From: Pseudomonas sp. FP2335 | GTDB lineage: Bacteria > Pseudomonadota > Gammaproteobacteria > Pseudomonadales > Pseudomonadaceae | Length of the DNA: 64,000 nucleotides | Assembly: GCF_030687535.1 (NCBI RefSeq) | Contig: NZ_CP117437.1 | Coordinates: forward strand, 5,205,501-5,269,500 | Reading direction: 5' to 3' | Shown: one piece after another, positions 1 through 64,000 of the stretch | Position numbering within the stretch: the first letter of the stretch is position 1 | How the letters are laid out: each line of letters opens with the position of its first letter | The notes under the pieces: generated by a model | What the model saw: only the letters and a program-made list of their open reading frames with translations | Told to the model about the DNA's origin: nothing | Database searches by the model: none | Translations under genes and position numbers: made by a program

Positions 1-797
1 ACCGCGTACTGATCCGCGTGCCCAAGACCCTGGCGCTGCTGGAAGAACAACTGATCCGCCTGCAAGGCCAACTCGCACCGGGCGCCGAAGTGATCGCCGG
101 GGCCATGATCAAGCACCTGCCGCGGGCAGCCGGGGAGTTGCTGGAGCGCTACATCGGCCCGATGCACGCCTCGCTCGCGGTCAAAAAGGCTCGCCTGTTG
201 ATCGCCACCGTTGAAGAGCGCCCCGCAGCGGTCTCGCCCTACCCAACCCGCTACACGCTGGATACCCCGGCTATCGAACTGCTCAACCACGCCAACGTGT
301 TCTGCCGCGAAGGCCTGGACATCGGCACCCGCGCCTTCCTCCCGCACCTACCGAAAAACCTCGGCAACGCCCGCGTGGCCGACCTCGGCTGCGGCAATGG
401 CGTGCTGGCGATTGCCAGCGCCCTGCAAAACCCCGAGGCGCAGTACACCCTGCTGGATGAGTCCTACATGGCCGTGCAATCGGCGCAGGAAAACTGGCAC
501 GCCGCCCTCGGCCAACGCGACGTGAACGTGCGCGCCGCCGATGGCCTGGCCGGCCAGGAGCCTGATTCGCTGGACGTGGTGCTGTGCAACCCGCCCTTCC
601 ACCAGCAGCAGGTGGTCGGCGACTTCCTCGCCTGGCGCATGTTCCAGCAGGCGCGCGAAGCGTTGGTGGTCGGTGGCGCCCTCTATATAGTCGGCAACCG
701 TCATTTGGGTTATCACAGCAAATTGGCGCGGCTGTTCCGTGGTGTCGAACAAGTGGCCGCCACGCCGAAATTCGTCATCCTCAAAGCGCGCAAATAA
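1..797 (+). CDS. rlmG: RlmG, 23S rRNA guanine-N2 methyltransferase (5' truncated by window edge)
   Basis: C-terminal two thirds of an RlmG-type enzyme, which methylates N2 of G1835 (E. coli numbering) in 23S rRNA using SAM. The frame is open to the left edge, so the true start lies outside the window; the GTG at 18 is internal. About 265 residues are visible. The SAM-binding motif DLGCGNG and the catalytic NPPFH motif typical of guanine N2-methyltransferases are both present, and the protein ends in FVILKARK followed by TAA. A strong hairpin directly downstream ends the transcript. Family assignment is firm; the exact target nucleotide is inferred from homology. Confidence 0.9.
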   Translation, partial: RVLIRVPKTLALLEEQLIRLQGQLAPGAEVIAGAMIKHLPRAAGELLERYIGPMHASLAVKKARLLIATVEERPAAVSPYPTRYTLDTPAIELLNHANVFCREGLDIGTRAFLPHLPKNLGNARVADLGCGNGVLAIASALQNPEAQYTLLDESYMAVQSAQENWHAALGQRDVNVRAADGLAGQEPDSLDVVLCNPPFHQQQVVGDFLAWRMFQQAREALVVGGALYIVGNRHLGYHSKLARLFRGVEQVAATPKFVILKARK

Positions 798-800
798 AAA

Positions 801-830
801 AACCCTGCTTCTCTCGCGAAAAGCAGGGTT
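801..830. terminator. Bidirectional hairpin terminator between rlmG and the cio operon
   Basis: A perfect 10-bp stem (801-810 with 821-830, AACCCTGCTT/AAGCAGGGTT) with a 10-nt loop. An A-run precedes it, which reads as a U-run on the minus strand. It lies just after the rlmG stop and 33 nt after the last cio-operon gene, so it probably serves both convergent transcripts. Confidence 0.8.
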
Positions 831-862
831 GAAAAGCCGGGCGGTCAAGCCCGGTTGGGATG

Positions 863-1030
863 TCAGTGGGTGGTCAGGCCGGCCGCATTCATGAACATGC
901 GCATCAGGCTGGCCACGACAAACAGGGCCAGCACGCTGCCGGTCCAGATCATCGCCAACCACCCCAGGCGCCGCCACAACGGCTGCTTCTCGGCCTGCTC
1001 AATCTCGTGCAACGAAGGTTTGCCGGACAT
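863..1030 (-). CDS. DUF2474 small membrane protein, bd-oxidase accessory subunit
   Basis: A 55-residue protein with one membrane segment (about residues 22-43, rich in L, A, V, W) after a basic, amphipathic start (KQPLWRRLGW). This is the DUF2474 pattern: small proteins that follow cioAB in Pseudomonas and are thought to play the part CydX plays in E. coli, stabilising the oxidase. A consensus AGGAGG lies just before the ATG at 1030. It begins 12 nt after the cioB stop, so it is the third gene of the operon. Role inferred from family and position. Confidence 0.85.
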   Translation of the reverse strand: MSGKPSLHEIEQAEKQPLWRRLGWLAMIWTGSVLALFVVASLMRMFMNAAGLTTH

Positions 1031-1042
1031 GAAACGAGCCTC

Positions 1043-2050
1043 CTAGTGATAACCGTCTTCGTGGGTGACCTTGCCGCGGAACACGTAGTAGCTCCAGAAG
1101 GTGTAGCCCAGGATGAACGGGATGATGAACAGCGTGCCCACCAGCATGAAGCCCTGGCTTTGCGGCGGCGCGGCGGCGTCCCAGATCGACACGGAGGGCG
1201 GAATGATGTTCGGCCACAAGCTGATCCCCAGGCCGCTGTAGCCGAGGAAGATCAGCACCAGCGTCAGCAGGAACGGCGTGTAATGCGCGTTGCGCGCCAC
1301 CGCGCGGATCAGCCCGTACAAGGTCACCAGCACCAGGATCGGCACCGGCATGAACCAGAACAGGTTCGGCAGGGTGAACCAGCGCGAGGCGATTTCCGGG
1401 TGCGCCAGCGGCGTCCAGATACTGACGATGCCAATCACTGCCAACAGCCCGAAGGCCAACGGCCGCCCCAGGTTGTGCATCTTTTCCTGCAAGGGGCCTT
1501 CGGTCTTCATGATCAGCCAGGTGCAGCCCAGCAATGCATAGGCGACGATCAACGCCACACCGCAGAACATCGTGAACGGCGTCAGCCAATCCAACGAACC
1601 GCCGGCAAACTGGCGGTCTACCACCGGAATACCGTCGATAAACGCCCCCAGCGCCACACCCTGGAAGAAGGTGGCCGCCAGCGAGCCGCCGATGAACGCC
1701 TTGTCCCACAGGTGACGCTTGGCGTCCTTGGCCTTGAAGCGGAACTCAAAGGCCACGCCGCGGAAGATCAGCCCGATCAGCATCAGGATCAGCGGCAGGT
1801 ACAACGCCGACAACACCACCGAATAGGCCAGCGGGAAGGCGCCGAACAACGCCGCGCCGCCCAGTACCAGCCAGGTTTCGTTGCCGTCCCACACCGGGGC
1901 GACGGTGTTCATCATCACGTCACGGTCGGTCTTGCCGGGGATAAACGGAAAGAGGATACCGATACCCAGGTCGAAGCCGTCCATGACCACGTACATCATG
2001 ATGCCGAAGATGATGATCACGGCCCAGATCAGCGGAAGATCAATACCCAT
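1043..2050 (-). CDS. cioB: CioB, cyanide-insensitive bd-type quinol oxidase subunit II
   Basis: 335 residues, the usual length. Polytopic inner-membrane protein starting MGIDLPLIWA, with the family signatures DGFDLGIG and WDGNETWLV near the N-terminus. CioB pairs with CioA in a quinol oxidase that reduces oxygen to water. The start at 2050 is chosen because the frame continues upstream only as antisense-looking sequence, and because the ATG lies 1 nt after the cioA TGA, indicating translational coupling. That coupling matters here because cioA contains a premature stop 270 nt earlier; ribosomes that terminate there would not reach the cioB start. Confidence 0.93.
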   Translation of the reverse strand: MGIDLPLIWAVIIIFGIMMYVVMDGFDLGIGILFPFIPGKTDRDVMMNTVAPVWDGNETWLVLGGAALFGAFPLAYSVVLSALYLPLILMLIGLIFRGVAFEFRFKAKDAKRHLWDKAFIGGSLAATFFQGVALGAFIDGIPVVDRQFAGGSLDWLTPFTMFCGVALIVAYALLGCTWLIMKTEGPLQEKMHNLGRPLAFGLLAVIGIVSIWTPLAHPEIASRWFTLPNLFWFMPVPILVLVTLYGLIRAVARNAHYTPFLLTLVLIFLGYSGLGISLWPNIIPPSVSIWDAAAPPQSQGFMLVGTLFIIPFILGYTFWSYYVFRGKVTHEDGYH

Positions 2051-2051
2051 C

Positions 2052-3491
2052 TCAATGCCCCTTGTGCTGGATGTCGACGTGGTCGTCGTCGGAGCCATCA
2101 TCGACCGCCGATAATGGACGCGCCGGTGTACGTTTCTGGCCAGGGCCACCGTGAGTCGGTTCGGTACTTTCGTGGGCCACCGGACCTTTGCGCACCAGGC
2201 GCATCATGTAGCCCAGGCCGGCGCCGAACAGCGCGAAGTACACCACCACGAACAGCACCAGGGTGATGGTCATCTGCGCCAGGCTATGCCCGGAGGACGC
2301 ATCCGCCGTGCGCATCAACCCCTATACCACCCACGGCTGACGGCCGATTTCGGTGGTGAACCAGCCGGCGAGAATCGCGATCAACCCGGACGGCCCCATC
2401 CACAACGCCAGGTACAGGAACGGCCTGGACGTGTACATCTTGCCGCCCCGGCGCAGCCAGAGGCTGAACAGGCCGGTGAAGATCATCAGGAAGCCCAGGC
2501 CGACCATGACCCGGAACGACCAGAACACGATGGTCGAGTTGGGGCGGTCCTCCGGCGGGAACTCCTTGAGGGCCGGTACCTGCTTGTCCAGGGAGTGGGT
2601 CAGGATCAGGCTGCCCAGGTACGGGATTTCCACGGCGTATTTGGTTTTTTCGGCCTTCATATCCGGCCAGCCGAACAGGATCAGCGGGGTCGGCTCGTTG
2701 CCGATATTCTCCCAATGGCCTTCAATCGCGGCGATTTTCGCCGGCTGGTGCTTCAAGGTGTTGAGGCCGTGGAAGTCGCCGATCACCGCCTGGATAGGCG
2801 CGACGATCAGGGCCATCCACATTGCCATCGAGAGCATTTTGCGGATCGCCGGGTTGTCTTTGCCCCGCAGCAAGTGCCAGGCCGCCGAGGAGCCGACGAA
2901 GAACGCGGTCGCCACGAAAGCCGCCGTGGCCATGTGCGCCAGGCGATACGGGAACGACGGGTTGAATACCACGGCGAACCAATCGGTCGGAATCACTCGG
3001 CCGTCGATGATTTCAAAGCCCTGGGGCGTCTGCATCCAGCTGTTGGACGAGAGGATCCAGAAGGTGGAGATCAACGTACCGATGGCCACCATCACGGTGG
3101 AGAAGAAGTGCAGGTTGCGCCCGACCTTGTTCCAGCCAAACAGCATCACCCCAAGGAAACCGGCCTCAAGGAAGAAGGCCGTAAGCACTTCGTACGTAAG
3201 CAGCGGCCCGGTGACGGCACCGGCGAAGTCCGAGAAGCGGCTCCAGTTGGTGCCGAACTGATAAGCCATGACCAAGCCGGAAACCACGCCCATGCCGAAG
3301 TTGACGGCAAAGATCTTCGACCAGAAATGGTAGAGGTCACGGTAGGTGTCGTTGCGAGTCTTGAGCCACAAGCCTTCCAGCACCGCGAGGTAACTGGCCA
3401 GGCCGATGGTGATCGCCGGGAACAGGATGTGGAACGAGATGGTGAACGCGAATTGAATTCGGGCGAGATCTAGCGCCTCCAAACCGAACAT
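2052..3491 (-). pseudogene. cioA: CioA, bd-type quinol oxidase subunit I, interrupted by an in-frame amber codon
   Basis: Full frame would be 479 residues, close to the usual CioA length. The start MFGLEALDLARIQF has a good GAGGAAG ribosome site. The haem-ligand region ISFHILFPAITIG and the conserved GRQPW motif are intact. Codon 390 (2322-2324) is TAG, within ...GRQPWVV*GLMRTADASS, exactly where the family has Tyr. The downstream 89 codons stay in the same frame and encode the expected last membrane helix and C-terminal tail. The product would be 389 residues, missing that helix. No frameshift is involved. Possible explanations are a recent nonsense mutation, a sequencing error, or amber readthrough. 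Codon choice on both sides is still normal, so decay, if real, is recent. Confidence 0.88.
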
Positions 3492-3809
3492 AAGTCTTCC
3501 TCTGTCAGGTAATACCGGCTGCTGGCGGGAGCCTGCACCCACTGCCCCCACGGATATGGAGTGTGTCGAATTTCAATTCGTTCTTTTTTTAACCAACCAC
3601 GTAGGGAATCTGGCCTCTCGGCCGCCAGGGCAATCCCCATGACGGGTTTTGATCTGGATCAAGCATTGGTGAAAGAGTAGCCCCAAATTCGCCGCAGGAC
3701 GGCGTGGTCTTTTGCCGCGTGACAGACTGTCTCAGCTCAGTTCTTGCAACTATCTGTTACAACTTGGTGCTAATCTCGGCGCTCCCTTCGGCCTTGACCT
3801 GAATTCCCG
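3492..3809. other. Divergent promoter region between cioA and the MFS exporter
   Basis: 318 bp without a gene. It holds the ribosome site of cioA (3492-3503), an AT-rich stretch around 3571-3600 and a perfect ANR/FNR box at 3649-3662. No other gene or repeat was seen. Confidence 0.7.
3649..3662. promoter_or_regulatory. ANR/FNR box (TTGAT-N4-ATCAA)
   Basis: TTGATCTGGATCAA is a perfect match to the FNR/ANR consensus palindrome. It lies 157 nt before the cioA start and 147 nt before the MFS start. In P. aeruginosa ANR represses cioAB at low oxygen, which fits this placement. Whether it also acts on the MFS gene cannot be told from sequence. Confidence 0.85.
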
Positions 3810-5048
3810 ATGCCCAGTGAACCCGCGTTGCTGTTACGCCACCACCGCCCTTTCATCGCGTTCTGGCTGGCGCGCATCTTCACCGCCAGCGGCTTCCAGA
3901 TGCTCACCGTAGCCATCGGCTGGAACCTCTACCAACTGACCGGCAACGTGCTGGACCTGGGTTTGGTCGGCCTGGTGGAGTTCGTGCCACGCGTACTGTT
4001 CATGCTGCACACCGGGCATGTCGCCGACCGCTATGAGCGACGCAAGGTCGCCGCGATCTGTCAGACCGTACAGGCGTTGATCGCATTATCCCTGGCCATC
4101 GGCGGCCTGACCGGCAGCGTGACCCGCGAGATGATCTTTATCCTCGCCTTCGTGCTGGGCGCCGCACGCTCCTTCGAAATGCCGACCACCCAGGCACTGC
4201 TGCCGAGCATCGTGCCCAGCGCGCTGTTCCCGCGTGCCGTGGCCTCGTCGCAGTCGGCCCAGCAACTGGCAACCATCGTCGCCCCGGCGCTGGGCGGTTT
4301 GCTCTACGCCTTTGGCAGCGTGTGGGTCTACGGCCCCACCGTGGTGCTGTACTTGATTGCCTGCGTGCTGACCCTCAACCTGCCCGCACGCCAAACCCCG
4401 CTGAACAAAGGCAAGGCCACCCTGGATTCGTTGCTGGCCGGCATCCGTTTTATCCGCAGCCGCCCGGACATCCTCGGCGCCATTTCCCTGGACCTGTTCG
4501 CCGTATTGTTGGGCGGCGCCACCGCATTGCTGCCGGTGTTCGCCAAGGACATCCTGCTGACCGGCGCCTGGGGCCTGGGCCTGTTGCGTTCGGCACCGGC
4601 GGTGGGCGCGTTGTTGATGTCGTTGTGGCTGGCGCGCTTCTCGGTGGACCGCCACGTCGGCCGCGTGATGTTCACCGCCGTCGGGGTGTTCGGTGTGGCG
4701 ACCATTGCGTTCGGCCTGTCCACTTCGTTCTGGTTTTCGTTGGCGGTGCTGGTGGTGCTGGGCGCGGCAGACATGATCAGCATGGTGATCCGTGCATCGT
4801 TCGTGCAGCTGGAGACGCCGGATGAAATGCGCGGCCGCGTCAGCGCGGTCAACGGCCTGTTTATCGGCGCGTCGAATCAGTTGGGCGAGTTTGAATCGGG
4901 GATTACCGCCCACTGGTTCGGCACCGTGCCGGCGGTGGTCATGGGCGGGATCGGCACCCTGGTGGTGACCGGGGTGTGGATCAAACTGTTCCCGACCCTG
5001 GCCAACCGCGACCGCATGCACGTGCCGACTGAAGAAACACAGGCATAA
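3810..5048 (+). CDS. MFS transporter, EntS/MFS_3-like exporter
   Basis: 412 residues with about 12 predicted membrane segments. The MFS loop 2-3 signature appears as GHVADRYERRK (about residues 70-80), and the N-terminal sequence FWLARIFTASGFQMLTVAIG resembles the EntS-like MFS_3 group, whose members export siderophores or drugs. The substrate is not evident. The ATG at 3810 has no clear Shine-Dalgarno, so a short N-terminal difference is possible. It is transcribed divergently from cioA and shares its ANR-box region. It ends 45 nt before the convergent molybdenum hydroxylase gene. Confidence 0.85.
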   Translation: MPSEPALLLRHHRPFIAFWLARIFTASGFQMLTVAIGWNLYQLTGNVLDLGLVGLVEFVPRVLFMLHTGHVADRYERRKVAAICQTVQALIALSLAIGGLTGSVTREMIFILAFVLGAARSFEMPTTQALLPSIVPSALFPRAVASSQSAQQLATIVAPALGGLLYAFGSVWVYGPTVVLYLIACVLTLNLPARQTPLNKGKATLDSLLAGIRFIRSRPDILGAISLDLFAVLLGGATALLPVFAKDILLTGAWGLGLLRSAPAVGALLMSLWLARFSVDRHVGRVMFTAVGVFGVATIAFGLSTSFWFSLAVLVVLGAADMISMVIRASFVQLETPDEMRGRVSAVNGLFIGASNQLGEFESGITAHWFGTVPAVVMGGIGTLVVTGVWIKLFPTLANRDRMHVPTEETQA

Positions 5049-5093
5049 GGCCCGGTTCCCACACGGGTGCTGGGCAGGGCCGGTAAAGTGCTG

Positions 5094-7277
5094 TCAAAGC
5101 ACCTTATCGAGGGTGATCGGAAAGTCCCTGACCCGCTTGCCCGTGGCGTGATACACCGCATTCGCCACCGCCGCCGCCACCCCGACAATACCGATCTCAC
5201 CCACCCCCTTAGACCCCAGCGCATTGACGATCTCGTCGTGTTCCTCGACGAATACCACGTCAATCTCACCGATGTCCGCATTCACCGGAATGTGATACTC
5301 GGCCAGGCTGTGGTTCATGATGCGCCCCAAGTGGTGGTCGGTCTGGGTTTCTTCATGCAGGGCCATACCGATGCCCCACACCACCCCGCCGAGAATCTGG
5401 CTGCGCGCCATTTTCGGATTCACCACGCGCCCGGCCGCAATCGCGCTGACCACTCGGCTGACCTGGATGGTGCCCAAGTCTTCATCCACCCGCACTTCCA
5501 CAAACACCGCAGAATGCGTGGCGCTGGCATAGCCCCCGCGTTTCTTGTCCGGCTCGCTGTCGACCTGCACCTGCAACGCGCCTTCACCACTGTCCTTGAC
5601 CAGTTGGGCCAGCGACACACTCACATCACCGGTGTGCAGGTGGCCGTCGTCAAAGCGCACCGACTCGGCGTCCTTGAACACCGGATACGTCTGGCGCGCA
5701 ATCTCCAGCAGTTTGGCCGCCAATGCTTCGCAGGCTTGCTGAACAGCGGTGCCCACCGAAGACACGGTGAACGAGCCGCCCTGCAGCGGGGCCGTGGGCA
5801 ATGAGGAATCGCCGAGCAGAAACTCGACATTTTCCAGCGCCACGCCGCTGGCCTGGGCCGCAATCTGGGTCATGACCGTATAGGTGCCGGTGCCTATGTC
5901 GGTGGTAGCGCTGCTGACGGTGAGCTTGCCCTCGGCGTCGATCCGCGCCTTGGCGCTGGCTTTCATCTGCATCGCCTCCCACACACCACCGGCCATGCCC
6001 CAACCGATCAGTTGGCGCCCCTCGCGCATGCTGCGCGGTTCCGGGTTACGCCGCTGCCAGCCGAAACGCTCGGCGCCTTCGCTGTAGCATTCACGCAACG
6101 CCTTGCTGGACCAGGGCTTGTCTTCGTTCTGGTTGCGCTCGGCGTAATTGGTCAGGCGCAGTTGCACCGGGTCGACCCCCAGCGCACAGGCCAGTTCGTC
6201 CATTGCACACTCCAGACCGATCACCCCCAGTGCAGCACCCGGGGCGCGCATGTCCAGCGGGGTAAACACATCCAGCGGCACCAGGTTATAGGTCAATTGC
6301 ACGTTGTCGCAGTGGTAGAGCATGCCGCTCCACTCAACCACATGCTCGCTGAAGTCCTCGAAGCGTGAGGTCTGGCCAGTGGCGGTGTGGCCGAGTGCGA
6401 CCAGCTTGCCATCGGCGGCGGCGCCCACTTGCAGACGCTGCAAGGTGCGCGGCCGGTAGCCGAAGGTGAACATCTGCTGGCGCGTCAGGGTCACGCGAAC
6501 CGAGCGTTTGAGCGCCAGCGACGCCATCACCGCCAGTGGCAACTGGTACTGCGGGCGCAGGCCGGAGCCGAACGCGCCGCCCACGAACGCGGCAAAGATC
6601 CGCACCTGGCTTTTATCCAGGCCGAACACTTTCTGCACATAGGCCTGACAGTTCTGCGGGCCCTGGGTCTTGTCATGGATGTGCAGCGTGCCATCGCTCT
6701 GGTACAGCACCGTGCTGGCATGGGGCTCCATGGGGTTGTGATGTTCGATGGGGGTGCTGTAGTTCAGGTCCAGGCTGACGGCGGCGGCGCGCCATTGCGC
6801 CTGGAAGTTGCCGCGCGGCTTCGGCGGGGTCTGGGGCGATGGGTAGGCGTGTTGCTGCTGGGCGATCAAGTCGGTGTCAAAGGCTTCGCTCGCATACTCG
6901 ATCTCCACCAGCGAACCGGCATGGCGCGCCAGTTCCAGGTTATCGGCGATGACCAGGGCCAGTGGCTGACCGCTGTACAGCACCCGGTCGTTGTACAGCG
7001 GGCGGAACGGCGAGCCGTCCGCCGCATCGGCGTCGGCGAAAGCCGCGTCATAACTGGCGATCTTTGGCCGGTTGAGGTGGTCGAGCACCATGATCACGCC
7101 CGGCAACGCCAGAGCTTTGGAGGCATCGACCTTGATGACTCGGCCCTTGGCGACAGTGCTGGACACGACGCTGCCGTGGAGCAGACCGTCTTCGGGAAAC
7201 TCACCCGCATAACGCGCCTGGCCGGTGACCTTGAGCAGGCCGTCGACACGATCCAAGGGTTTGCCGATAGCGCTCAT
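5094..7277 (-). CDS. Molybdopterin-binding subunit of a xanthine dehydrogenase/aldehyde oxidase family enzyme (PaoC/YagR-like)
   Basis: 727 residues, matching PaoC/YagR (about 732). Moco-binding segments are visible: GGAFGSG (about 230), the AEL/APGAALG region and, near the C-terminus, GSKGVGEIG, whose Glu is the expected catalytic base. It works with the FAD and 2Fe-2S subunits encoded just upstream, oxidising an aldehyde or N-heterocycle with water as oxygen donor. Its ATG overlaps the preceding gene's stop by 4 nt. No XdhC/PaoD-type maturation chaperone gene is adjacent. The substrate is unknown; aromatic aldehydes are the likeliest by similarity to PaoABC. Confidence 0.9.
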   Translation of the reverse strand: MSAIGKPLDRVDGLLKVTGQARYAGEFPEDGLLHGSVVSSTVAKGRVIKVDASKALALPGVIMVLDHLNRPKIASYDAAFADADAADGSPFRPLYNDRVLYSGQPLALVIADNLELARHAGSLVEIEYASEAFDTDLIAQQQHAYPSPQTPPKPRGNFQAQWRAAAVSLDLNYSTPIEHHNPMEPHASTVLYQSDGTLHIHDKTQGPQNCQAYVQKVFGLDKSQVRIFAAFVGGAFGSGLRPQYQLPLAVMASLALKRSVRVTLTRQQMFTFGYRPRTLQRLQVGAAADGKLVALGHTATGQTSRFEDFSEHVVEWSGMLYHCDNVQLTYNLVPLDVFTPLDMRAPGAALGVIGLECAMDELACALGVDPVQLRLTNYAERNQNEDKPWSSKALRECYSEGAERFGWQRRNPEPRSMREGRQLIGWGMAGGVWEAMQMKASAKARIDAEGKLTVSSATTDIGTGTYTVMTQIAAQASGVALENVEFLLGDSSLPTAPLQGGSFTVSSVGTAVQQACEALAAKLLEIARQTYPVFKDAESVRFDDGHLHTGDVSVSLAQLVKDSGEGALQVQVDSEPDKKRGGYASATHSAVFVEVRVDEDLGTIQVSRVVSAIAAGRVVNPKMARSQILGGVVWGIGMALHEETQTDHHLGRIMNHSLAEYHIPVNADIGEIDVVFVEEHDEIVNALGSKGVGEIGIVGVAAAVANAVYHATGKRVRDFPITLDKVL

Positions 7278-8263
7278 GGTTGTTCTCCCGCGACAGCGGC
7301 GTCGCTCAAGGCACGGATGATCGCGCGGCGCGCCAGTTTGAGTTTGAAGCCGTTGTGCGCCAGCGGCACGGCGTCTTGCAGCAGCGCGTCAGCCGCGGCA
7401 CTGAAGGTTTCGCGGCTGACCGTCTGGCCGATCAGCAACGCTTCCACGGCGCGGTCACGCCAGGGTTTGTGGGCAACGCCGCCAAGGGCCAGGCGCGCAT
7501 CGATGATCTGGTCGCCGTCCAGCTCCAACGCCGCGGCGACGGACACCAGCGCAAAGGCGTACGACGCACGGTCCCGTACCTTCAGATAACGACTGTGGTT
7601 TGCCAGTTGATCAGCCGGCAACTCAATGGCCGTGATCAGTTCATCGTCGGCCAACAGATTGTCCCGCTGCGGCGTGTCGCCGGGCAGGCGGTGGAAGTCG
7701 GCAAACTCAATGATCCGCGCTCCGCCGCGCCCCTCCACATGGACCCGTGCCTCGAGTGCGGCCAGGGCGACGCACATGTCGGAAGGATGGGTGGCGACAC
7801 ACTGGTCGCTGGCACCGAGGATCGCGTGGATGCGGTTCAGGCCGGTCAGCGCCGGGCAGCCACTGCCGGGCTCGCGCTTATTGCACGGCACGCCCGTGTC
7901 ATAAAAGTAGTAACAGCGGGTGCGCTGCAACAGGTTGCCGCCGGTACTGGCCATATTGCGCAGTTGCGGCGAGGCGCCGGCAAGGATCGCCTGGGACAGC
8001 AGCGGGTAGCGTTGCTCGATCAGCGGATGCCAGGCCAGGTCGGCGTTGCTCACCATCGCGCCGATCAACAGGCCGCCATCAGCGCTTGCCTTGATGTCAT
8101 GCAGCGGCAGGCCCGTGATGTCGATGAGGTGCTGGGGACGGCTGATGTTTTCTTTCATCAGGTCCAGCAAGTTGGTGCCACCGGCAATAAAACGCGAGGT
8201 GGCACTGCTCAGGTGCACCGCTTCACGCACATCCACGGGTTTGCTGTAGTGGAAGGGGTTCAT
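7274..8263 (-). CDS. FAD-binding subunit of the molybdenum hydroxylase (PaoB/YagS-like)
   Basis: 329 residues. The FAD-binding motif FIAGGTNLLDLMK is at residues 25-37, and ASTGGNLLQRTRCYY is at about 105-119. Cysteines 117, 127, 136 and 155 sit in the insertion (RCYYFYDTGVPCNKREPGSG) that in PaoB carries an extra [4Fe-4S] cluster, so this belongs to the YagS branch rather than to ordinary xanthine dehydrogenase FAD subunits. It passes electrons from the Moco subunit to the outside acceptor. Both ends overlap neighbours by 4 nt, so the three subunits form one translationally coupled operon. Confidence 0.9.
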   Translation of the reverse strand: MNPFHYSKPVDVREAVHLSSATSRFIAGGTNLLDLMKENISRPQHLIDITGLPLHDIKASADGGLLIGAMVSNADLAWHPLIEQRYPLLSQAILAGASPQLRNMASTGGNLLQRTRCYYFYDTGVPCNKREPGSGCPALTGLNRIHAILGASDQCVATHPSDMCVALAALEARVHVEGRGGARIIEFADFHRLPGDTPQRDNLLADDELITAIELPADQLANHSRYLKVRDRASYAFALVSVAAALELDGDQIIDARLALGGVAHKPWRDRAVEALLIGQTVSRETFSAAADALLQDAVPLAHNGFKLKLARRAIIRALSDAAVAGEQP

Positions 8264-8766
8264 CGCTCACCTCCCACGACGTCTTCAATAGCCTCGCGAA
8301 TGTTGCTGTAAGCCCCGCAGCGGCACAGGTTGCCACTCATCAGTTCCTGGATCTGCGCGGCGTCATGGGCACGGCCTTCATTCATCAGGCCCACTGCGGA
8401 GCAAATCTGACCCGGCGTGCAGTAACCGCACTGGAAGGCGTCGCGCTGGATAAACGCCTGCTGCATCGGGTGCAGAGTGTCACCGTCGGCCAGGCCTTCG
8501 ACGGTGGTCAACTCGGCGCCATCGCACATCACCGCCAGGGTCAGGCAGGCATTCACGCGCTTGCCGTCACGCAACACCGTGCAGGCGCCGCATTGGCCGT
8601 GGTCGCAGCCTTTTTTGCTACCGATCAGGTCAAGCTGCTCGCGCAACAAGTCCAGCAGGGTGGTCCAGGGCAGCACGTCCAACTGGCGTTCCTGGCCATT
8701 GAGGCGCAGGCGGATCGAGTGGCTGACGAACGGCTGAGCCGTCGCGCCATGGGAAGTTGCGCTCAT
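8260..8766 (-). CDS. [2Fe-2S] subunit of the molybdenum hydroxylase (PaoA/YagT-like, no Tat signal)
   Basis: 168 residues from the ATG at 8766, chosen because GAGGTG lies 5 nt before it; the frame is open two codons further to a GTG with no better site. The plant-type ferredoxin cluster uses Cys 54, 59, 62 and 74 (GCDHGQCGAC...C), the second cluster Cys 113, 116, 148 and 150 (CGYC...CRC). E. coli PaoA is longer because of a twin-arginine signal peptide. Here no RR motif or hydrophobic leader is present, so this enzyme should stay in the cytoplasm. First gene of the three-gene operon. Confidence 0.9.
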   Translation of the reverse strand: MSATSHGATAQPFVSHSIRLRLNGQERQLDVLPWTTLLDLLREQLDLIGSKKGCDHGQCGACTVLRDGKRVNACLTLAVMCDGAELTTVEGLADGDTLHPMQQAFIQRDAFQCGYCTPGQICSAVGLMNEGRAHDAAQIQELMSGNLCRCGAYSNIREAIEDVVGGER

Positions 8767-8862
8767 AAACACCTCACGGGTTGGTGTACATCCGCGGCGT
8801 TCAGGAAATTCGCCGTCTCAGGGGTACGACTTCCCGGGGTTTTGAGCGTTCAAGATGATTGA

Positions 8863-9309
8863 TCAGCGGATATTGAGCAGGGTCTTGAGGGTGTTCTGCG
8901 GGCCGTTGATCGACGAGTTGCTGTATTCGAACCAGCCCTGGTCCTCGACATTCAGGTCGAACACGTAGATGTAACCCATCACCGTGCCCGCGCCACTGCA
9001 CACCTGGCTGACGTTGCCGACCTGGCACACCGGCGTGCGCTGCCCGTTCAATTCGGCGCCGTTGAAGCGGCCCACGGGGTTGTTGCCCAGCCCGACTTCC
9101 ATCACCGAGACCTTGGTGGGCCCACGGTGCGTACACATCTGGGTGCCTTGCGCGCGCTCCGGGATGGTTTCGGTGCAACCGGCCGATTGAACCTGGAACA
9201 CCCGCACCTCGCTCAACGGCGGTGCAGTCGCGCCCCACGCCGGTGCTGTGCCGAGCCACAGGCCGATACAGGGGATCAGAGCTAGACTCCACGCGTTGGC
9301 TTTTTTCAT
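8863..9309 (-). CDS. Secreted YolA/DUF4879-like protein
   Basis: 148 residues with a clear signal peptide (MKKANAWSLALIPCIGLWLG...AWGA, cleavage about residue 26). The mature part begins PPLSEVRVFQVQSAGC and contains four Cys that could form disulfides, plus Gly-rich stretches (MEVGLGNNPVGRF). The pattern recalls the DUF4879/YolA family, known from secreted proteins with no established function. That assignment is from memory of the family's start and is moderate only. It is transcribed alone on the minus strand, 96 nt upstream of the molybdenum hydroxylase operon, and diverges from the purine permease. Confidence 0.55.
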   Translation of the reverse strand: MKKANAWSLALIPCIGLWLGTAPAWGATAPPLSEVRVFQVQSAGCTETIPERAQGTQMCTHRGPTKVSVMEVGLGNNPVGRFNGAELNGQRTPVCQVGNVSQVCSGAGTVMGYIYVFDLNVEDQGWFEYSNSSINGPQNTLKTLLNIR

Positions 9310-9531
9310 GCTGTGAATGACCCCGGATTAAACGTCGGCGCAGTATGCCTCAAGGTCATGATCAAGGGCGATTGCTCACAACGGCCAGCCCGCACACCAC
9401 ACGGCCTCGGCTGCTGGTATGATGCGCCGCTTTTTCCGATCCTCTCTGAAACCACAGGCGCTTGGCGCAGTTTGTGCTTTGACTTAGAGGTCAACAAATC
9501 ACGACGCAAAATAGCGTCACAGGGAGCCGGC

Positions 9532-10827
9532 ATGCTGGAAAAGCTGTTTCAACTCAAAGCCCACAACACCAATGTGCGCACCGAGATTCTCGCGGGTATC
9601 ACCACATTCCTGGCGATGGCCTACATCTTGTTCGTCAACCCGAGCATCCTCAGTCAGGCCGGCATGGACAAGGGCGCGGTGTTTGTCGCGACCTGCCTGG
9701 CGGCGGCCATCGGTTCGACCGTGATGGGCCTGATCGCCAACTACCCGATTGCGCTGGCGCCGGGCATGGGCCTCAACGCCTTCTTTACCTACACCGTGGT
9801 CCTGCACATGGGCCATACCTGGCAGGTAGCGCTGGGAGCGGTGTTTATTTCGGCGGTGTTGTTCTTCCTGCTGTCGATCTTCCGTATCCGTGAATGGATC
9901 ATCAACGCCATCCCGCTGCCCCTGCGTTCGGCGATTGCTGCCGGTATCGGCCTGTTCCTGGCGTTGATCGCCCTGCACAACGCCGACATTGTCGTCAGCA
10001 ACCCAGCCACCATGGTCGGCCTCGGTGACCTGACCAAGGCCGCGCCGATCCTGGCCACCCTCGGTTTCGTGCTGATCGTTGCGCTGGAAGCCCTGGCCGT
10101 ACGCGGCGCGGTGCTGATCGGCATCCTCGCGGTGACCATTGCGTCCATCGCCCTGGGCGTGACCCCGTTCAACGGCGTGGTGTCGATGCCACCGTCCCTG
10201 GCCCCGACCTTCCTGCAACTGGACATCAAGGGCGCGCTGGACATCGGCCTGGTCAGCGTGATCTTCGCGTTCCTGTTCGTGGACCTGTTCGACAACTCCG
10301 GCACCCTGATCGGCGTCGCCAAGCGCGCCGGCCTGATGAGCAAGGACGGCCACATGCCGAAGATGGGCCGTGCGCTGATCGCCGACAGCACCGCTGCCAT
10401 GGCCGGTTCGCTACTGGGTACGTCGACCACCACCAGCTACATCGAATCCGCCGCGGGCGTGAGCGCCGGTGGCCGTACCGGCTTGACCGCCATCGTCGTG
10501 GCGATCCTGTTCCTGCTGGCTTTGTTCTTCTCGCCACTGGCGCAAAGCGTCCCGGCCTTCGCCACCGCCCCCGCGCTGCTGTTCGTGGCCGTGCTGATGA
10601 CCCAGGGCCTGGCGGAAATCGACTGGGATGACATCACTGTTGCAGCGCCGGTGGTGATCACCGCCCTGGCGATGCCGTTTACTTACTCCATCGCCAACGG
10701 CATCGCCTTCGGCTTCATCGCGTGGACCGCCATCAAGCTGCTTTCGGGCCGCTACCGTGAGCTGAACCCGGCGCTGGTGATCCTGTCGATCCTGTTCGTG
10801 ATCAAGCTGGGCTGGTTCAACGCATGA
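9532..10827 (+). CDS. NCS2-family purine permease (AzgA/PbuG-like)
   Basis: 431 residues starting [19 protein letters not shown], with AGGGAG 8 nt before the ATG. The N-terminus through [16 protein letters not shown] and the segment [17 protein letters not shown] are hallmarks of the AzgA-like branch of NCS2, which carries adenine, guanine or hypoxanthine with protons. The motif [15 protein letters not shown], also typical, is at about residues 297-311. Twelve or more membrane helices. The frame is open another 73 codons upstream, but that part does not look like this family. It overlaps trmA by 4 nt. Confidence 0.9.
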
Positions 10828-11903
10828 CTTTCGACGCCGCAAGCTACACCGCTCAACTGCAAGACAAGGTCACGCGCTTGCGTGACCTGTTGGCCCCGTT
10901 CGATGCACCCGAGCCGCAGGTCTTCGACTCGCCGCTGCAGAACTTCCGCCTGCGCGCGGAGTTCCGCCTGTGGCGCGAAGGCGGTGAACGCCACTACGCG
11001 ATGTTTTCCCAGGACGACAAGCGCACGCCGATCCTGATCGAAGAGTTTCCCATCGCCAGCCTGCGCATCAACCAGTTGATGCCGCAACTCAAGGCCGCCT
11101 GGCAAGCCAGCGCCGCCCTGAGCCACAAGCTGTTCCAGGTGGAGTTCCTCACCACCCTGGCCGGCGATGCGATGATCACGCTGTGCTATCACCGCCCGCT
11201 GGACGAGCATTGGCACACCGCTGCCAACCAGCTCGCGGCTGACTTGAACGTGAGCATCATCGGCCGCTCCAAGGGCAAGCGCGATGTGATCGGCCACGAC
11301 TATGTGGTGGAACAACTCGAAGTCGGTGGTCGCACCTTCAGCTATCGCCAACCCGAAGGCGCCTTCACCCAGCCCAACGGCACGGTGAACCAGAAGATGC
11401 TCAACTGGGCGTACGCAGCCCTGGGCGACCGCCCGGATGATCTGCTGGAGCTGTACTGCGGCAACGGCAACTTCACCCTGCCGCTGGCGACCCGCGTACG
11501 CAAAGTGCTGGCCACCGAGATCAGCAAGACCTCGGTCAACGCCGCGCTGAGCAACCTCGCTGAAAACGCGGTGGACAACGTCACCCTGGTGCGCCTGTCC
11601 GCCGAAGAACTCACTGAAGCGCTGAACGAAGTGCGCCCGTTCCGTCGCCTGCACGGCATCGACCTCAAGAGCTATGAGTTCGGTAGCGTGTTCGTCGACC
11701 CGCCCCGCGCCGGCATGGACCCGGACACCTGCGAGCTGACTCGACGCTTCGACAATATCCTGTACATCTCGTGCAACCCGCAGACATTGGCGGCGAACAT
11801 CGCGCAACTGCATGACACGCACCGCATCACCCAGTGTGCGATGTTTGATCAGTTTCCGTGGACGCATCATATGGAGTCGGGCGTCCTGCTGACGCGTCGC
11901 TGA
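10824..11903 (+). CDS. trmA: TrmA, tRNA (uracil-5-)-methyltransferase
   Basis: 359 residues, typical length. The enzyme makes ribothymidine at U54 of tRNAs with SAM. The SAM site reads [15 protein letters not shown] (208-222), followed by DPPRAG (292-297) and the catalytic nucleophile Cys317 in YISCNPQ, with the C-terminal catalytic Glu in MESGVLL. The ATG overlaps the permease stop (ATGA). Pairing of a purine permease with trmA in one transcript is common in Pseudomonas and need not mean shared function. Confidence 0.96.
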
Positions 11904-11928
11904 AACTTACAGCCACTCACAATCCCCC

Positions 11929-12000
11929 TGTGGGAGCGGGCTTGTGTGGGAGCGGCTTACGCTGACACACCGCATTCGCGAGCAAGCCCGCTCCCACATA
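11929..12000. repeat. REP/REPIN palindrome (GCGGGCTTG class)
   Basis: Inverted arms TGTGGGAGCGGGCTTG ... AGCAAGCCCGCTCCCACA around a short spacer. The left arm is partly duplicated (a second GTGTGGGAGCGG at about 11945). Part of the Pseudomonas REP family that recurs through this window. Confidence 0.85.
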
Positions 12001-12022
12001 AGCCCACTCCCAACACAGCTTT

Positions 12023-12205
12023 TCATGCATCAGTTGAATCGTCGGGCTTCGTCGTATCCTTGCGCGGCCGCCCGCCCTTCTTGCCATTGGCGCGGGCAGC
12101 GGCGGCTTTGGCGGCGCTGCTCTTGCGACCGTTGCGCGAAGCCACCAGGCTGGCGGCCAGGTCCATCAGGGGCTGGCTCGTGGCGATCAGGCCGGTGATG
12201 GACAC
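12023..12205 (-). other. Small open frame or gene remnant with a basic tail
   Basis: An open frame of 60 codons from a GTG, open seven codons further upstream to a TGA at 12227. It reads VSITGLIATSQPLMDLAASL, then an alanine/lysine-rich tail ending in GKKGGRPRK. The composition looks like a real protein end: such tails occur in small DNA-binding or regulatory proteins. There is no ribosome site at the GTG, and upstream minus-strand sequence in a different frame (about 12230-12347) also looks protein-like. It may be the 3' end of a gene broken by a frameshift or deletion. Family not recognised. Confidence 0.3.
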
Positions 12206-12330
12206 GTCCAGGTCCCGGTAACAATTTCACCCCGTGCCACCCGACAACCGGCTCCAGAATCCTGGCGCTGTTTCTCAGGCTAGTGACCGCCAACGAAGCG
12301 TCGAATGCCGTGTTGTTACCGCGCATAACC

Positions 12331-12392
12331 GTTCGGTAATCGAACATATCCTTCGCCGTCGATTGACCAAATTAACCATTCAGTACATTTTA
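12331..12392 (+). promoter_or_regulatory. Candidate operator/promoter motifs of aroQ
   Basis: The palindromic 15-mer GTTCGGTAATCGAAC (12331-12345) and GTACATTTTA (12383-12392), 36 nt before the aroQ ATG. Both recur, in the same order and sense, upstream of quiC. The linking segment ACCAAA..TAAC..TTC is shared as well. The likely reader is the TetR-type regulator of the cluster; this is inference from shared sequence. Confidence 0.55.
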
Positions 12393-12427
12393 CCTCCACA
12401 ACTAACAATAACTGTGGAGACCCTCCC

Positions 12428-12877
12428 ATGCCGCCTATCGTGCTGGTGCTCAACGGCCCCAACCTCAACCTGCTCGGCACCCGCGAGCCGGCGACCTACG
12501 GGCATGAAACCCTGACTGACGTGGCCGCTTTGTGCGGTCGCAGCGCTGACAAGCTCGGGCTGAAAATCGAATTTCGCCAGACCAACCACGAAGGCGAACT
12601 GCTCGACTGGATCCACGGCGCCCGTGCCCGTTGCGCCGGTATCGTGATCAACCCGGCCGCGTGGACCCACACCTCCGTCGCCATCCGTGACGCGCTGGTG
12701 GCCAGTGAAGTGCCGGTGATCGAAGTGCATTTATCCAACGTGCATGCACGCGAGGCCTTTCGTCATCACTCCTTTGTGTCGCCCATCGCCAAGGCCGTAC
12801 TCGCAGGATTTGGCAGTCATGGCTACCACCTGGCCCTGGAACACTTCAGCCAGATCTTGAAAGGATCAGCCCGATGA
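12428..12877 (+). CDS. aroQ: Type II 3-dehydroquinate dehydratase of the quinate cluster
   Basis: 149 residues, the normal size of the dodecameric type II enzyme, which interconverts 3-dehydroquinate and 3-dehydroshikimate. Key elements are the N-terminal [18 protein letters not shown] with catalytic Tyr24, the substrate-binding [10 protein letters not shown] and the catalytic His in [12 protein letters not shown]. Start ATG is preceded by GTGGAGA. The location next to aroE and the quiC-type gene implies the catabolic isozyme that feeds quinate carbon to protocatechuate rather than the biosynthetic copy. Its ATGA overlap with aroE shows coupling. Confidence 0.92.
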
Positions 12878-13722
12878 AACCGCGCATCCTCGCCGGCCTG
12901 ATCGGCTCCGGCATCCAGGCTTCCCGCACCCCGGCTTTGCATGAACAGGAAGGCGACGCCAGAGGCCTGCGCTACCTGTATCGCTTGATCGACCTGGACC
13001 CGCTGCGATTGACCGTCGATGCCCTGCCCGACCTGCTCGACGCTGCCGAGTTGATGCAGTTCACCGGCCTGAACATTACTTACCCGTGCAAGCAGGCGAT
13101 CCTGCCGCTGCTCGATGATTTGTCCGACGAGGCCCGGGGGATTGGCGCGGTCAATACCGTGGTGTTCAAGGACGGCAAACGTATCGGCCATAACACCGAC
13201 TGCCTGGGCTTCGCCGAAGGGTTTCGACGCAACCTGAGTGATGTGCTGCGCCAGCGCGTCGTACAAATGGGTGCAGGCGGCGCAGGCGCGGCAGTGGCCC
13301 ACGCGCTATTGGCCGAAGGCGTTGAACGCCTGAGCATCTTTGACCTGGACAGCAGCCGCGCCCAGGACTTGGTGGACAACCTCGCCCTGCGTTTCGGCAG
13401 CGGTCGCGCCCAGGTCGGCCGCCACCTGGAAAGCGCCATGGCCGAGGCGGATGGGGTGGTGAACACCACGCCGATGGGCATGGCCAAGCTGCCTGGCACT
13501 CCGGTTCCGGCGGCCCTGCTGCGGGCCGAACTGTGGGTGGCCGAGATTGTGTATTTCCCGCTGGAAACCGAACTGCTGCGCGACGCCCGCGCCTTGGGTT
13601 GCCGCACGCTGGATGGCGGCAATATGGCGGTGTTCCAGGCGGTGAAGGCGTTTGAGTTGTTCAGTGGCGAAGTGCCGGATGCGCAGCGGATGCTGGCGCA
13701 CTTTCAGGCCATGAATATCTAA
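12874..13722 (+). CDS. aroE: Shikimate/quinate dehydrogenase (AroE paralogue)
   Basis: 282 residues. The N-terminal substrate domain has [11 protein letters not shown] and [10 protein letters not shown] (catalytic Lys at about 70); the biosynthetic AroE normally reads GLNVTVPHK there, so this copy belongs to the catabolic branch like the quinate/shikimate dehydrogenases of actinobacteria and pseudomonads. AVNT and HNTDCLGF (catalytic Asp) follow, then the dinucleotide motif GAGGAGAAV (about 130-138). It should oxidise shikimate (and perhaps quinate) with NAD(P)+. Coupled to aroQ; a REPIN follows the stop. Confidence 0.88.
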
Positions 13723-13755
13723 CAGGCGAAACAAATTCAAATATGGAGCCGCTTT

Positions 13756-13892
13756 TGTGGGAGCGGGCTTGCTCGCGAATGCGCAGTGTCAGCTAAAGGT
13801 TTTCTGACTGATCCACCGTATTCGCGAGCAAGCCCGCTCCCACACAAGCCCGCTCCCACACAAGCCCGCTCCCACACAAGCCCGCTCCCACA
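13756..13892. repeat. REPIN with a four-fold tandem expansion of its right arm
   Basis: Inverted REP arms (GTGGGAGCGGGCTTGCTCGCGAA / TTCGCGAGCAAGCCCGC). The outer part of the right arm, CAAGCCCGCTCCCACA, is then repeated exactly four times head to tail (13829-13844, 13845-13860, 13861-13876, 13877-13892). It fills most of the 206-bp gap between aroE and the convergent TetR gene. Confidence 0.9.
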
Positions 13893-13928
13893 TTCAGGTT
13901 GCATTCCACTCGAAGAGTCGCGTAAGCG

Positions 13929-14594
13929 TCAGGCTTGCAGGTAGCGCATCACCGACTCACAGATCATCTCCCGATGTCGCTGCTTGATGGCCTCATCCGA
14001 CAGCTCAATCTGAAAAATCTCACTGAATGTATGGCGGTTGGACACCCGGTAAAAGCTGAATGAGTTGATCAGCAGATGCACGTCCAACGGCTCCAGCCCC
14101 TCACGAAACAAACCCAGCTCCGCGCCCCGGCGCAAGGTCGTGCCCAGCGCTTCGAGGATGTTGCTGTTCATCGCCTTGATCGACTCCGAGCGCTTCACGT
14201 ATTCGGCATTGTGGATATTTTCGATGCTGACGATGCGCACGAAATCCACGTTCTGATCGTGGTGATCAAAGGTAAATTCCACCAGCCGGCGGATCGCTTC
14301 GCGCGGTTCCAGGGCAGTGAGGTTCATGCGGGTTTCGGTGTTGCGGATGTCGCCGTAGAGCTTCTCCAGTACCTCGACGTACAGCTGCTCCTTGCTGCCG
14401 AAGTAGTAATAGATCATGCGCTTGGAGGTGTGGATGCGCTCGGCGATGGCGTCCACGCGCGCGCCAGACAGGCCTTGCTGGACAAACTCGACGATCGCTT
14501 CCTGCAGGATGTTTTCGCGGGTCTTTTCCGGGTTGTTCTTACGACTCTTGCGCGGCGCTTCGGACGCAGCGGAGAGGTCGGGAGTCAGGGTCAT
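13929..14594 (-). CDS. TetR/AcrR-family regulator of the quinate cluster
   Basis: 221 residues from the ATG at 14594; the frame is open upstream but that stretch is not TetR-like. The helix-turn-helix domain runs from NPEKTRENILQEAIVEF to about residue 85, with the recognition helix region IHTSKRMIYYYFGSKEQLYVEV typical of TetR. The C-terminal ligand domain is conserved in shape but gives no ligand. It lies 80 nt downstream of the quiC-type gene on the same strand and is convergent with aroE. Likely represses the cluster until quinate, shikimate or dehydroshikimate is present (inference). Confidence 0.85.
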   Translation of the reverse strand: MTLTPDLSAASEAPRKSRKNNPEKTRENILQEAIVEFVQQGLSGARVDAIAERIHTSKRMIYYYFGSKEQLYVEVLEKLYGDIRNTETRMNLTALEPREAIRRLVEFTFDHHDQNVDFVRIVSIENIHNAEYVKRSESIKAMNSNILEALGTTLRRGAELGLFREGLEPLDVHLLINSFSFYRVSNRHTFSEIFQIELSDEAIKQRHREMICESVMRYLQA

Positions 14595-14674
14595 GGTGCG
14601 CTCACGGCCGTTTTTATTGTGCAGGCGCCGATTATGGGCTGCGGCGCTCCCCGAAGGAAGCACCGCACCACCGC

Positions 14675-16576
14675 TCACAACCGCGCTTGGCGTACCGCAC
14701 CGCTGCGGGACTTGGCCATGGCCGCCAGACGCACCGCCACGTTGGCCGCGCCGTAACCGGCATAGCCGTTCTTGCGCTGGATGATCTCGAAGAAAAACCG
14801 CCCTTCGAACGGTTCGGTGTACACGTGAAACAGCTCACCACCGTTGGCGTCGCGGTCGTACAACACGTTGTAGTACGCCAGCTCGCTGAGGAACTCATCG
14901 TCAAAATCAAACCGTGCCGCGAGGTCGTCGTAATAGTTGAGCGGGATGTCCAGCAGCGGCACGCCCGCGTCTTTGGCCCGGCGCACCTCGGCAAAAATGT
15001 CCGCGCAGTCGAAGGCAATGTGGTGCACACCTGAGCCGCGATAGCTCGATAGCGCGTGGGAAATTGCGGTATTGCGGTTCTCGGAAATGTTCAGCGGCAA
15101 ACGAATCGAACTGCAGCGGCTGCGCAGGGCTCGGCTCTTCACCAGGCCATAGGGGTCGGGCAGCACCACTTCGTCGTCGGCCTCGAAATCCAGCAGGCTC
15201 TTGTAGAACAACACCCAACTGTCGAGGCTGTCGGCCGGCAGCGCCATCGCCATATGGTCGATACGCAGCAGGCCGCCACTGGCAGCCGGCGCGGCTTGCA
15301 GGTTGAAGTCGGTGTCGTACAGCGTGCCTTCGCTGGGGTCCACCAGGTAGATCAGGCTGCCATCCGGCGCACGCACGGCGGCCAGCTCAAGCTCGTTGGG
15401 CCCGACCAGCCCGCGATAGGGCTGGCCCTTGTAGGCCACCGCCCGCTCCAGGGCCTTGGCGCTGTCCTTGACCCGCAGCGCGGTGGCGCACAACGACGGG
15501 CCATGGGCCTCGAAAAAGTTGTGGGCGAAGGAATAGGGTTCGCAGTTGAGGATCAGGTTGATGTCGCCCTGGCGCAACAGGCTCACGCTCTTGGAGCGGT
15601 GCTGGCCGGCCTTGACGAAGCCGAGGCGTTCCAGCCAGTGGGTCAGCTTGGCGCCAAGGCTTTCATCCACGGCAAATTCGAGGAATTCGATGCCGTCGTA
15701 CTCGCTGGCAGCCGGGGTATCGAACAGGATCTGCACGGGTTGCGCCGGTGCTTGCTGCTTCAGGCGCTCGCGGGTTTTCTCCTCCAGGTACAGCAAGGAG
15801 CGCAGGCCATCCGCTGCATTGGCGCGGGTCGGCGCGGCGCGGAAACCGTCGTTGAAAATTTCCAGGGACAGCGGTCCGGTGTAGCCACTCTTGATGATCG
15901 GCGCAAGAAAGCCCGCCAGGTCAAATTCGCCTTGCCCCGGGAAGCAGCGGAAATGCCGGCTCCACTCCAGCACGTCCATGGCCAGGATCGGCGCGTCGGC
16001 CATTTGCACAAAGAAGATCTTGTCGCCGGGGATCTGCGCGATGGCGCTCGGGTCGCCCTTGAGTGACAGGGTGTGGAAGCTGTCGAGCAGCACGCCGAGG
16101 GCCGGGTGATCGACCTGGCGCACCAGGTTCCACACCTGCTGCCAGGTGCTCACATGCTTGCCCCAGGCCAGCGCTTCATAACCGATGCGCAAGCCACGGC
16201 GGCCGGCATGTTCGGCCAACAGGTGCAGATCGTCGAGCAAAATGCGTTCATCGCCGACGCAATCGGCGGAGGCGTTGCTGCACACCAGCACCAGGTCAGT
16301 GCCCAGTTCCTGCATCAGGTCGAACTTGCGCTCGGCACGCTCCAGGTTGCGGGCCAGACGGTCGCGGCGGCAGCCTTCAAAGTCGCGGAACGGCTGGAAC
16401 AGGGTGATGGCGATACCGAGGTCGGCACACATCTGCCTGACTTCGCGGGGGCTGCCGTCGTAATACAACAAGTCGTTTTCGAAAATCTCGACGCCATCAA
16501 ACCCGGCGGCGGCAATCGCTTCGAGTTTTTCCGGCAGGGTGCCGCTCAAGGAAACGGTGGCAATGGAACGTTGCAT
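14675..16576 (-). CDS. quiC: QuiC-type 3-dehydroshikimate dehydratase fused to an HPPD/VOC-like domain
   Basis: 633 residues starting MQRSIATVSLSGTLPEKLEA. The N-terminal half (about 1-270) is a sugar-phosphate-isomerase/AP-endonuclease-2-like TIM barrel, with metal-ligand segments around FDGVEIFEND, LVLVCSNAS, LDSFHTLS and LEIFNDG. The C-terminal half (about 290-630) resembles 4-hydroxyphenylpyruvate dioxygenase (IDHMAMALP, HIAFDCADI, FFEIIQRK). This two-domain architecture is that of pseudomonad QuiC1, which converts 3-dehydroshikimate to protocatechuate; the TIM barrel is the catalytic part. Upstream ATG/GTG options were rejected because the barrel's first strand begins at this Met. Confidence 0.88.
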   Translation of the reverse strand: MQRSIATVSLSGTLPEKLEAIAAAGFDGVEIFENDLLYYDGSPREVRQMCADLGIAITLFQPFRDFEGCRRDRLARNLERAERKFDLMQELGTDLVLVCSNASADCVGDERILLDDLHLLAEHAGRRGLRIGYEALAWGKHVSTWQQVWNLVRQVDHPALGVLLDSFHTLSLKGDPSAIAQIPGDKIFFVQMADAPILAMDVLEWSRHFRCFPGQGEFDLAGFLAPIIKSGYTGPLSLEIFNDGFRAAPTRANAADGLRSLLYLEEKTRERLKQQAPAQPVQILFDTPAASEYDGIEFLEFAVDESLGAKLTHWLERLGFVKAGQHRSKSVSLLRQGDINLILNCEPYSFAHNFFEAHGPSLCATALRVKDSAKALERAVAYKGQPYRGLVGPNELELAAVRAPDGSLIYLVDPSEGTLYDTDFNLQAAPAASGGLLRIDHMAMALPADSLDSWVLFYKSLLDFEADDEVVLPDPYGLVKSRALRSRCSSIRLPLNISENRNTAISHALSSYRGSGVHHIAFDCADIFAEVRRAKDAGVPLLDIPLNYYDDLAARFDFDDEFLSELAYYNVLYDRDANGGELFHVYTEPFEGRFFFEIIQRKNGYAGYGAANVAVRLAAMAKSRSGAVRQARL

Positions 16577-16639
16577 GGGGCGACTCCCGGCAATTATTGT
16601 TTGCGCCAAATTATTCGCCCCCAGTCTACCCACAGCAAT

Positions 16640-16681
16640 TAAAATGTACGAACCAGTTAGTTTTTGGTGCGATTATCGAAC
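16640..16681 (-). promoter_or_regulatory. Candidate operator/promoter motifs of quiC
   Basis: Read in the quiC sense: GTTCGATAATCGCAC (16667-16681) then, after ACCAAA..TAAC..TTC, GTACATTTTA (16640-16649), 63 nt before the quiC ATG. Matches 12 of 15 and 10 of 10 positions of the pair upstream of aroQ. The region is also the upstream region of the divergent MFS gene at 16789, so one site may control both. Confidence 0.55.
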
Positions 16682-16788
16682 ACTATGCCCGTTTACCGAA
16701 TTGACGATTTTTTAGCCGCTGCGCACCATCAACGACGCAACCTGACCCAGAACACACCATAAAAATTTCAAAAAACGGGTACGACCTC

Positions 16789-18123
16789 ATGCCTCTGCAA
16801 AACTCCGCCCTGGCCTCGCGCTCCGGCACCCCGCACGCCGGCATCGGCGACAAGATCCGCGGCGCCCTGGCCGTGGGTAAAACTCGCTGGGGCATGTTGG
16901 CCCTGGTGTTCTTTGCCACCACCCTGAACTACATCGACCGCGCCGCCCTGGGCGTGATGCAACCGATCCTCGCCAAGGAAATGAGCTGGACGGCGATGGA
17001 CTACGCCAACATCAACTTCTGGTTCCAGGTTGGCTACGCCGTCGGCTTTGTGCTGCAAGGCCGCCTGATCGACCGCGTCGGTGTGAAACGCGTGTTCTTC
17101 TTCGCCGTGCTGCTGTGGAGCCTGGCGACTGGTGCCCACGGCCTGGCCACCTCGGCGGTGGGTTTCATGGTCTGCCGCTTTATCCTCGGGCTGACCGAAG
17201 CCGCCAACTACCCGGCCTGCGTCAAGACCACACGCTTGTGGTTCCCCGCCGGTGAACGTGCGGTGGCCACCGGCATCTTCAACGCCGGCACCAACGTCGG
17301 CGCGATGATGACGCCGATGCTGCTGCCGCTGATCCTGCACGTGTGGGGCTGGCAGGCGGCATTCCTGTGCATGGCCTCGCTCGGCGCGATCTGGCTGGTG
17401 TTCTGGGGTTTGAAGTACTACAACCCGGAAGACCATCCAAGCGTCAAACAATCCGAACTGGACTACGTGCAACGGGAAGTCGAACCCGAACAACCGGGTG
17501 TGCCGTTCAGCCGCATCCTGCGCATGCGCGGCACCTGGGCCTTCGCTATTGCCTACGCGCTGACCGCGCCGGTGTTCTGGTTCTACCTGTATTGGTTGCC
17601 GCCGTTCCTGAACCAGCAATACAACCTGGGCATCAACGTGACCCAGATGGGTATCCCGCTGATCATCATCTACCTGACAGCCGACTTCGGCAGTGTGGGT
17701 GGGGGGATTCTGTCGTCGTTCCTGATCGGCCGTGGCATGAACTCGATCAAGGCGCGCTTGCTGTCGATGTTGCTGTTCGCCTGCTGCATCGTCGGCGTGA
17801 TCATGGCGGCCGGTTCCAGCCAGCTGTGGGTCGCAGTGTTTGCCATCTCCCTGGCCATCGGTGCGCACCAGGCCTGGACCGCCAACATCTGGAGCCTGGT
17901 GATGGACTACACACCCAAGCACATGATGAGCACGGTGTTCGGCTTCGGCGGGATGTGTGCGGCCATCGGCGGCATGTTCATGACCCAGATCGTCGGCCAT
18001 ATCCTCACCGTGACCAACAACAACTACACCGTGTTGTTCACCCTGATCCCGGCGATGTACTTCATTGCGCTGACCTGGATGTACTTCATGGCGCCGCGCA
18101 AGATCCCTACCGTAGACGTCTGA
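16789..18123 (+). CDS. MFS transporter, anion:cation symporter (ACS) family; probable quinate/shikimate uptake
   Basis: 444 residues, 12 membrane segments. The motif LNYIDRAALGVMQP (about 43-56) and GRLIDRVGVKR (about 90-100) place it in the ACS family (ExuT/GudP-like organic-anion uptake). Its divergent position from the quiC-type gene, with a shared 212-bp control region, suggests that it imports quinate, shikimate or dehydroshikimate; that is inference from context. The ribosome site before the ATG is weak. A 1-nt gap separates its stop from the convergent DMT gene. Confidence 0.85.
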   Translation: MPLQNSALASRSGTPHAGIGDKIRGALAVGKTRWGMLALVFFATTLNYIDRAALGVMQPILAKEMSWTAMDYANINFWFQVGYAVGFVLQGRLIDRVGVKRVFFFAVLLWSLATGAHGLATSAVGFMVCRFILGLTEAANYPACVKTTRLWFPAGERAVATGIFNAGTNVGAMMTPMLLPLILHVWGWQAAFLCMASLGAIWLVFWGLKYYNPEDHPSVKQSELDYVQREVEPEQPGVPFSRILRMRGTWAFAIAYALTAPVFWFYLYWLPPFLNQQYNLGINVTQMGIPLIIIYLTADFGSVGGGILSSFLIGRGMNSIKARLLSMLLFACCIVGVIMAAGSSQLWVAVFAISLAIGAHQAWTANIWSLVMDYTPKHMMSTVFGFGGMCAAIGGMFMTQIVGHILTVTNNNYTVLFTLIPAMYFIALTWMYFMAPRKIPTVDV

Positions 18124-18124
18124 T

Positions 18125-19003
18125 CTACCTGCGCCGCTGCTGCCAGGCAGCGGCCAACCCGCTCATGCAGATCACCCCGATGCCGACCACCGTGGTCAAG
18201 TCGGGGGTATGGTTGAATACCAGCCAGCCCAACAACCCCGCAAACACGATCTGGCAATAGCCGAACGGTGCCAGCAACGCCGGTGCCGCGAAGCGGAACG
18301 CCTGGGTCAACATCAAGTGCGCAGTCATCCCACAGGTGCCCAGCGCCAGCATCAACACGCCATGCCACAGCGTCGGGACCTGCCAGAAGAACGGCACCAT
18401 CGCACTCATCACCAAGGTGTTGCACAGGCCGGCGAAGAAGTTGCTGGTGGTCGGGCTGTCGTATTGGCTCAGGATGCGCGTGAGCAGTTGGTAGAAGCAG
18501 AAGAACAACGCCGAACACAGCGGCAGCAGCACCGCCGGGGTGAACAGTTCGCCACCGGGGTGGATGATGATCAGCACGCCGACAAACCCGCAGATCACCG
18601 CCAGCCACTGGCCGCGCGTAACGTGCTCACCGAGCAGCGGCACCGACAGCGCTGTCACCAGGATCGGTGCAAGGAAGTTCACTGCCGTGGCTTCCGCCAG
18701 GGGGATGTAATGCAGCGCCGTGGTAAAGAACAGGCTGGTACCCAGCAGGCACAACGCCCGCACCACCTGCATTCCCGGCCGTTTGCTGCGCAGTACGCGC
18801 AAGCCCGATTGCGGCAGGAAAATCCCGGCCATCAACAGGGTATGCACCAGATAGCGCGCCCAGACCACCATCACGATCGGGTAGAACCCGGCCAGGTATT
18901 TGGACAAGGCGTCGTGGCTGGAAAACAGGAAAGTCGCCACCACAATCAGCAAGATGCCTTTGAAAGGATGGTTGACGCCGGAGAGGGGAGTACTGACGGT
19001 CAT
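18125..19003 (-). CDS. DMT-superfamily (EamA) transporter
   Basis: 292 residues with two EamA repeats and ten predicted helices (first repeat about 20-150, second about 160-290). FSSHDALSKYLAG and WARYLVHTLLM are typical of the first repeat; QAFRFAAPALLAPFGYCQIV of the second. The start at 19003 is preferred over the Met five codons upstream because AAGAGAA precedes it. Substrate unknown; such proteins export or import small metabolites. Not obviously part of the quinate cluster. Confidence 0.85.
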   Translation of the reverse strand: MTVSTPLSGVNHPFKGILLIVVATFLFSSHDALSKYLAGFYPIVMVVWARYLVHTLLMAGIFLPQSGLRVLRSKRPGMQVVRALCLLGTSLFFTTALHYIPLAEATAVNFLAPILVTALSVPLLGEHVTRGQWLAVICGFVGVLIIIHPGGELFTPAVLLPLCSALFFCFYQLLTRILSQYDSPTTSNFFAGLCNTLVMSAMVPFFWQVPTLWHGVLMLALGTCGMTAHLMLTQAFRFAAPALLAPFGYCQIVFAGLLGWLVFNHTPDLTTVVGIGVICMSGLAAAWQQRRR

Positions 19004-19186
19004 TGAGTTCTCTTGCATGACAGGCTGAACGCGGGCTGCTCAACCCGGTAATCTAGCAGCCGGGCTTGCGTCTGCCCCAAGAGCATAACCAAACACTGTG
19101 CGAACAGCGCACTAAATCATGGGATTCGGGTCCAACCTCGCACGATCGCCCACGCATTGCACACTTTTTATCCAAGGCCTGCCGCT

Positions 19187-19603
19187 ATGAAAAAAGCCCT
19201 GTTTGTTCTCTCTGCCGTCGCCCTGCTCGCCGCTTGCGGCCAGGAAGCCAAGGACGCGCCCAAACCGGCGCCCGCCTCCGTGCAGGCGACCCTGGTGCCG
19301 GCCACCCCGCCCACCGACCAGTGGGTCGGCAAGTGGGTCGGCGTCGAAGGCCTGTACCTGACCATCGCCAAGGACGACAGCGTCGGCCGCGGGCATTACC
19401 TCATCACCATGCAATACGGCCTCGACGCCGGCGACTCCGGCACCTTCAAAGGTGAAGCCGCCGAAGACGGCATCGCCTTCACCCGCCCGGACGGCCCGCA
19501 ATTGCTGCGCGCCGGCGACGGTGCCGCCACTGGCCTCAAGTGGCTGGCAGATAAAAAGGACTGCCTGGTCGTGGCGAGTGGCGAAGGCTACTGCCGCCAA
19601 TAA
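19187..19603 (+). CDS. Small lipoprotein of unknown function
   Basis: 138 residues beginning MKKALFVLSAVALLAACG, a clear type II signal with lipobox LAAC (Cys at residue 17). The mature protein has a Pro/Ala linker (about 20-45), then a compact domain starting QWVGKWVGVEGLYLTI and ending with two Cys in KKDCLVVASGEGYC. The N-terminal WVGKWVG...L pattern is common to small periplasmic beta-sheet lipoproteins in Pseudomonas, but I do not recognise a named family. Stand-alone gene, 72 nt before ypfJ. Confidence 0.8.
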   Translation: MKKALFVLSAVALLAACGQEAKDAPKPAPASVQATLVPATPPTDQWVGKWVGVEGLYLTIAKDDSVGRGHYLITMQYGLDAGDSGTFKGEAAEDGIAFTRPDGPQLLRAGDGAATGLKWLADKKDCLVVASGEGYCRQ

Positions 19604-19674
19604 CGTCCATACTCCAACGAACTTGCCACAGTTAAGTTTCAACTTATAAAAGGCTTATCGAGAGGATTGCCCCC

Positions 19675-20562
19675 ATGCTATGGAAAAAAGGCCGACGCAG
19701 CGACAACGTGGTGGACGCCCGCGATGACAGTGGCGGCGGCGGTGGCGGCATGCGCTTCGGTGGCGGCAAGGGCCTGAGCCTGACCGCGATTGTGCTGATC
19801 GTCGGCATCGGCTGGCTGACCGGCCAGGACCCGTTGCAGATCCTCGGCCAACTCACCGGGCAGATGGAGCAGGCGCCGTCGGTCAGCACCCAGACGCGCC
19901 AGGCGCCGGCGGCCAATGACGAACAGGCCGACTTTGTCCGCGCCGTGCTCGGCGATACCGAAGACACCTGGGCCCAGGTGTTCCAGGAAAACGGCCTGAC
20001 CTACAAGAACCCGAAACTGATCCTGTTCCGTGGCCGGGTGAATTCGGCCTGCGGTGGCGCCACCTCGGCCAGCGGCCCGTTCTATTGCCCGGCCGACCAG
20101 CAGGTCTACCTGGACCTGGATTTCTTCCGCGAAATGTCGCAACGCTTCCAGGCCGCCGGCGACTTCGCCCAGGCCTACGTGATCGCCCACGAAGTCGGGC
20201 ACCACGTGCAGACGTTGCTCGGCATCTCGGCCAAGATCCAGACGGCCCGCCAACAAGGCCGGCAGATGCAGGGCGACGGCGGCCTGCTGGTGCGCCAGGA
20301 ACTGCAAGCCGACTGCTTCGCCGGCGTGTGGGCCAACCGTGCGCAAAAACGCTTGAACTGGCTGGAGCCCGGCGACATCGACGAAGCCCTGAACGCCGCC
20401 AACGCCATCGGCGACGACCGTTTGCAGCAACAGGGCCAAGGCCGCGTAGTACCGGACTCGTTCACCCACGGCACCTCGGCGCAACGCGTGCGCTGGTTCA
20501 AGACCGGCTTCGCCCAGGGCCAGATCACTCAATGCGATACCTTTTCCGCCAAGAGTCTCTAA
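19675..20562 (+). CDS. ypfJ: YpfJ-family neutral zinc metallopeptidase
   Basis: 295 residues. A Gly-rich, charged start (about 1-30) is followed by a membrane anchor (LTAIVLIVGIGWLTG, about 38-52) and a zinc protease domain with the active-site HEVGHH in AYVIAHEVGHHVQ (about 169-181) and ELQADCFAGVW (about 212-222), where Glu/Asp complete the metal site. PF04228 'putative neutral zinc metallopeptidase' is the expected family. Located at the inner membrane with the catalytic domain probably in the periplasm. Substrate unknown. The next gene begins at the very next base after its stop. Confidence 0.9.
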   Translation: MLWKKGRRSDNVVDARDDSGGGGGGMRFGGGKGLSLTAIVLIVGIGWLTGQDPLQILGQLTGQMEQAPSVSTQTRQAPAANDEQADFVRAVLGDTEDTWAQVFQENGLTYKNPKLILFRGRVNSACGGATSASGPFYCPADQQVYLDLDFFREMSQRFQAAGDFAQAYVIAHEVGHHVQTLLGISAKIQTARQQGRQMQGDGGLLVRQELQADCFAGVWANRAQKRLNWLEPGDIDEALNAANAIGDDRLQQQGQGRVVPDSFTHGTSAQRVRWFKTGFAQGQITQCDTFSAKSL

Positions 20563-21537
20563 ATGAATAAACGACTGGCATTGCTGCTGGGTCTGTTCGT
20601 CAGCTGTTCAACGTTCGCCGCTGGGCACGACATCAAGGACAGCGACCTCGATCGTTTCCCACTCAAGGCCGGGGATCTCAGCCTGGGCTTGAGCCAGGAC
20701 TGGCGCCAGCCGCTGCCAAACGTCACCCGCGCGCTGATCATCGTGCATGGCCGCCTGCGCGATGCCGCGGCCTATCTGCAAAGTGGCGAGCAGGCCGCCG
20801 AGAATGCCGGGCAAGCCACCCACACCCTGGTGATTGCACCGCGCTTTCTGACGGAGGCGGATGCGCGGCACGAGCATCTGGACAAGCGGATACTGCGCTG
20901 GACCGACAACGGCTGGATGGCCGGCGAACCGTCCACCGGCCCGGGCCCGATCAGTTCCTATGGCGCCCTCGACCAGATCATCAAGCACCTGGGCAACCGC
21001 AAGCTGTTCCCAGCGCTCAAGGAAATCGTGGTGGCCGGGCACTCCGGCGGTGGCCAGGTGATACAGCGTTTTGCCCTCACCAGCCACGATCATCCCAAGC
21101 TGCAAAGCGAAGGCATCGGCCTGCGGTATGTGGTGGCGAATCCTTCGTCCTACGCCTACTTCAGCCCACAGCGGCCGGTGCCGTTCGATGCCGCCAGTTG
21201 CCCAGGCTTCAACGACTGGAAATACGGCATGCAGAACCTGCCGGCCTATGCCAAAGGCCGCAGCGTCGAACAGCTGGAGCAGGCTTACGTGTCACGTGAC
21301 GTCACGTACCTGCTGGGCCAGCAGGACATCGACCCGAAGCATCACGCGCTGGATATAGGCTGCGAGGCACAAACCCAGGGCGCGTATCGGTTGATTCGTG
21401 GGCACAATTATTTCGACTACCTCAAGCAGCGGCATCCGCAGTTGCGTCATACGCTGGTGGAAGTGCCCGGTGTCGGGCATAACGGCGATGGGATGTTTAC
21501 GTCGCCGCAGGGGCAGAAGGTGTTGTTCACGCAATAA
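20563..21537 (+). CDS. Secreted alpha/beta-hydrolase-like protein
   Basis: 324 residues with a signal peptide (MNKRLALLLGLFVSCSTFAAG, cleavage about residue 20). Core features of the alpha/beta fold are visible: IIVHGRLRDA (about 59-68, oxyanion region), the nucleophile elbow GHSGGG (about 162-167), and a C-terminal VPGVGHNG whose His is the likely catalytic base. This fits a periplasmic or secreted esterase-type enzyme; the natural substrate is unknown. The ATG directly follows the ypfJ TAA with no gap, so the two are cotranscribed and probably coupled. A REPIN starts 3 nt after its stop. Confidence 0.75.
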   Translation: MNKRLALLLGLFVSCSTFAAGHDIKDSDLDRFPLKAGDLSLGLSQDWRQPLPNVTRALIIVHGRLRDAAAYLQSGEQAAENAGQATHTLVIAPRFLTEADARHEHLDKRILRWTDNGWMAGEPSTGPGPISSYGALDQIIKHLGNRKLFPALKEIVVAGHSGGGQVIQRFALTSHDHPKLQSEGIGLRYVVANPSSYAYFSPQRPVPFDAASCPGFNDWKYGMQNLPAYAKGRSVEQLEQAYVSRDVTYLLGQQDIDPKHHALDIGCEAQTQGAYRLIRGHNYFDYLKQRHPQLRHTLVEVPGVGHNGDGMFTSPQGQKVLFTQ

Positions 21538-21540
21538 AAC

Positions 21541-21646
21541 TGTGGGAGCGGGCTTGCCCGCGAAAGCGGTGGGTCAGTCGATCGATGTATAGCTGACACA
21601 CCGTATTCGCGAGCAAGCCCGCTCCCACACGAGCCAGCTCCCACAG
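21541..21646. repeat. REPIN (GCGGGCTTG class)
   Basis: Inverted arms TGTGGGAGCGGGCTTGCCCG and CGAGCAAGCCCGCTCCCACA with an extra partial arm GAGCCAGCTCCCACA at the right end. It lies between convergent genes, where it may also act in termination. Confidence 0.88.
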
Positions 21647-21665
21647 TTGATCTTCATTGTCTGTG

Positions 21666-22253
21666 TTAGATCATCCGGCGCAAGGCCGCGCAGTCCTCGG
21701 CATGCCAATCGGCAAGTTCCGGCCACGGGTTCTGCGCCAGGTTGACCAACACCGTCCGCGCCCCCGCCGCCCGACCGCACTCCAGGTCAAAGCGATAATC
21801 GCCGACCATCACCATTGTGCTCGGCGCCACATCCCATGCCGCCGCCAGTTTCAACAAGCCATCCGGGTCCGGCTTGGGCTGCGCATCATCACGCCCCAAT
21901 ACGTCCTCGACGGCAAAGCAGTCCGCCAAACCAATCGCCTCCAGAGTGATGTGCGCCAGTTCCCGCGCATTGCGGGTCAGGATGCCCAGGCGATAACCGC
22001 GCCCGGCCAGTTCACGCACCAGTTCCACTGCGCCCTCGGCCGCGACCGAACCCAGGGCCAGCTCGCGCTCATGTTCCAGCAACCACCCATGCTTGGCCGC
22101 CGCGAGGTCCTTGGGCAGGGCAGCCAGGTGCGTGAGGATGTCGTCCTGCGCAGGAATCTCCAGGGCCTGGCGGATCGCCGCAAAGTCATGCACGGCCACC
22201 GTCAGGGTGCCGTCCATGTCGAATACCCAGTGCTTGATGTGCGACAGGCTCAC
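21666..22253 (-). CDS. HAD-family phosphatase (phosphoglycolate-phosphatase-like)
   Basis: 195 residues from a GTG at 22253 whose first bases overlap the tesB stop (GTGA). HAD motif I is FDMDGTLT (about residues 10-17), motif II is in LGILTRNA (Thr), and motif III/IV lie in KPDPDGLLKLA and VMVGDYRFDLECG. These are the hallmarks of a Mg2+-dependent phosphoester hydrolase; the cap is small and helical. Substrate not determined. No in-frame ATG gives a complete motif I with enough leader, and the 4-nt overlap with tesB argues for the GTG. Confidence 0.85.
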   Translation of the reverse strand: MSLSHIKHWVFDMDGTLTVAVHDFAAIRQALEIPAQDDILTHLAALPKDLAAAKHGWLLEHERELALGSVAAEGAVELVRELAGRGYRLGILTRNARELAHITLEAIGLADCFAVEDVLGRDDAQPKPDPDGLLKLAAAWDVAPSTMVMVGDYRFDLECGRAAGARTVLVNLAQNPWPELADWHAEDCAALRRMI

Positions 22254-23119
22254 GTCCAATCCTTGCGATGGCGGATCAAGCCTTCCTGCGTTACCGAAGC
22301 CACCAATTGCCCCGCGCGGTTGTACACGCTGCCACGGGAGAACCCACGGGAATTGCCGGCCCACGGGCTGTCCATGGCGTAGAGCAACCAGTCATCGGCG
22401 CGCAGGTCGGCGTGGAACCACAGCGCGTGGTCGAGGCTGGCGACCTGCATGTCTTTCTGCCACACGGTCTTGCCATGGGGCAGCAACGAGGTGGTCAGCA
22501 AGCCGAAGTCCGAGGCGTAGGCCAGCAGGTATTTGTGCAGCGCAGGCGTGTCGGCCAACGCGCCGTCGGCACGAAACCACACGTACTTGACCGGGTCGGA
22601 CGGCTGCGGGTTGAACGGGTCTTTTTCGGTGACCGGGCGCACTTCGATCGGCTTGGGGCACAGCAGCTTGTCGCGCATATGCTCGGGGATCAGGTGCGCG
22701 CGTTGCTGGGTCAGCTCCAGCTCCGACGGCAGGTTTTCCGGGCCGACCACCACGGGCATGGTGCTCTGGTGTGCGAAGCCCTCTTCGTCGTACTGGAACG
22801 AGGCGCTGCAGGTGAAGATCGGGTTGCCCTTCTGGATCGCGGTGACCCGGCGCGTGCTGAAACTGCCGCCATCGCGCACACGGTCGACCGAATACACAAC
22901 CGGCAATGCTGCATCACCGGGACGCAGGAAATAGCCGTGCAATGAGTGCACATGCCGCGCTTCTTCTACGGTCTGGCTGGCCGCCGACAGCGACTGGCCG
23001 AGCACCTGGCCGCCGAACAGTTGACGAAAACCCAGGTCCTGGCTGCGGCCGCGAAAGAGGTTTTCCTCGATCGGCTCCAGGGTCAGCAAGTCCACCAGAT
23101 CTTCCAATACTTGGCTCAT
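22250..23119 (-). CDS. tesB: TesB, acyl-CoA thioesterase II
   Basis: 289 residues with two hot-dog domains, the usual TesB size. It hydrolyses medium- and long-chain acyl-CoA. The N-terminus reads MSQVLEDLVDLLTLEPIEENLFRG; VHSLHGYFLRPGD and FSTRRVTAIQKG are characteristic, and DHALWFH (Asp of the catalytic triad) lies in the second domain, near residue 230. The ATG is preceded by AGGAG. It is the first gene of a two-gene unit with the HAD phosphatase. Confidence 0.93.
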   Translation of the reverse strand: MSQVLEDLVDLLTLEPIEENLFRGRSQDLGFRQLFGGQVLGQSLSAASQTVEEARHVHSLHGYFLRPGDAALPVVYSVDRVRDGGSFSTRRVTAIQKGNPIFTCSASFQYDEEGFAHQSTMPVVVGPENLPSELELTQQRAHLIPEHMRDKLLCPKPIEVRPVTEKDPFNPQPSDPVKYVWFRADGALADTPALHKYLLAYASDFGLLTTSLLPHGKTVWQKDMQVASLDHALWFHADLRADDWLLYAMDSPWAGNSRGFSRGSVYNRAGQLVASVTQEGLIRHRKDWT

Positions 23120-23157
23120 AGAGCAACTCCTACAATCTATGGGGCATTCCGGTCTGC

Positions 23158-23727
23158 TTATCCGTGCAGCGTGTCCAACCATTGGGCGCGGGTGATGCGG
23201 TACAACACATGATGGCGCAGCGGGTCATCGGCTGCGACCTTGGGGTGTGCAAAATCTGCCAGGGGATCGTAATGCATACCGATGGCCTGCATGACTTTTT
23301 GTGATGGCATGTTGGCTTCGGTGGTAAAGGCGACGACTTCATCCAGCTGCAAGCGATCGAAGCCGCAGCGCAACGCCGTCCACGCCGCTTCGCTGGCGTA
23401 GCCCAGGCCCCAATGTTCGCGGGCCAGGCGCCAGCCGATTTCCACCGCCGGGGTGAAGGCGGCGTCAAAGCTGACATGCTGCAAGCCGGTCAAGCCGATG
23501 AACTCGCCGCTGTCCTTGCGCTGCAAGGCCCACAGGCCGAAGCCATATTCGGCGAAGTGGCCACGAATGCGGCCGATCAATGCAGCGCTTTCCAGGTGGC
23601 TCAGCCTGGCCGGGAAATAGCGCATCACCTGTGGGTCGGCGCACATGCGCGCAAACTCCGGCAGGTCGCTGTCGCGCCATTGGCGCAGCACCAGGCGCGC
23701 ACTTTCCAGTTCGAGTATCGGCTCCAT
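23158..23727 (-). CDS. GNAT-family N-acetyltransferase (RimJ/RimL-like)
   Basis: 189 residues, start ATG with a GGGAGGGG ribosome site. The N-terminal LESARLVLRQWRDSDLPEF is the standard RimJ/RimL-like opening, and the acetyl-CoA loop region is IGWRLAREHWGLGYASEA (about 97-114), followed by VAFTTEANMPSQKVMQAIGM (about 132-151). These enzymes acetylate an amino group of a protein N-terminus or small molecule; the target here is unknown. The gene is divergent from an HDAC-like amidohydrolase with only 75 bp between start codons. Confidence 0.88.
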   Translation of the reverse strand: MEPILELESARLVLRQWRDSDLPEFARMCADPQVMRYFPARLSHLESAALIGRIRGHFAEYGFGLWALQRKDSGEFIGLTGLQHVSFDAAFTPAVEIGWRLAREHWGLGYASEAAWTALRCGFDRLQLDEVVAFTTEANMPSQKVMQAIGMHYDPLADFAHPKVAADDPLRHHVLYRITRAQWLDTLHG

Positions 23728-23802
23728 GGGTCCCCTCCCTTGCCATGTGCGTGAGTGTACAACGCGGGTAAGATCCGTCGCAGGTTCCCGTCAGATAATC
23801 CC

Positions 23803-24723
23803 ATGCCTTTACCACTGATCTACCACGATGATTACAGCCCCGAGTTCCCGGCGGACCACCGCTTCCCCATGGACAAGTTCCGCCTGTTGCGTGACCACTT
23901 GGTGTCCAGCGGGTTGACCGAGGACAGCCAACTGCTGCGCCCGCAACTGTGCCCACCCGAGATCCTGGCGCTGGCCCATGACCCCGGCTACATCGAACGC
24001 TACATGGGCGGTGAACTGTCCCGCGAAGACCAGCGCCGCCTCGGCCTGCCGTGGAACGAAGCCCTGGCGCGGCGTACCGTGCGGGCGGTGGGCGGCTCGA
24101 TCCTCGCCGCCGAACAGGCGCTGGAACACGGGCTCGCCTGCCACCTGGCGGGCGGCACGCACCACGCCCACTACGATTACCCGGCGGGCTTTTGCATCTT
24201 CAACGACCTGGCGGTGATCAGCCATTACCTGCTCGCCAGCGGCCGGGTCAATCGCGTGCTGATCTTCGACTGCGACGTGCACCAGGGCGACGGCACCGCA
24301 CGCATCCTCCATGACACACCGGAGGCCATCACCGTGTCGCTGCACTGCGAAAAGAACTTCCCCGCACGCAAGGCCCAGAGCGACTGGGACATCCCGCTGC
24401 CCATGGGCATGGGCGACGGCGACTACCTCAAGGTGGTGGACGATGCGCTCAATTACCTGCTGCCGCTCTACCAGCCGGACCTGGTGCTGTACGACGCCGG
24501 CGTCGACGTGCACAAGGACGACGCCCTCGGCTACCTCAAGCTGACAGACCAAGGCGTCGCCGCCCGCGATGAAAGCGTGATGCGCCACTGCCTGGGCCGC
24601 GACATCCCGGTGATGGGCGTGATCGGCGGCGGCTACAGCAAGGACCGCCCTGCCCTGGCCCGCCGCCACGGCATCCTGCACCACAGCGCACAACGGGTGT
24701 GGACGTCATCAGGTTGTCATTGA
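23803..24723 (+). CDS. Histone-deacetylase-superfamily amidohydrolase
   Basis: 306 residues, starting MPLPLIYHDDYSPEFPADHRF. Zinc and catalytic residues of the arginase/deacetylase fold are visible: GGTHHA (His dyad, about 136-141), DCDVHQGDGT (about 170-179), the metal Asp in YDAGVDVHKDD, and the C-terminal GGGY with the transition-state Tyr. Closest in style to bacterial class IV HDAC-like proteins, which remove acetyl groups from proteins, polyamines or small amides. The start 16 codons into the open frame is chosen because the domain's first strand begins here. Divergent from the GNAT gene. Confidence 0.88.
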   Translation: MPLPLIYHDDYSPEFPADHRFPMDKFRLLRDHLVSSGLTEDSQLLRPQLCPPEILALAHDPGYIERYMGGELSREDQRRLGLPWNEALARRTVRAVGGSILAAEQALEHGLACHLAGGTHHAHYDYPAGFCIFNDLAVISHYLLASGRVNRVLIFDCDVHQGDGTARILHDTPEAITVSLHCEKNFPARKAQSDWDIPLPMGMGDGDYLKVVDDALNYLLPLYQPDLVLYDAGVDVHKDDALGYLKLTDQGVAARDESVMRHCLGRDIPVMGVIGGGYSKDRPALARRHGILHHSAQRVWTSSGCH

Positions 24724-24759
24724 GTTGTGCGCGTTACCCACAATGCCTGTGGAACGGCC

Positions 24760-24768
24760 TGTGGATAA
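24760..24768 (-). other. Perfect DnaA box (1 of 4)
   Basis: TGTGGATAA, the complement of the DnaA box TTATCCACA. It is in the gap before the flavoprotein gene; a one-mismatch box (TTACCCACA) lies at 24734-24742. Confidence 0.55.
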
Positions 24769-24894
24769 CTTGAGCGTAAGCACCTAAGAGTCAATATCTG
24801 TAAGGCCTGTAGGAAGCTGTACATTTTTTGATCAGGCGTTTGCGCTGTCCTCGGGTAGAATGCTCGGCCTGTTTATCCGACCGTAGCCCTCGCC

Positions 24895-26121
24895 ATGCCC
24901 CAGACCGCACCCCAACACGTCACCATCATCGGCGGCGGCCCCGCCGGGCTGATGGCCGCCGAAGTCTTGAGCCAGGCGGGGCTGCGCGTGGACCTGTACG
25001 ACGGCATGCCGTCGGTGGGGCGCAAATTCCTGCTGGCCGGTGTTGGCGGCATGAACATCACCCACTCCGAAGCCTACCCGGCGTTTCTGTCGCGCTACGC
25101 CGAACGAGCGCCGTACATCGCCCCGCTGCTGCGTGGATTTGGCGCCGAAGCATTGTGCGAATGGATACATGGGTTGGGTATCGAAACCTTTGTCGGCACC
25201 TCCGGCCGGGTGTTTCCTACCGACATGAAAGCCGCCCCCCTACTGCGCGCCTGGCTCAAGCGCCTGCGCGACCAGGGCGTGGTTATCCACACCCGGCACC
25301 GTTGGACCGGCTGGAATGCCCACGGCGATTTACTTATCCACAGTCTCGACGGCGAAAAAACCGTGCGCGGCGATGCGGTACTGTTGGCCCTCGGCGGTGG
25401 CAGTTGGTCGCGCCTGGGTTCCGACGGTACCTGGCTCAAGCTGCTGGAAGGCAAAGGCGTGCCCTGTGCCCCGCTGCAAGCGAGCAACTGCGGCTTCGAG
25501 GTGTCAGCCTGGAGCGAGTTGATGGTCAGCAAATTCGCCGGTGCGCCGTTGAAAAACGTCGCCATCGGCTTGGGCGACGACAAACCCCGGCTGGGGGAAT
25601 GTGTGATCACCGCCGCCGGTATCGAAGGCAGTTTGATCTACGCGTTGTCGGCGCCGATTCGCGAGGCGATCAATACAACCGGTTCGGCCACCGTGAATAT
25701 CGACCTGTTGCCGAGCAAGCCTGTGGATAAGGTTCAAGCTGCATTGGCCAAGCCCCGTGGTTCGCGCTCGATGAGCAAACACTTGCACAGCCAGTTGGGG
25801 CTGGATGGCGTGAAAGCGGCGTTATTACGCGAGTTGGCGCCCGCCGAACACTTCAACGATCCGGCGCAGCTGGCCGCCGCCATCAAGGCCCTGCCGCTGA
25901 CCCTGGTGAAAACCCGGCCGATGGACGAAGCGATCAGCACCGCCGGCGGCGTGCCGTTCGAAGCGCTGGATGAGCGCTTGATGCTCAAGCAATTGCCAGG
26001 CGTATTTTGTGCCGGAGAGATGCTGGACTGGGAAGCACCGACGGGCGGGTATTTGCTGACGGGGTGTTTTGCCAGCGGGCGAGCGGCTGGGCGGGGGATG
26101 GTGGAGTGGCTTAAACGCTGA
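24895..26121 (+). CDS. HI0933/YhiN-family flavoprotein (FAD-dependent oxidoreductase)
   Basis: 408 residues. The Rossmann FAD motif HVTIIGGGPAGLMAAEVL is at residues 8-25, and GRKFLLAGVGGMNITHSE (about 43-60) is diagnostic of the HI0933-like (TIGR03862) group. A second flavin motif, GEMLDWEAPTGGY, is at about 377-389. The reaction is not established for the family. Three perfect DnaA boxes lie inside the reading frame. Start ATG has no strong ribosome site but the FAD motif begins correctly at this distance. A REP element follows. Confidence 0.88.
   Translation: MPQTAPQHVTIIGGGPAGLMAAEVLSQAGLRVDLYDGMPSVGRKFLLAGVGGMNITHSEAYPAFLSRYAERAPYIAPLLRGFGAEALCEWIHGLGIETFVGTSGRVFPTDMKAAPLLRAWLKRLRDQGVVIHTRHRWTGWNAHGDLLIHSLDGEKTVRGDAVLLALGGGSWSRLGSDGTWLKLLEGKGVPCAPLQASNCGFEVSAWSELMVSKFAGAPLKNVAIGLGDDKPRLGECVITAAGIEGSLIYALSAPIREAINTTGSATVNIDLLPSKPVDKVQAALAKPRGSRSMSKHLHSQLGLDGVKAALLRELAPAEHFNDPAQLAAAIKALPLTLVKTRPMDEAISTAGGVPFEALDERLMLKQLPGVFCAGEMLDWEAPTGGYLLTGCFASGRAAGRGMVEWLKR
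25283..25291 (+). other. Perfect DnaA box (2 of 4)
   Basis: TTATCCACA inside the flavoprotein gene. Confidence 0.5.
25334..25342 (+). other. Perfect DnaA box (3 of 4)
   Basis: TTATCCACA inside the flavoprotein gene, 51 bp from box 2 and in the same orientation. Confidence 0.5.
25722..25730 (-). other. Perfect DnaA box (4 of 4)
   Basis: TGTGGATAA inside the flavoprotein gene, in the orientation of box 1. Confidence 0.5.
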
Positions 26122-26141
26122 GGTTTGGATTCAAAGCTCCC

Positions 26142-26226
26142 TTCGCGAGCAAGCCCGCTCCCACATTTTGACCGCATTTTCATGTCGAAACTCGGTCGAG
26201 TGTGGGAGCGGGCTTGCTCGCGAAGG
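26142..26226. repeat. REPIN (GCGGGCTTG class)
   Basis: Arms TTCGCGAGCAAGCCCGCTCC and GGAGCGGGCTTGCTCGCGAA around a spacer that contains ACCGCATTTTCATGTCGAAACTCG in part. It separates convergent genes. Confidence 0.88.
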
Positions 26227-26248
26227 GGCCATCAGCCACAGCGCAAAA

Positions 26249-27583
26249 TCACTTCTTCTTACGCGGCCCGGTATTAAACACAGGTACCTTGCGCACCGGC
26301 TTGATCGAAGGCTCGGCCGGCGCCGCGTCACCACTGTCCACCCACTTGCCCAGGTTGCGCTTGCCGCCACCACCGGAAGTTTTAGGTTTCTTCGGCTTTT
26401 TCGGTTTCTTCACCACCTGGCCGCTGGCATCGGTGTCCGGCACACGGTGCTCCGGTTCAAAGTCCGGCTCCATCTTGCGGGTCAACGTCTGACGCGTGAG
26501 CATCTCGATGGCCGACAGCATGTTCACTTCATCGGCACACACCAGGGAAATCGCCTCGCCGGTGTTGCCCGCACGCCCGGTGCGGCCGATGCGGTGGATG
26601 TAGTCCTCGGCCACGATCGGCAGGTCGAAATTGACCACCAGCGGCAGGTCTTCGATGTCCAGGCCACGGGCTGCCACGTCGGTGGCCACCAGGATCTGCA
26701 CTTCGCTGGCCTTGAAGCGGTCCAGCGCACGCTGGCGGGTCGCCTGCGGCTTGTCGCCGTGGATGCCATCGGCGTTGATGCCCAGGCCCTGCAATTTGTC
26801 CACCAGCGCGTCCACGCCGTTACGGGTCTTGGCGAACACCAGCACCTGTTTCCAGCGACCCTTGCGCATCAAGTGCACAAACAACTCCGGCTTGCGCTTC
26901 TTGTCCACCGGCACAACCCACTGCTTCACGGTGTTGGCGGCAACGTTGCGCGGGCTGACTTCGATGCTCAGCGGGTCGTTGAGCATCTGCCCGGCGAGCA
27001 GGCGGATATCATCGGAGAAGGTCGCGGAGAACAGCAGCGTCTGGCGCTTTTTCGGCAGCATGCGGTAGATGTTCGCCAGCTCTTCCGAGAAGCCCAGGTC
27101 GAGCATGCGGTCGGCTTCGTCCAGCACCAGGGTTTGCAGCTGATTAAGCTTCAGCGCGTTCTGGCGGAACAGGTCGATCAGGCGGCCAGGGGTGGCGACC
27201 AGGATGTCGACGCCCTTGCGCAGCTTCATCATCTGCGGGTTGATGCTCACACCGCCGTACACCGCGTAAGTGGTCAGCGGCAGATTTTGCGCATATTCGG
27301 CGACGCTGGCGTGCACCTGCTCGGCCAGCTCGCGGGTCGGGCACAGGATCAGTGCACGCGCCGAGTTGGCGGCGACTTTCGGCCCTTCCATGGTCAGCAG
27401 TTGCAGCAGCGGCAGGGCGAAACCGGCGGTCTTGCCGGTGCCGGTCTGGGCCGCAGCCATCAGGTCGCGACCGGCCAATACCGCCGGAATGGCTTGCGCC
27501 TGCACCGGCGTCGGGGTCTGGTAGCCGAGCGTCTCAAGGGCGCGCAGCAAGGGTTCGATCAGGCCAAGGGAGGCGAAAGTCAT
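26249..27583 (-). CDS. rhlE: RhlE-type DEAD-box RNA helicase
   Basis: 444 residues from the ATG at 27583. The frame stays open a further 188 codons upstream, but that part is the antisense of the next gene. All DEAD-box motifs are there: Q motif (GYQTPTPVQAQAIP), Walker A AQTGTGKT, PTRELA, VLDEADRMLD, SATF, and HRIGRTGRAG. The C-terminus is a basic tail (VKKPKKPKKPKTS, ending RKKK) that probably binds RNA. RhlE proteins remodel RNA in ribosome assembly, cold adaptation and mRNA turnover. Confidence 0.94.
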   Translation of the reverse strand: MTFASLGLIEPLLRALETLGYQTPTPVQAQAIPAVLAGRDLMAAAQTGTGKTAGFALPLLQLLTMEGPKVAANSARALILCPTRELAEQVHASVAEYAQNLPLTTYAVYGGVSINPQMMKLRKGVDILVATPGRLIDLFRQNALKLNQLQTLVLDEADRMLDLGFSEELANIYRMLPKKRQTLLFSATFSDDIRLLAGQMLNDPLSIEVSPRNVAANTVKQWVVPVDKKRKPELFVHLMRKGRWKQVLVFAKTRNGVDALVDKLQGLGINADGIHGDKPQATRQRALDRFKASEVQILVATDVAARGLDIEDLPLVVNFDLPIVAEDYIHRIGRTGRAGNTGEAISLVCADEVNMLSAIEMLTRQTLTRKMEPDFEPEHRVPDTDASGQVVKKPKKPKKPKTSGGGGKRNLGKWVDSGDAAPAEPSIKPVRKVPVFNTGPRKKK

Positions 27584-27630
27584 GTAGTTACCGTAGGAAA
27601 ATTCAGCGCAAGCACGCAATGCGCCGCAGT

Positions 27631-28527
27631 TTACCTTATTTCCGGCTTGGGCTTGCGCCACTGGGGCAGGCTGATCAGCAGGACGGCACTGATGATTACC
27701 AGCATCGCCAGGGCTTCCTCCATGCCGATGGTCTCGCCGACGAACACAATCCCGAGCAACACCGCCACCGCCGGGTTCACATAGGCATAACTGGTCGCCG
27801 CTGCCGGACGGACGTGCTTGAGCAGGTACATATAGGCGTTGAAGGCGATGATCGAGCCGAACACGGCCAGGTACGCCAGGGCCAGCCAGCCTTCGACGGG
27901 AGGCATGGCGTGCAGGCGTTCGCCGGTGAGTGCGCTGCCGATCAGCAGCGTTACGCCCGCCACCAACATCTCCGCCGCACTGGCCATCGCGCCCTGGGGC
28001 AGCGGCAAGCGCCGGCTCCACACCGAACCGAACGCCCACGAAGCGGCGGCAAACAGCAGCAACGCAGCGCCCATCGGGCTCGATTGCAAGGTGCTGCCCA
28101 TATTGAGCATGGCGATACCGGCAATCCCCAGGATCACTCCCGCCCATTCCAGACGGGTATTACGCGCACCCCAGAAATATCCACAGAGCAAAGTAAACAA
28201 CGGCACCGTCGCCACCGCCAGCGCGGCCACCCCGGACGACACCCCGGAATGTTCGGCCAACGTCACCGCGCCGTTGCCGAAGGTCAGCAGCAAAATGCCG
28301 ATCTTCGCGCACGCCTTCCACTGCTCCCACGTCGGCGCCGGCACCCCGCGCCAGCGCAGGAAGCCATACATCACCGCCCCCGCCGCCAAAAAGCGAATCC
28401 CGCCGAGCATCAGCGGTGGCCAGTACTCCACGCCGATGCGGATCACCAGGTAGGTGGAACCCCAAATCACATACAAGGCAAAAAAGGCGGCGATCAACGG
28501 TAAGGGAAAGCGACTTGGGCCAGGCAT
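27631..28527 (-). CDS. yedA: YedA-like DMT-superfamily (EamA) exporter
   Basis: 298 residues, ten helices in two EamA repeats. FALYVIWGSTYLVIRIGVEYWPP at the start and AATSYAYVNPAVAVLLG in the second repeat are close to the YedA pattern. Such exporters move amino acids or drugs. It is transcribed divergently from an Lrp/AsnC-type regulator, with a bulged 13-bp palindrome between them, the classical layout for an Lrp-type regulator and the amino-acid exporter it controls. Confidence 0.87.
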   Translation of the reverse strand: MPGPSRFPLPLIAAFFALYVIWGSTYLVIRIGVEYWPPLMLGGIRFLAAGAVMYGFLRWRGVPAPTWEQWKACAKIGILLLTFGNGAVTLAEHSGVSSGVAALAVATVPLFTLLCGYFWGARNTRLEWAGVILGIAGIAMLNMGSTLQSSPMGAALLLFAAASWAFGSVWSRRLPLPQGAMASAAEMLVAGVTLLIGSALTGERLHAMPPVEGWLALAYLAVFGSIIAFNAYMYLLKHVRPAAATSYAYVNPAVAVLLGIVFVGETIGMEEALAMLVIISAVLLISLPQWRKPKPEIR

Positions 28528-28624
28528 TGGGTGGCTCTATGGCAGGAGATGGGATGCTTATTCTAAAAAGGCAGGCCTATAAACATAAGTTACAAAACCT
28601 GTTTAAACCGCCCATACACTTTTC

Positions 28625-28658
28625 AAAGCATGGTTATGAAGGCTATAACCCATGCTTT
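28625..28658. promoter_or_regulatory. Palindrome in the yedA-lrp divergent region, candidate operator
   Basis: AAAGCATGGTTAT (28625-28637), a 7-nt centre, then ATAACCCATGCTTT (28645-28658): 13 complementary bases interrupted by one extra C. It ends 29 nt before the regulator's ATG and lies about 100 nt from the exporter's. Probably the binding site of the neighbouring AsnC-type protein (inference). Confidence 0.6.
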
Positions 28659-28687
28659 CGAAAGCCACGCGTGACTGGAGCCTTATC

Positions 28688-29149
28688 ATGGACAAATACG
28701 ACCGCATGCTCCTCAGCGCCCTGCTCGAAGATGGCCGTGCGTCCTACGCGCAACTGGCGCGCACGGTGAATCTCTCGGCACCGGCCGTGGCTGAGCGGGT
28801 GGCCAAGTTGGAGGCCAGCGGGGTGATCACGGGGTATCAGGCCAAGGTGGATCTGTCCAAGGTCGGCTTGCCGATTCAGTGTGTGATTGAACTGCGGTTG
28901 ACCAACCACGGCAGCCAGAAGGTGTACGACGCCCTGGCGGAAATCCCCGAGCTGACGGAGTGCCACCGGGTGACGGGCGACCCGTGCGTGATCATGCAAG
29001 CGGCGGTGGGTTCTATGCCGGAGCTGGAGAACCTGATCAACCGGGTGGCGAAGTTCGGGTTCAGCAAGACGTCGATCATCTTGTCCAGCGCGATAGAGCG
29101 GCGGGTGCCGTTGGCGCAGTTGGAGAGCAATGGGAAAAATGGCGGCTGA
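28688..29149 (+). CDS. Lrp/AsnC-family transcriptional regulator
   Basis: 153 residues from the ATG at 28688. The N-terminal helix-turn-helix runs MDKYDRMLLSALLEDGRASYAQLARTVNLS...ERVAKLEASGVITGY, and the C-terminal RAM effector domain follows with LTECHRVTGDPCVIMQAAV (about 96-114). Proteins of this sort sense amino acids and work as octamers or hexadecamers. The divergent neighbour is a YedA-like exporter, so control of that exporter is likely. The 12-codon open extension upstream was not used because it overlaps the palindrome. Confidence 0.92.
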   Translation: MDKYDRMLLSALLEDGRASYAQLARTVNLSAPAVAERVAKLEASGVITGYQAKVDLSKVGLPIQCVIELRLTNHGSQKVYDALAEIPELTECHRVTGDPCVIMQAAVGSMPELENLINRVAKFGFSKTSIILSSAIERRVPLAQLESNGKNGG

Positions 29150-29154
29150 CTCCG

Positions 29155-29265
29155 ATCGTTCCCACGCTCTGCGTGGGAATGCAGCCCTGGACGCTCTGCG
29201 TCGATTCTTGAAGTCGTGACGCGGAGCGTCACAGGAGGCATTCCCACGCGGAGCGTGGGAACGAT
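29155..29265. repeat. Nested long inverted repeat (CCCACGCTCTGCGTGGGA class)
   Basis: Outer arms 29155-29182 and 29238-29265, each itself a hairpin (CCCACGC-TCT-GCGTGGG). Inside them is a second inverted pair, GGACGCTCTGCGTC / GACGCGGAGCGTC. The sequence class is common in fluorescent pseudomonads and differs from the REPINs elsewhere in this window. Confidence 0.85.
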
Positions 29266-29269
29266 GAAC

Positions 29270-29324
29270 AGGCCAGCTCCCACAGTTGGAATGCATTCAA
29301 CTGTGGGAGCTGGCTTGCCTGCGA
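29270..29324. repeat. Near-perfect palindrome of GCTGGC-class REP arms
   Basis: GCCAGCTCCCACAGTTGGAAT ... ATTCAACTGTGGGAGCTGGC, centred near GCATTC, with almost no spacer. It directly adjoins the nested repeat. Confidence 0.8.
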
Positions 29325-29338
29325 TGACGTCAGTTGCC

Positions 29339-29602
29339 TCACAGCGGACTTGAGCGCTGTTCAATCAGATCGACAACCTGCTTGATCGTGGTGATGTGAT
29401 CCCAATCTTCCTGAGTCGCATGCAGGTTGAATTGCCACTTGATCTGCATGATGAAACAGGTCAGGTCGTCATCGATGATCTTGAAGTCATGGATGAAGTC
29501 CGTTTGCTCCGACACCTGGCTTCGGTCGATAAAGCCAATGATTTCGACGAACAGCTGAATGACCCTTTCGCTGATCTGGGCTCTGGTGAGACTACCTTCC
29601 AT
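29339..29602 (-). CDS. Carrier-protein-like small protein (DUF1493-like) lacking the phosphopantetheine serine
   Basis: 87 residues from the ATG at 29602, chosen because GAGG sits 6 nt before it; an upstream in-frame ATG (29614) has none. The fold looks like an acyl carrier protein: an N-terminal helix RVIQLFVEIIGFI, an acidic loop ETDFIHDFKIIDDDLTCFI where carrier proteins have the DSL motif, and a C-terminal DWDHITTIKQVVDLIEQR like the ACP helix IV. The Ser is replaced by Asp, so it cannot carry 4'-phosphopantetheine at the usual place. It resembles the DUF1493 group. GC content is lower than the surroundings, suggesting acquisition. Function unknown. Confidence 0.65.
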   Translation of the reverse strand: MEGSLTRAQISERVIQLFVEIIGFIDRSQVSEQTDFIHDFKIIDDDLTCFIMQIKWQFNLHATQEDWDHITTIKQVVDLIEQRSSPL

Positions 29603-30093
29603 TTCTTGCCTCATAGGCGCACTTAGACAAGCGTGATAGTTAAGTCACAGGTCAAAGTTTTATGCGGATTGAGACAGGAACCAGAAGGGTCTGACGGCAC
29701 CATCAGACTTAACCTACCGATAGCTCTAAAATCGGCTCAAAGGCCCGGAATTTCAATGGCCAGCAAGACCGATCTCTTTCATTTGAGGGATGTTTCCTAG
29801 AGAATTCCACGGCCTTGTTTACGTCGGATCAGGTAGATAGTCTCGCCCAGTCATCGAATATTCGGTGAACGGACGTGCAAGTCCGATGGCAAGAAGGCTC
29901 ATAAATCAACCTACAGCTTGACGCTCAGCTTCCAGGCTCTGCGCTTGCCCGTTATGGCAGCTGTGCGTGGGAGACCTTCGGGTCTGCTGGGTTTTCGCTT
30001 CTTGCCCCGGTCTTGCACACCTACGCACAGTTGCCACCCTATTCGCGTGCAAGCGGACGGTGGCAGCTTCTTCCTTAGCAAGAGGTGTTTACC
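29603..30093. other. AT-richer intergenic stretch with structured leader RNA
   Basis: 491 bp. A small hairpin (GTCTGA 29689-29694 with TCAGAC 29703-29708) and a CGGAC/GTCCG hairpin near 29870-29885 lie in the first part, where I see no gene. From about 29930 the conserved-looking leader of the DUF6124 gene begins. GC is lower than elsewhere. Confidence 0.6.
29955..30066 (+). ncRNA. Structured 5' leader of the DUF6124 gene: three-way junction with an alternative pairing
   Basis: The outer stem pairs 29955-29968 with 30023-30036 (14 bp, one G-U). Inside are a hairpin AGACC-UUCG-GGUCU (29972-29985, a UUCG tetraloop) and a stem CUGGG/CCCGG (29987-29991 with 30006-30010). The 3' arm of the outer stem is contested: UUGCCACC (30031-30038) can instead pair with GGUGGCAG (30059-30066), 15 nt before the AGAGG ribosome site. 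Two exclusive folds near a start codon are the layout of a cis-acting regulatory RNA. I recall similar sequences before other DUF6124 genes in Pseudomonas, but cannot check that here. Confidence 0.65.
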
Positions 30094-30390
30094 ATGGTCA
30101 AAGTCACCCCCGATCCACCCAGTTTTCTCAGCGAAGACGCCCTGCTCCACCGCCGAGCCATCGACTACTACCTCAAAGCGTCCGCCCCGGATGCGCCGAA
30201 CTTCATTCTGAATGACAACCTGAGCTTCGAAGACGCCCTCGCCCATGCGGCGGATTTGCTGCATTGCGCGGTAGAGACAGCACACTCATCGGCAGAATCA
30301 ATGAATGTGCAGCAGCGGGCAGTGATGCATCTGGTGGAGATGGCGAAGGTGGTCGTGGATCAGACGCTGGATTGCACACAGTCTCGATGA
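30094..30390 (+). CDS. DUF6124-family protein (formerly grouped with DUF3077)
   Basis: 98 residues, starting MVKVTPDPPSF with AGAGG 8 nt upstream; the frame also allows a GTG three codons earlier. The opening VKVTPDPP and the C-terminal helical part (LSFEDALAHAADLLHCAVETA...AVMHLVEMAKVVVDQTL) match the DUF6124 pattern, which is almost confined to Pseudomonas and occurs in several copies per genome. Probably soluble, all-helical. Function unknown. The gene follows the structured leader above and is followed by a REPIN, so it forms a self-contained cassette in the AT-richer patch. Confidence 0.75.
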   Translation: MVKVTPDPPSFLSEDALLHRRAIDYYLKASAPDAPNFILNDNLSFEDALAHAADLLHCAVETAHSSAESMNVQQRAVMHLVEMAKVVVDQTLDCTQSR

Positions 30391-30405
30391 ACGACACATG
30401 ACCCC

Positions 30406-30511
30406 TGTGGGAGCGGGCTTGCCCGCGAAGGCGGTGTGTCAGTCAATATTTCCGGCGACTGATCCACCGCTTTCGCGAGCAAGCCCGCTCCCACACAAGC
30501 CCGTTCCCACA
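30406..30511. repeat. REPIN (GCGGGCTTG class)
   Basis: Arms TGTGGGAGCGGGCTTGCCCG and GCGAGCAAGCCCGCTCCCAC, plus a partial third arm CAAGCCCGTTCCCACA. Between convergent genes. Confidence 0.88.
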
Positions 30512-30546
30512 TTTGGATCTTTGGGGTTCTTGGGATTGTGGTGAGG

Positions 30547-31158
30547 TTAGAGCGCGCGATGTTTCTTCAGGTGTTCGGTAATCTTCGCCGCCGGGACTTT
30601 CTGCAAGCTGCACAGCAAGTCATGGGACAGTTCGCGCAAACCATGCGTACCGCGCAGTTCCTGCGCCAGGTGCGCCGTAAGGTTGGCCGCCATCTCCGCA
30701 TCCGCCATCGCCCGGTGAGCCTTGCCGGTGTGGGGCAACTGGGCGAACGCATTCAGGGTGCCGAGTTTGTGGTTCGGCGCCGAGGGCATCAAGCGCCGCG
30801 CCAGCAGCAGCGAGCAGGCAAACTTCTGCAGGCGGGTGCGGCGGATCAGGCCCAGCTCGAAGTCCCAGAACTTCTGGTCGAACGCGGCGTTGTGCGCCAG
30901 CAGCGGGGTGGTGCCGACGAACTCGTTGACCTCGTTCATCACCCGCTCGGCCGGCGGCGCGCTGCGCAGCATGGCGTTGCTGATGCCGGTGAGTTGTTCG
31001 ATGAACGCGGGCACGTGCACGCCGGTTTTCATCAGGCTCTGGTAGCGGTCCACGATCTGACCACGCTCAAGGATGACCACGGCGATTTCCGTGGCGCGGC
31101 ACTGGCTGCTCGGGCTGATGCCGGTGGTTTCAAAGTCGATGACCGCTATACGTTCCAA
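30547..31158 (-). CDS. DnaQ-like 3'-5' exonuclease (DEDDh family)
   Basis: 203 residues if the TTG at 31158 is used, giving MERIAVIDFETTG, the exact opening of DEDDh exonucleases. The acidic residues are visible: DFETTG (Exo I), LLAHNAAFDQKFWDFEL (Exo II) and HRAMADAEMAA (Exo III His and Asp). It could degrade single-stranded DNA or RNA; it is shorter than polymerase epsilon subunits with extra domains and is not dnaQ itself. The frame remains open upstream into the NYN gene. TTG is chosen as it starts the domain; an alternative TTG at 31182 has no ribosome site. Follows the NYN gene on the same strand. Confidence 0.78.
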   Translation of the reverse strand: MERIAVIDFETTGISPSSQCRATEIAVVILERGQIVDRYQSLMKTGVHVPAFIEQLTGISNAMLRSAPPAERVMNEVNEFVGTTPLLAHNAAFDQKFWDFELGLIRRTRLQKFACSLLLARRLMPSAPNHKLGTLNAFAQLPHTGKAHRAMADAEMAANLTAHLAQELRGTHGLRELSHDLLCSLQKVPAAKITEHLKKHRAL

Positions 31159-31183
31159 ACCTGTTCCAACTCCGTTCCACAAT

Positions 31184-31660
31184 TTATTTGAGCAGCAGCG
31201 CGCCTTCGATCGGCACGTAGCGGCTGGCCGCACGTATCAACGAGGCGGCCGTCAGCCCCGGCACGCCGTAGGCCACGGCTTCGACGCCATGCTTGTTGAT
31301 GATGCGTTCGAGCAGCATGTCGAAGTCCCCGTCACCGGAAGCCAGCACGATTTCGTCGACGTGGTCCGCGGCGTCCATGATGTCGAGGGTGATGCCCACG
31401 TCCCAGTCGCCCTTGGCCGAGCCGTCGCTGCGCTGGATGTACGGCTTGAGTTTTACCGTGAAGCCCAGGTTGCGCAGGATCTGCTGGAACTGCTGCTGCT
31501 TGCTGTCGCCACGGTCGATGGCATAGGCGTACGCCTCGACGATCTGCCCGCGGGCGCTGATGTCAGCCCACAGGGCGGCGTAGTTGAAGTGGCAGCCATA
31601 CGCTTGGCGCACGGTGTAGTAGAGGTTTTGTACATCGGCGAACACTGCAATTTTCTTCAC
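31184..31660 (-). CDS. NYN-domain protein (LabA/DUF88-like)
   Basis: 158 residues. MKKIAVFADVQNLYYTVRQAYG carries the first catalytic Asp of the PIN-like NYN fold; WDVGITLDIMDAADHVDEIVLASGDGDFDMLLERI holds the other acidic residues. LabA-like proteins are predicted nucleases acting on structured RNA. The gene overlaps or closely precedes the DnaQ-like exonuclease, suggesting a two-gene nucleic-acid unit. No membrane or targeting segment. Confidence 0.88.
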   Translation of the reverse strand: MKKIAVFADVQNLYYTVRQAYGCHFNYAALWADISARGQIVEAYAYAIDRGDSKQQQFQQILRNLGFTVKLKPYIQRSDGSAKGDWDVGITLDIMDAADHVDEIVLASGDGDFDMLLERIINKHGVEAVAYGVPGLTAASLIRAASRYVPIEGALLLK

Positions 31661-31788
31661 CGCACTTCCCCATGACAGCCACTTGGATGCCGGACGCGCA
31701 CGTCCGCAAAGGCGCCAGTATGCCAGCCACGGGGAAGTTTCCGAGAAAAATCAGCCCGGCGCGACAAAGCGCACCGGGCTTGGGAGCA

Positions 31789-32526
31789 TCAGACGAAGGA
31801 ATCGTCGTCGCCGAAGGAGGAGGAATCGTCGGAATAATCGCTGTCGGCAAAGCTGTCCGAGTTGTTGCTGCCCCAGTTGTCGTTGCCGGCAAACTTCTGG
31901 TCGTCATTGCCCCAGCCACCTTGATCGCTGGCCGGTGCCGGTTGCTCGATGATTTCTTCCACCACCTGCGGCTGCTGGTTGTGATGGAACAGGCTGCTGA
32001 TGCCTTCCGCCAGCAACACACCGCCGGCCACGCCAGCGGCGGTTTTCATCGCACCACCAAGGAAGCCGCTGCCAATCGGGGCGGCGGCAGCGGGAGGCTG
32101 TTGATAACTTTGTTGCGGCGCAGGCGCCTGGTTGAACGACGGCCGCGCCGGTTCACGCCAGCCGCCCGTAGACGCCGGAGCGCTCTGGGCCGGTTGCTGC
32201 TCACGGGAACCGCCACCGCCAAAGATGCTCGACAGAAAACCACCGCTGCTCGGCGCTGGCTGGGCCGATTGGGATTTGGCTTGTTGCAACTCTTCCTGCA
32301 ACTGCTGGATCTGTTGCGCCTGTTGCTTGTTCTGCGCGTCGAGGCTCTTGAGCGCGTGTTCCTGCACCAGGATCGACTGGGTCATGTAGTACCCGGCCGC
32401 CGGTTGGCGCGTCATATGCTCCTTGATCCGCGCTTCGGCCAGGGCGTCGCGGGGGGCTGAGTCCGTTTCGGCTTGTTGCAACCGTGAAAACAGTCCATCG
32501 ATCAGGGTTTGCTCTTCGCTGTTCAT
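31789..32526 (-). CDS. DUF2076-domain protein
   Basis: 245 residues. The first 80 residues (MNSEEQTLIDGLFSRLQQAETDSAPRD...GYYMTQSILVQEHALK) match the DUF2076 start. A Gln-rich coiled coil (about 60-90), a low-complexity Ser/Gly/Pro/Gln linker with FLSSIFGGGG, and a central Gly/Ala membrane-like stretch (GFLGGAMKTAAGVAGGVLLAEGI, about 155-178) follow, then an acidic Asp/Ser/Asn-rich tail. The family is periplasmic or membrane associated and of unknown role. Confidence 0.85.
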   Translation of the reverse strand: MNSEEQTLIDGLFSRLQQAETDSAPRDALAEARIKEHMTRQPAAGYYMTQSILVQEHALKSLDAQNKQQAQQIQQLQEELQQAKSQSAQPAPSSGGFLSSIFGGGGSREQQPAQSAPASTGGWREPARPSFNQAPAPQQSYQQPPAAAAPIGSGFLGGAMKTAAGVAGGVLLAEGISSLFHHNQQPQVVEEIIEQPAPASDQGGWGNDDQKFAGNDNWGSNNSDSFADSDYSDDSSSFGDDDSFV

Positions 32527-32698
32527 GGCGACCTCGTTAGATTGCCGGTAGAAATCGTGGTCCCGCCTGGAGTCAGGCTGAGGTACATGCTAGTTATGGG
32601 GGTGTTACGAGTTGTTTCAATGGTCTTTACTCAAGGTTTACGTTTGCTTACGTCCGGTCACGATCGGTTAAAGTGTTGCCCTTGCTTTCAGGCCTGCG

Positions 32699-33367
32699 AT
32701 GAACTTGATGAATCCGTTAGATGTACTGCGCGACTCCCTCCGCTTCACTCAACGCAACCTGGGCGCCATCGTCCAGCTGTGCCTGCCGTTGGTGATTCTC
32801 GAAGCCTTGCTGCAACAAGTGCTCAACCACGTGGTGGGCCCCGATGCCTTCCCCGGTTTCAGCGTGGTGGTGGGGTTGTTGGTGTACCCGCTGTACACCG
32901 GCGCGTTGATCCTGTTTCTCGACGCCCGCACCCGAGGCGAATCGCCGCGCACCAAGGATGTGTGGGCCATGGCCCTGACCCTGTGGCCACGTTTCGCGCT
33001 GCTGACGGCCATCAGCACCTTGCTGATCCTGCTCGGGTTGTCGTTGTACTTCCTGCCGGGCCTGTGGCTGATGGTGGTGCTGGCCTTTGCCGAATACCTG
33101 CTGGTGCTGCGCGGCATGACGGCGCTGGAAGCGATCAAGGAGAGTTTTCGCCTGACCCGCGGGCACTTCTGGCGAATCCTCGTGTGCCTGCTGTGCGTGA
33201 TGACGCCGCTGTGGCTACTCAAGGGCGCCAGTGTCGCGGCCTATCCAGAGCCCGCGCCGTTGCTGGGGCTGGTGATGGACAGCGCCCACAGCTTCCTGCA
33301 ACTGTTCACCAGCGTGGTGCTGTTCCGTTTATTCATGCTGATCGGTGGCGATGCCGACGCGCGGTGA
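32699..33367 (+). CDS. yciC: YciC-family inner-membrane protein
   Basis: 222 residues, mostly hydrophobic, with about six membrane segments. The N-terminal MNPLDVLRDSLRFTQRNL and the glycine/proline-containing GLVVYPLYTGALILFLDA pattern, together with ALEAIKESFRLTRGHFWRIL (about 143-162), match the UPF0259/YciC group. Function unknown. It starts 172 nt after the divergent DUF2076 gene and is followed 39 nt later by an EEP-family gene on the same strand, so those two may be an operon. Confidence 0.8.
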   Translation: MNLMNPLDVLRDSLRFTQRNLGAIVQLCLPLVILEALLQQVLNHVVGPDAFPGFSVVVGLLVYPLYTGALILFLDARTRGESPRTKDVWAMALTLWPRFALLTAISTLLILLGLSLYFLPGLWLMVVLAFAEYLLVLRGMTALEAIKESFRLTRGHFWRILVCLLCVMTPLWLLKGASVAAYPEPAPLLGLVMDSAHSFLQLFTSVVLFRLFMLIGGDADAR

Positions 33368-33406
33368 TATGCTCCTGGCACCTCTGAAACGCCATAAGCC
33401 GAGCCG

Positions 33407-34492
33407 ATGACCCGTTTATTGCGCATCACCTTACTGGGCCTGCTGATTCTCGCAGGCTTGCTCACCGCCCTGATCTACAGCCTGACCTGGCGCCCCGCCG
33501 ACAAGGAAATCCTGCCCGTCAGCTGCGTGGCGCCGCGTGCGCCGACCCTGTTGCCAGGGCAGGCGCTCAAGGTCATGACCTGGAACGTGCAATACCTGGC
33601 CGGCAAGAACTACGTGTTCTGGTACGACACCGCCGACGGCAGCGGCCCCGATGAGCGCCCGACCGTCGAAGACATGGCCTTCAGCCTGGACGAAGTGGCG
33701 CGGGTGATCCGCGACGAGCAGCCCGACCTGCTGCTGTTGCAGGAGCTCGACGAAAACGCCAAGCCTTCCCACTACCAGGATCAACTGGCCCTGTTGCAAG
33801 AGCGTCTGGTCGACCTCTACCCGTGCAGCGCCCAGGCCTTCGACTGGAAAGCCGATTTTGTCCCCGACCTGCACATTTTCGGCAGCGTCGGCCGCAAGCT
33901 GGCGACCCTGAGCCGCTACCAGATCGAACACGCCGAGCGCCTGCAATTGCCCGCGCCCGAGGCGAACATCTTCAGCCACCAGTTCCAACCCAAACCGGCC
34001 CTGCTGCTGACCTACCTGCCCCTGAGCGACGGCGGCCAACTGGCGGTGCTCAATACCCGCCTGGACGGCGATGCACCTGGGCGCAGTGCGGTTCAAGAGC
34101 AGGTCCAGGCCACGGTCAAACTGCTGGATAAATTCGAAGGCCGTGGCACGCCCTGGCTGATCGGCGGGGATTTCAACCTGCTGCCCCTGGGCCAATTCCT
34201 ACGCCTGGACGCCAGCAAACGCGGGCAATATTCGCCGGACAGTGAGCTGCACCTGCTGTGGGACAAATACCCGATGATCCCAAGCAACAGCCAATCCAGC
34301 GGCATCGACCGTGAGAAATGGCTGACGAACTTCCCCAACGACCCCAGCCTCGACGGCCCGGATCGCACCCTCGACTACCTGTTCTACAGCCCGCGCCTCA
34401 AGCGTGTAGAAGCCCGGGTGCGCCAGGACGACACCCTGCGCATCTCCAATCACCTGCCCGTGATCGCCCGCTTCCTGCTCCCCACCTTGTAG
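33407..34492 (+). CDS. Endonuclease/exonuclease/phosphatase (EEP) family protein with an N-terminal anchor
   Basis: 361 residues. An N-terminal hydrophobic segment (LLRITLLGLLILAGLLTALIY, about 3-23) anchors or exports the protein. The EEP domain has MTWNVQYLAG (about 56-65), ELDENAK for the catalytic Glu, IGGDFNLLP (metal Asp/Asn) and the C-terminal SNHLPVIARF (catalytic His, about 347-356). The substrate could be a sphingomyelin-like lipid, inositol phosphate or nucleic acid. The TAG stop is the first base-pair step of a REPIN arm (TGTAGTGAGC), so the repeat supplies the 3' end of the frame. Confidence 0.85.
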   Translation: MTRLLRITLLGLLILAGLLTALIYSLTWRPADKEILPVSCVAPRAPTLLPGQALKVMTWNVQYLAGKNYVFWYDTADGSGPDERPTVEDMAFSLDEVARVIRDEQPDLLLLQELDENAKPSHYQDQLALLQERLVDLYPCSAQAFDWKADFVPDLHIFGSVGRKLATLSRYQIEHAERLQLPAPEANIFSHQFQPKPALLLTYLPLSDGGQLAVLNTRLDGDAPGRSAVQEQVQATVKLLDKFEGRGTPWLIGGDFNLLPLGQFLRLDASKRGQYSPDSELHLLWDKYPMIPSNSQSSGIDREKWLTNFPNDPSLDGPDRTLDYLFYSPRLKRVEARVRQDDTLRISNHLPVIARFLLPTL

Positions 34493-34621
34493 TGAGCGGG
34501 CTCGCCCCGCGCCGGGTGGCGCAGCCGCCCCAATCCCATGCACCTCGGTCTCCCTGAAACACCGCGGCGGACCATTTGGGGCGGCTGCGCCATCCGGCGC
34601 GGGGCAAGCCCGCTCACTACA
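34488..34621. repeat. REPIN of the TAGTGAGCGGGC class, copy A
   Basis: Arms TGTAGTGAGCGGGCTCGCCC ... GGGCAAGCCCGCTCACTACA, with an asymmetric core (CACCTCGGTCTCCCTGAAAC). A second copy with the core inverted sits at 35806-35939; the two flank the hydrolase gene. Confidence 0.9.
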
Positions 34622-34771
34622 TTGTCCTTTTTAAGGGGACAATAAATCTCGAATCAGCCTAATTGTCTCTCACTCGACTAGGCCGTAAATTTCCTCCCAA
34701 GCCAGCACGCAGACAGCCAGAGGCGCTGAGGCGGCCTTCCAATTCCAATACTTCAAGTGAGCCCAAACGAC

Positions 34772-35791
34772 ATGAACACCCTCAACAAAGCCCTGACCGC
34801 CACCCTCCTCGCCCTGTCCATCGGCAGCGCTTTTGCCGCCGAAACCGCGGTGCCCGAGCACCAGACCCAGGCGTTCCTCAACGCCCTCGCCGCCGGCGGC
34901 GGTCGCCCGCTGGAGCAGCTGAGCCCCAAGGATGCACGGGCCGTGCTGACGGGTGCGCAGAACTCGGTGAAGGTCGACATGTCGGGCATTCAGGTCAGCG
35001 ACAAGACCATCCAGGCCGACGGCCAGCGCATCAAGCTGACCATCGTGCGCCCTGCCAACGTCAAGGGTGAGTTGCCGGTGTTCATGTACTTCCATGGCGG
35101 CGGCTGGGTGCTGGGCGACTACCCGACCCACGCCCGCCTGATTCGTGACCTGGTGGTGGGCTCCGGCGCCGTCGCGGTGTATGTGGACTACACGCCGTCG
35201 CCGGAAGCGCACTACCCGACCGCGATCAACCAGGCCTACGCCGCAACCCGCTGGGTCGCCGAGCACGGCAAAGAGATCAACGTCGATGGCACACGCCTGG
35301 CGGTGGCCGGCAACAGCGTCGGCGGCAACATGGCGGCGGTGGTGGCGCTCAAGGCCAAGGAACAGCACTCGCCGACACTGCGCTTCCAGCTGCTGCTGTG
35401 GCCGGTGACCGACGCCAGCTTCGACACAGCGTCATACCAGCAGTACGCCGAAGGCCACTTTCTCACCAAGAACATGATGAATTGGTTCTGGGACAGCTAC
35501 ACCACCGACGCCAAGCAACGCGCCGAGATCTACGCTTCGCCGTTGCGCGCCACCCCGGCACAGCTGACGGGCCTGCCACCGGCGCTGATCCAAACCGCCG
35601 GGCTGGACGTGTTGCGCGATGAAGGCGAGGCCTACGCCCGCAAGCTGGACGCGGCGGGTGTGGACGTGACGGCGGTGCGCTACAACGGGATGATCCATGA
35701 CTACGGCTTGCTCAACCCACTGAGCACTGTCCCGCAAGTCAAAGCGGCGATGCGTCAGGCCGCAGGTGAACTGAAAGCCCACCTCAACTGA
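34772..35791 (+). CDS. Periplasmic alpha/beta hydrolase of the hormone-sensitive-lipase family
   Basis: 339 residues with a signal peptide (MNTLNKALTATLLALSIGSAFA, cleavage about residue 22). The HSL oxyanion motif HGGGW (about 109-113), the nucleophile motif GNSVGG (about 182-187) and the late Asp/His region (IHDYGLLNP, about 310) mark an esterase or lipase. The HGGG class acts on short acyl esters. The ATG at 34772 is chosen because it begins a clean signal peptide; an in-frame GTG at 34757 has none. Both flanks are inverted copies of the same REPIN. Confidence 0.85.
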   Translation: MNTLNKALTATLLALSIGSAFAAETAVPEHQTQAFLNALAAGGGRPLEQLSPKDARAVLTGAQNSVKVDMSGIQVSDKTIQADGQRIKLTIVRPANVKGELPVFMYFHGGGWVLGDYPTHARLIRDLVVGSGAVAVYVDYTPSPEAHYPTAINQAYAATRWVAEHGKEINVDGTRLAVAGNSVGGNMAAVVALKAKEQHSPTLRFQLLLWPVTDASFDTASYQQYAEGHFLTKNMMNWFWDSYTTDAKQRAEIYASPLRATPAQLTGLPPALIQTAGLDVLRDEGEAYARKLDAAGVDVTAVRYNGMIHDYGLLNPLSTVPQVKAAMRQAAGELKAHLN

Positions 35792-35805
35792 TCCAAACAC
35801 CGTCC

Positions 35806-35939
35806 TGTAGTGAGCGGGCTTGCCCCGCGCCGGGTGGCGAAGCCGCCCCAAATGGTCCGCCGCGGTGTTTCAGGGAGACCGAGGTGCATGGGATTGGGGC
35901 GGCTGCGCCACCCAGCGCGGGGCAAGCCCGCTCACTACA
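35806..35939. repeat. REPIN of the TAGTGAGCGGGC class, copy B (core inverted)
   Basis: Arms as copy A, but the core reads GTTTCAGGGAGACCGAGGTG, the reverse complement of copy A's. Lies in the gap before hrpB. Confidence 0.9.
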
Positions 35940-35943
35940 GATT

Positions 35944-38451
35944 TTATTTGCGCGGTTTGATGCGGGCGGTGGCTTCGGCTACCAACGGGTCATCCGGCCA
36001 GTAGTGTTTCGGATAGCGGCCCTTCAGATCCTTCTTCACTTCGGCGTAGGTACTGCGCCAGAAGTTCGCCAGATCTTGCGTCACCTGCACCGGCCGTCGC
36101 GCCGGGGACAGCAGGTGCAGCTTGACCACCTGACGCCCGCCGGCGATGCGCGGCGTATCCGCCAGACCAAACAGTTCCTGCAAGCGCACCGCCAGAATCG
36201 GCGGCTGCTCGCTGTAGTCCAGACGCACCGACGAGCCCGAAGGCACTTTCACATGCTGCGGCGCCAATTCGTCCAGGCGCTGGGGCAGCGGCCAGGGCAG
36301 CAGGTTGTGCAAGAAGCTGGAAATATCCAGGTTGGCGAAGTGGCTCAAGCGCGACACTTTGCCCAGGTACGGCATCAGCCAGTGTTCCAGGCTGGCGAGC
36401 AAGGCGCTGTCACTGATGTCTGGCCATTCGCTGGGTTTGCCGGCGTCGAGGTGGCGCAGCAGCATGACGCGGGCTTGCCATTGGCGCAGCTCGGGGGTCC
36501 ACGGCAGCAACTCAAGGCCTTTGCGTCGCACCAGGTTGACCAGCGCCTGGCTGCGCGCAGATTCGTCGAGGCCGGTGAGCGGCTCGCGGCTCAGCACCAG
36601 TTCGCCGACTTTGCGCTGGCGCTCGGCGCGCAGCACGCCTTCGCGTTCATCCCAGTCGAGTTGGTCGACGTTGCGCACTTGCTCGGCGAGCACCGTGTCG
36701 AACAGCGTTGGATCAAAATCCGCCGCGAGGTAGATGCGTTCTTCGCGCTGGCCCTGGCGGCTGCCGAGGTCGGCGATCACCAGCCAGGCTTGTTTCATCA
36801 GGCTGTCAGCCTCGGCAAACAACGCGGCGCGGCCGTTGGCCAGGCGGTATTCGGCGCCACCGGGGCGACGTTGCTGGGCGACGCGGTCCGGGTAGGCCAG
36901 CGCCAGCAAGGCGCCGAGCCAGCGCGGGTGGTCGGGGTCGGCCACTGCCTGCGTGGCCTGGCCCCTCAGGTAGCCACGGTATTGGCGCGCCAGTTGCCTG
37001 GCCCGTTGCACGCCGCCCTGGCCGCCGCGTGCGCGTTCTTCACCGGACAGCAGCGCCAGGCGGCTGTGCAGATCCGCGCCGCCACCGCGCAAAATGTCGC
37101 GCTCGCCCAACAGCGCGGCGACATCACACGCGGTGGCCGCCAGCCCCAGGTCCTGGCCGCGCAGTAGCAAATGGGCGATGCGCGGGTGGGCCGGCAGCTC
37201 GGCCATTTTCTGGCCGTGAGCGGTGAGTGTGTCGTCATTCAAGGCGCCGAGACGTTCGAGCAAATCCTGGGCCTGGGCGTACGCAGCGGTGGGCGGCACA
37301 TCCAGCCAGACCAGTTGCGTAGGCGTGACGCCCCAACGCGCCAGTTGCAAGGCGAGGCCGGCGAGGTCGGCGGCGAGGATTTCTGCACTGCCGTAGGCGG
37401 CGAGGCCCTCGTGCTGGTCTTCGGACCACAAGCGGTAACACACCCCCGGTTCCAGGCGCCCTGCCCGACCGGCGCGCTGGGTGGCACTGGCGCGGGAAAT
37501 GCGCTGGGTGTCGAGACGGGTCATGCCGCTGCCCGGGTCGAAACGCGGCACCCGCGCCAGCCCGGCGTCGATCACCACGCGCACGCCGTTGATGGTCAGG
37601 CTGGTCTCGGCGATGTTGGTGGCCAGCACCACTTTGCGTTTGCCGGCGGGCGCCGGGTCGATGGCCGCGCGCTGCGCGTTGAGGTCGAGTTCGCCGTGCA
37701 GCGGGCATAACAGCACATCGCTGCGTTCAGCGAGGGCGTCAGCCAGTTGCTGGTTGACCCGCCGAATCTCCGCCTGACCGGGCAGGAACACCAGCACACT
37801 GCCGCTTTCATCGTGCAGCGCGTCAAGGATCGTCTGCACCACGCGCGGCTCGATGAACTCCCCGGCCTGATACGGCCGGCCCCAGCGCATCTGTACCGGG
37901 AACATGCGCCCTTCGCTGCGCAGGATCGGCGCGTTGTCCAACAACACAGACAAGCGTTCGCCTTCAAGGGTGGCGGACATCAGCAGGATTTTCAGCGGCT
38001 GCTCATCGCGAAACAGTTCGCGACCGTTGAGGCTCAGGGCCAGGGCGAGGTCGGCGTCGAGGCTGCGCTCGTGGAACTCGTCGAAGATCAGCAGGCCCAC
38101 GCCGTCGAGTGCCGGGTCTTCCTGCAGGCGGCGCGTGAGGATGCCTTCGGTGACCACTTCGATACGGGTGTTGGGGCCGACCTTGCTGTCGAGGCGGATG
38201 CGATAGCCGACCGTCTCGCCGACTTTTTCGCCCAACTCGCTGGCCAGCCGCTCGGCTGCCGCGCGGGCGGCGAGGCGGCGTGGTTCGAGCATCAGGATGG
38301 TTTGCCCGGCCAGCCACGGTTCGTTCAACAGGGCCAAGGGCACACGGGTGGTTTTACCGGCGCCGGGCGGTGCTTCCAGCACGGCTTCATGGCGATTCGC
38401 CAAGGCGTCACGCAGGGCGGGTAAAACATCATCGATGGGCAACGAATTCAT
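35944..38451 (-). CDS. hrpB: HrpB, ATP-dependent DEAH-type helicase
   Basis: 835 residues, normal for HrpB. Walker A is EAPPGAGKTTRVP (about 26-38), Walker B/DEFH is FDEFHERSLDA (about 124-134), SAT is MSATLEGERL, and the Q-rich late motif reads QRAGRAGRLEPG (about 334-345). The HrpB-specific C-terminal domains (HA2, helicase-associated DUF1605-like and HrpB_C with PARRPVQVTQDLANFWRSTY) are complete. The in vivo role is unclear, RNA processing is supposed. Starts MNSLPIDDVLPALRDAL. Confidence 0.95.
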   Translation of the reverse strand: MNSLPIDDVLPALRDALANRHEAVLEAPPGAGKTTRVPLALLNEPWLAGQTILMLEPRRLAARAAAERLASELGEKVGETVGYRIRLDSKVGPNTRIEVVTEGILTRRLQEDPALDGVGLLIFDEFHERSLDADLALALSLNGRELFRDEQPLKILLMSATLEGERLSVLLDNAPILRSEGRMFPVQMRWGRPYQAGEFIEPRVVQTILDALHDESGSVLVFLPGQAEIRRVNQQLADALAERSDVLLCPLHGELDLNAQRAAIDPAPAGKRKVVLATNIAETSLTINGVRVVIDAGLARVPRFDPGSGMTRLDTQRISRASATQRAGRAGRLEPGVCYRLWSEDQHEGLAAYGSAEILAADLAGLALQLARWGVTPTQLVWLDVPPTAAYAQAQDLLERLGALNDDTLTAHGQKMAELPAHPRIAHLLLRGQDLGLAATACDVAALLGERDILRGGGADLHSRLALLSGEERARGGQGGVQRARQLARQYRGYLRGQATQAVADPDHPRWLGALLALAYPDRVAQQRRPGGAEYRLANGRAALFAEADSLMKQAWLVIADLGSRQGQREERIYLAADFDPTLFDTVLAEQVRNVDQLDWDEREGVLRAERQRKVGELVLSREPLTGLDESARSQALVNLVRRKGLELLPWTPELRQWQARVMLLRHLDAGKPSEWPDISDSALLASLEHWLMPYLGKVSRLSHFANLDISSFLHNLLPWPLPQRLDELAPQHVKVPSGSSVRLDYSEQPPILAVRLQELFGLADTPRIAGGRQVVKLHLLSPARRPVQVTQDLANFWRSTYAEVKKDLKGRYPKHYWPDDPLVAEATARIKPRK

Positions 38452-38524
38452 ACTGGCTCCAAAGCAGAGCGACGAGTATAACGGCGAACTGCCGAGTACC
38501 GGTGATGGTCACAGAAACGGTTAA

Positions 38525-38614
38525 ATGTGGGAGCGGACTTGCTCACAAATGCGGTCTGTCAGTTGATGGATAGGCGACTGATACTCCGCATTCGCGAGCA
38601 AGCCCGCTCCCACA
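38525..38614. repeat. REPIN (GCGGGCTTG class)
   Basis: Arms AATGTGGGAGCGGACTTGC and GCGAGCAAGCCCGCTCCCACA; the left arm has GGAC in place of GGGC. Confidence 0.85.
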
Positions 38615-38666
38615 CTGGATCTTCGTCGCTTATAGTCCCGTATCAATCGTATTCAGGAGATTCCCC

Positions 38667-39086
38667 ATGCGTATCGCTTCCCGTGTCATCGGCGGTGTCC
38701 TCGCCGTCACCCTGCTGAGCCAATTGACGGCCTGCGGTTCGATCTTCTACCCGGACCGCCGTGGCCAGATCGACGGCAAGATCGACCCGGCGATTGCCGT
38801 ACTCGATGCCGTGGGCCTGCTGTTCTATGTGATCCCCGGCCTGATCGCCTTCGGTGTGGACTTCGCCACCGGCGCGATCTACTTCGAACCGGGCAAGACC
38901 GCCCAGGTGGCCCCCGAGAAGCTGCACGAAGCCATCGGCGCCGACGGCAAGGTCGACAACGCCAAGCTGCAATCCATCATCCAGAAAGAAACCGGCCGCA
39001 ACCTGCCGCTGGACGACCCGCGCCTGATCCAGTTCAAGGGTAGCGTGCAGCAACTCGCCTCCCTCGGCCTAAAACCCGCCGCCTGA
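38667..39086 (+). CDS. Conserved lipoprotein (YidQ/DUF1375-like) with a membrane segment
   Basis: 139 residues with a type II signal (MRIASRVIGGVLAVTLLSQLTACG, Cys at about 23). Just after it come SIFYPDRRGQIDGKIDPAIAVLDAVGLLFYVIPGLIAFGVDFATGAIYF, with one hydrophobic segment. This conserved Pseudomonas lipoprotein is sometimes mislabelled polyribonucleotide nucleotidyltransferase in databases; nothing here supports that. The C-terminal part (about 80-139) is a soluble helical domain. Function unknown. Confidence 0.8.
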   Translation: MRIASRVIGGVLAVTLLSQLTACGSIFYPDRRGQIDGKIDPAIAVLDAVGLLFYVIPGLIAFGVDFATGAIYFEPGKTAQVAPEKLHEAIGADGKVDNAKLQSIIQKETGRNLPLDDPRLIQFKGSVQQLASLGLKPAA

Positions 39087-39100
39087 GGTTCGACCCGCCT

Positions 39101-39994
39101 ATGACCAGCAGTCCCGAACACGCCAGGCTTCTGCGCCTGGCTACCCGCGCCTCGGTGGGCGTGGCGTGTGCGTTGATTATCACCAAGGCCATCGCCTGGT
39201 GGCTCAGCGGCTCGGTGAGCATGCTCGCCGGGTTGACCGATTCGTTGCTGGACGGGGTGACCTCACTGCTGAATCTGCTCGCGGTGCATTACGCCCTGCG
39301 CCCGGCCGATGACGATCACCGTTACGGCCATGGCAAGGCCGAATCACTGGCAGGCATGGCCCAGGCGCTGTTTATCGGCGGCAGTGCGGTGTTGATTGCG
39401 CTGCAGGCGTATGAACGCTTGCAGCACCCGGAACCGGTCGGTGCGCCGTGGTTGAGCATTGGGGTGATCATCTTTTCCCTGCTGCTGACCGTGGCCTTGC
39501 TGATGCTGCAACACCGGGTCGTGCGCGAAACCGGCTCCAACGCGGTGCGCGCCGACTCGCTGCACTATCGCTCGGACTTGTTGCTCAATGGCAGCATCCT
39601 GGTAGCCCTGGGGCTCGCGGCATTTGGCTACCACCAGGTGGATGCCTGGTTTGGCTTGGGCATCGCTGTTTATATCCTGTGGAGCGCCATCCATATCGCC
39701 CGGGAAAGTTTTGCGGTGTTGATGGATGAAGAGCTGCCGCCGGACGTCAGCCAGCACATGCTGGAACTGGCCCGTGGCGTGCCGGGGGTGTTGGGCGCGC
39801 ATGACTTGCGCACGCGCATTTCGGGCAACCACTGGTTTGTGCAGTTGCACCTGGAGTTGCCGGGGGAGTTGACCTTGTCCGTGGCCCACGCCATCAGCGA
39901 CAGGGCCGCCGATGCCATTCACGACGCCTACCCGCGTGCCGAAGTGCTGGTGCACGCCGACCCGCGGGAAGTGGTCACCGGCAACAAGGCCTAG
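39101..39994 (+). CDS. fieF: Cation diffusion facilitator (FieF/YiiP-like)
   Basis: 297 residues. Six membrane helices with metal sites visible: LTDSLLDGVTSLLNL (the DxxxD site of helix II, about 45-59), HRYGHGKAESL (about 73-83, the interhelical His motif) and DSLHYRSDLLLN (helix V). The C-terminal cytosolic domain (about 215-297) has HDLRTRISGNHWFVQLHLE. Exports Fe2+ or Zn2+ against protons. Its stop overlaps that of the convergent DUF6515 gene. Confidence 0.92.
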   Translation: MTSSPEHARLLRLATRASVGVACALIITKAIAWWLSGSVSMLAGLTDSLLDGVTSLLNLLAVHYALRPADDDHRYGHGKAESLAGMAQALFIGGSAVLIALQAYERLQHPEPVGAPWLSIGVIIFSLLLTVALLMLQHRVVRETGSNAVRADSLHYRSDLLLNGSILVALGLAAFGYHQVDAWFGLGIAVYILWSAIHIARESFAVLMDEELPPDVSQHMLELARGVPGVLGAHDLRTRISGNHWFVQLHLELPGELTLSVAHAISDRAADAIHDAYPRAEVLVHADPREVVTGNKA

Positions 39995-41076
39995 TACTGC
40001 ACCTGATAGCCGCGACTGCTCAGGCAGTTGCCCTGGGCCTGGCGGTAGGTTTGCACCACCGCCGGGTCGGGGGCATAGGTGACTTGCTGTGGATCAAAGC
40101 CGCTTTGCTGCACGGCCCAGCGGTAACAGTCGTAGCCGTCCTGCTGCACCTGGGCCGGTGACTGGCCGTTGGCGGGATACGCCACCACGTCATACCCGTT
40201 GCCCTGGGGCGCCGGCTGGGCGACCGGGACTTCGGTCGGCGGTTGCACCACCACATACTGCTGGGTGCTGCTTTCATAGGTGTAATAGGCACCGGCCGCG
40301 AGGAAGAACAACGCGCTGCCCACCCACACTTCCCGCGCGTAGTCCGGCAGATATTGCACGCGGATGCCGTAAGGCGGCGTCACCACCACGTAGCGCGGGC
40401 CTTGCGGGCGATACCAGTAACCCCCGGAGAAGAAATAGTCCTGGCCACGGTAAGGCACGCGGTAGTGGCGGTCGGGGAAGCGGTCGATGACATACCCCGG
40501 GCGATGCTGCGGGCCTGGGCCCCAGCCATTGCCGTGGCCATCGGGGCGGCCGGGCCAATGGTTATCGCCAGGCCGGTTATTGTTGTAACCACCGCCGTTG
40601 TAACCCGGACGCGACCCGGGGCCGCCGGCCTCCCAGTGTGGGTTGCCGTCGTTGCGGCGAGGGATGTCGCGGTAATTGCCCTGACGCGGCTCCTGGGTCT
40701 GGCGCACGGTATCGGGACGGCTCTGGATCGGCAGGTTGTTCGACGGCTGTGGCTGCGGCTGTTGCACCGGCCGGCTCGGTTCATTGCCCGGCTGACGACC
40801 TTGCCAGTGGTCGTTCTGGCCACTGTGCTGTTCAAAATGCGGATTCTGTTGGCGCGGCTGATTGTTCTCTGGCCGTGGCTGGTTATTCTCCGGCCGTGGC
40901 GCATTGTTCTGCGGGCGTGGCGGTTCATTGCCCTGCTGTCGGCCGCCGCCCTGGCCGCGCTCATGCTGGCCACCGCCTTCAGGACGCGGTGTGTTATCAC
41001 GCTCGTCGGCCATCACGTGGGCGCCCACGGCGACCATCAGCAAACCTACACCTGTCAAACGCCAGATGCGCTTCAT
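39991..41076 (-). CDS. DUF6515-family protein with low-complexity Pro/Gln/Asn-rich region
   Basis: 361 residues from the ATG at 41076, chosen for its GAGGAA site. A signal-like N-terminus (MKRIWRLTGVGLLMVAVGAHVMA) precedes a long disordered stretch (about 25-200) with short repeats of the type NNAPRPENNQPRPENNQPRQ, then the ordered C-terminal part starting about 210 with GYVIDRFPDRHYRVPYRGQ, one membrane-like segment (EVWVGSALFFLAAGAYYTYES) and a terminal Cys pair domain (DCYRWAVQQSGFDPQQVTYAP). DUF6515 fits the latter. Envelope-associated, function unknown. Confidence 0.8.
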   Translation of the reverse strand: MKRIWRLTGVGLLMVAVGAHVMADERDNTPRPEGGGQHERGQGGGRQQGNEPPRPQNNAPRPENNQPRPENNQPRQQNPHFEQHSGQNDHWQGRQPGNEPSRPVQQPQPQPSNNLPIQSRPDTVRQTQEPRQGNYRDIPRRNDGNPHWEAGGPGSRPGYNGGGYNNNRPGDNHWPGRPDGHGNGWGPGPQHRPGYVIDRFPDRHYRVPYRGQDYFFSGGYWYRPQGPRYVVVTPPYGIRVQYLPDYAREVWVGSALFFLAAGAYYTYESSTQQYVVVQPPTEVPVAQPAPQGNGYDVVAYPANGQSPAQVQQDGYDCYRWAVQQSGFDPQQVTYAPDPAVVQTYRQAQGNCLSSRGYQVQY

Positions 41077-41174
41077 GCTATTCCTCACTGCGGATTGGGG
41101 CCTGTCCATGAGACTGGAAAAGCGCGGCCCGGTTCTGAGACAGGTTATCAGTCACGAGAACTATTTTCGTGGGC

Positions 41175-41262
41175 AAAAGAAAAGGGGTGACCCGTCGGCC
41201 ACCCCTTGAGAACTTCGTCCGTGCTCAACGCTTTTGACGTTGGCTCACCTCACGCCGTCTTG
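41175..41262 (-). ncRNA. Candidate small RNA with its own terminator
   Basis: On the minus strand a classic terminator (stem AAGGGGTG/CACCCCTT, 41207-41200 with 41189-41182, then UUUUCUUUU) has no gene upstream of it to terminate. Just before it is a hairpin CAACG-UCAAAAG-CGUUG (41244-41228) flanked by pairing GUG/CAC. A sigma-54-like element (TGG-N10-GCA, 41287-41272) is the right distance upstream for a transcript of about 85-90 nt. Promoter assignment is weak; the terminator is strong. Confidence 0.45.
41182..41207 (-). terminator. Rho-independent terminator without an upstream gene
   Basis: 8-bp stem AAGGGGTG/CACCCCTT with a 10-nt loop, followed on the minus strand by TTCTTTT. See the sRNA candidate. 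Confidence 0.75.
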
Positions 41263-41400
41263 TGGACAGTGTGCAGCCTGGAGGCCAACTCAACCCTGCT
41301 GGGGTGGCGGCCGCAGCAGGCCTGATTGGGCGAGCTGCTTTGGACTGTTGTCCAGGCGGTGATTCTGTTGATAAAGATACCTGCTAGCGCCCGGCAGATG

Positions 41401-41469
41401 ATTGCGAAGATTGCGTCAATAAACAGTGCTTGCGCAATTTTTAACCCTTCATGGATAATTCACCGCAAT
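41401..41469. promoter_or_regulatory. Four ATTGCG/CGCAAT half-sites before the Lrp-type regulator
   Basis: ATTGCG at 41401-41406 and 41410-41415, CGCAAT at 41433-41438 and 41464-41469, the last 22 nt before the ATG. Two in each orientation; pattern suits a multimeric regulator such as the adjacent gene product (inference). Confidence 0.45.
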
Positions 41470-41491
41470 AGTTACGACAAAGGCCAACCCA

Positions 41492-41971
41492 ATGAGCAAG
41501 CTTGACCGATACGACCTGAGTATTTTGGCGGAATTGCAGCGCGACGCGAGGATCTCCAACCAGGAGTTGGCCGAACGCATCGGCTTGTCGCCTTCGCCGT
41601 GCTCGCGCCGGGTCAAGCAGTTGGAAGACGACGGCTACATCGCCCGCCAGGTCGCCCTGCTCGACCGCAAGATGCTTGGCCTTAGCCTTACGGCCTACGT
41701 TCTGATCGGCATGGACCGACATACACCGGAGCGTTTCGAGAACTTCGAGGCGGCGATCCGCACCCTGCCCCAGGTGCTGGAATGCAGCTTGGTCACCGGG
41801 ATGGATGCCGACTATCAGTTGAAGGTGGTGGTGCCGGACATGGATCACTATCAGAAACTGCTGCTGGGGCATCTCACCCGCATCGACGGCGTGACCAGCG
41901 TGCGTTCCAGCTTTGTGCTGAACCAAGTGCTCAATAGCACTGAGTTGCCGCTGACTCACCTGAGAACCTGA
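41492..41971 (+). CDS. Lrp/AsnC-family transcriptional regulator
   Basis: 159 residues. Helix-turn-helix MSKLDRYDLSILAELQRDARISNQELAERIGLSPSPCSRRVKQLEDDGYI (about 1-50) followed by the RAM effector domain (about 70-145, with ECSLVTGMDADYQLKVVV). Typical sensor of an amino acid. It is a single gene with only a REP element after it, so its target is not shown by position. A cluster of half-sites precedes it and suggests autoregulation. Confidence 0.92.
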   Translation: MSKLDRYDLSILAELQRDARISNQELAERIGLSPSPCSRRVKQLEDDGYIARQVALLDRKMLGLSLTAYVLIGMDRHTPERFENFEAAIRTLPQVLECSLVTGMDADYQLKVVVPDMDHYQKLLLGHLTRIDGVTSVRSSFVLNQVLNSTELPLTHLRT

Positions 41972-41986
41972 GATCACCACTAAACA

Positions 41987-42077
41987 AATGTGGGAGCTGG
42001 CTTGCCTGCGATGCAGGCAACTCGGTGTGTCAGCAAAACCGAGGTGATGCTATCGCAGGCAAGCCAGCTCCCACATT
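41987..42077. repeat. REPIN (GCTGGCTTG class)
   Basis: Arms AATGTGGGAGCTGGCTTGCC and GGCAAGCCAGCTCCCACATT, with ACTCGGTGTGTCAGC... between. Two further copies of this class are at 44627 and 54603. Confidence 0.88.
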
Positions 42078-42159
42078 TTGACCGCGCTCGACGCAGATCA
42101 ATGTAGTGCCTGCGCCCCTGCCTTATACTCCCCCGCCTGCCTTTGTCGGAAATGCCCCC

Positions 42160-42378
42160 ATGAACAACATCGACCCCGCCCTGTTTGAAGAATGGATGAT
42201 GACCGGCCTGGTCACGATCCTGATCATTTTCATGGGTTTTATCGTCTGGGACTTGGCGAAGAAATCCAAGGCCGGACGCTTTGGCTCGTTCATCCTGTTT
42301 TTCGTACTGGGCCTGGGCGTGGCCGCGTTCATCATCAAGAGCGTGGTGATCGGCCTGATCGAGTCCGGCGCCCTATAG
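42160..42378 (+). CDS. DUF2788 small membrane protein
   Basis: 72 residues beginning [18 protein letters not shown]. Two membrane segments (about residues 14-30, [17 protein letters not shown], and 40-62, [22 protein letters not shown]). The pattern matches the DUF2788 family, small inner-membrane proteins of pseudomonads. No function known. The frame extends upstream to 42106, but the conserved part begins at this ATG. Its stop overlaps that of the convergent rluE by 6 nt. Confidence 0.8.
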
Positions 42379-43020
42379 GCGCGCCGGCACTTCCTTCCAT
42401 TGGCCTTGATCCAGGCCGTCGATCGACCAATCGCCAATTCGTACACGCACCAGACGCAACGTGGGCAAGCCCACCGCTGCGGTCATACGCCGAACCTGAC
42501 GATTTCTCCCTTCACGAATCACCAATTCCAGCCACGTCGTGGGCACGCTTTTGCGAAAGCGTACCGGCGGGTTGCGCGGCCATAATTCGGGCTCGTCCAA
42601 CTGCCGGGCTTGGGCAGGCAAGGTCATGCCGTCATTGAGTTCCACGCCGTCGCGCAGGCGTTGCAGTTGCTCGGTGGTCGGCTCGCCTTCCACTTGCACC
42701 CAATAGGTTTTCGCCAGTTTGTGCTTGGGGTCGGCAATGCGCGCCTGCAACTGGCCGTCATTGGTCAGCAGCAGCAAACCTTCACTGTCACGGTCGAGGC
42801 GACCCGCCGGGTAGATGCCGGGGATGTCGATAAAATCCTTGAGGGTCGCGCGCCCGCCTTCGTCGCTGAACTGGGTCAGCACGTCGAAGGGCTTATTGAA
42901 CAGGATCAGCTTCGGCTCGGCCGGTGGCGCCTTGGCGACACGCCGTGCGGCGCAATACGGGGGTTTCACGCCTGGGCGACGCGAATCGGGACGGGTGGGA
43001 CGGGACATGGCAAGGAACAT
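42373..43020 (-). CDS. rluE: RluE, 23S rRNA pseudouridine synthase
   Basis: 215 residues (211 if the Met five codons in, at 43008, is used; neither has a strong ribosome site). The RsuA-like catalytic motif is [21 protein letters not shown] (catalytic Asp in GRLDRDSEG, about 75-83), and [15 protein letters not shown] (about 165-180) is the other conserved block. There is no N-terminal S4 domain, which is typical of RluE. It makes pseudouridine 2457 in 23S rRNA. Confidence 0.93.
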
Positions 43021-43021
43021 C

Positions 43022-43060
43022 TAACGGTCAGGACCGACAATGCTAGTGGCCTGACCGTTA
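43022..43060. other. Eleven-base-pair hairpin between rluE and amn
   Basis: TAACGGTCAGG (43022-43032) pairs with CCTGACCGTTA (43050-43060) around a 17-nt loop. No T-run follows, so it is not a classical terminator; it may end the amn transcript with Rho or mark an operator of rluE. Confidence 0.5.
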
Positions 43061-43078
43061 AATGACCATCCCAACCGC

Positions 43079-44551
43079 TTAGCGGAACGGCGGCTCGTCA
43101 AAGCTGCGCAGTTTGCGCGAGTGCAGTGAGTTGAGTTCGGTGCGCAGCAAATCCACCGCGGCGATGCCGATCTTCAAGTGCTGGCTGACTGCACGCTCAT
43201 AAAACGCGTTGGCCGAACCCGGCAGCTTGATTTCGCTGTGCAGCGGTTTGTCCGATACGCACAGCAGGGTGCCGTACGGAACCCGCAAGCGATAACCCTG
43301 GGCGGCAATCGTGCCGCTTTCCATGTCCACGGCAACGGCGCGGGACAGGTTGATCAGCGGCCGTTCCTGGGCCCAGCGCAGTTCCCAGTTGCGGTCGTCG
43401 TAGGTCAGTACGGTGCCGGTGCGCAGGCGTTTTTTCAGCTCTTCGCCTTTTTCGCCAGTGATATTGGCGGCCGCTTGTTGCAGCGCCATTTGCACCTCGG
43501 CCAGGGCCGGGATCGGAATGTTCGGCGGCACCACACGATCGAGAATCCCGTCGCGGCGCATATAGGCGTGGGCCAATACGTAGTCGCCGATGGTCTGGGA
43601 TTGGCGCAGGCCGCCGCAGTGGCCGATCATCAGCCAGCAATGCGGACGCAGCACGGCAAGGTGGTCGGTGATGTTCTTGGCGTTGGACGGGCCGACGCCG
43701 ATGTTCACCAGGGTCACCCCGTGGCCGTCGCTGGCCTGCAGGTGATAGGCCGGCATCTGATAGCGGTGCCAGACCACGCCTGCGGCAATCGCCGACGCTT
43801 CGCCATGGTCCATGGCCTTGTCGATCACCACGTTGCCCGGTAGCACCATGCGGATAAAACGCGGGTCGCTGCGCAATTGTTCCAGGCCATGCAGGATGAA
43901 CTGGTCAACGTAGCGGTGGTAGTTGGTCAGCAGGATCCACGGCTGCACATGGCGCCAGTCGCTGCCGGTGTAGTGCACCAGCCGGCGCAGGGAGAAGTCC
44001 ACGCGGGCCGCATCGAACAGTGCCAACGGCAGCGGGTCGGTGTTTTCCCAGTCGTAGAGGCCATCGGCGATGCCATCGGTGGCGGCCGACAGGTCGGTGC
44101 TCGGGAACACGCGGGCCAGGGTCGCGGCAGTCACGCCGGAGCCGGCCAGTTCGTCGCCCTGCTCCACCACGTACGGGTACGGGATGTTCTGCTCACTGAC
44201 GCCCACTTCCACCGTCACGGTGAAGTCGTGCATCAGCGGCACCAGTTGCTCCAGCAGGTACTTACGGAACGCGGCGGGATGGGTCACGGTGACGCTGTAG
44301 GTTCCAGGCAACTGGACCTTGGCGTACGCCCGGGTCGTCTGTGGGACTTCGCCGTGGCAGTGGTAGGTCAGGCGCAGTTCCGGGTAGCGAAACAGCGCGC
44401 GTTGTTCGGCGTCGGGTTCGACGCGGTCCTTGAGGTATTGCTTGAGGGCTCTGTTGAGTGCGCCGGTAGCACGCTCATGCAGGGCCGCCAGCCGGTCCAC
44501 GGCTTCTTCGGCGGATTGAACGACAACAAAAGCTTCGGTCACGGTAAGCAT
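43079..44551 (-). CDS. amn: Amn, AMP nucleosidase
   Basis: 490 residues, normal length. Hydrolyses AMP to adenine and ribose 5-phosphate. The N-terminal AMN domain (about 1-170) is followed by the phosphorylase fold with NIGVGPSNAKNITDHLAVLRPHCWLMIGHCGGLR (about 275-310) and AVDMESGTIAAQGYRLRVPYGTLL (about 410-435), where Glu binds the sugar. Single gene; next to aidB in a block that I recall conserved in Pseudomonas. Confidence 0.95.
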   Translation of the reverse strand: MLTVTEAFVVVQSAEEAVDRLAALHERATGALNRALKQYLKDRVEPDAEQRALFRYPELRLTYHCHGEVPQTTRAYAKVQLPGTYSVTVTHPAAFRKYLLEQLVPLMHDFTVTVEVGVSEQNIPYPYVVEQGDELAGSGVTAATLARVFPSTDLSAATDGIADGLYDWENTDPLPLALFDAARVDFSLRRLVHYTGSDWRHVQPWILLTNYHRYVDQFILHGLEQLRSDPRFIRMVLPGNVVIDKAMDHGEASAIAAGVVWHRYQMPAYHLQASDGHGVTLVNIGVGPSNAKNITDHLAVLRPHCWLMIGHCGGLRQSQTIGDYVLAHAYMRRDGILDRVVPPNIPIPALAEVQMALQQAAANITGEKGEELKKRLRTGTVLTYDDRNWELRWAQERPLINLSRAVAVDMESGTIAAQGYRLRVPYGTLLCVSDKPLHSEIKLPGSANAFYERAVSQHLKIGIAAVDLLRTELNSLHSRKLRSFDEPPFR

Positions 44552-44626
44552 CCTGTGTTCTGACGTGCAGGCCTTTATCTTGCCTGTATCCCAGCGCCAC
44601 TGAAACAGCGGAGTTGGAATGCACTC

Positions 44627-44719
44627 AATGTGGGAGCTGGCTTGCCTGCGATTACCGTGGGTCAGTCAGCAGTGATTTGACTGACAGACCGCTATCGCAG
44701 GCAAGCCGGCTCCCACATT
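44627..44719. repeat. REPIN (GCTGGCTTG class)
   Basis: Arms AATGTGGGAGCTGGCTTGCC and GGCAAGCCGGCTCCCACATT (one substitution) with GTGGGTCAGTCAGC... in the core. Confidence 0.85.
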
Positions 44720-44733
44720 TTGGCCCAATGCTG

Positions 44734-46386
44734 TCAGAGAGATTGGGGGGTGGAGCGGGCGACGATGGCTTCCACATCCACCCCACGCGGCAAGGTGCCA
44801 TACACCCGCCCGGACGACTCACCCAACCGGCTGGCAATAAACCCATCACTGACCGCCGCATTTCCCGCCTCCAGCAACAACTTGGCCTGCAACGCCACGG
44901 CGATGTCCTCGGTCAGTTGCCGCGCACGGTACTGAATGTCCTGGGTGTCCATGAACGCCGCTTTCAATTGTTCAACATGCCGCGCCAACAATTTATCGCC
45001 ATGCCCATCCCCCAGTTCGACGAACAGCGCCTCCAACACTCCCGGCTCCTTCGACAACGCACGCAACACGTCCAGGCACTGCACGTTGCCGGAACCTTCC
45101 CACGTTGAATTCACCGGCGCCTCACGGTACAGACGCGGCAGGATACTGTCCTCGACATACCCCGCACCGCCCATGCATTCGGCTGCTTCGTTGATCATCG
45201 CCGGCGCACGCTTGCAGATCCAATACTTGCCCACCGCCGTCACCAGCCGGGCGAACTTGGCTTCCCGCGCATCATCCAGATGATCCAGCGCGCCGCCCAT
45301 GCGCATGCTCAACGCCAGCGCGGCTTCGCTTTCCAGGGCCAGGTCGGCGAGCACGTTTTGCATCAGCGGTTGCTCGCTGAGCAGGCGGCCACCCACCGTA
45401 CGATGGGCGCAATGATGGCTGGCCTGGGTCAGCGCCTGGCGCATCAGAGCGCTGGAACCGACCATGCAATCGAAACGGGTCATGGCGACCATTTCGATGA
45501 TGGTCGGTACGCCACGACCTTCTTCGCCGACCATCCAGGCCAGGGCGCCGCGAAACTCCACTTCGCTGGAGGCGTTGGAGCAGTTACCGAGTTTGTTCTT
45601 CAGGCGTTGGATGTAAAACTCGTTGCGCGTGTCATCCGGACGGTGCCGGGGCAGTAGGAAACAGGTAAGCCCCTTGTCGGTCTGGGCCAAGGTCAGGAAC
45701 CCATCGCACATCGGCGCCGAGCAGAACCACTTATGACCCACCAGTTCATACGCCTGGCCAGGACCACCGGCGCCCACCGGGTAAGCGCGGGTCGTATTGG
45801 CGCGCACATCGGTGCCCCCCTGTTTCTCGGTCATGGCCATGCCGATGGTGGCACCGCCTTTGTGGGCGATACCGACGTTGCGCGGGTCGTATTCGGTGTT
45901 GAGGATTTTCGGTAACCAGATGTCAGCCAAGTCCGGCTGCAAGCGCAGGGCCGGGACGCAGGCGAAGGTCATGGTCAGTGGGCAACCGGTGCCCGCTTCG
46001 GCCTGGCTATGCAGGTAGGTCAAGCCAGCGCGGGCCACATGGGCGCCGGGCTGCGGGTGTGCCCAAGGCAGCGACGGCAGGCCATGCTCGACGGCGGTGC
46101 GCATCAGTTCGTGGTACGCCGGATGAAACGTCACAGTGTCGATGCGATGGCCATAACGGTCATGGCTGCTGAACTCCGGCTTGTGCTGATTCGACAGGAA
46201 ACCGGCCGCCATCAGTGGTCCACCGGCCAGCGCGCCGTAGGCATCCAGGCGCGTCTCTGCCCAGCCGGCGCCGAAACGGCGCGACCAGTCTTGCAGGGGC
46301 AGGTCGATGCGATACAGGTTGGTGCCGTCCAGGGAGGGCGGCTGGTTGGTGACGTCGTGGGTTTCGGCGAATTGATGCAGGTTCAT
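44734..46386 (-). CDS. aidB: AidB-like acyl-CoA dehydrogenase family protein
   Basis: 550 residues, same length class as E. coli AidB. FAD-binding acyl-CoA dehydrogenase domains are complete: AMTEKQGGTDVRANTTRA (about 193-210), GHKWFCSAPMCDGFL, VGEEGRGVPTIIEMV and CMGGAGYVEDSILPRLYREAPVNSTWEGSGNV (about 425-456, where the segment around EGSGNV is typical of AidB). In E. coli it belongs to the alkylation response and binds DNA. The catalytic Glu is in that late segment; the natural acyl substrate is not known. No adaptive-response regulator is adjacent. Confidence 0.92.
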   Translation of the reverse strand: MNLHQFAETHDVTNQPPSLDGTNLYRIDLPLQDWSRRFGAGWAETRLDAYGALAGGPLMAAGFLSNQHKPEFSSHDRYGHRIDTVTFHPAYHELMRTAVEHGLPSLPWAHPQPGAHVARAGLTYLHSQAEAGTGCPLTMTFACVPALRLQPDLADIWLPKILNTEYDPRNVGIAHKGGATIGMAMTEKQGGTDVRANTTRAYPVGAGGPGQAYELVGHKWFCSAPMCDGFLTLAQTDKGLTCFLLPRHRPDDTRNEFYIQRLKNKLGNCSNASSEVEFRGALAWMVGEEGRGVPTIIEMVAMTRFDCMVGSSALMRQALTQASHHCAHRTVGGRLLSEQPLMQNVLADLALESEAALALSMRMGGALDHLDDAREAKFARLVTAVGKYWICKRAPAMINEAAECMGGAGYVEDSILPRLYREAPVNSTWEGSGNVQCLDVLRALSKEPGVLEALFVELGDGHGDKLLARHVEQLKAAFMDTQDIQYRARQLTEDIAVALQAKLLLEAGNAAVSDGFIASRLGESSGRVYGTLPRGVDVEAIVARSTPQSL

Positions 46387-46476
46387 GACGGGCCTCCTGG
46401 AAAAAAGGCCACGGTCATCAGCGGCCTGAATTTCAGTTAAGCACCGGCTCTGCGCTTAAAAAAGTGGCATAGGCGC

Positions 46477-48846
46477 CTAATGTCCGGCGCTTTCGCCCTC
46501 GACCTGGCACAGCACACGACGCTCCAGCACCGCTTGCAACGCGTCGAAACGCACCGGCTTGCCCAGCTGGTCGGTGATGCCGATGCCATGGCACCGCTCA
46601 CGGTCCGACACATTCAACGACGTGCTCAGCGCAATCACCGGCAATTCACCGCAACCGGGCAGTGCACGAATCTGACAGCACAACGAGAAACCGCCTTCAG
46701 GCACATCCAACAATACCGCATCAAAGCTGTCCGCCTGCAAGGCCGCCAATGCCGCCGCGCCGGTGTCCACGGTTTTGACCCGGTAGCCGAGCTTGAGCAG
46801 CATGCCGCGCACCGCCAGTTGGCCGACACTGTTGTCGTCCACCAGCAGTACCGTGCAGTCCTGCGGGCAGCGCTGTCGGTCGGGCGCTTTTTTCGGTTCG
46901 GACGGCACCGGGCTGACCTCCACCTCCAACTGGAAGCGGCTACCCTTGCGCGGCTCGGAATGATGGGTCAGGCGCCCGCCCAGCAACTCAGTCAACTGTC
47001 GGCAGATCGCCAGGCCAATGCCCAGGCCGCCGTACTCACGGGTGGTCGAACCGTCGAGCTGGAAGAAGCGCTGGTACAGCGTGGCCTCGTCAAGAAAGGC
47101 AAAACCGATGCCGGTGTCGGTGACGATAAAGCTCAAGCGCAACGCACCGCTGCTATCCGGCACGCCGACCACGCGCAGACGCACGGCGCCCTGATGGGTG
47201 AACTTGAAGGCGTTGTCCAGCAGGCAACCCAGGCACTGGGTCAGTTTGTCGGCATCGCCGAGCACTCGGTCCGGCAGTTCATCCGCCACATCAATCGAAA
47301 ACTCCAGGCCCTTGCCCTGGGCGCTGGCGTTGAATTGCTGGCGCAGGGTATCGAGTACACCGCGCAGGCTGAACACCTGCGGCTGGGCGCTCAGGCGCCC
47401 GGCTTGCAGTTCGGTGAGGGTGAGGATGCCGTTGACCATGCGCATCATGTCCCGCGCAGAACCGGCGGCGGTTTGCTGGTAATGCGCGAGGTCGGCGCCT
47501 AGGGGCACGGTCTGCATCAGTTCGAGGGAGCCGATCACGCCATTCATGGGGGTGCGCAATTCGTGGGTCAGGGTGGCGAGGAATTCGTCCTTGAGCCGGT
47601 TGCTGCGGGCCAGTTGCTGGTTGAGCACTTCGAGTTTCTGGCTGGCATCGAACAGGATCTGCGCTTGCTGCTCACGCATGCCGTTGATGCGATCCGCCAG
47701 GGCCAGGGACAGCAGCGCCACTTCGATGGCCGAGCCGATCTGGCTGGCGTACATGGTCAGGAAGATGTTGGGCAGGTAACCCAGCACCATCATCGTGTTG
47801 ACCACCCCGCCGAGCAGGAACGCCGACCAGGCGATGATGAAATAGCGCGCCATGCGTTGGCCACACAGCCAGGCCTTGATCGCGGCAATAAAGATGGTCA
47901 CGGTGAACACCAGCGCCAAGCCGGTGGCCAGACGCAGGGCCACGGCGTAGCTGGTCAGCAGGGCCAGCGCCATCACCAGCGCGCCACAGGCGGCCAGCGC
48001 CAGTAAGATCCGGTCAAGCCAGCGACTGTGCTGAGCGGTATGCAGGAAGCTGCGCGCAAACAAGCTGCCGAACAGCGCGGCCGACCCGATCAGAAACGGC
48101 ACCGCGGCATTCGTCCACCACGGGCTGTCCGGCCAGAAGTACTCCACGGCCACGCCATTGACCGACAACTGGTACAGGCCGAACGAGGCGATATAGAGGA
48201 TGTAATAGAGGTAGCTGGTGTCGCGCACGCTCAGGTAGATGAACAGGTTGTAGATCAGCATCCCCAGCAGCACGCCGTAGATCGCGCCGAGGATATAGAG
48301 GCGCAGCGGTTGTTCTTCCAGGTAGGCGGTGCCGGCCCAGAGAGTCAGGGGGGCCTGGATCGAACCTTCACTTTGCAGGCGCAGGTAGAGGGTTTCCTGC
48401 TGGTCGGGCACGAAGTTGAGCTTGAACAGGTAGTTGCTCTGGCGCACTTCACGGCTGGAAAACGGCAGCGCGCTACCGGTGCGGGTGCTCAGGCGGTAGG
48501 CGCCGGTGCTGTCGCGCTGGTACAGGTCCAGGTGGTTGAGCGGCGGGTAGGCCAACTCCAGAAACCACGTACGCGGCGCGCGCGGGTCCTTGGCTTGATA
48601 ATGCAGGTCGACCTTGAGCCAGAACACCGAGCGCGAGTAACCGGCATTCAGGGTGGCTTTGTCATGGGGCTTGAACTGTGCGGCGTAGGCGGGGGAGCTG
48701 ACCTCGGCGATAGTGAGGGCATCGGTGGGGTCTTCAAGGACTTGCATCACTCGGCCCAGGGGCAGGCTTCGCGTGTCCTGGTTGAACCCGATGGCGTTGG
48801 CGAACAGCGGCAGCCCGCACAACAGTAGAATGAAAAAATAGCGCAT
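46477..48846 (-). CDS. ladS: LadS-like hybrid sensor histidine kinase
   Basis: 789 residues, size and position as in P. aeruginosa LadS, which feeds the GacS/Rsm pathway. A signal peptide is followed by a periplasmic 7TMR-DISMED2 sensor (about 25-180), seven membrane helices (about 185-390), HisKA with FLATLTHELRTPMNG (His about 428), HATPase with DNAFKFTHQG and GLGIGLAI, and a receiver starting VLLVDDNSVG. The receiver keeps DD and the phosphoacceptor Asp in AVLLDV, but the stretch between this Asp and the following IR is about three residues short and lacks the MPxMDG pattern. The Lys (GKPVR) is present. Order of neighbours (aidB, ladS, thiD, thiE, hemL) supports the name. Confidence 0.9.
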   Translation of the reverse strand: MRYFFILLLCGLPLFANAIGFNQDTRSLPLGRVMQVLEDPTDALTIAEVSSPAYAAQFKPHDKATLNAGYSRSVFWLKVDLHYQAKDPRAPRTWFLELAYPPLNHLDLYQRDSTGAYRLSTRTGSALPFSSREVRQSNYLFKLNFVPDQQETLYLRLQSEGSIQAPLTLWAGTAYLEEQPLRLYILGAIYGVLLGMLIYNLFIYLSVRDTSYLYYILYIASFGLYQLSVNGVAVEYFWPDSPWWTNAAVPFLIGSAALFGSLFARSFLHTAQHSRWLDRILLALAACGALVMALALLTSYAVALRLATGLALVFTVTIFIAAIKAWLCGQRMARYFIIAWSAFLLGGVVNTMMVLGYLPNIFLTMYASQIGSAIEVALLSLALADRINGMREQQAQILFDASQKLEVLNQQLARSNRLKDEFLATLTHELRTPMNGVIGSLELMQTVPLGADLAHYQQTAAGSARDMMRMVNGILTLTELQAGRLSAQPQVFSLRGVLDTLRQQFNASAQGKGLEFSIDVADELPDRVLGDADKLTQCLGCLLDNAFKFTHQGAVRLRVVGVPDSSGALRLSFIVTDTGIGFAFLDEATLYQRFFQLDGSTTREYGGLGIGLAICRQLTELLGGRLTHHSEPRKGSRFQLEVEVSPVPSEPKKAPDRQRCPQDCTVLLVDDNSVGQLAVRGMLLKLGYRVKTVDTGAAALAALQADSFDAVLLDVPEGGFSLCCQIRALPGCGELPVIALSTSLNVSDRERCHGIGITDQLGKPVRFDALQAVLERRVLCQVEGESAGH

Positions 48847-49121
48847 AGAGCCCCAGCGTGGCCTGTCCGGTTAGTCAAAAGCCCCCCATTCCTTTTGAGA
48901 AGACGTATACCGGCGATACTGTTAGTAATTTGGATCCACTCTAGCATAGCCGCTAAAGGCCATTGGACACCATGTAATTAATTTTTACGGAGGCTCTAGC
49001 ACGGGCCTTTCGGCACGTTTTATCCGGCAAGGCCAGCGCCAGAAAAGCGTCATTAGCGCAGCAAAATTCAGCCATCGCCAGACAGCCACGCAAAAAGCGT
49101 TTGGTGGTAAGCTCGCGCACC
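48847..49121. other. Divergent ladS/thiD intergenic region
   Basis: 275 bp between ladS and thiD start codons. Presumably holds both promoters; I see no clear operator, riboswitch or repeat. No thiamine-box fold was recognised before thiD. Confidence 0.45.
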
Positions 49122-49919
49122 ATGAATATCTACAGCTCTCGCCCCGTTGTCCTCTGTCTCTCCGGCCATGACCCCAGTGGTGGCGCCGGCCTGCAGGCAG
49201 ATATCGAAGCCCTGCTCGCCCAGGGTTGCCATGCGGCTCCGGCCGTCACCGCCCTGACCGTGCAGAACACGGTCAATGTCAGCGACTTCCGCGTACTCGA
49301 CCGCGAGTGGGTGTTGGCCCAGGCCAATGCCGTGCTTGGCGATTCCGAAGTCGCGGCGGTCAAGCTGGGCATGCTCGGCTCCACCGCGATGGTCGACACC
49401 GTGGTCGAGCTGCTCCAGGCGCACCCGCACCTGCCAGTGGTGTGCGACCCGGTGCTGCGCGCCGGTGGCGGCGGCAGCCTGGGCAAGGACGAGGTCGGTT
49501 ATGCGATGCGCGAGCGTTTGTTCCCGCTGTCGCTGATCGCCACGCCGAACCTGCCTGAAGCCCGCATCCTCGCCGAGTTGCCCGAAGGTACGGCGGATGA
49601 ATGCGCCGCGAAGCTATTGCCGTTTATCAAGCACCTGCTGATCACCGGCGGCCATGGCGATGAGCATGAAGTACACAACCGCCTATATAGCCGTGATGGC
49701 ACGCAGCAGACCTTTACCTGCCAGCGTCTGCCGGGCAGTTATCACGGTTCGGGCTGTACGCTTGCGAGTGCACTGAGTGGGCGGATTGCCCAGGGCGAAG
49801 GTTTGGTCAGTGCCGTGCAATCGGCCCTCAACTACACTTGGCGCACCCTGCGTGACGCCGAACAACTCGGCCAGGGCCAGTTCGTACCGCGCCGATTGCC
49901 GCTGGATTTCTGCTCGTAA
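49122..49919 (+). CDS. thiD: ThiD, hydroxymethylpyrimidine (phosphate) kinase
   Basis: 265 residues from the ATG at 49122. It phosphorylates HMP and HMP-phosphate in thiamine synthesis. PfkB-type motifs: CLSGHDPSGGAGLQADI (about 13-29) and the ATP/catalytic RLPGSYHGSGCTLASALSG (about 203-221), where GSGCT holds the catalytic region (the anion hole with Cys in this group). Upstream start codons give unconserved extension. thiE follows 18 nt later, a classic pairing. Confidence 0.94.
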   Translation: MNIYSSRPVVLCLSGHDPSGGAGLQADIEALLAQGCHAAPAVTALTVQNTVNVSDFRVLDREWVLAQANAVLGDSEVAAVKLGMLGSTAMVDTVVELLQAHPHLPVVCDPVLRAGGGGSLGKDEVGYAMRERLFPLSLIATPNLPEARILAELPEGTADECAAKLLPFIKHLLITGGHGDEHEVHNRLYSRDGTQQTFTCQRLPGSYHGSGCTLASALSGRIAQGEGLVSAVQSALNYTWRTLRDAEQLGQGQFVPRRLPLDFCS

Positions 49920-49937
49920 GCCCAAGGAACCTGCCCG

Positions 49938-50564
49938 ATGAAACTACGTGGCCTTTATGCCATTACCGACAGCCAACTGTTGGCCGGCAAATTCCTCGCC
50001 TACGTCGAAGCGGCGTTGGACGGTGGCGTGACCCTGCTGCAGTACCGCGACAAAAGCAGCGACGAAGCCCGCCGCCTGCGTGAAGCGGAAAAGCTGCGCG
50101 AACTGTGCTCGCGCTACAAGACCCAGTTGATCATCAACGACGACGCCGAACTGGCCGCGCGCCTGGGCGTCGGCGTGCACCTGGGCCAGACCGACGGCCC
50201 GCTGACTCCGGCCCGTGCGCTGCTCGGTTCCAAGGCGATCATCGGCGCCACCTGCCACGGCCAGATCGAACTGGCCGAGCAGGCCGCCAAAGAAGGCGCG
50301 AGTTATGTCGCCTTCGGCCGCTTCTTCAATTCCAACACCAAGCCCGGCGCCCCGGCGGCCACCGTTGAAATGCTGGCCCAGGCCCGCGCGCGGTTGCAGG
50401 TGCCGATCTGCGTGATCGGCGGCATTACCCTGGAGAACGCCGAACCGCTGGTGGCCCACGGTGCCGACCTGCTGGCGGTGGTCCACGGCCTGTTCGGTGC
50501 CGACAGCACCCAGGAAGTGACACGCCGCGCCCGCGCCTTCAACGCCCTTCTGCGCCTTAAATAG
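49938..50564 (+). CDS. thiE: ThiE, thiamine-phosphate synthase
   Basis: 208 residues. Joins HMP-PP and thiazole phosphate to thiamine phosphate. The TIM barrel shows [21 protein letters not shown] (about 35-55), [23 protein letters not shown] (about 61-83), [20 protein letters not shown] (about 121-140) and [13 protein letters not shown]. All are the expected substrate-binding segments. 29 nt separate it from hemL. Confidence 0.96.
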
Positions 50565-50593
50565 AAAGCAAGTCTGACTTCAGAGAGCCCATC

Positions 50594-51877
50594 ATGTCCC
50601 GTTCCGAAACGCTGTTTGCCAATGCCCAGAAGCACATCCCCGGCGGTGTGAACTCCCCCGTGCGTGCGTTCAAGAGCGTGGGCGGCACGCCGTTGTTCTT
50701 CAAGCATGCCGAAGGCGCCTACGTCACCGACGAAGATGACAAGCGCTATGTGGACTACGTCGGTTCCTGGGGGCCGATGATCCTCGGCCACAGCCACCCG
50801 GACGTGCTCGACGCAGTGCGCCAGCAACTGCAACACGGCCTGTCCTACGGCGCGCCGACGGCGATGGAAACCGAGATGGCCGACCTGGTCTGCTCGATCG
50901 TGCCGTCGATGGAAATGGTGCGTATGGTCAGCTCCGGCACCGAAGCGACCATGAGCGCAATCCGCCTGGCCCGTGGTTTCACCGGCCGCGACAGCATCAT
51001 CAAGTTCGAAGGCTGCTACCACGGCCACTCCGACAGCCTGCTGGTCAAGGCCGGTTCCGGCCTGTTGACCCAAGGCGTGCCAAGCTCGGCCGGCGTGCCG
51101 GCGGCGTTCGCCAAACACACCCTGACCTTGCCGTTCAACGACATCGCTGCGGTCGAGCAGATGCTCAGTGAAGTGGGCCAGGACGTGGCGTGCATCATCG
51201 TTGAGCCGGTCGCCGGCAACATGAACTGCGTACCGCCGGCGCCGGGCTTCCTCGAAGGCCTGCGCGAGCAGTGCGACAAGCACGGCGTCGTGCTGATCTT
51301 CGACGAAGTGATGACTGGTTTCCGCGTGGCCCTCGGCGGCGCACAGGCGTACTACGGCGTCACACCAGACCTGAGCACCTTCGGCAAGATCATTGGCGGC
51401 GGCATGCCTGTCGGCTGCTTCGGTGGCAAGCGCGAAATCATGCAGCACATCGCACCGCTGGGCCCGGTGTACCAGGCGGGCACATTGTCCGGTAACCCCC
51501 TGGCGATGGCCGCCGGCCTGACCACCTTGCGCCTGATCAGCCGCCCGGGCTTCCACGCCGAGCTGACCGACTACACCACCCGCCTGCTCGACGGCCTGCA
51601 ACAACGCGCCGACGCTGCCGGTATCCCGTTCGTTACCACACAGGCAGGCGGCATGTTCGGCCTGTACTTCAGCGGTGCCGACGACATCGTCACCTTTGAC
51701 GATGTGATGGGCAGCGACGCCGGCCTGTTCAAGCGCTTCTTCCACCTGATGCTGGAAGGCGGCGTATACCTGGCGCCGAGTGCCTTCGAAGCCGGCTTCA
51801 CTTCGATCGCCCATGGCGAAGCCGAGCTGAAACTGACCCTGGATGCCGCCGAGCGCGCCTTCGCTGCCTTGAAATAA
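50594..51877 (+). CDS. hemL: HemL, glutamate-1-semialdehyde 2,1-aminomutase
   Basis: 427 residues, full length. Last step of 5-aminolevulinate synthesis in the C5 pathway, PLP dependent. PLP Lys is in [18 protein letters not shown] (about 261-278), the cofactor-binding motif [17 protein letters not shown] (about 115-131) is intact, and the gating loop GVPSSAGVP is present. Grouping with thiamine genes is conserved in Pseudomonas. A stem-loop just after the stop ends the transcript. Confidence 0.97.
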
Positions 51878-51890
51878 GCCGATGCATCGC

Positions 51891-51915
51891 CTGACGCCGC
51901 CCCCGGTGGCGTCAG
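51891..51915 (+). terminator. Hairpin terminator after hemL
   Basis: CTGACGCC (51891-51898) pairs with GGCGTCAG (51908-51915) around a 9-nt C-rich loop, followed by ATTTG. T-run is weak. Confidence 0.6.
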
Positions 51916-52102
51916 ATTTGCTACTTTGCTTACAGACATTTCCTTGTTTTTTCGAGAAATCACCTGCAATCCGGCAGATAACTTGCCCAACCAGCAGAAA
52001 AACGAGTAAAGACTTTGTAAGCAGAGGCCTGCTTATTTCATAATGCGCGCTTATTGGATCCCGCGAGGGTCCGCGTGCCCCGTCAGAGGTAAGTCGATTC
52101 CC

Positions 52103-52657
52103 ATGAAACGCACCGGCCGCACCCTGGTTCTGGGCTGCCTGTTGCTCCTTCAGCCGCTGCTGGCATATGCACAAGCAGGCGGCAACTCGTTGTTAATCCC
52201 AGCGATGGGTCGTTGCACCCTCAATACCCAGCCAGACAGCCAGGCCGAAGCCCTGAGCGCGTGCCAGAAACAGGCCGACGGCGGGGATGCGCAGGCGCAA
52301 TACGAGTTGGGCGAGTATTACCATGACAGCAAGAACCCCGCCCGCGACCTCAACAAAGCCTTGAGCTACTTCGAGAAAGCCTCGTTGCAGGGCCATGCCG
52401 AAGCCCAATTCAAGCTGGGCACCATGTTCTTCCACGGCGAAGGCGTACCGGCCAACAACGTCCAGGCGTATATCGTGCTGAAGATGGCCGCGGTCAACGG
52501 TGCCGAGGATGCGCTGGACACGGCCGACGAAGTGGCCGAGCACATGCAGCGTGATGAATTGGAAGTAGCGACCCAGGTGCTGGGGCAGATCTTCCGCAAT
52601 TATCTGCAGGAATTGCAGAGTGCGGATGGGCGTTCGCCTTTCTCACCCCTCCCCTGA
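52103..52657 (+). CDS. Periplasmic Sel1/TPR-like repeat protein
   Basis: 184 residues from the ATG at 52103 (AGAGGTAAG site upstream). Signal peptide MKRTGRTLVLGCLLLLQPLLAYAQA, then Sel1-type repeats: DAQAQYELGEYYHDSK...LNKALSYFEKASLQGHAEAQFKLGTMFFHGEGVPANNVQAYIVLKMAAVNG (about 65-145). Sel1 repeats mediate protein contacts; the partner is unknown. A single gene between hemL and a REP element. Confidence 0.85.
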   Translation: MKRTGRTLVLGCLLLLQPLLAYAQAGGNSLLIPAMGRCTLNTQPDSQAEALSACQKQADGGDAQAQYELGEYYHDSKNPARDLNKALSYFEKASLQGHAEAQFKLGTMFFHGEGVPANNVQAYIVLKMAAVNGAEDALDTADEVAEHMQRDELEVATQVLGQIFRNYLQELQSADGRSPFSPLP

Positions 52658-52680
52658 ATCTTCAGTGCTTTTGAAGGCCT

Positions 52681-52764
52681 CTTCGCGAGCAAGCCCGCTC
52701 CCACATTTAATTGCATTCCAAATTTGGAACTCGGTCGAATGTGGGAGCGGGCTTGCTCGCGAAG
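52681..52764. repeat. REPIN (GCGGGCTTG class)
   Basis: Arms CTTCGCGAGCAAGCCCGCTC and GAGCGGGCTTGCTCGCGAAG; the core is close to that of the copy at 26142 (ACTCGGTCGA). Confidence 0.88.
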
Positions 52765-52785
52765 GGAGCGACGCGGTCTAACGCC

Positions 52786-53112
52786 CTACTTCTCAGGCAT
52801 CGGCATCGGAAACGGCATCACATTGCCCATCCCCCGCGCCTCACTGATCTTCGGCGTACCCAAACGCTCGACTTCATCGATGCGCACAATCGAATGCATC
52901 GGCACAAAGCTGCGCACCACGCCTTCGAATTGCGCCTTGAGCTTCTCTTCGCCCGGATCGACGACCAACTGGGTGCGCTCGCCAAAGACGAACTCTTCCA
53001 CCTCCAGGAACCCCCACAGATCGCTCTGATAGATCTGCTTGGCGTACATTTCGAACACCTGGCCCTGATTGAGGAAAATCACCTTATAGATTGGAGCTTC
53101 ACGTTTGGTCAT
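52786..53112 (-). CDS. DUF1820-family protein
   Basis: 108 residues from the ATG at 53112. The sequence MTKREAPIYKVIFLNQGQVFEMYAKQIYQSDLWGFLEVEEFVFGERTQLVVDPGEEKLKAQFEGV is that of the short DUF1820 family, conserved in gammaproteobacteria, of unknown function. Its Pro/Met-rich end (MPFPMPMPEK) is typical. Divergent from miaB with 131 bp between the starts. Confidence 0.85.
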   Translation of the reverse strand: MTKREAPIYKVIFLNQGQVFEMYAKQIYQSDLWGFLEVEEFVFGERTQLVVDPGEEKLKAQFEGVVRSFVPMHSIVRIDEVERLGTPKISEARGMGNVMPFPMPMPEK

Positions 53113-53243
53113 GGTGGGCGAACAACACATCGGGGATATAAAAGAGGGCGCGAACTATAGCATGGCACCCGATGCACAACGCTAGGAACCAATGGGCATG
53201 CCCCCTATAATGCGCGGTTCTTTACCACCAGTTGACGATTCCC

Positions 53244-54572
53244 ATGGCCAAGAAGCTTTACATCGAAACCCACGGTTGCCAGATGAACGAGTACGACAGC
53301 TCGCGCATGGTCGATCTGCTGGGCGAACACCAGGCCCTGGAAGTCACCGCCCGCGCCGAAGATGCCGACGTGATCCTGCTCAATACCTGCTCGATCCGAG
53401 AGCGGGCCCAGGACCGTGTGTACTCCCAGCTGGGCCGCTGGCGCGAATTGAAACTGGCCAACCCGGACATGGTGATCGCCGTCGGCGGTTGCGTGGCCAG
53501 CCAGGAAGGCGCGGCGATTCGCGATCGCGCGCCCTATGTCGATGTGGTCTTCGGCCCGCAAACCCTGCACCGCCTGCCGGAAATGATCGACGCCGCGCGC
53601 TTCACCAAGCTGCCGCAGGTGGACGTGTCGTTCCCTGAAATCGAAAAATTCGACCACTTGCCCGAGCCGCGTATCGACGGGCCGAGCGCCTATGTGTCGG
53701 TGATGGAAGGTTGCAGCAAGTACTGCACCTTCTGCGTGGTGCCTTACACCCGAGGTGAAGAAGTCAGCCGGCCGTTTGACGATGTGCTGTCGGAAATCAT
53801 CCACCTCGCCGAAAACGGCGTGCGTGAAGTGACCCTGCTCGGCCAGAACGTCAACGGCTATCGCGGCCTGACCGACGACGGCCGCCTGGCGGACCTGGCG
53901 GAGTTGATCCGCGTGGTCGCCGCCGTGGACGGTATCGAGCGCATTCGCTACACCACCTCGCACCCGCTGGAGTTTTCCGACAGCCTGATCCAGGCCCACG
54001 CCGAAGTGCCGGAGCTGGTCAAACACCTGCATTTGCCGGTGCAATCGGGCTCGGACCGCATTCTCGCGGCGATGAAACGCAACCACACCGCGCTGGAGTA
54101 CAAATCCAAACTGCGCAAATTGCGTGCGGCGGTACCGGGTATCTGCATCAGTTCGGACTTTATCGTCGGCTTCCCCGGCGAGACCGAGAAAGACTTCCAG
54201 CAGACCATGAAGCTGATCGAAGACGTCGGTTTCGACTTTTCCTACTCCTTCGTCTACAGCCAGCGCCCCGGCACACCGGCGGCCGACTTGCTGGACGAGA
54301 CCCCGGAAGCGCTGAAAAAAGAACGCTTGAATGCATTGCAGCACCGTTTGAACCAGCAAGGGTTCGAGATCAGCCGACAAATGGTCGGGTCGGTCCAGCG
54401 CATCCTGGTTACCGACTATTCGAAGAAAGATCCGGGCGAGCTGCAAGGCCGCACCGAGAACAACCGGATCGTCAACTTCCGCTGCGACAACCCGACCTTG
54501 ATCGGCCAGTTCGCCGATGTGCATATCGACGCGGCGCAACCGCACTCGCTGCGGGGCTCGTTGATCAACTGA
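53244..54572 (+). CDS. miaB: MiaB, tRNA-2-methylthio-N6-dimethylallyladenosine synthase
   Basis: 442 residues. A radical-SAM enzyme that makes ms2i6A at position 37 of tRNAs. The MTTase domain Cys are in [10 protein letters not shown] (Cys11), NTCSIRE and GGCVAS; the radical SAM cluster is [12 protein letters not shown] (about 153-164). The C-terminal TRAM domain ends the protein. Starts at the ATG at 53244 ([13 protein letters not shown]); the in-frame extension upstream is unconserved. Confidence 0.97.
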
Positions 54573-54602
54573 TCGCAAAAACCTGAAAACAAATGAAGCT
54601 CA

Positions 54603-54694
54603 AATGTGGGAGCTGGCTTGCCTGCGATAGCGATGCAACAGCCAGCCTCTATTTTGGATGTGCCGGCCTCATCGCAGGCAAGCCAGCTCCCACA
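54603..54694. repeat. REPIN (GCTGGCTTG class)
   Basis: Arms AATGTGGGAGCTGGCTTGCC and GGCAAGCCAGCTCCCACA between miaB and phoH, in the same place where many genomes have only a short spacer. Confidence 0.85.
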
Positions 54695-54809
54695 AAGGTT
54701 CTTCATTGTTCTGGAGAGTGAGGTCAGTCCATTTAAGTGCTTTCGCACACAGGCAGCTGGCGTTATTCTCTCTTTCAACTCAACAGCCAAAGGGCGGCTA
54801 AAAGCGACC

Positions 54810-55814
54810 TTGAACGCACCCATAGTAGAACCCCATCGTTTTATCCTCGAGCCGTTTGAGGCTCGTCGTTTCGCCAATCTGTGCGGACAGTTCGACGAGC
54901 ACCTGCGCCTGATCGAACAACGCCTGAGCATCGAGATCCGCAACCGCGGCAATCAATTCGAACTCATTGGTGAAACCCAGCACACCACGTCTGCGGAAAA
55001 CCTGCTGCGCCGCCTCTACCGCGAAACCAAGGGTAGCGAGCTGTCGCCGGAAACCGTGCACCTGTACCTGCAGGAATCGGCCGTGCAAGACCTGGCCAAC
55101 AACCCTGTGGCCGAAGCCAGCGTGGCCCTGCGTACCAAAAAAGGCATGATTCGCCCGCGCGGCTTGAATCAGCAGAAGTACGTCAAGGAAATCCTCGGCA
55201 ACGACATCAACTTCGGCATCGGACCCGCCGGTACGGGCAAGACCTACCTCGCCGTGGCGTGTGCGGTCGACGCCCTGGAGCGCGAGCAAGTGCGCCGCAT
55301 CCTGCTGGTACGCCCGGCGGTCGAAGCCGGCGAGAAGCTCGGTTTCCTGCCTGGCGACCTCGCACAAAAGATCGACCCGTACCTGCGCCCGCTCTACGAC
55401 GCGCTGTACGAGATGCTTGGCTTTGAATACGTGGCCAAGCTGATCGAACGCCAAGTCATCGAGATCGCTCCGCTCGCGTACATGCGCGGTCGCACCCTGA
55501 ACAACAGCTTCATCATCCTCGACGAAAGCCAGAACACCACCGTCGAGCAGATGAAGATGTTCCTGACCCGGATCGGTTTCGGCTCCACCGCCGTGATCAC
55601 TGGCGACATCACCCAGGTCGACCTGCCGAAAGGCACCAAGTCGGGCCTGAGCCAGGTGATCGAGGTGCTCAAGGACGTGCCGGGCATCAGTTTCACCCAC
55701 TTCATGCCCAAGGACGTGGTCCGCCACCCGTTGGTACAGCGCATTGTCGAAGCCTACGAGCGTTTCGAACACCGTGACGATGGCTTGTCCAGGGACGTTC
55801 GCCGCGATGCTTGA
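54810..55814 (+). CDS. phoH: PhoH-like ATPase (YbeZ)
   Basis: 334 residues if started at the TTG 54810, giving (M)[19 protein letters not shown], the conserved opening of pseudomonad PhoH proteins. No ATG is available near this position; the frame is open 68 codons upstream through a REPIN, which argues against an earlier start. Walker A is [12 protein letters not shown] (about 133-144), Walker B-like [10 protein letters not shown] (about 235-244). YbeZ works with YbeY in 16S rRNA maturation and 30S quality control. Overlaps ybeY by 8 nt. Confidence 0.9.
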
Positions 55815-56265
55815 GCTAGACCTGCAGCTGGCCACCGAAGCGCCCGCCCCCAGCGAAGAGCAGTTCCGTCAATGGTGTGCCCTGGCCCTGCGCCAGCGCA
55901 CCGCTGACTCGGAACTGACCATCCGCCTGGTGGACGAGCCCGAAGGCCGCGAACTGAACCACACCTGGCGCCAGAAGGACTACGCGACCAACGTGCTGTC
56001 CTTCCCCGCCGACGTACCCGACGAGTTGCTGGACATCCCCCTGCTGGGCGACCTGGTGATCTGCGTCGAAGTCGTCGAGCGCGAGGCCAAGGAACAAGGC
56101 AAGGCCCTTGAAGCCCACTGGGCTCATCTGGTCATCCACGGCTGCTTGCATCTCTTGGGTTACGACCATATAGACGATGACGAAGCCGAGGAAATGGAAA
56201 CACTGGAAAAAACGTTGCTTGCTGAATTGGGTCACCCTGACCCCTACGCAGACGACGAAAACTGA
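55807..56265 (+). CDS. ybeY: YbeY, endoribonuclease for rRNA maturation
   Basis: 152 residues from the ATG inside the last codons of phoH. The zinc-binding motif [11 protein letters not shown] (about 118-128, H-x3-H-x5-H) is intact, as is the conserved Arg early in the fold ([13 protein letters not shown]). It trims the 3' end of 16S rRNA and takes part in late 30S quality control. Followed by corC. Confidence 0.95.
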
Positions 56266-56307
56266 TCGACACCTAACTGAAACAACAAAGGATTTAGAGT
56301 AATCGCT

Positions 56308-57147
56308 ATGAGCGAAGACCGATCGAGCAACGGGCAGAAGTCATGGCTGGGTAAACTGACCCAGGCTTTTGCCCACGAGCCGAAAAACCGCCAGGAGCTG
56401 CTGGAGCTGCTGCGCGAGGCCCACCAGAACAAGTTGCTGGACAGCGAAGCGCTGGCCATCGTCGAAGGCGCCATCCAGGTGGCTGACCTGCAAGTACGCG
56501 ACATCATGGTGCCGCGCTCGCAGATGATCAGCATCAAGGCGACCCAGACCCCACGGGAATTCCTCCCGGCCGTGATCGACTCGGCGCACTCGCGCTACCC
56601 GGTGATCGGTGAAAGCCATGACGACGTCATGGGCGTCCTGCTGGCCAAGGACCTGCTGCCGCTGATCCTCAAGGAGAACGGCGACAGCTTCAACATCAAG
56701 GACCTGCTGCGCCCGGCCACCTTCGTGCCGGAATCCAAGCGCCTGAACGTGTTGCTGCGTGAGTTCCGCGCCAACCATAACCACATGGCCATCGTGATCG
56801 ACGAATACGGTGGCGTGGCGGGCCTGGTGACCATCGAAGACGTGCTGGAACAGATCGTCGGCGACATCGAAGACGAACACGACGTCGAAGAAGACAGCTA
56901 CATCAAGCCGCTGCCCAGCGGTGATTTCCTGATCAAGGCGCTGACACCGATCGAAAACTTCAACGAGTTCTTCGACAGCGAATTCTCCGACGATGAGTTC
57001 GACACCGTTGGCGGCCTGGTGATGAATGCGTTTGGCCACCTGCCAAAACGCAACGAGACCACCGAGATCGGCGCGTACCGCTTCCGCATCCTTAATGCGG
57101 ACAGTCGTCGTATCCACTTGATCCGCTTGACCCCTATTGCCCGCTAA
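56308..57147 (+). CDS. corC: CorC/YbeX, CBS-domain transporter accessory protein
   Basis: 279 residues with no membrane segment. Two CBS domains (about 70-130 and 135-195; VPRSQMISI, YPVIGES, MAIVIDEYGGVAGLVTIEDVLEQIVGDIEDE) followed by the CorC_HlyC domain (about 205-279). In E. coli it affects Mg2+/Co2+ efflux with CorA and ribosome metabolism. Position in phoH-ybeY-corC-lnt is conserved across gammaproteobacteria. Confidence 0.95.
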   Translation: MSEDRSSNGQKSWLGKLTQAFAHEPKNRQELLELLREAHQNKLLDSEALAIVEGAIQVADLQVRDIMVPRSQMISIKATQTPREFLPAVIDSAHSRYPVIGESHDDVMGVLLAKDLLPLILKENGDSFNIKDLLRPATFVPESKRLNVLLREFRANHNHMAIVIDEYGGVAGLVTIEDVLEQIVGDIEDEHDVEEDSYIKPLPSGDFLIKALTPIENFNEFFDSEFSDDEFDTVGGLVMNAFGHLPKRNETTEIGAYRFRILNADSRRIHLIRLTPIAR

Positions 57148-57155
57148 GGACTGAC

Positions 57156-58679
57156 ATGCGCCGTCTCACCGCACCCGGCTGGCCCGGTAACCTGCTGGCC
57201 GTGGTGGCCGGCGCCACCACTACCCTGGCGTTGGCGCCGTTCGATCTGTGGCCGTTTGCGCTGATCGCCGTCGGATTGTTCTATATCGGCCTGCGGGAAC
57301 TGAGCCCACGCCAGGCCTTGGGCCGTGGCTGGTGTTTCGGTTTCGGCCTGTTTGGTGCCGGCACCAGCTGGATCTACTACAGCATCCACCATTTCGGCGG
57401 CGCCTCGGTGCTGCTGGCTGGCTTCCTGATGCTGCTGTTCACCGCCGCCATCGCCCTGTTCTTCGCCCTGCCCGCCTGGCTGTGGGCCCGCTGGCTGCGC
57501 CGCAATGAAGCACCGCTGGCCGATGCCCTGACCTTTGCTGCATTGTGGGTCGGCCAGGAAGCGTTTCGTGGCTGGTTCCTCACCGGTTTCCCGTGGTTGT
57601 ACTCCGGCTACAGTCAACTCGACGGCCCGCTGACCGGCCTCGCGCCGTTGGGCGGGATGTGGCTGATCTCCTTCGCCCTGGCGCTGACTGCCGCCGTGCT
57701 GTGCAACTTGCCGCGCCTGTTGGCGAGCAAGCGCAACGCCTTTATCGGCGCGGGCCTGGTCTTGCTGGTTGCGCCGTGGGCCATCGGCCTGGCCCTCAAG
57801 CATCACGCCTGGACCTCGCCGTCCGGCGCACCGTTGAGCGTCGCCGCGATCCAGGGCAACGTCGCACAGAGCATGAAATGGGACCCGGAACAGCTCAACG
57901 CACAGCTGGCGCTGTACCGCGACATGAGCTTCGCCTCCAAGCGCGTCGACTTGCTGATCTGGCCGGAAACCGCAGTGCCAGTGCTCAAGGAGTCGGTTGA
58001 AGGCTATCTGGGGATGATGGGCAAGTTTGCCGCCGACCGGCATACCGCGCTGATCACCGGCGTGCCGATCCGCCAGGAAGTGCATCACCAGAAGCGCTAC
58101 TTCAACGGCATCACTGTGGTGGGCGAAGGTGATGGCACCTACCTGAAACAAAAACTCGTGCCGTTCGGCGAATACGTGCCGCTGCAAGACATGCTGCGCG
58201 GGCTGATCGCTTTCTTCGACTTGCCGATGTCGGACTTCGCCCGTGGCCCGGCCGATCAGGCAATGTTGCAGGCCAAGGGTTATCAGATCGCACCGTTCAT
58301 TTGCTACGAAGTGGTGTACCCGGAGTTTGCCGCCGGCCTCTCGGCACAGAGCGATTTGCTCCTGACAATCAGCAATGACACGTGGTTCGGCACGTCCATC
58401 GGCCCCTTGCAACACCTGCAAATGGCGCAGATGCGTGCCCTGGAAGCCGGCCGCTGGATGATCCGCGCCACCAACAACGGCGTGACCGGCCTGATCAACC
58501 CCTACGGGCAGATCACCGAGCAGATCCCACAGTTCGAGCGCGGCATTCTTTATGGTGAAGTGGTGCCGATGCACAACCTCACGCCGTACCTGCAATGGCG
58601 GTCGTGGCCGTTGATCATTGTGTGTGTACTGCTGTTTGGCTGGGCACTGCTGGCCGCAAGAATGGCCAAGACGGTCTAA
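57156..58679 (+). CDS. lnt: Lnt, apolipoprotein N-acyltransferase
   Basis: 507 residues. Eight-helix N-terminal membrane domain and C-terminal nitrilase domain with the triad visible: Glu in WPETAVP (about 270), Lys in KQKLVPFGEY (about 330-339) and Cys in PFICYEVVYPE (about 381). It adds the third acyl chain to outer-membrane lipoproteins at the inner membrane. Starts 9 nt after corC. Supports the downstream outer-membrane lipoproteins such as LptE. Confidence 0.97.
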   Translation: MRRLTAPGWPGNLLAVVAGATTTLALAPFDLWPFALIAVGLFYIGLRELSPRQALGRGWCFGFGLFGAGTSWIYYSIHHFGGASVLLAGFLMLLFTAAIALFFALPAWLWARWLRRNEAPLADALTFAALWVGQEAFRGWFLTGFPWLYSGYSQLDGPLTGLAPLGGMWLISFALALTAAVLCNLPRLLASKRNAFIGAGLVLLVAPWAIGLALKHHAWTSPSGAPLSVAAIQGNVAQSMKWDPEQLNAQLALYRDMSFASKRVDLLIWPETAVPVLKESVEGYLGMMGKFAADRHTALITGVPIRQEVHHQKRYFNGITVVGEGDGTYLKQKLVPFGEYVPLQDMLRGLIAFFDLPMSDFARGPADQAMLQAKGYQIAPFICYEVVYPEFAAGLSAQSDLLLTISNDTWFGTSIGPLQHLQMAQMRALEAGRWMIRATNNGVTGLINPYGQITEQIPQFERGILYGEVVPMHNLTPYLQWRSWPLIIVCVLLFGWALLAARMAKTV

Positions 58680-58696
58680 AGGACAACACAAAACCC

Positions 58697-58819
58697 ATGT
58701 GGGAACGGGCTTGTGTAGGAGCGGCGGTGCGACGATTCGACTTGCTCGCGAAGGCGGCGTGTCAGTGAACACATCTGATACTGATGCACCGCATTCGCGA
58801 GCAAGCCCGCTCCCGCATT
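58697..58819. repeat. Degenerate REPIN (GCGGGCTTG class)
   Basis: Left arm TGTGGGAACGGGCTTGTGTA, right arm GCGAGCAAGCCCGCTCCCGC, with an inserted segment (GGAGCGGCGGTGCGACGATTCG). Confidence 0.75.
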
Positions 58820-58831
58820 TGTCCTGCGGTG

Positions 58832-59593
58832 CTACTTATAAAACAATCGATAACCTACCTGCCCCACCGCCTCGTTGATCAACTGCCCGCTGCGCCATAC
58901 CGACACGAACTCCGGCATCCAGCCACCGAGCGGCCGGGAGTTGTCCACCCCCAGAAAGCCGACCGGCCCGGGCACCACGGTGAAACCGGCCTTCTCAAAG
59001 CTCCACACCGAACGCGGCATGTGCCACGCCTGAGTCACCACCACCACGCGCTTGATGCCTTGGGGCAATAGAATCTCGGCACTCATCTGCGCATTCTCCC
59101 AGGTGGTGCGGCTGCGCTCTTCCTTCCAACGCACCGTCACACCGAAGTCGTCACGCATCGACACCGCCATCAACTCGGCCTCACTGGGCGGCGTGCCGTA
59201 GTGCAGCCCGCCGCTGGTCAGCACCGGCAACCCTGACGCCTTGGCCAGGCGCGCCGCATAGCGCTGGCGCTCAAGCCCGACGCCGGTCGGCTGGTCGGTG
59301 CCCCACGCCGGATCGCCGCGCTCACGCCCCGAACCCAGCACCACAATGGCATCCGCACGCTGGGCCAGGGTCGACCAGTCTTCCTGCGCCAAAGGCGGCT
59401 CCGTCTCCAGGGCCCGGGCGCCCCACTCCACCATCACCGGCAGGCTGATCAGCCACATCCCGCCAAACCCAAGGGCAAAGCACACGCCAGCCAGGCGCGG
59501 GCGGCTGCGGCGAAACCACCAGGCAAGTGCGAGCAGCAGCAAGAAAATGCCGGGCGGCAACAACAATTGTTTAATGAAATAACGAAAAGGCAT
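58832..59593 (-). CDS. YdcF/ElyC-family membrane protein (DUF218)
   Basis: 253 residues from the ATG at 59593 with two N-terminal membrane segments (IKQLLLPPGIFLLLLALAWWF, about 6-26; CFALGFGGMWLISLPVMV, about 37-54) and a DUF218 domain (ADAIVVLGSGRERGDP, about 91-106; TSGGLHYGTPPSEAE; ENAQMSA; VVTQAWHMPRSVWSFEKAG). The group includes ElyC, linked to envelope and peptidoglycan integrity. Translation start is directly at the end of a strong hairpin. Confidence 0.88.
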   Translation of the reverse strand: MPFRYFIKQLLLPPGIFLLLLALAWWFRRSRPRLAGVCFALGFGGMWLISLPVMVEWGARALETEPPLAQEDWSTLAQRADAIVVLGSGRERGDPAWGTDQPTGVGLERQRYAARLAKASGLPVLTSGGLHYGTPPSEAELMAVSMRDDFGVTVRWKEERSRTTWENAQMSAEILLPQGIKRVVVVTQAWHMPRSVWSFEKAGFTVVPGPVGFLGVDNSRPLGGWMPEFVSVWRSGQLINEAVGQVGYRLFYK

Positions 59594-59615
59594 CGGGCAT
59601 CTCCAAAGATGCCCG
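59594..59615 (-). promoter_or_regulatory. Hairpin abutting the ydcF start and covering its ribosome site
   Basis: In the mRNA sense CGGGCAUCU-UUGG-AGAUGCCCG (9-bp perfect stem, 4-nt loop) ends at the base before the AUG. The GGAG Shine-Dalgarno spans loop and 3' arm, so the closed hairpin hides it. A UUUU lies 6 nt after the stem, which means it could also be the terminator of the upstream 105-residue gene. Confidence 0.6.
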
Positions 59616-59690
59616 AAGCCTAGATGCAACGGGATTTAGCGACAATCTTTACCAGCACATTTTGAGAAGGTTAACGGATAACGCTGTGCT

Positions 59691-60008
59691 TCACTTGCAC
59701 CGTACGGCCCGGCGCTTTTCCGGGCCGCGGGCGGTGGGCAAGTCTTTCAGCCAAATCACCTTAGCCGAGCTCGAGGGCTCCTGGGCTGGCGGGGAGGCCT
59801 GCCCAAGTGCTGCGCGGTGGTGATTGGACTCCAGGTAAACCTTGATCAATTCAAGCTCTGCCTGGCTCAAGCCACGCAACTCCAGCTCCTGAGGCCGCTC
59901 ATCACACAAACGGCCTGCGGTATCTGCTGCATCCAATGCACGACCCAAACGGTCGATCAGTCCTTCGTACAACTGCGGTTTCGTTAAAGTTCGCTGCGAT
60001 TCAGCCAT
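59691..60008 (-). CDS. Conserved small protein of unknown function
   Basis: 105 residues from the ATG at 60008 with GAGGTGAGGGG in front. An N-terminal helical part (LTKPQLYEGLIDRLGRALDAADTAGRLC) and an acidic middle (ELELRGLSQAELELIKVYLESN) precede a Pro/Ser/Ala-rich tail with VIWLKDLPTARG. It is soluble and without Cys clusters. No family recognised. It sits between ydcF and the divergent leuS, a location I associate with a small conserved Pseudomonas gene. Confidence 0.7.
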   Translation of the reverse strand: MAESQRTLTKPQLYEGLIDRLGRALDAADTAGRLCDERPQELELRGLSQAELELIKVYLESNHHRAALGQASPPAQEPSSSAKVIWLKDLPTARGPEKRRAVRCK

Positions 60009-60024
60009 CCCCTCACCTCATTGA

Positions 60025-62877
<2,853 letters not shown>

Positions 62878-62886
62878 ATCGGATCA

Positions 62887-62909
62887 GGCGCGGAGCTCGA
62901 GCCCGCGCC
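62887..62909 (+). terminator. Weak hairpin between leuS and lptE
   Basis: GGCGCGG (62887-62893) pairs with CCGCGCC (62903-62909) with a 9-nt loop. No T-run, so probably an attenuating or RNA-stability structure rather than a full stop; lptE starts 57 nt later on the same strand. Confidence 0.35.
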
Positions 62910-62965
62910 GAACTAAACCTTCAGGGCCTCGATAAGGCCCATCTGGTTTCAAGGGGAGCAACACA

Positions 62966-63571
62966 ATGATCAAACGCAATCTGCTGGTGATGGGCCTGGC
63001 CGTACTGCTGAGCGCTTGCGGCTTCCAGCTGCGCGGCACCGGCACCAACGAGCTGGCAATCAAGGAACTGGACGTCAGCGCACGCGATGCCTACGGCGAT
63101 ACCGTCACCCAGCTGCGCCAGGTACTGGAAAACAGCGGCGTGCACGTCTACACCGGCGCGACGTACAAGCTGGTCCTGGTCAACGAGAAAGAAACCCAGC
63201 GTAACCTGAGCTACGCCAGCGCTGGCCGCGCGTCGGACATCGAACTGGCCACCGAGCTGAACATCGAAGTCCAGGGCCGCGATCACTTGCCATTGATGGG
63301 CGACAAGATCGTGGTACAGAAAATCGTCAGCCACGACGGCAACAACCTGGTCGGTTCGGACTCCGAGACCATCCAGGTACGCAAGGAAATCCGTCGCGAG
63401 CTGGTACAGCGTGTCGTCCTGCGTCTGCAGATGCTGACCCCGGAAAAACTCGAAACCTTGCAGCAAGCCGCTGACAACAAGGCCAAGGCTGAAGCCGACG
63501 CCCTGAAAGCGGCGCAGGAATACGAAGACAACACGCCGAAACAATCGCCTGTTGAAGTCCCTGTCGAGTAA
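62966..63571 (+). CDS. lptE: LptE, LPS-assembly lipoprotein
   Basis: 201 residues. Lipoprotein signal MIKRNLLVMGLAVLLSACGF (Cys at 18), then GFQLRGTGTNELAIKELDVSA. LptE plugs the LptD barrel and helps load LPS at the outer membrane. The Lnt encoded 4 kb upstream acylates it. Its C-terminal Ala/Lys/Glu-rich helix (NKAKAEADALKAAQEYEDN) is normal for pseudomonads. Followed by holA, conserved order. Confidence 0.95.
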   Translation: MIKRNLLVMGLAVLLSACGFQLRGTGTNELAIKELDVSARDAYGDTVTQLRQVLENSGVHVYTGATYKLVLVNEKETQRNLSYASAGRASDIELATELNIEVQGRDHLPLMGDKIVVQKIVSHDGNNLVGSDSETIQVRKEIRRELVQRVVLRLQMLTPEKLETLQQAADNKAKAEADALKAAQEYEDNTPKQSPVEVPVE

Positions 63572-63576
63572 GCCAG

Positions 63577-63599
63577 ACGGGGCGCCCCAAGCGCCCCGT
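63577..63599 (+). other. GC-rich hairpin between lptE and holA
   Basis: ACGGGGCGC (63577-63585) with GCGCCCCGT (63591-63599) around CCCAA, ending 11 nt before the holA ATG. Could lower holA translation by hiding its upstream leader; no classical ribosome site is visible between hairpin and ATG. Confidence 0.4.
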
Positions 63600-63610
63600 T
63601 CGCCCCGCCT

Positions 63611-64000
63611 ATGAAACTCGCCCCCGCCCAACTCGCCAAACACCTGCAAGGTGGCCTTGCGCCTGTCTACATCGTCAGCGGTGATGACCCGTTGCTGTGC
63701 CAGGAAGCCGCCGACGCCATCCGCACCGCTGCGCGCCAGCAAGGTTTCGACGAACGCCAGGTGTTTGCCGCCGACGCCAGTTTCGACTGGGGCACGTTGC
63801 TGCAGGCCGGTGCGAGCATGTCGCTGTTTGCCGAAAAGCGCCTGCTGGAACTGCGCCTGCCTTCGGGCAAGCCGGGTGACAAAGGCGCGGCAGCCTTGAT
63901 GGAATACTGCTCACGCCCCGCCGAAGACACGGTGCTGCTGATCAGCCTGCCCAAGCTCGACGGCAGTGCGCAGAAAACCAAGTGGGGCAAGGCGCTGGTG
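63611..64000 (+). CDS. holA: HolA, DNA polymerase III delta subunit (3' truncated by window edge)
   Basis: First 130 residues. Clamp-loader subunit that opens the beta clamp. The opening MKLAPAQLAKHLQGGLAPVYIVSGDDPLLCQEAADAIR and the following SMSLFAEKRLLELRLPSGKPG (about 78-98), a part that contacts the clamp, are those of HolA. The rest is outside the window. Confidence 0.93.
   Translation, partial: MKLAPAQLAKHLQGGLAPVYIVSGDDPLLCQEAADAIRTAARQQGFDERQVFAADASFDWGTLLQAGASMSLFAEKRLLELRLPSGKPGDKGAAALMEYCSRPAEDTVLLISLPKLDGSAQKTKWGKALV

Follow-up and report, generated by a model that had tools for sequence, protein, structure and literature searches.

The window, that is, the whole stretch of 64,000 nucleotides of Pseudomonas sp. 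FP2335 that was analyzed, carries at 30094..30390 (+) a DUF3077/DUF6124 gene encoding 98 amino acids, whose open reading frame matched both Pfam families above both cut-offs (DUF3077, 33.8 bits with a cut-off of 21; DUF6124 (PF19619), 33.1 bits with a cut-off of 27). An Rfam covariance-model scan of the whole window placed an RF01695 (C4 antisense RNA) match upstream of this gene, at 29950..30041 (+), with a score of 67.2 bits against a cut-off of 45. Judged by its sequence, the structured leader is a member of the known C4 antisense RNA family from phages P1 and P7, and this match rules out the new RNA class that a preliminary description of the DNA had put forward. The window held two Rfam matches above cut-off, the second being P24, a Pseudomonas sRNA, at 41184-41437 (-) with 250.6 bits. 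REP-like intergenic stretches of inverted repeats lie on both sides of the cassette, at about 29160-29270 and 30405-30500.

The C4 element consists of three stems. The outer stem P1 joins 29955-29971 with 30020-30036 through 17 pairs, two of them G-U, and encloses the UUCG-capped P2 hairpin (AGACC-UUCG-GGUCU, 29972-29985) and a second stem, P3 (GCUGG/CCGGU), so that P1, P2 and P3 form a three-way junction. The RNA fold of these 92 nt (29950-30041) was predicted at -46.9 kcal/mol with a z of -5.21, and 0/200 shuffles were equally stable. The preliminary description had correctly recognized the outer stem, although with a length of 14 bp, as well as the UUCG-capped hairpin and second stem of the three-way junction, both of which are present in the sequence and in the fold; it had overlooked the two pairings of loop and junction with the leader that mark a C4 RNA.

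These pairings involve a junction recognition segment, a' (CTTGCAC, 30012..30018, +), and a P3-loop recognition segment, b' (CGCTTCTTGC, 29996..30005, +), where our labels follow the order of the targets (a upstream, b at the Shine-Dalgarno (SD) sequence) and published labels may be reversed. Segment a' is complementary to target a1 (GTGCAAG, 29875-29881, +), which lies in a hairpin loop of the predicted fold, and to target a2 (GTGCAAG, 30047..30053, +), which lies just 3' of C4 in a small hairpin loop. Segment b' is complementary to target b1 (GGCAAGAAG, 29888-29896, +), identified by exact complementarity to C4, and to target b2 (GCAAGAGGTG, 30078..30087, +), which contains the SD sequence AGAGG at 30081-30085, correctly placed by the preliminary description, in front of the ATG at 30094. 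At this locus, a' pairs at 7/7 positions and b' forms 10 pairs including G-U, covering AGAGG. The locus combines a score above the curated cut-off with two leader-complementary segments, one of them over the ribosome-binding site. The upstream target region as a whole (29837..29896, +) was assigned from this exact complementarity, by the fold and by a match to RF03163 (upstream C4 targets) that reached 30.7 bits at 29837-29889 in a local scan, under the cut-off of 46.7. A candidate promoter, TTGTTT - 17 nt - TAGTCT, is found in the sequence at 29815..29843 (+); the pattern TTGNNN-16..18-TAGTCT was present at 28/41 C4-bearing loci related to this one, and its strict form at just 13/108 loci of the three-genome set described below. 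The upstream target copy and promoter-like site (29815-29896) had likewise been overlooked and lie outside the extent previously given for the element, 29955..30093.

The downstream protein was compared with several collections. The predicted DUF6124 fold comprises three helices (mean pLDDT 76.7, pTM 0.55); Foldseek searches of PDB and BFVD with it gave nothing at E 0.001 or better. The window protein gave no match in NCBIfam, PHROGs (E 0.1) or PADLOC, and none by tblastn in the phage collection; likewise, tblastn returned nothing for a canonical DUF6124 protein (L133) in plasmids or for the DUF3077 protein of locus L052 in phages. The latter protein matches phrog_36471 at 40.5 bits, and the Bro-N protein of locus L056 matched 158 phage records by tblastn, all with <60% identity. 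A search of the main text of open-licence papers yielded no mention of DUF6124; DUF3077 is mentioned at least once in open-licence text.

We then surveyed the abundance of both components. Across 59 Pseudomonas genomes, there were at least 997 C4 matches and 688 DUF6124 matches, with a Spearman correlation of 0.88 between the per-genome counts. C4 was found in 54/59 genomes (53 above cut-off) and DUF6124 in 47/59. The median number of C4 matches was 14 per genome, with 20 or more in 25 genomes and 40 or more in six; because the survey scored no more than 61 candidates per genome, its highest counts may be low, and genome G049 had at least 54 in the survey and 55 in the per-genome table, the largest C4 number in one genome. 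DUF6124 reached 43 matches in one Pseudomonas genome. The FP2335 genome itself holds 11 C4 matches (10 above cut-off) and 9 DUF6124 matches, eight of each occurring together. In four genomes, 8/9, 35/41, 34/43 and 33/38 DUF6124 genes (110/131 overall) had a same-strand C4 no more than 700 bp upstream, which bears out the suggestion in the preliminary description that like leaders precede other DUF6124 genes. Conversely, DUF6124 lay downstream of 8/11, 35/55, 34/42 and 33/41 C4s in the same four genomes, FP2335 first. Some C4s without DUF6124 precede DUF3077, Bro-N or family-less small proteins: of ten proteins downstream of C4 that were scanned with Pfam, Bro-N, DUF3077 and DUF6124 accounted for two each and four matched no family, and the remaining downstream proteins were assigned to groups by inspection. 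The C4 copies are scattered round the chromosome on both strands in G049, G019 and FP2335.

To examine recognition, we used all C4s of the FP2335, G049 and G019 genomes (11, 55 and 42, respectively; 108 loci), testing every loop and junction both on its own leader and on the leaders of other loci in the same genome. The loops are highly diverse, with 104 different ones among the 108 loci. The junction 7-mer was fully complementary to its own leader in 91/104 cases, in contrast to 16/4413 foreign combinations; in these counts, four loci with a shorter junction segment were left out and foreign loci were those with a different 7-mer. Each of the seven junction positions used at least three Watson-Crick pair types across the loci. 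A loop Watson-Crick run of at least 7 was found with the own leader in 71/108 loci and in 112/4802 foreign combinations, and both contacts together (junction 7/7 and loop run of at least 6) were present in 75/104 own pairs compared with 2/4402 foreign pairs. By summed duplex energy, the best leader for a C4 was its own in 10/11, 43/55 and 35/42 cases in FP2335, G049 and G019. In the opposite direction, the best C4 for a leader was its own in just 10/11, 28/55 and 23/42 cases, and the own loop run was below 7 in 37/108 loci; both observations count against the explanation that we favor below, as do the RF03163 score under its cut-off at this locus, the five of 108 C4 matches under the RF01695 cut-off and the partial conservation of other leader structures.

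The individual targets were also recovered across this set. A 7/7 match to a1 was present in 92/104 loci, the own upstream region being strictly best in 76/104, and b1 reached a run of six or more in 66/104. For b2, 82 loci had a run of this length; a start codon lay no more than 19 nt behind it in 79/82 (median gap 9 nt), and an SD-like core was located in or adjoining it in 62/82.

Relatives of the window protein, collected by a scan of named genomes, occupy 55 Pseudomonas loci, of which 36 keep at least one of three window neighbors (an AsnC-type regulator, an exonuclease and a third ORF). Within this one chromosomal location (23 C4-bearing loci with 21 different loops; L152, misplaced by the scan, left out), runs between loop and SD averaged 6.04 for own combinations versus 4.80 for swapped ones, and 0/2000 swaps reached the observed value, kinship being ignored. 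In a wider set of 37 unique combinations, the corresponding values, again ignoring kinship, were 6.49 and 4.54 for mismatched combinations, with 0/2000 swaps. Covariation of the stems, a check proposed earlier, was borne out for P1: with kinship ignored, 1419 paired cells were observed, whereas shuffling gave 1288 on average and 1320 at most (87 unique arm pairs, after removal of four loci with <13 P1 pairs), and both-side changes occurred at 14/17 pairs. Both-side changes at all five pairs were also seen in P3 (20 unique arm pairs), a stem that was itself placed by its pairing; the count covered these two stems. The median dN/dS was 0.18 over 23 C4-bearing sequences and 0.35 over 7 C4-less ones. 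Loop-SD coevolution, P1 covariation and the median dN/dS of 0.18 argue that the cassettes are under selection. The hairpin displaying a2 had a stem score of 9.95 against 8.69 (sd 0.23) with shuffled flanks, and an anti-SD stem scored 11.08 against 9.91 when swapped (0/300; 86 loci used), and these two modestly conserved structures may tune repression.

Taken together, we conclude that the locus is very probably a chromosomal C4-type antisense RNA cassette that represses DUF6124 translation. Family membership, the complementarities, cognate specificity, coevolution and gene association are read directly from the genomes; transcription, processing, action in trans and repression are assigned by analogy with P1/P7 and Acinetobacter. 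According to our model, one promoter would transcribe a1/b1, C4, a2, and b2 over the SD sequence, followed by the DUF6124 gene. The C4 portion would take its three-stem form and RNase P would probably release it by cleavage at the foot of P1, following the P1/P7 example. Its junction would then pair with a2 and its P3 loop with b2, which would block the ribosome and keep DUF6124 low. As each cassette has its own a and b letters, each C4 would be expected to silence mainly its own mRNA. Control of translation of the adjoining DUF6124 gene, as the preliminary description had proposed for the RNA, would also be its most likely job. C4 silencing is the best reading because the contacts are of the same kind as in published C4 systems. 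Accounts of phage P1 describe c4 RNA as a trans-acting repressor of Ant synthesis (PMC8546580) that binds around the ribosome-binding site (PMC12197685), and changes near the C4 binding site are noted for P1vir (PMC8198154, PMC8201110). For Acinetobacter, a group of 21 C4-like RNAs with apparent processing at a GG motif is described (PMC5320573).

Compatible with C4 silencing is an addiction-like arrangement, in which unregulated DUF6124 would be harmful and C4 would serve as an RNA antitoxin; from the sequences, we consider it possible but doubtful. The pertinent observations come from the 55 related loci, 43 of which carry C4 (41 by scan; L152 and L201 by eye, a rescan detecting that of L152 and not that of L201), whereas 12 lack it (seven rescanned, five judged by eye from their leaders). 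All 12 C4-less loci belong to the 36 with the neighbors of the window. A Pro-Pro pair among residues 1-14 occurred in 42/43 C4-bearing proteins (L170 by eye; L201 not resolved) versus 0/12 C4-less ones, and four of the 12 have no intact 5' end. In the window, the corresponding gene start, encoding the N-terminus where the question of this TP(N/D)PP motif arises, is 30094-30120. Early Pro-Pro-Glu/Asp could stall ribosomes. The TP(N/D)PP-type start was found in 71/76 C4-led DUF6124 proteins of the three-genome set and was rare elsewhere (DUF3077 0/6, Bro-N 1/4, unassigned group 2/13), so it is a DUF6124 trait and no general mark of C4 control. Among 15 DUF6124 matches without their own C4 in G049 and G019, an early Pro-Pro occurred in L214, L218, L219, L220 and L221, the last four of which each sit behind another, C4-led DUF6124 gene. 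The addiction-like reading also draws on locus L002 and on a C4 outside the genus that precedes a SymE_toxin family gene. At L002 (FP2335 genome, C1:6030701 +), the C4 scores 79.3 bits and has matching targets, and the DUF3077-like frame that follows it seems to begin with ACG, so that perhaps the RNA is intact and the gene silent. However, PADLOC gave no match, some C4-less copies still have full-length frames, and the C4-less copies are related by descent. The link between loss of C4 and loss of Pro-Pro is based on perhaps three independent losses, and we regard it as a lead and not as proof.

It is improbable that the C4s form a trans network that mainly silences other paralogues or incoming phage genes, with the own leader as a secondary target. 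Such a network would accord with accounts of P1/P7, in which c4 sets immunity in trans (PMC8546580, PMC12197685). Eight of the 12 C4-less related loci (L171, L173, L174, L176, L184, L186, L179 and L187) keep an a-type hairpin GTGCAAG before the gene, which could make them trans targets of a C4 located elsewhere. Nevertheless, the foreign pairs with both contacts noted above are too few to favor it. Immunity of the P1/P7 immI type was considered and rejected, as the gene is DUF3077/DUF6124, gave no tblastn match in the phage collection and has the same neighbors at 36/55 related loci.

Less probable still is a cis switch, in which the 3' arm of C4 would either close P1 or pair with GGTGGCAGCT and thereby alter access to the SD sequence, with no free antisense RNA. 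Its basis is a copy of the P1 5' arm at 30059..30068 (+), the partner of 30029-30038: the 8-bp pairing reported earlier (30031-30038 with 30059-30066) is real and extends to 10 bp. Over the 108 loci, the mean run of this pairing was 6.57 bp, compared with 6.21 (sd 0.09) for swapped leaders, none of 200 swaps reaching it, and 5.65 bp for shuffled letters, kinship being ignored here too. The alternative pairing exceeds chance, yet it is weak beside the loop and junction contacts. When forced in 29950-30110, it gave -60.6 kcal/mol versus -66.4 for the P1 form, 5.8 kcal/mol less stable, and it left the inner part of P1 and both hairpins intact; moreover, C4 would fold first during transcription. 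A switch as the main mechanism needs two mutually exclusive, similarly stable and conserved structures, which these values do not provide, and the switch-like behavior suggested in the preliminary description was accordingly demoted.

That the cassettes are non-functional prophage remnants is scarcely credible: 5/108 C4 matches are under the cut-off, some of them degenerate (L011, L104, L106), and 12/55 related loci have no C4, but the copies are scattered round chromosomes and the evidence for selection given above argues against decay.

To place C4 silencing in a wider range, we analyzed two draws of genomes. In the class-wide draw of 185 genomes, C4 was found in seven, FP2335 included (6/184 others), and in the order-wide draw of 115 genomes in 15, FP2335 included (14/114 others, with one to six matches each), which contradicts the earlier view that the RNA is specific to Pseudomonas. 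DUF6124, by contrast, was found in FP2335 alone among the 185 class-draw genomes, consistent with the Pseudomonas-restricted family that had been stated. We used 27/30 C4 loci outside the genus (L204-L247; L206, L211 and L248 left out; the L208 row is wrong because this locus was mislocated); a perfect junction target was present in 14 and a loop run of six or more in 25, with foreign 7-mers matching in 4/694. Of five downstream proteins scanned outside the genus, four passed a family cut-off (SymE_toxin, KilA-N, AntA and Bro-N) and a further Bro-N match stayed under it; these partners suggest that the older C4 setting was probably a phage or mobile-element module. At L210, from gammaproteobacterium G135, a C4 with matching targets is followed 51 nt behind by an ORF assigned to SymE_toxin (48.8 bits, cut-off 29), where C4 would control a type I toxin family.

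Five consecutive T between a1/b1 and C4 were present in 25/27 loci outside the genus versus 29/108 in Pseudomonas and are absent there from the window; downstream of C4, such a run occurred in 13/108 Pseudomonas loci. A terminator-like hairpin with a T run was found between a1/b1 and C4 in 19/108 loci (letter-shuffled mean 2.9, maximum 5) and downstream of C4 in 5/108, and none lies in the window between a1/b1 and C4, so terminator attenuation was rejected as a general Pseudomonas feature. The T run is perhaps an older feature relaxed in Pseudomonas; it is possible that it marks an attenuator, or a discrete a1/b1 RNA that soaks up C4, and that it has mostly been lost in Pseudomonas. Rho coupling is known in P1. 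A C-rich, G-poor early coding stretch, found in four gene groups (6, 76, 4 and 13 loci), was considered as a Rho-loading site and set aside as not discriminating, eight C4-less loci being similar.

The cassette resembles the C4 of P1/P7 (RF01695, targets RF03163) in its three-stem fold, in having C4 precede its target, both on one strand, and in its two recognition segments, with one target over the ribosome-binding site and a candidate second target pair upstream. It differs in that the Pseudomonas C4s are chromosomal, with up to 55 copies per genome, in that the partner is DUF6124/DUF3077 (some Bro-N) rather than the Ant of P1, in that the phage collection returned nothing for the window protein, and in that the window lacks the T run before C4 that most loci outside the genus have. 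It shares with the Acinetobacter baumannii Group 1 C4-like sRNAs a large number per chromosome (21), a variable recognition loop and, in the description in PMC5320573, apparent processing at GG; the targets are left open in that description, whereas here matching targets are found with the next gene downstream, as judged from sequence alone. Type I toxin-antitoxin RNAs generally lie opposite their genes. As in such systems (e.g. SymE), a small RNA would cover the ribosome-binding site of a small protein, and one C4 outside Pseudomonas precedes a SymE_toxin family gene; here, however, C4 lies upstream on the same strand.

The C4 family is listed for Proteobacteria and phages (PMC2864571), and that work is credited with also predicting C4 in Pseudomonadales (PMC5320573), so the presence of C4 in Pseudomonadales is not new. 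Among the open-licence papers listed for C4 with Pseudomonas, no title deals with the arrangement described here, which is weak evidence. What is apparently undescribed is the re-use of C4, as seen in these genomes, in a large chromosomal group whose specificities are private and whose partner genes are new. Evenly balanced in our judgment is the broader proposal that a phage immunity RNA has given rise to a collection of lock-and-key cassettes, up to about fifty per cell, in which each C4 would recognize essentially its own leader only, dozens of related small proteins (DUF6124, DUF3077, some Bro-N) would be switched independently, lock and key would coevolve at fixed sites, and loss of C4 would go with loss of TP(N/D)PP, as though the cell did not tolerate this form without regulation. 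The independent switching would follow, if true, from private recognition through the junction-to-hairpin-loop and loop-to-SD contacts. The DUF6124 family thereby gains a concrete candidate regulator and an experimental handle, as breaking the C4 loop should switch the gene on. A single cell also provides tens of related antisense-target pairs as a natural set for studying the evolution of RNA specificity without cross-talk. For Pseudomonas, the cassettes suggest an answer to the question of C4-like targets raised by the Acinetobacter description (PMC5320573), namely the gene next door. At L085 in G049, a C4 precedes a Bro-N protein with the DUF6124-type start MIKVTPNPPE, hinting that genes may exchange their leader together with the first codons.
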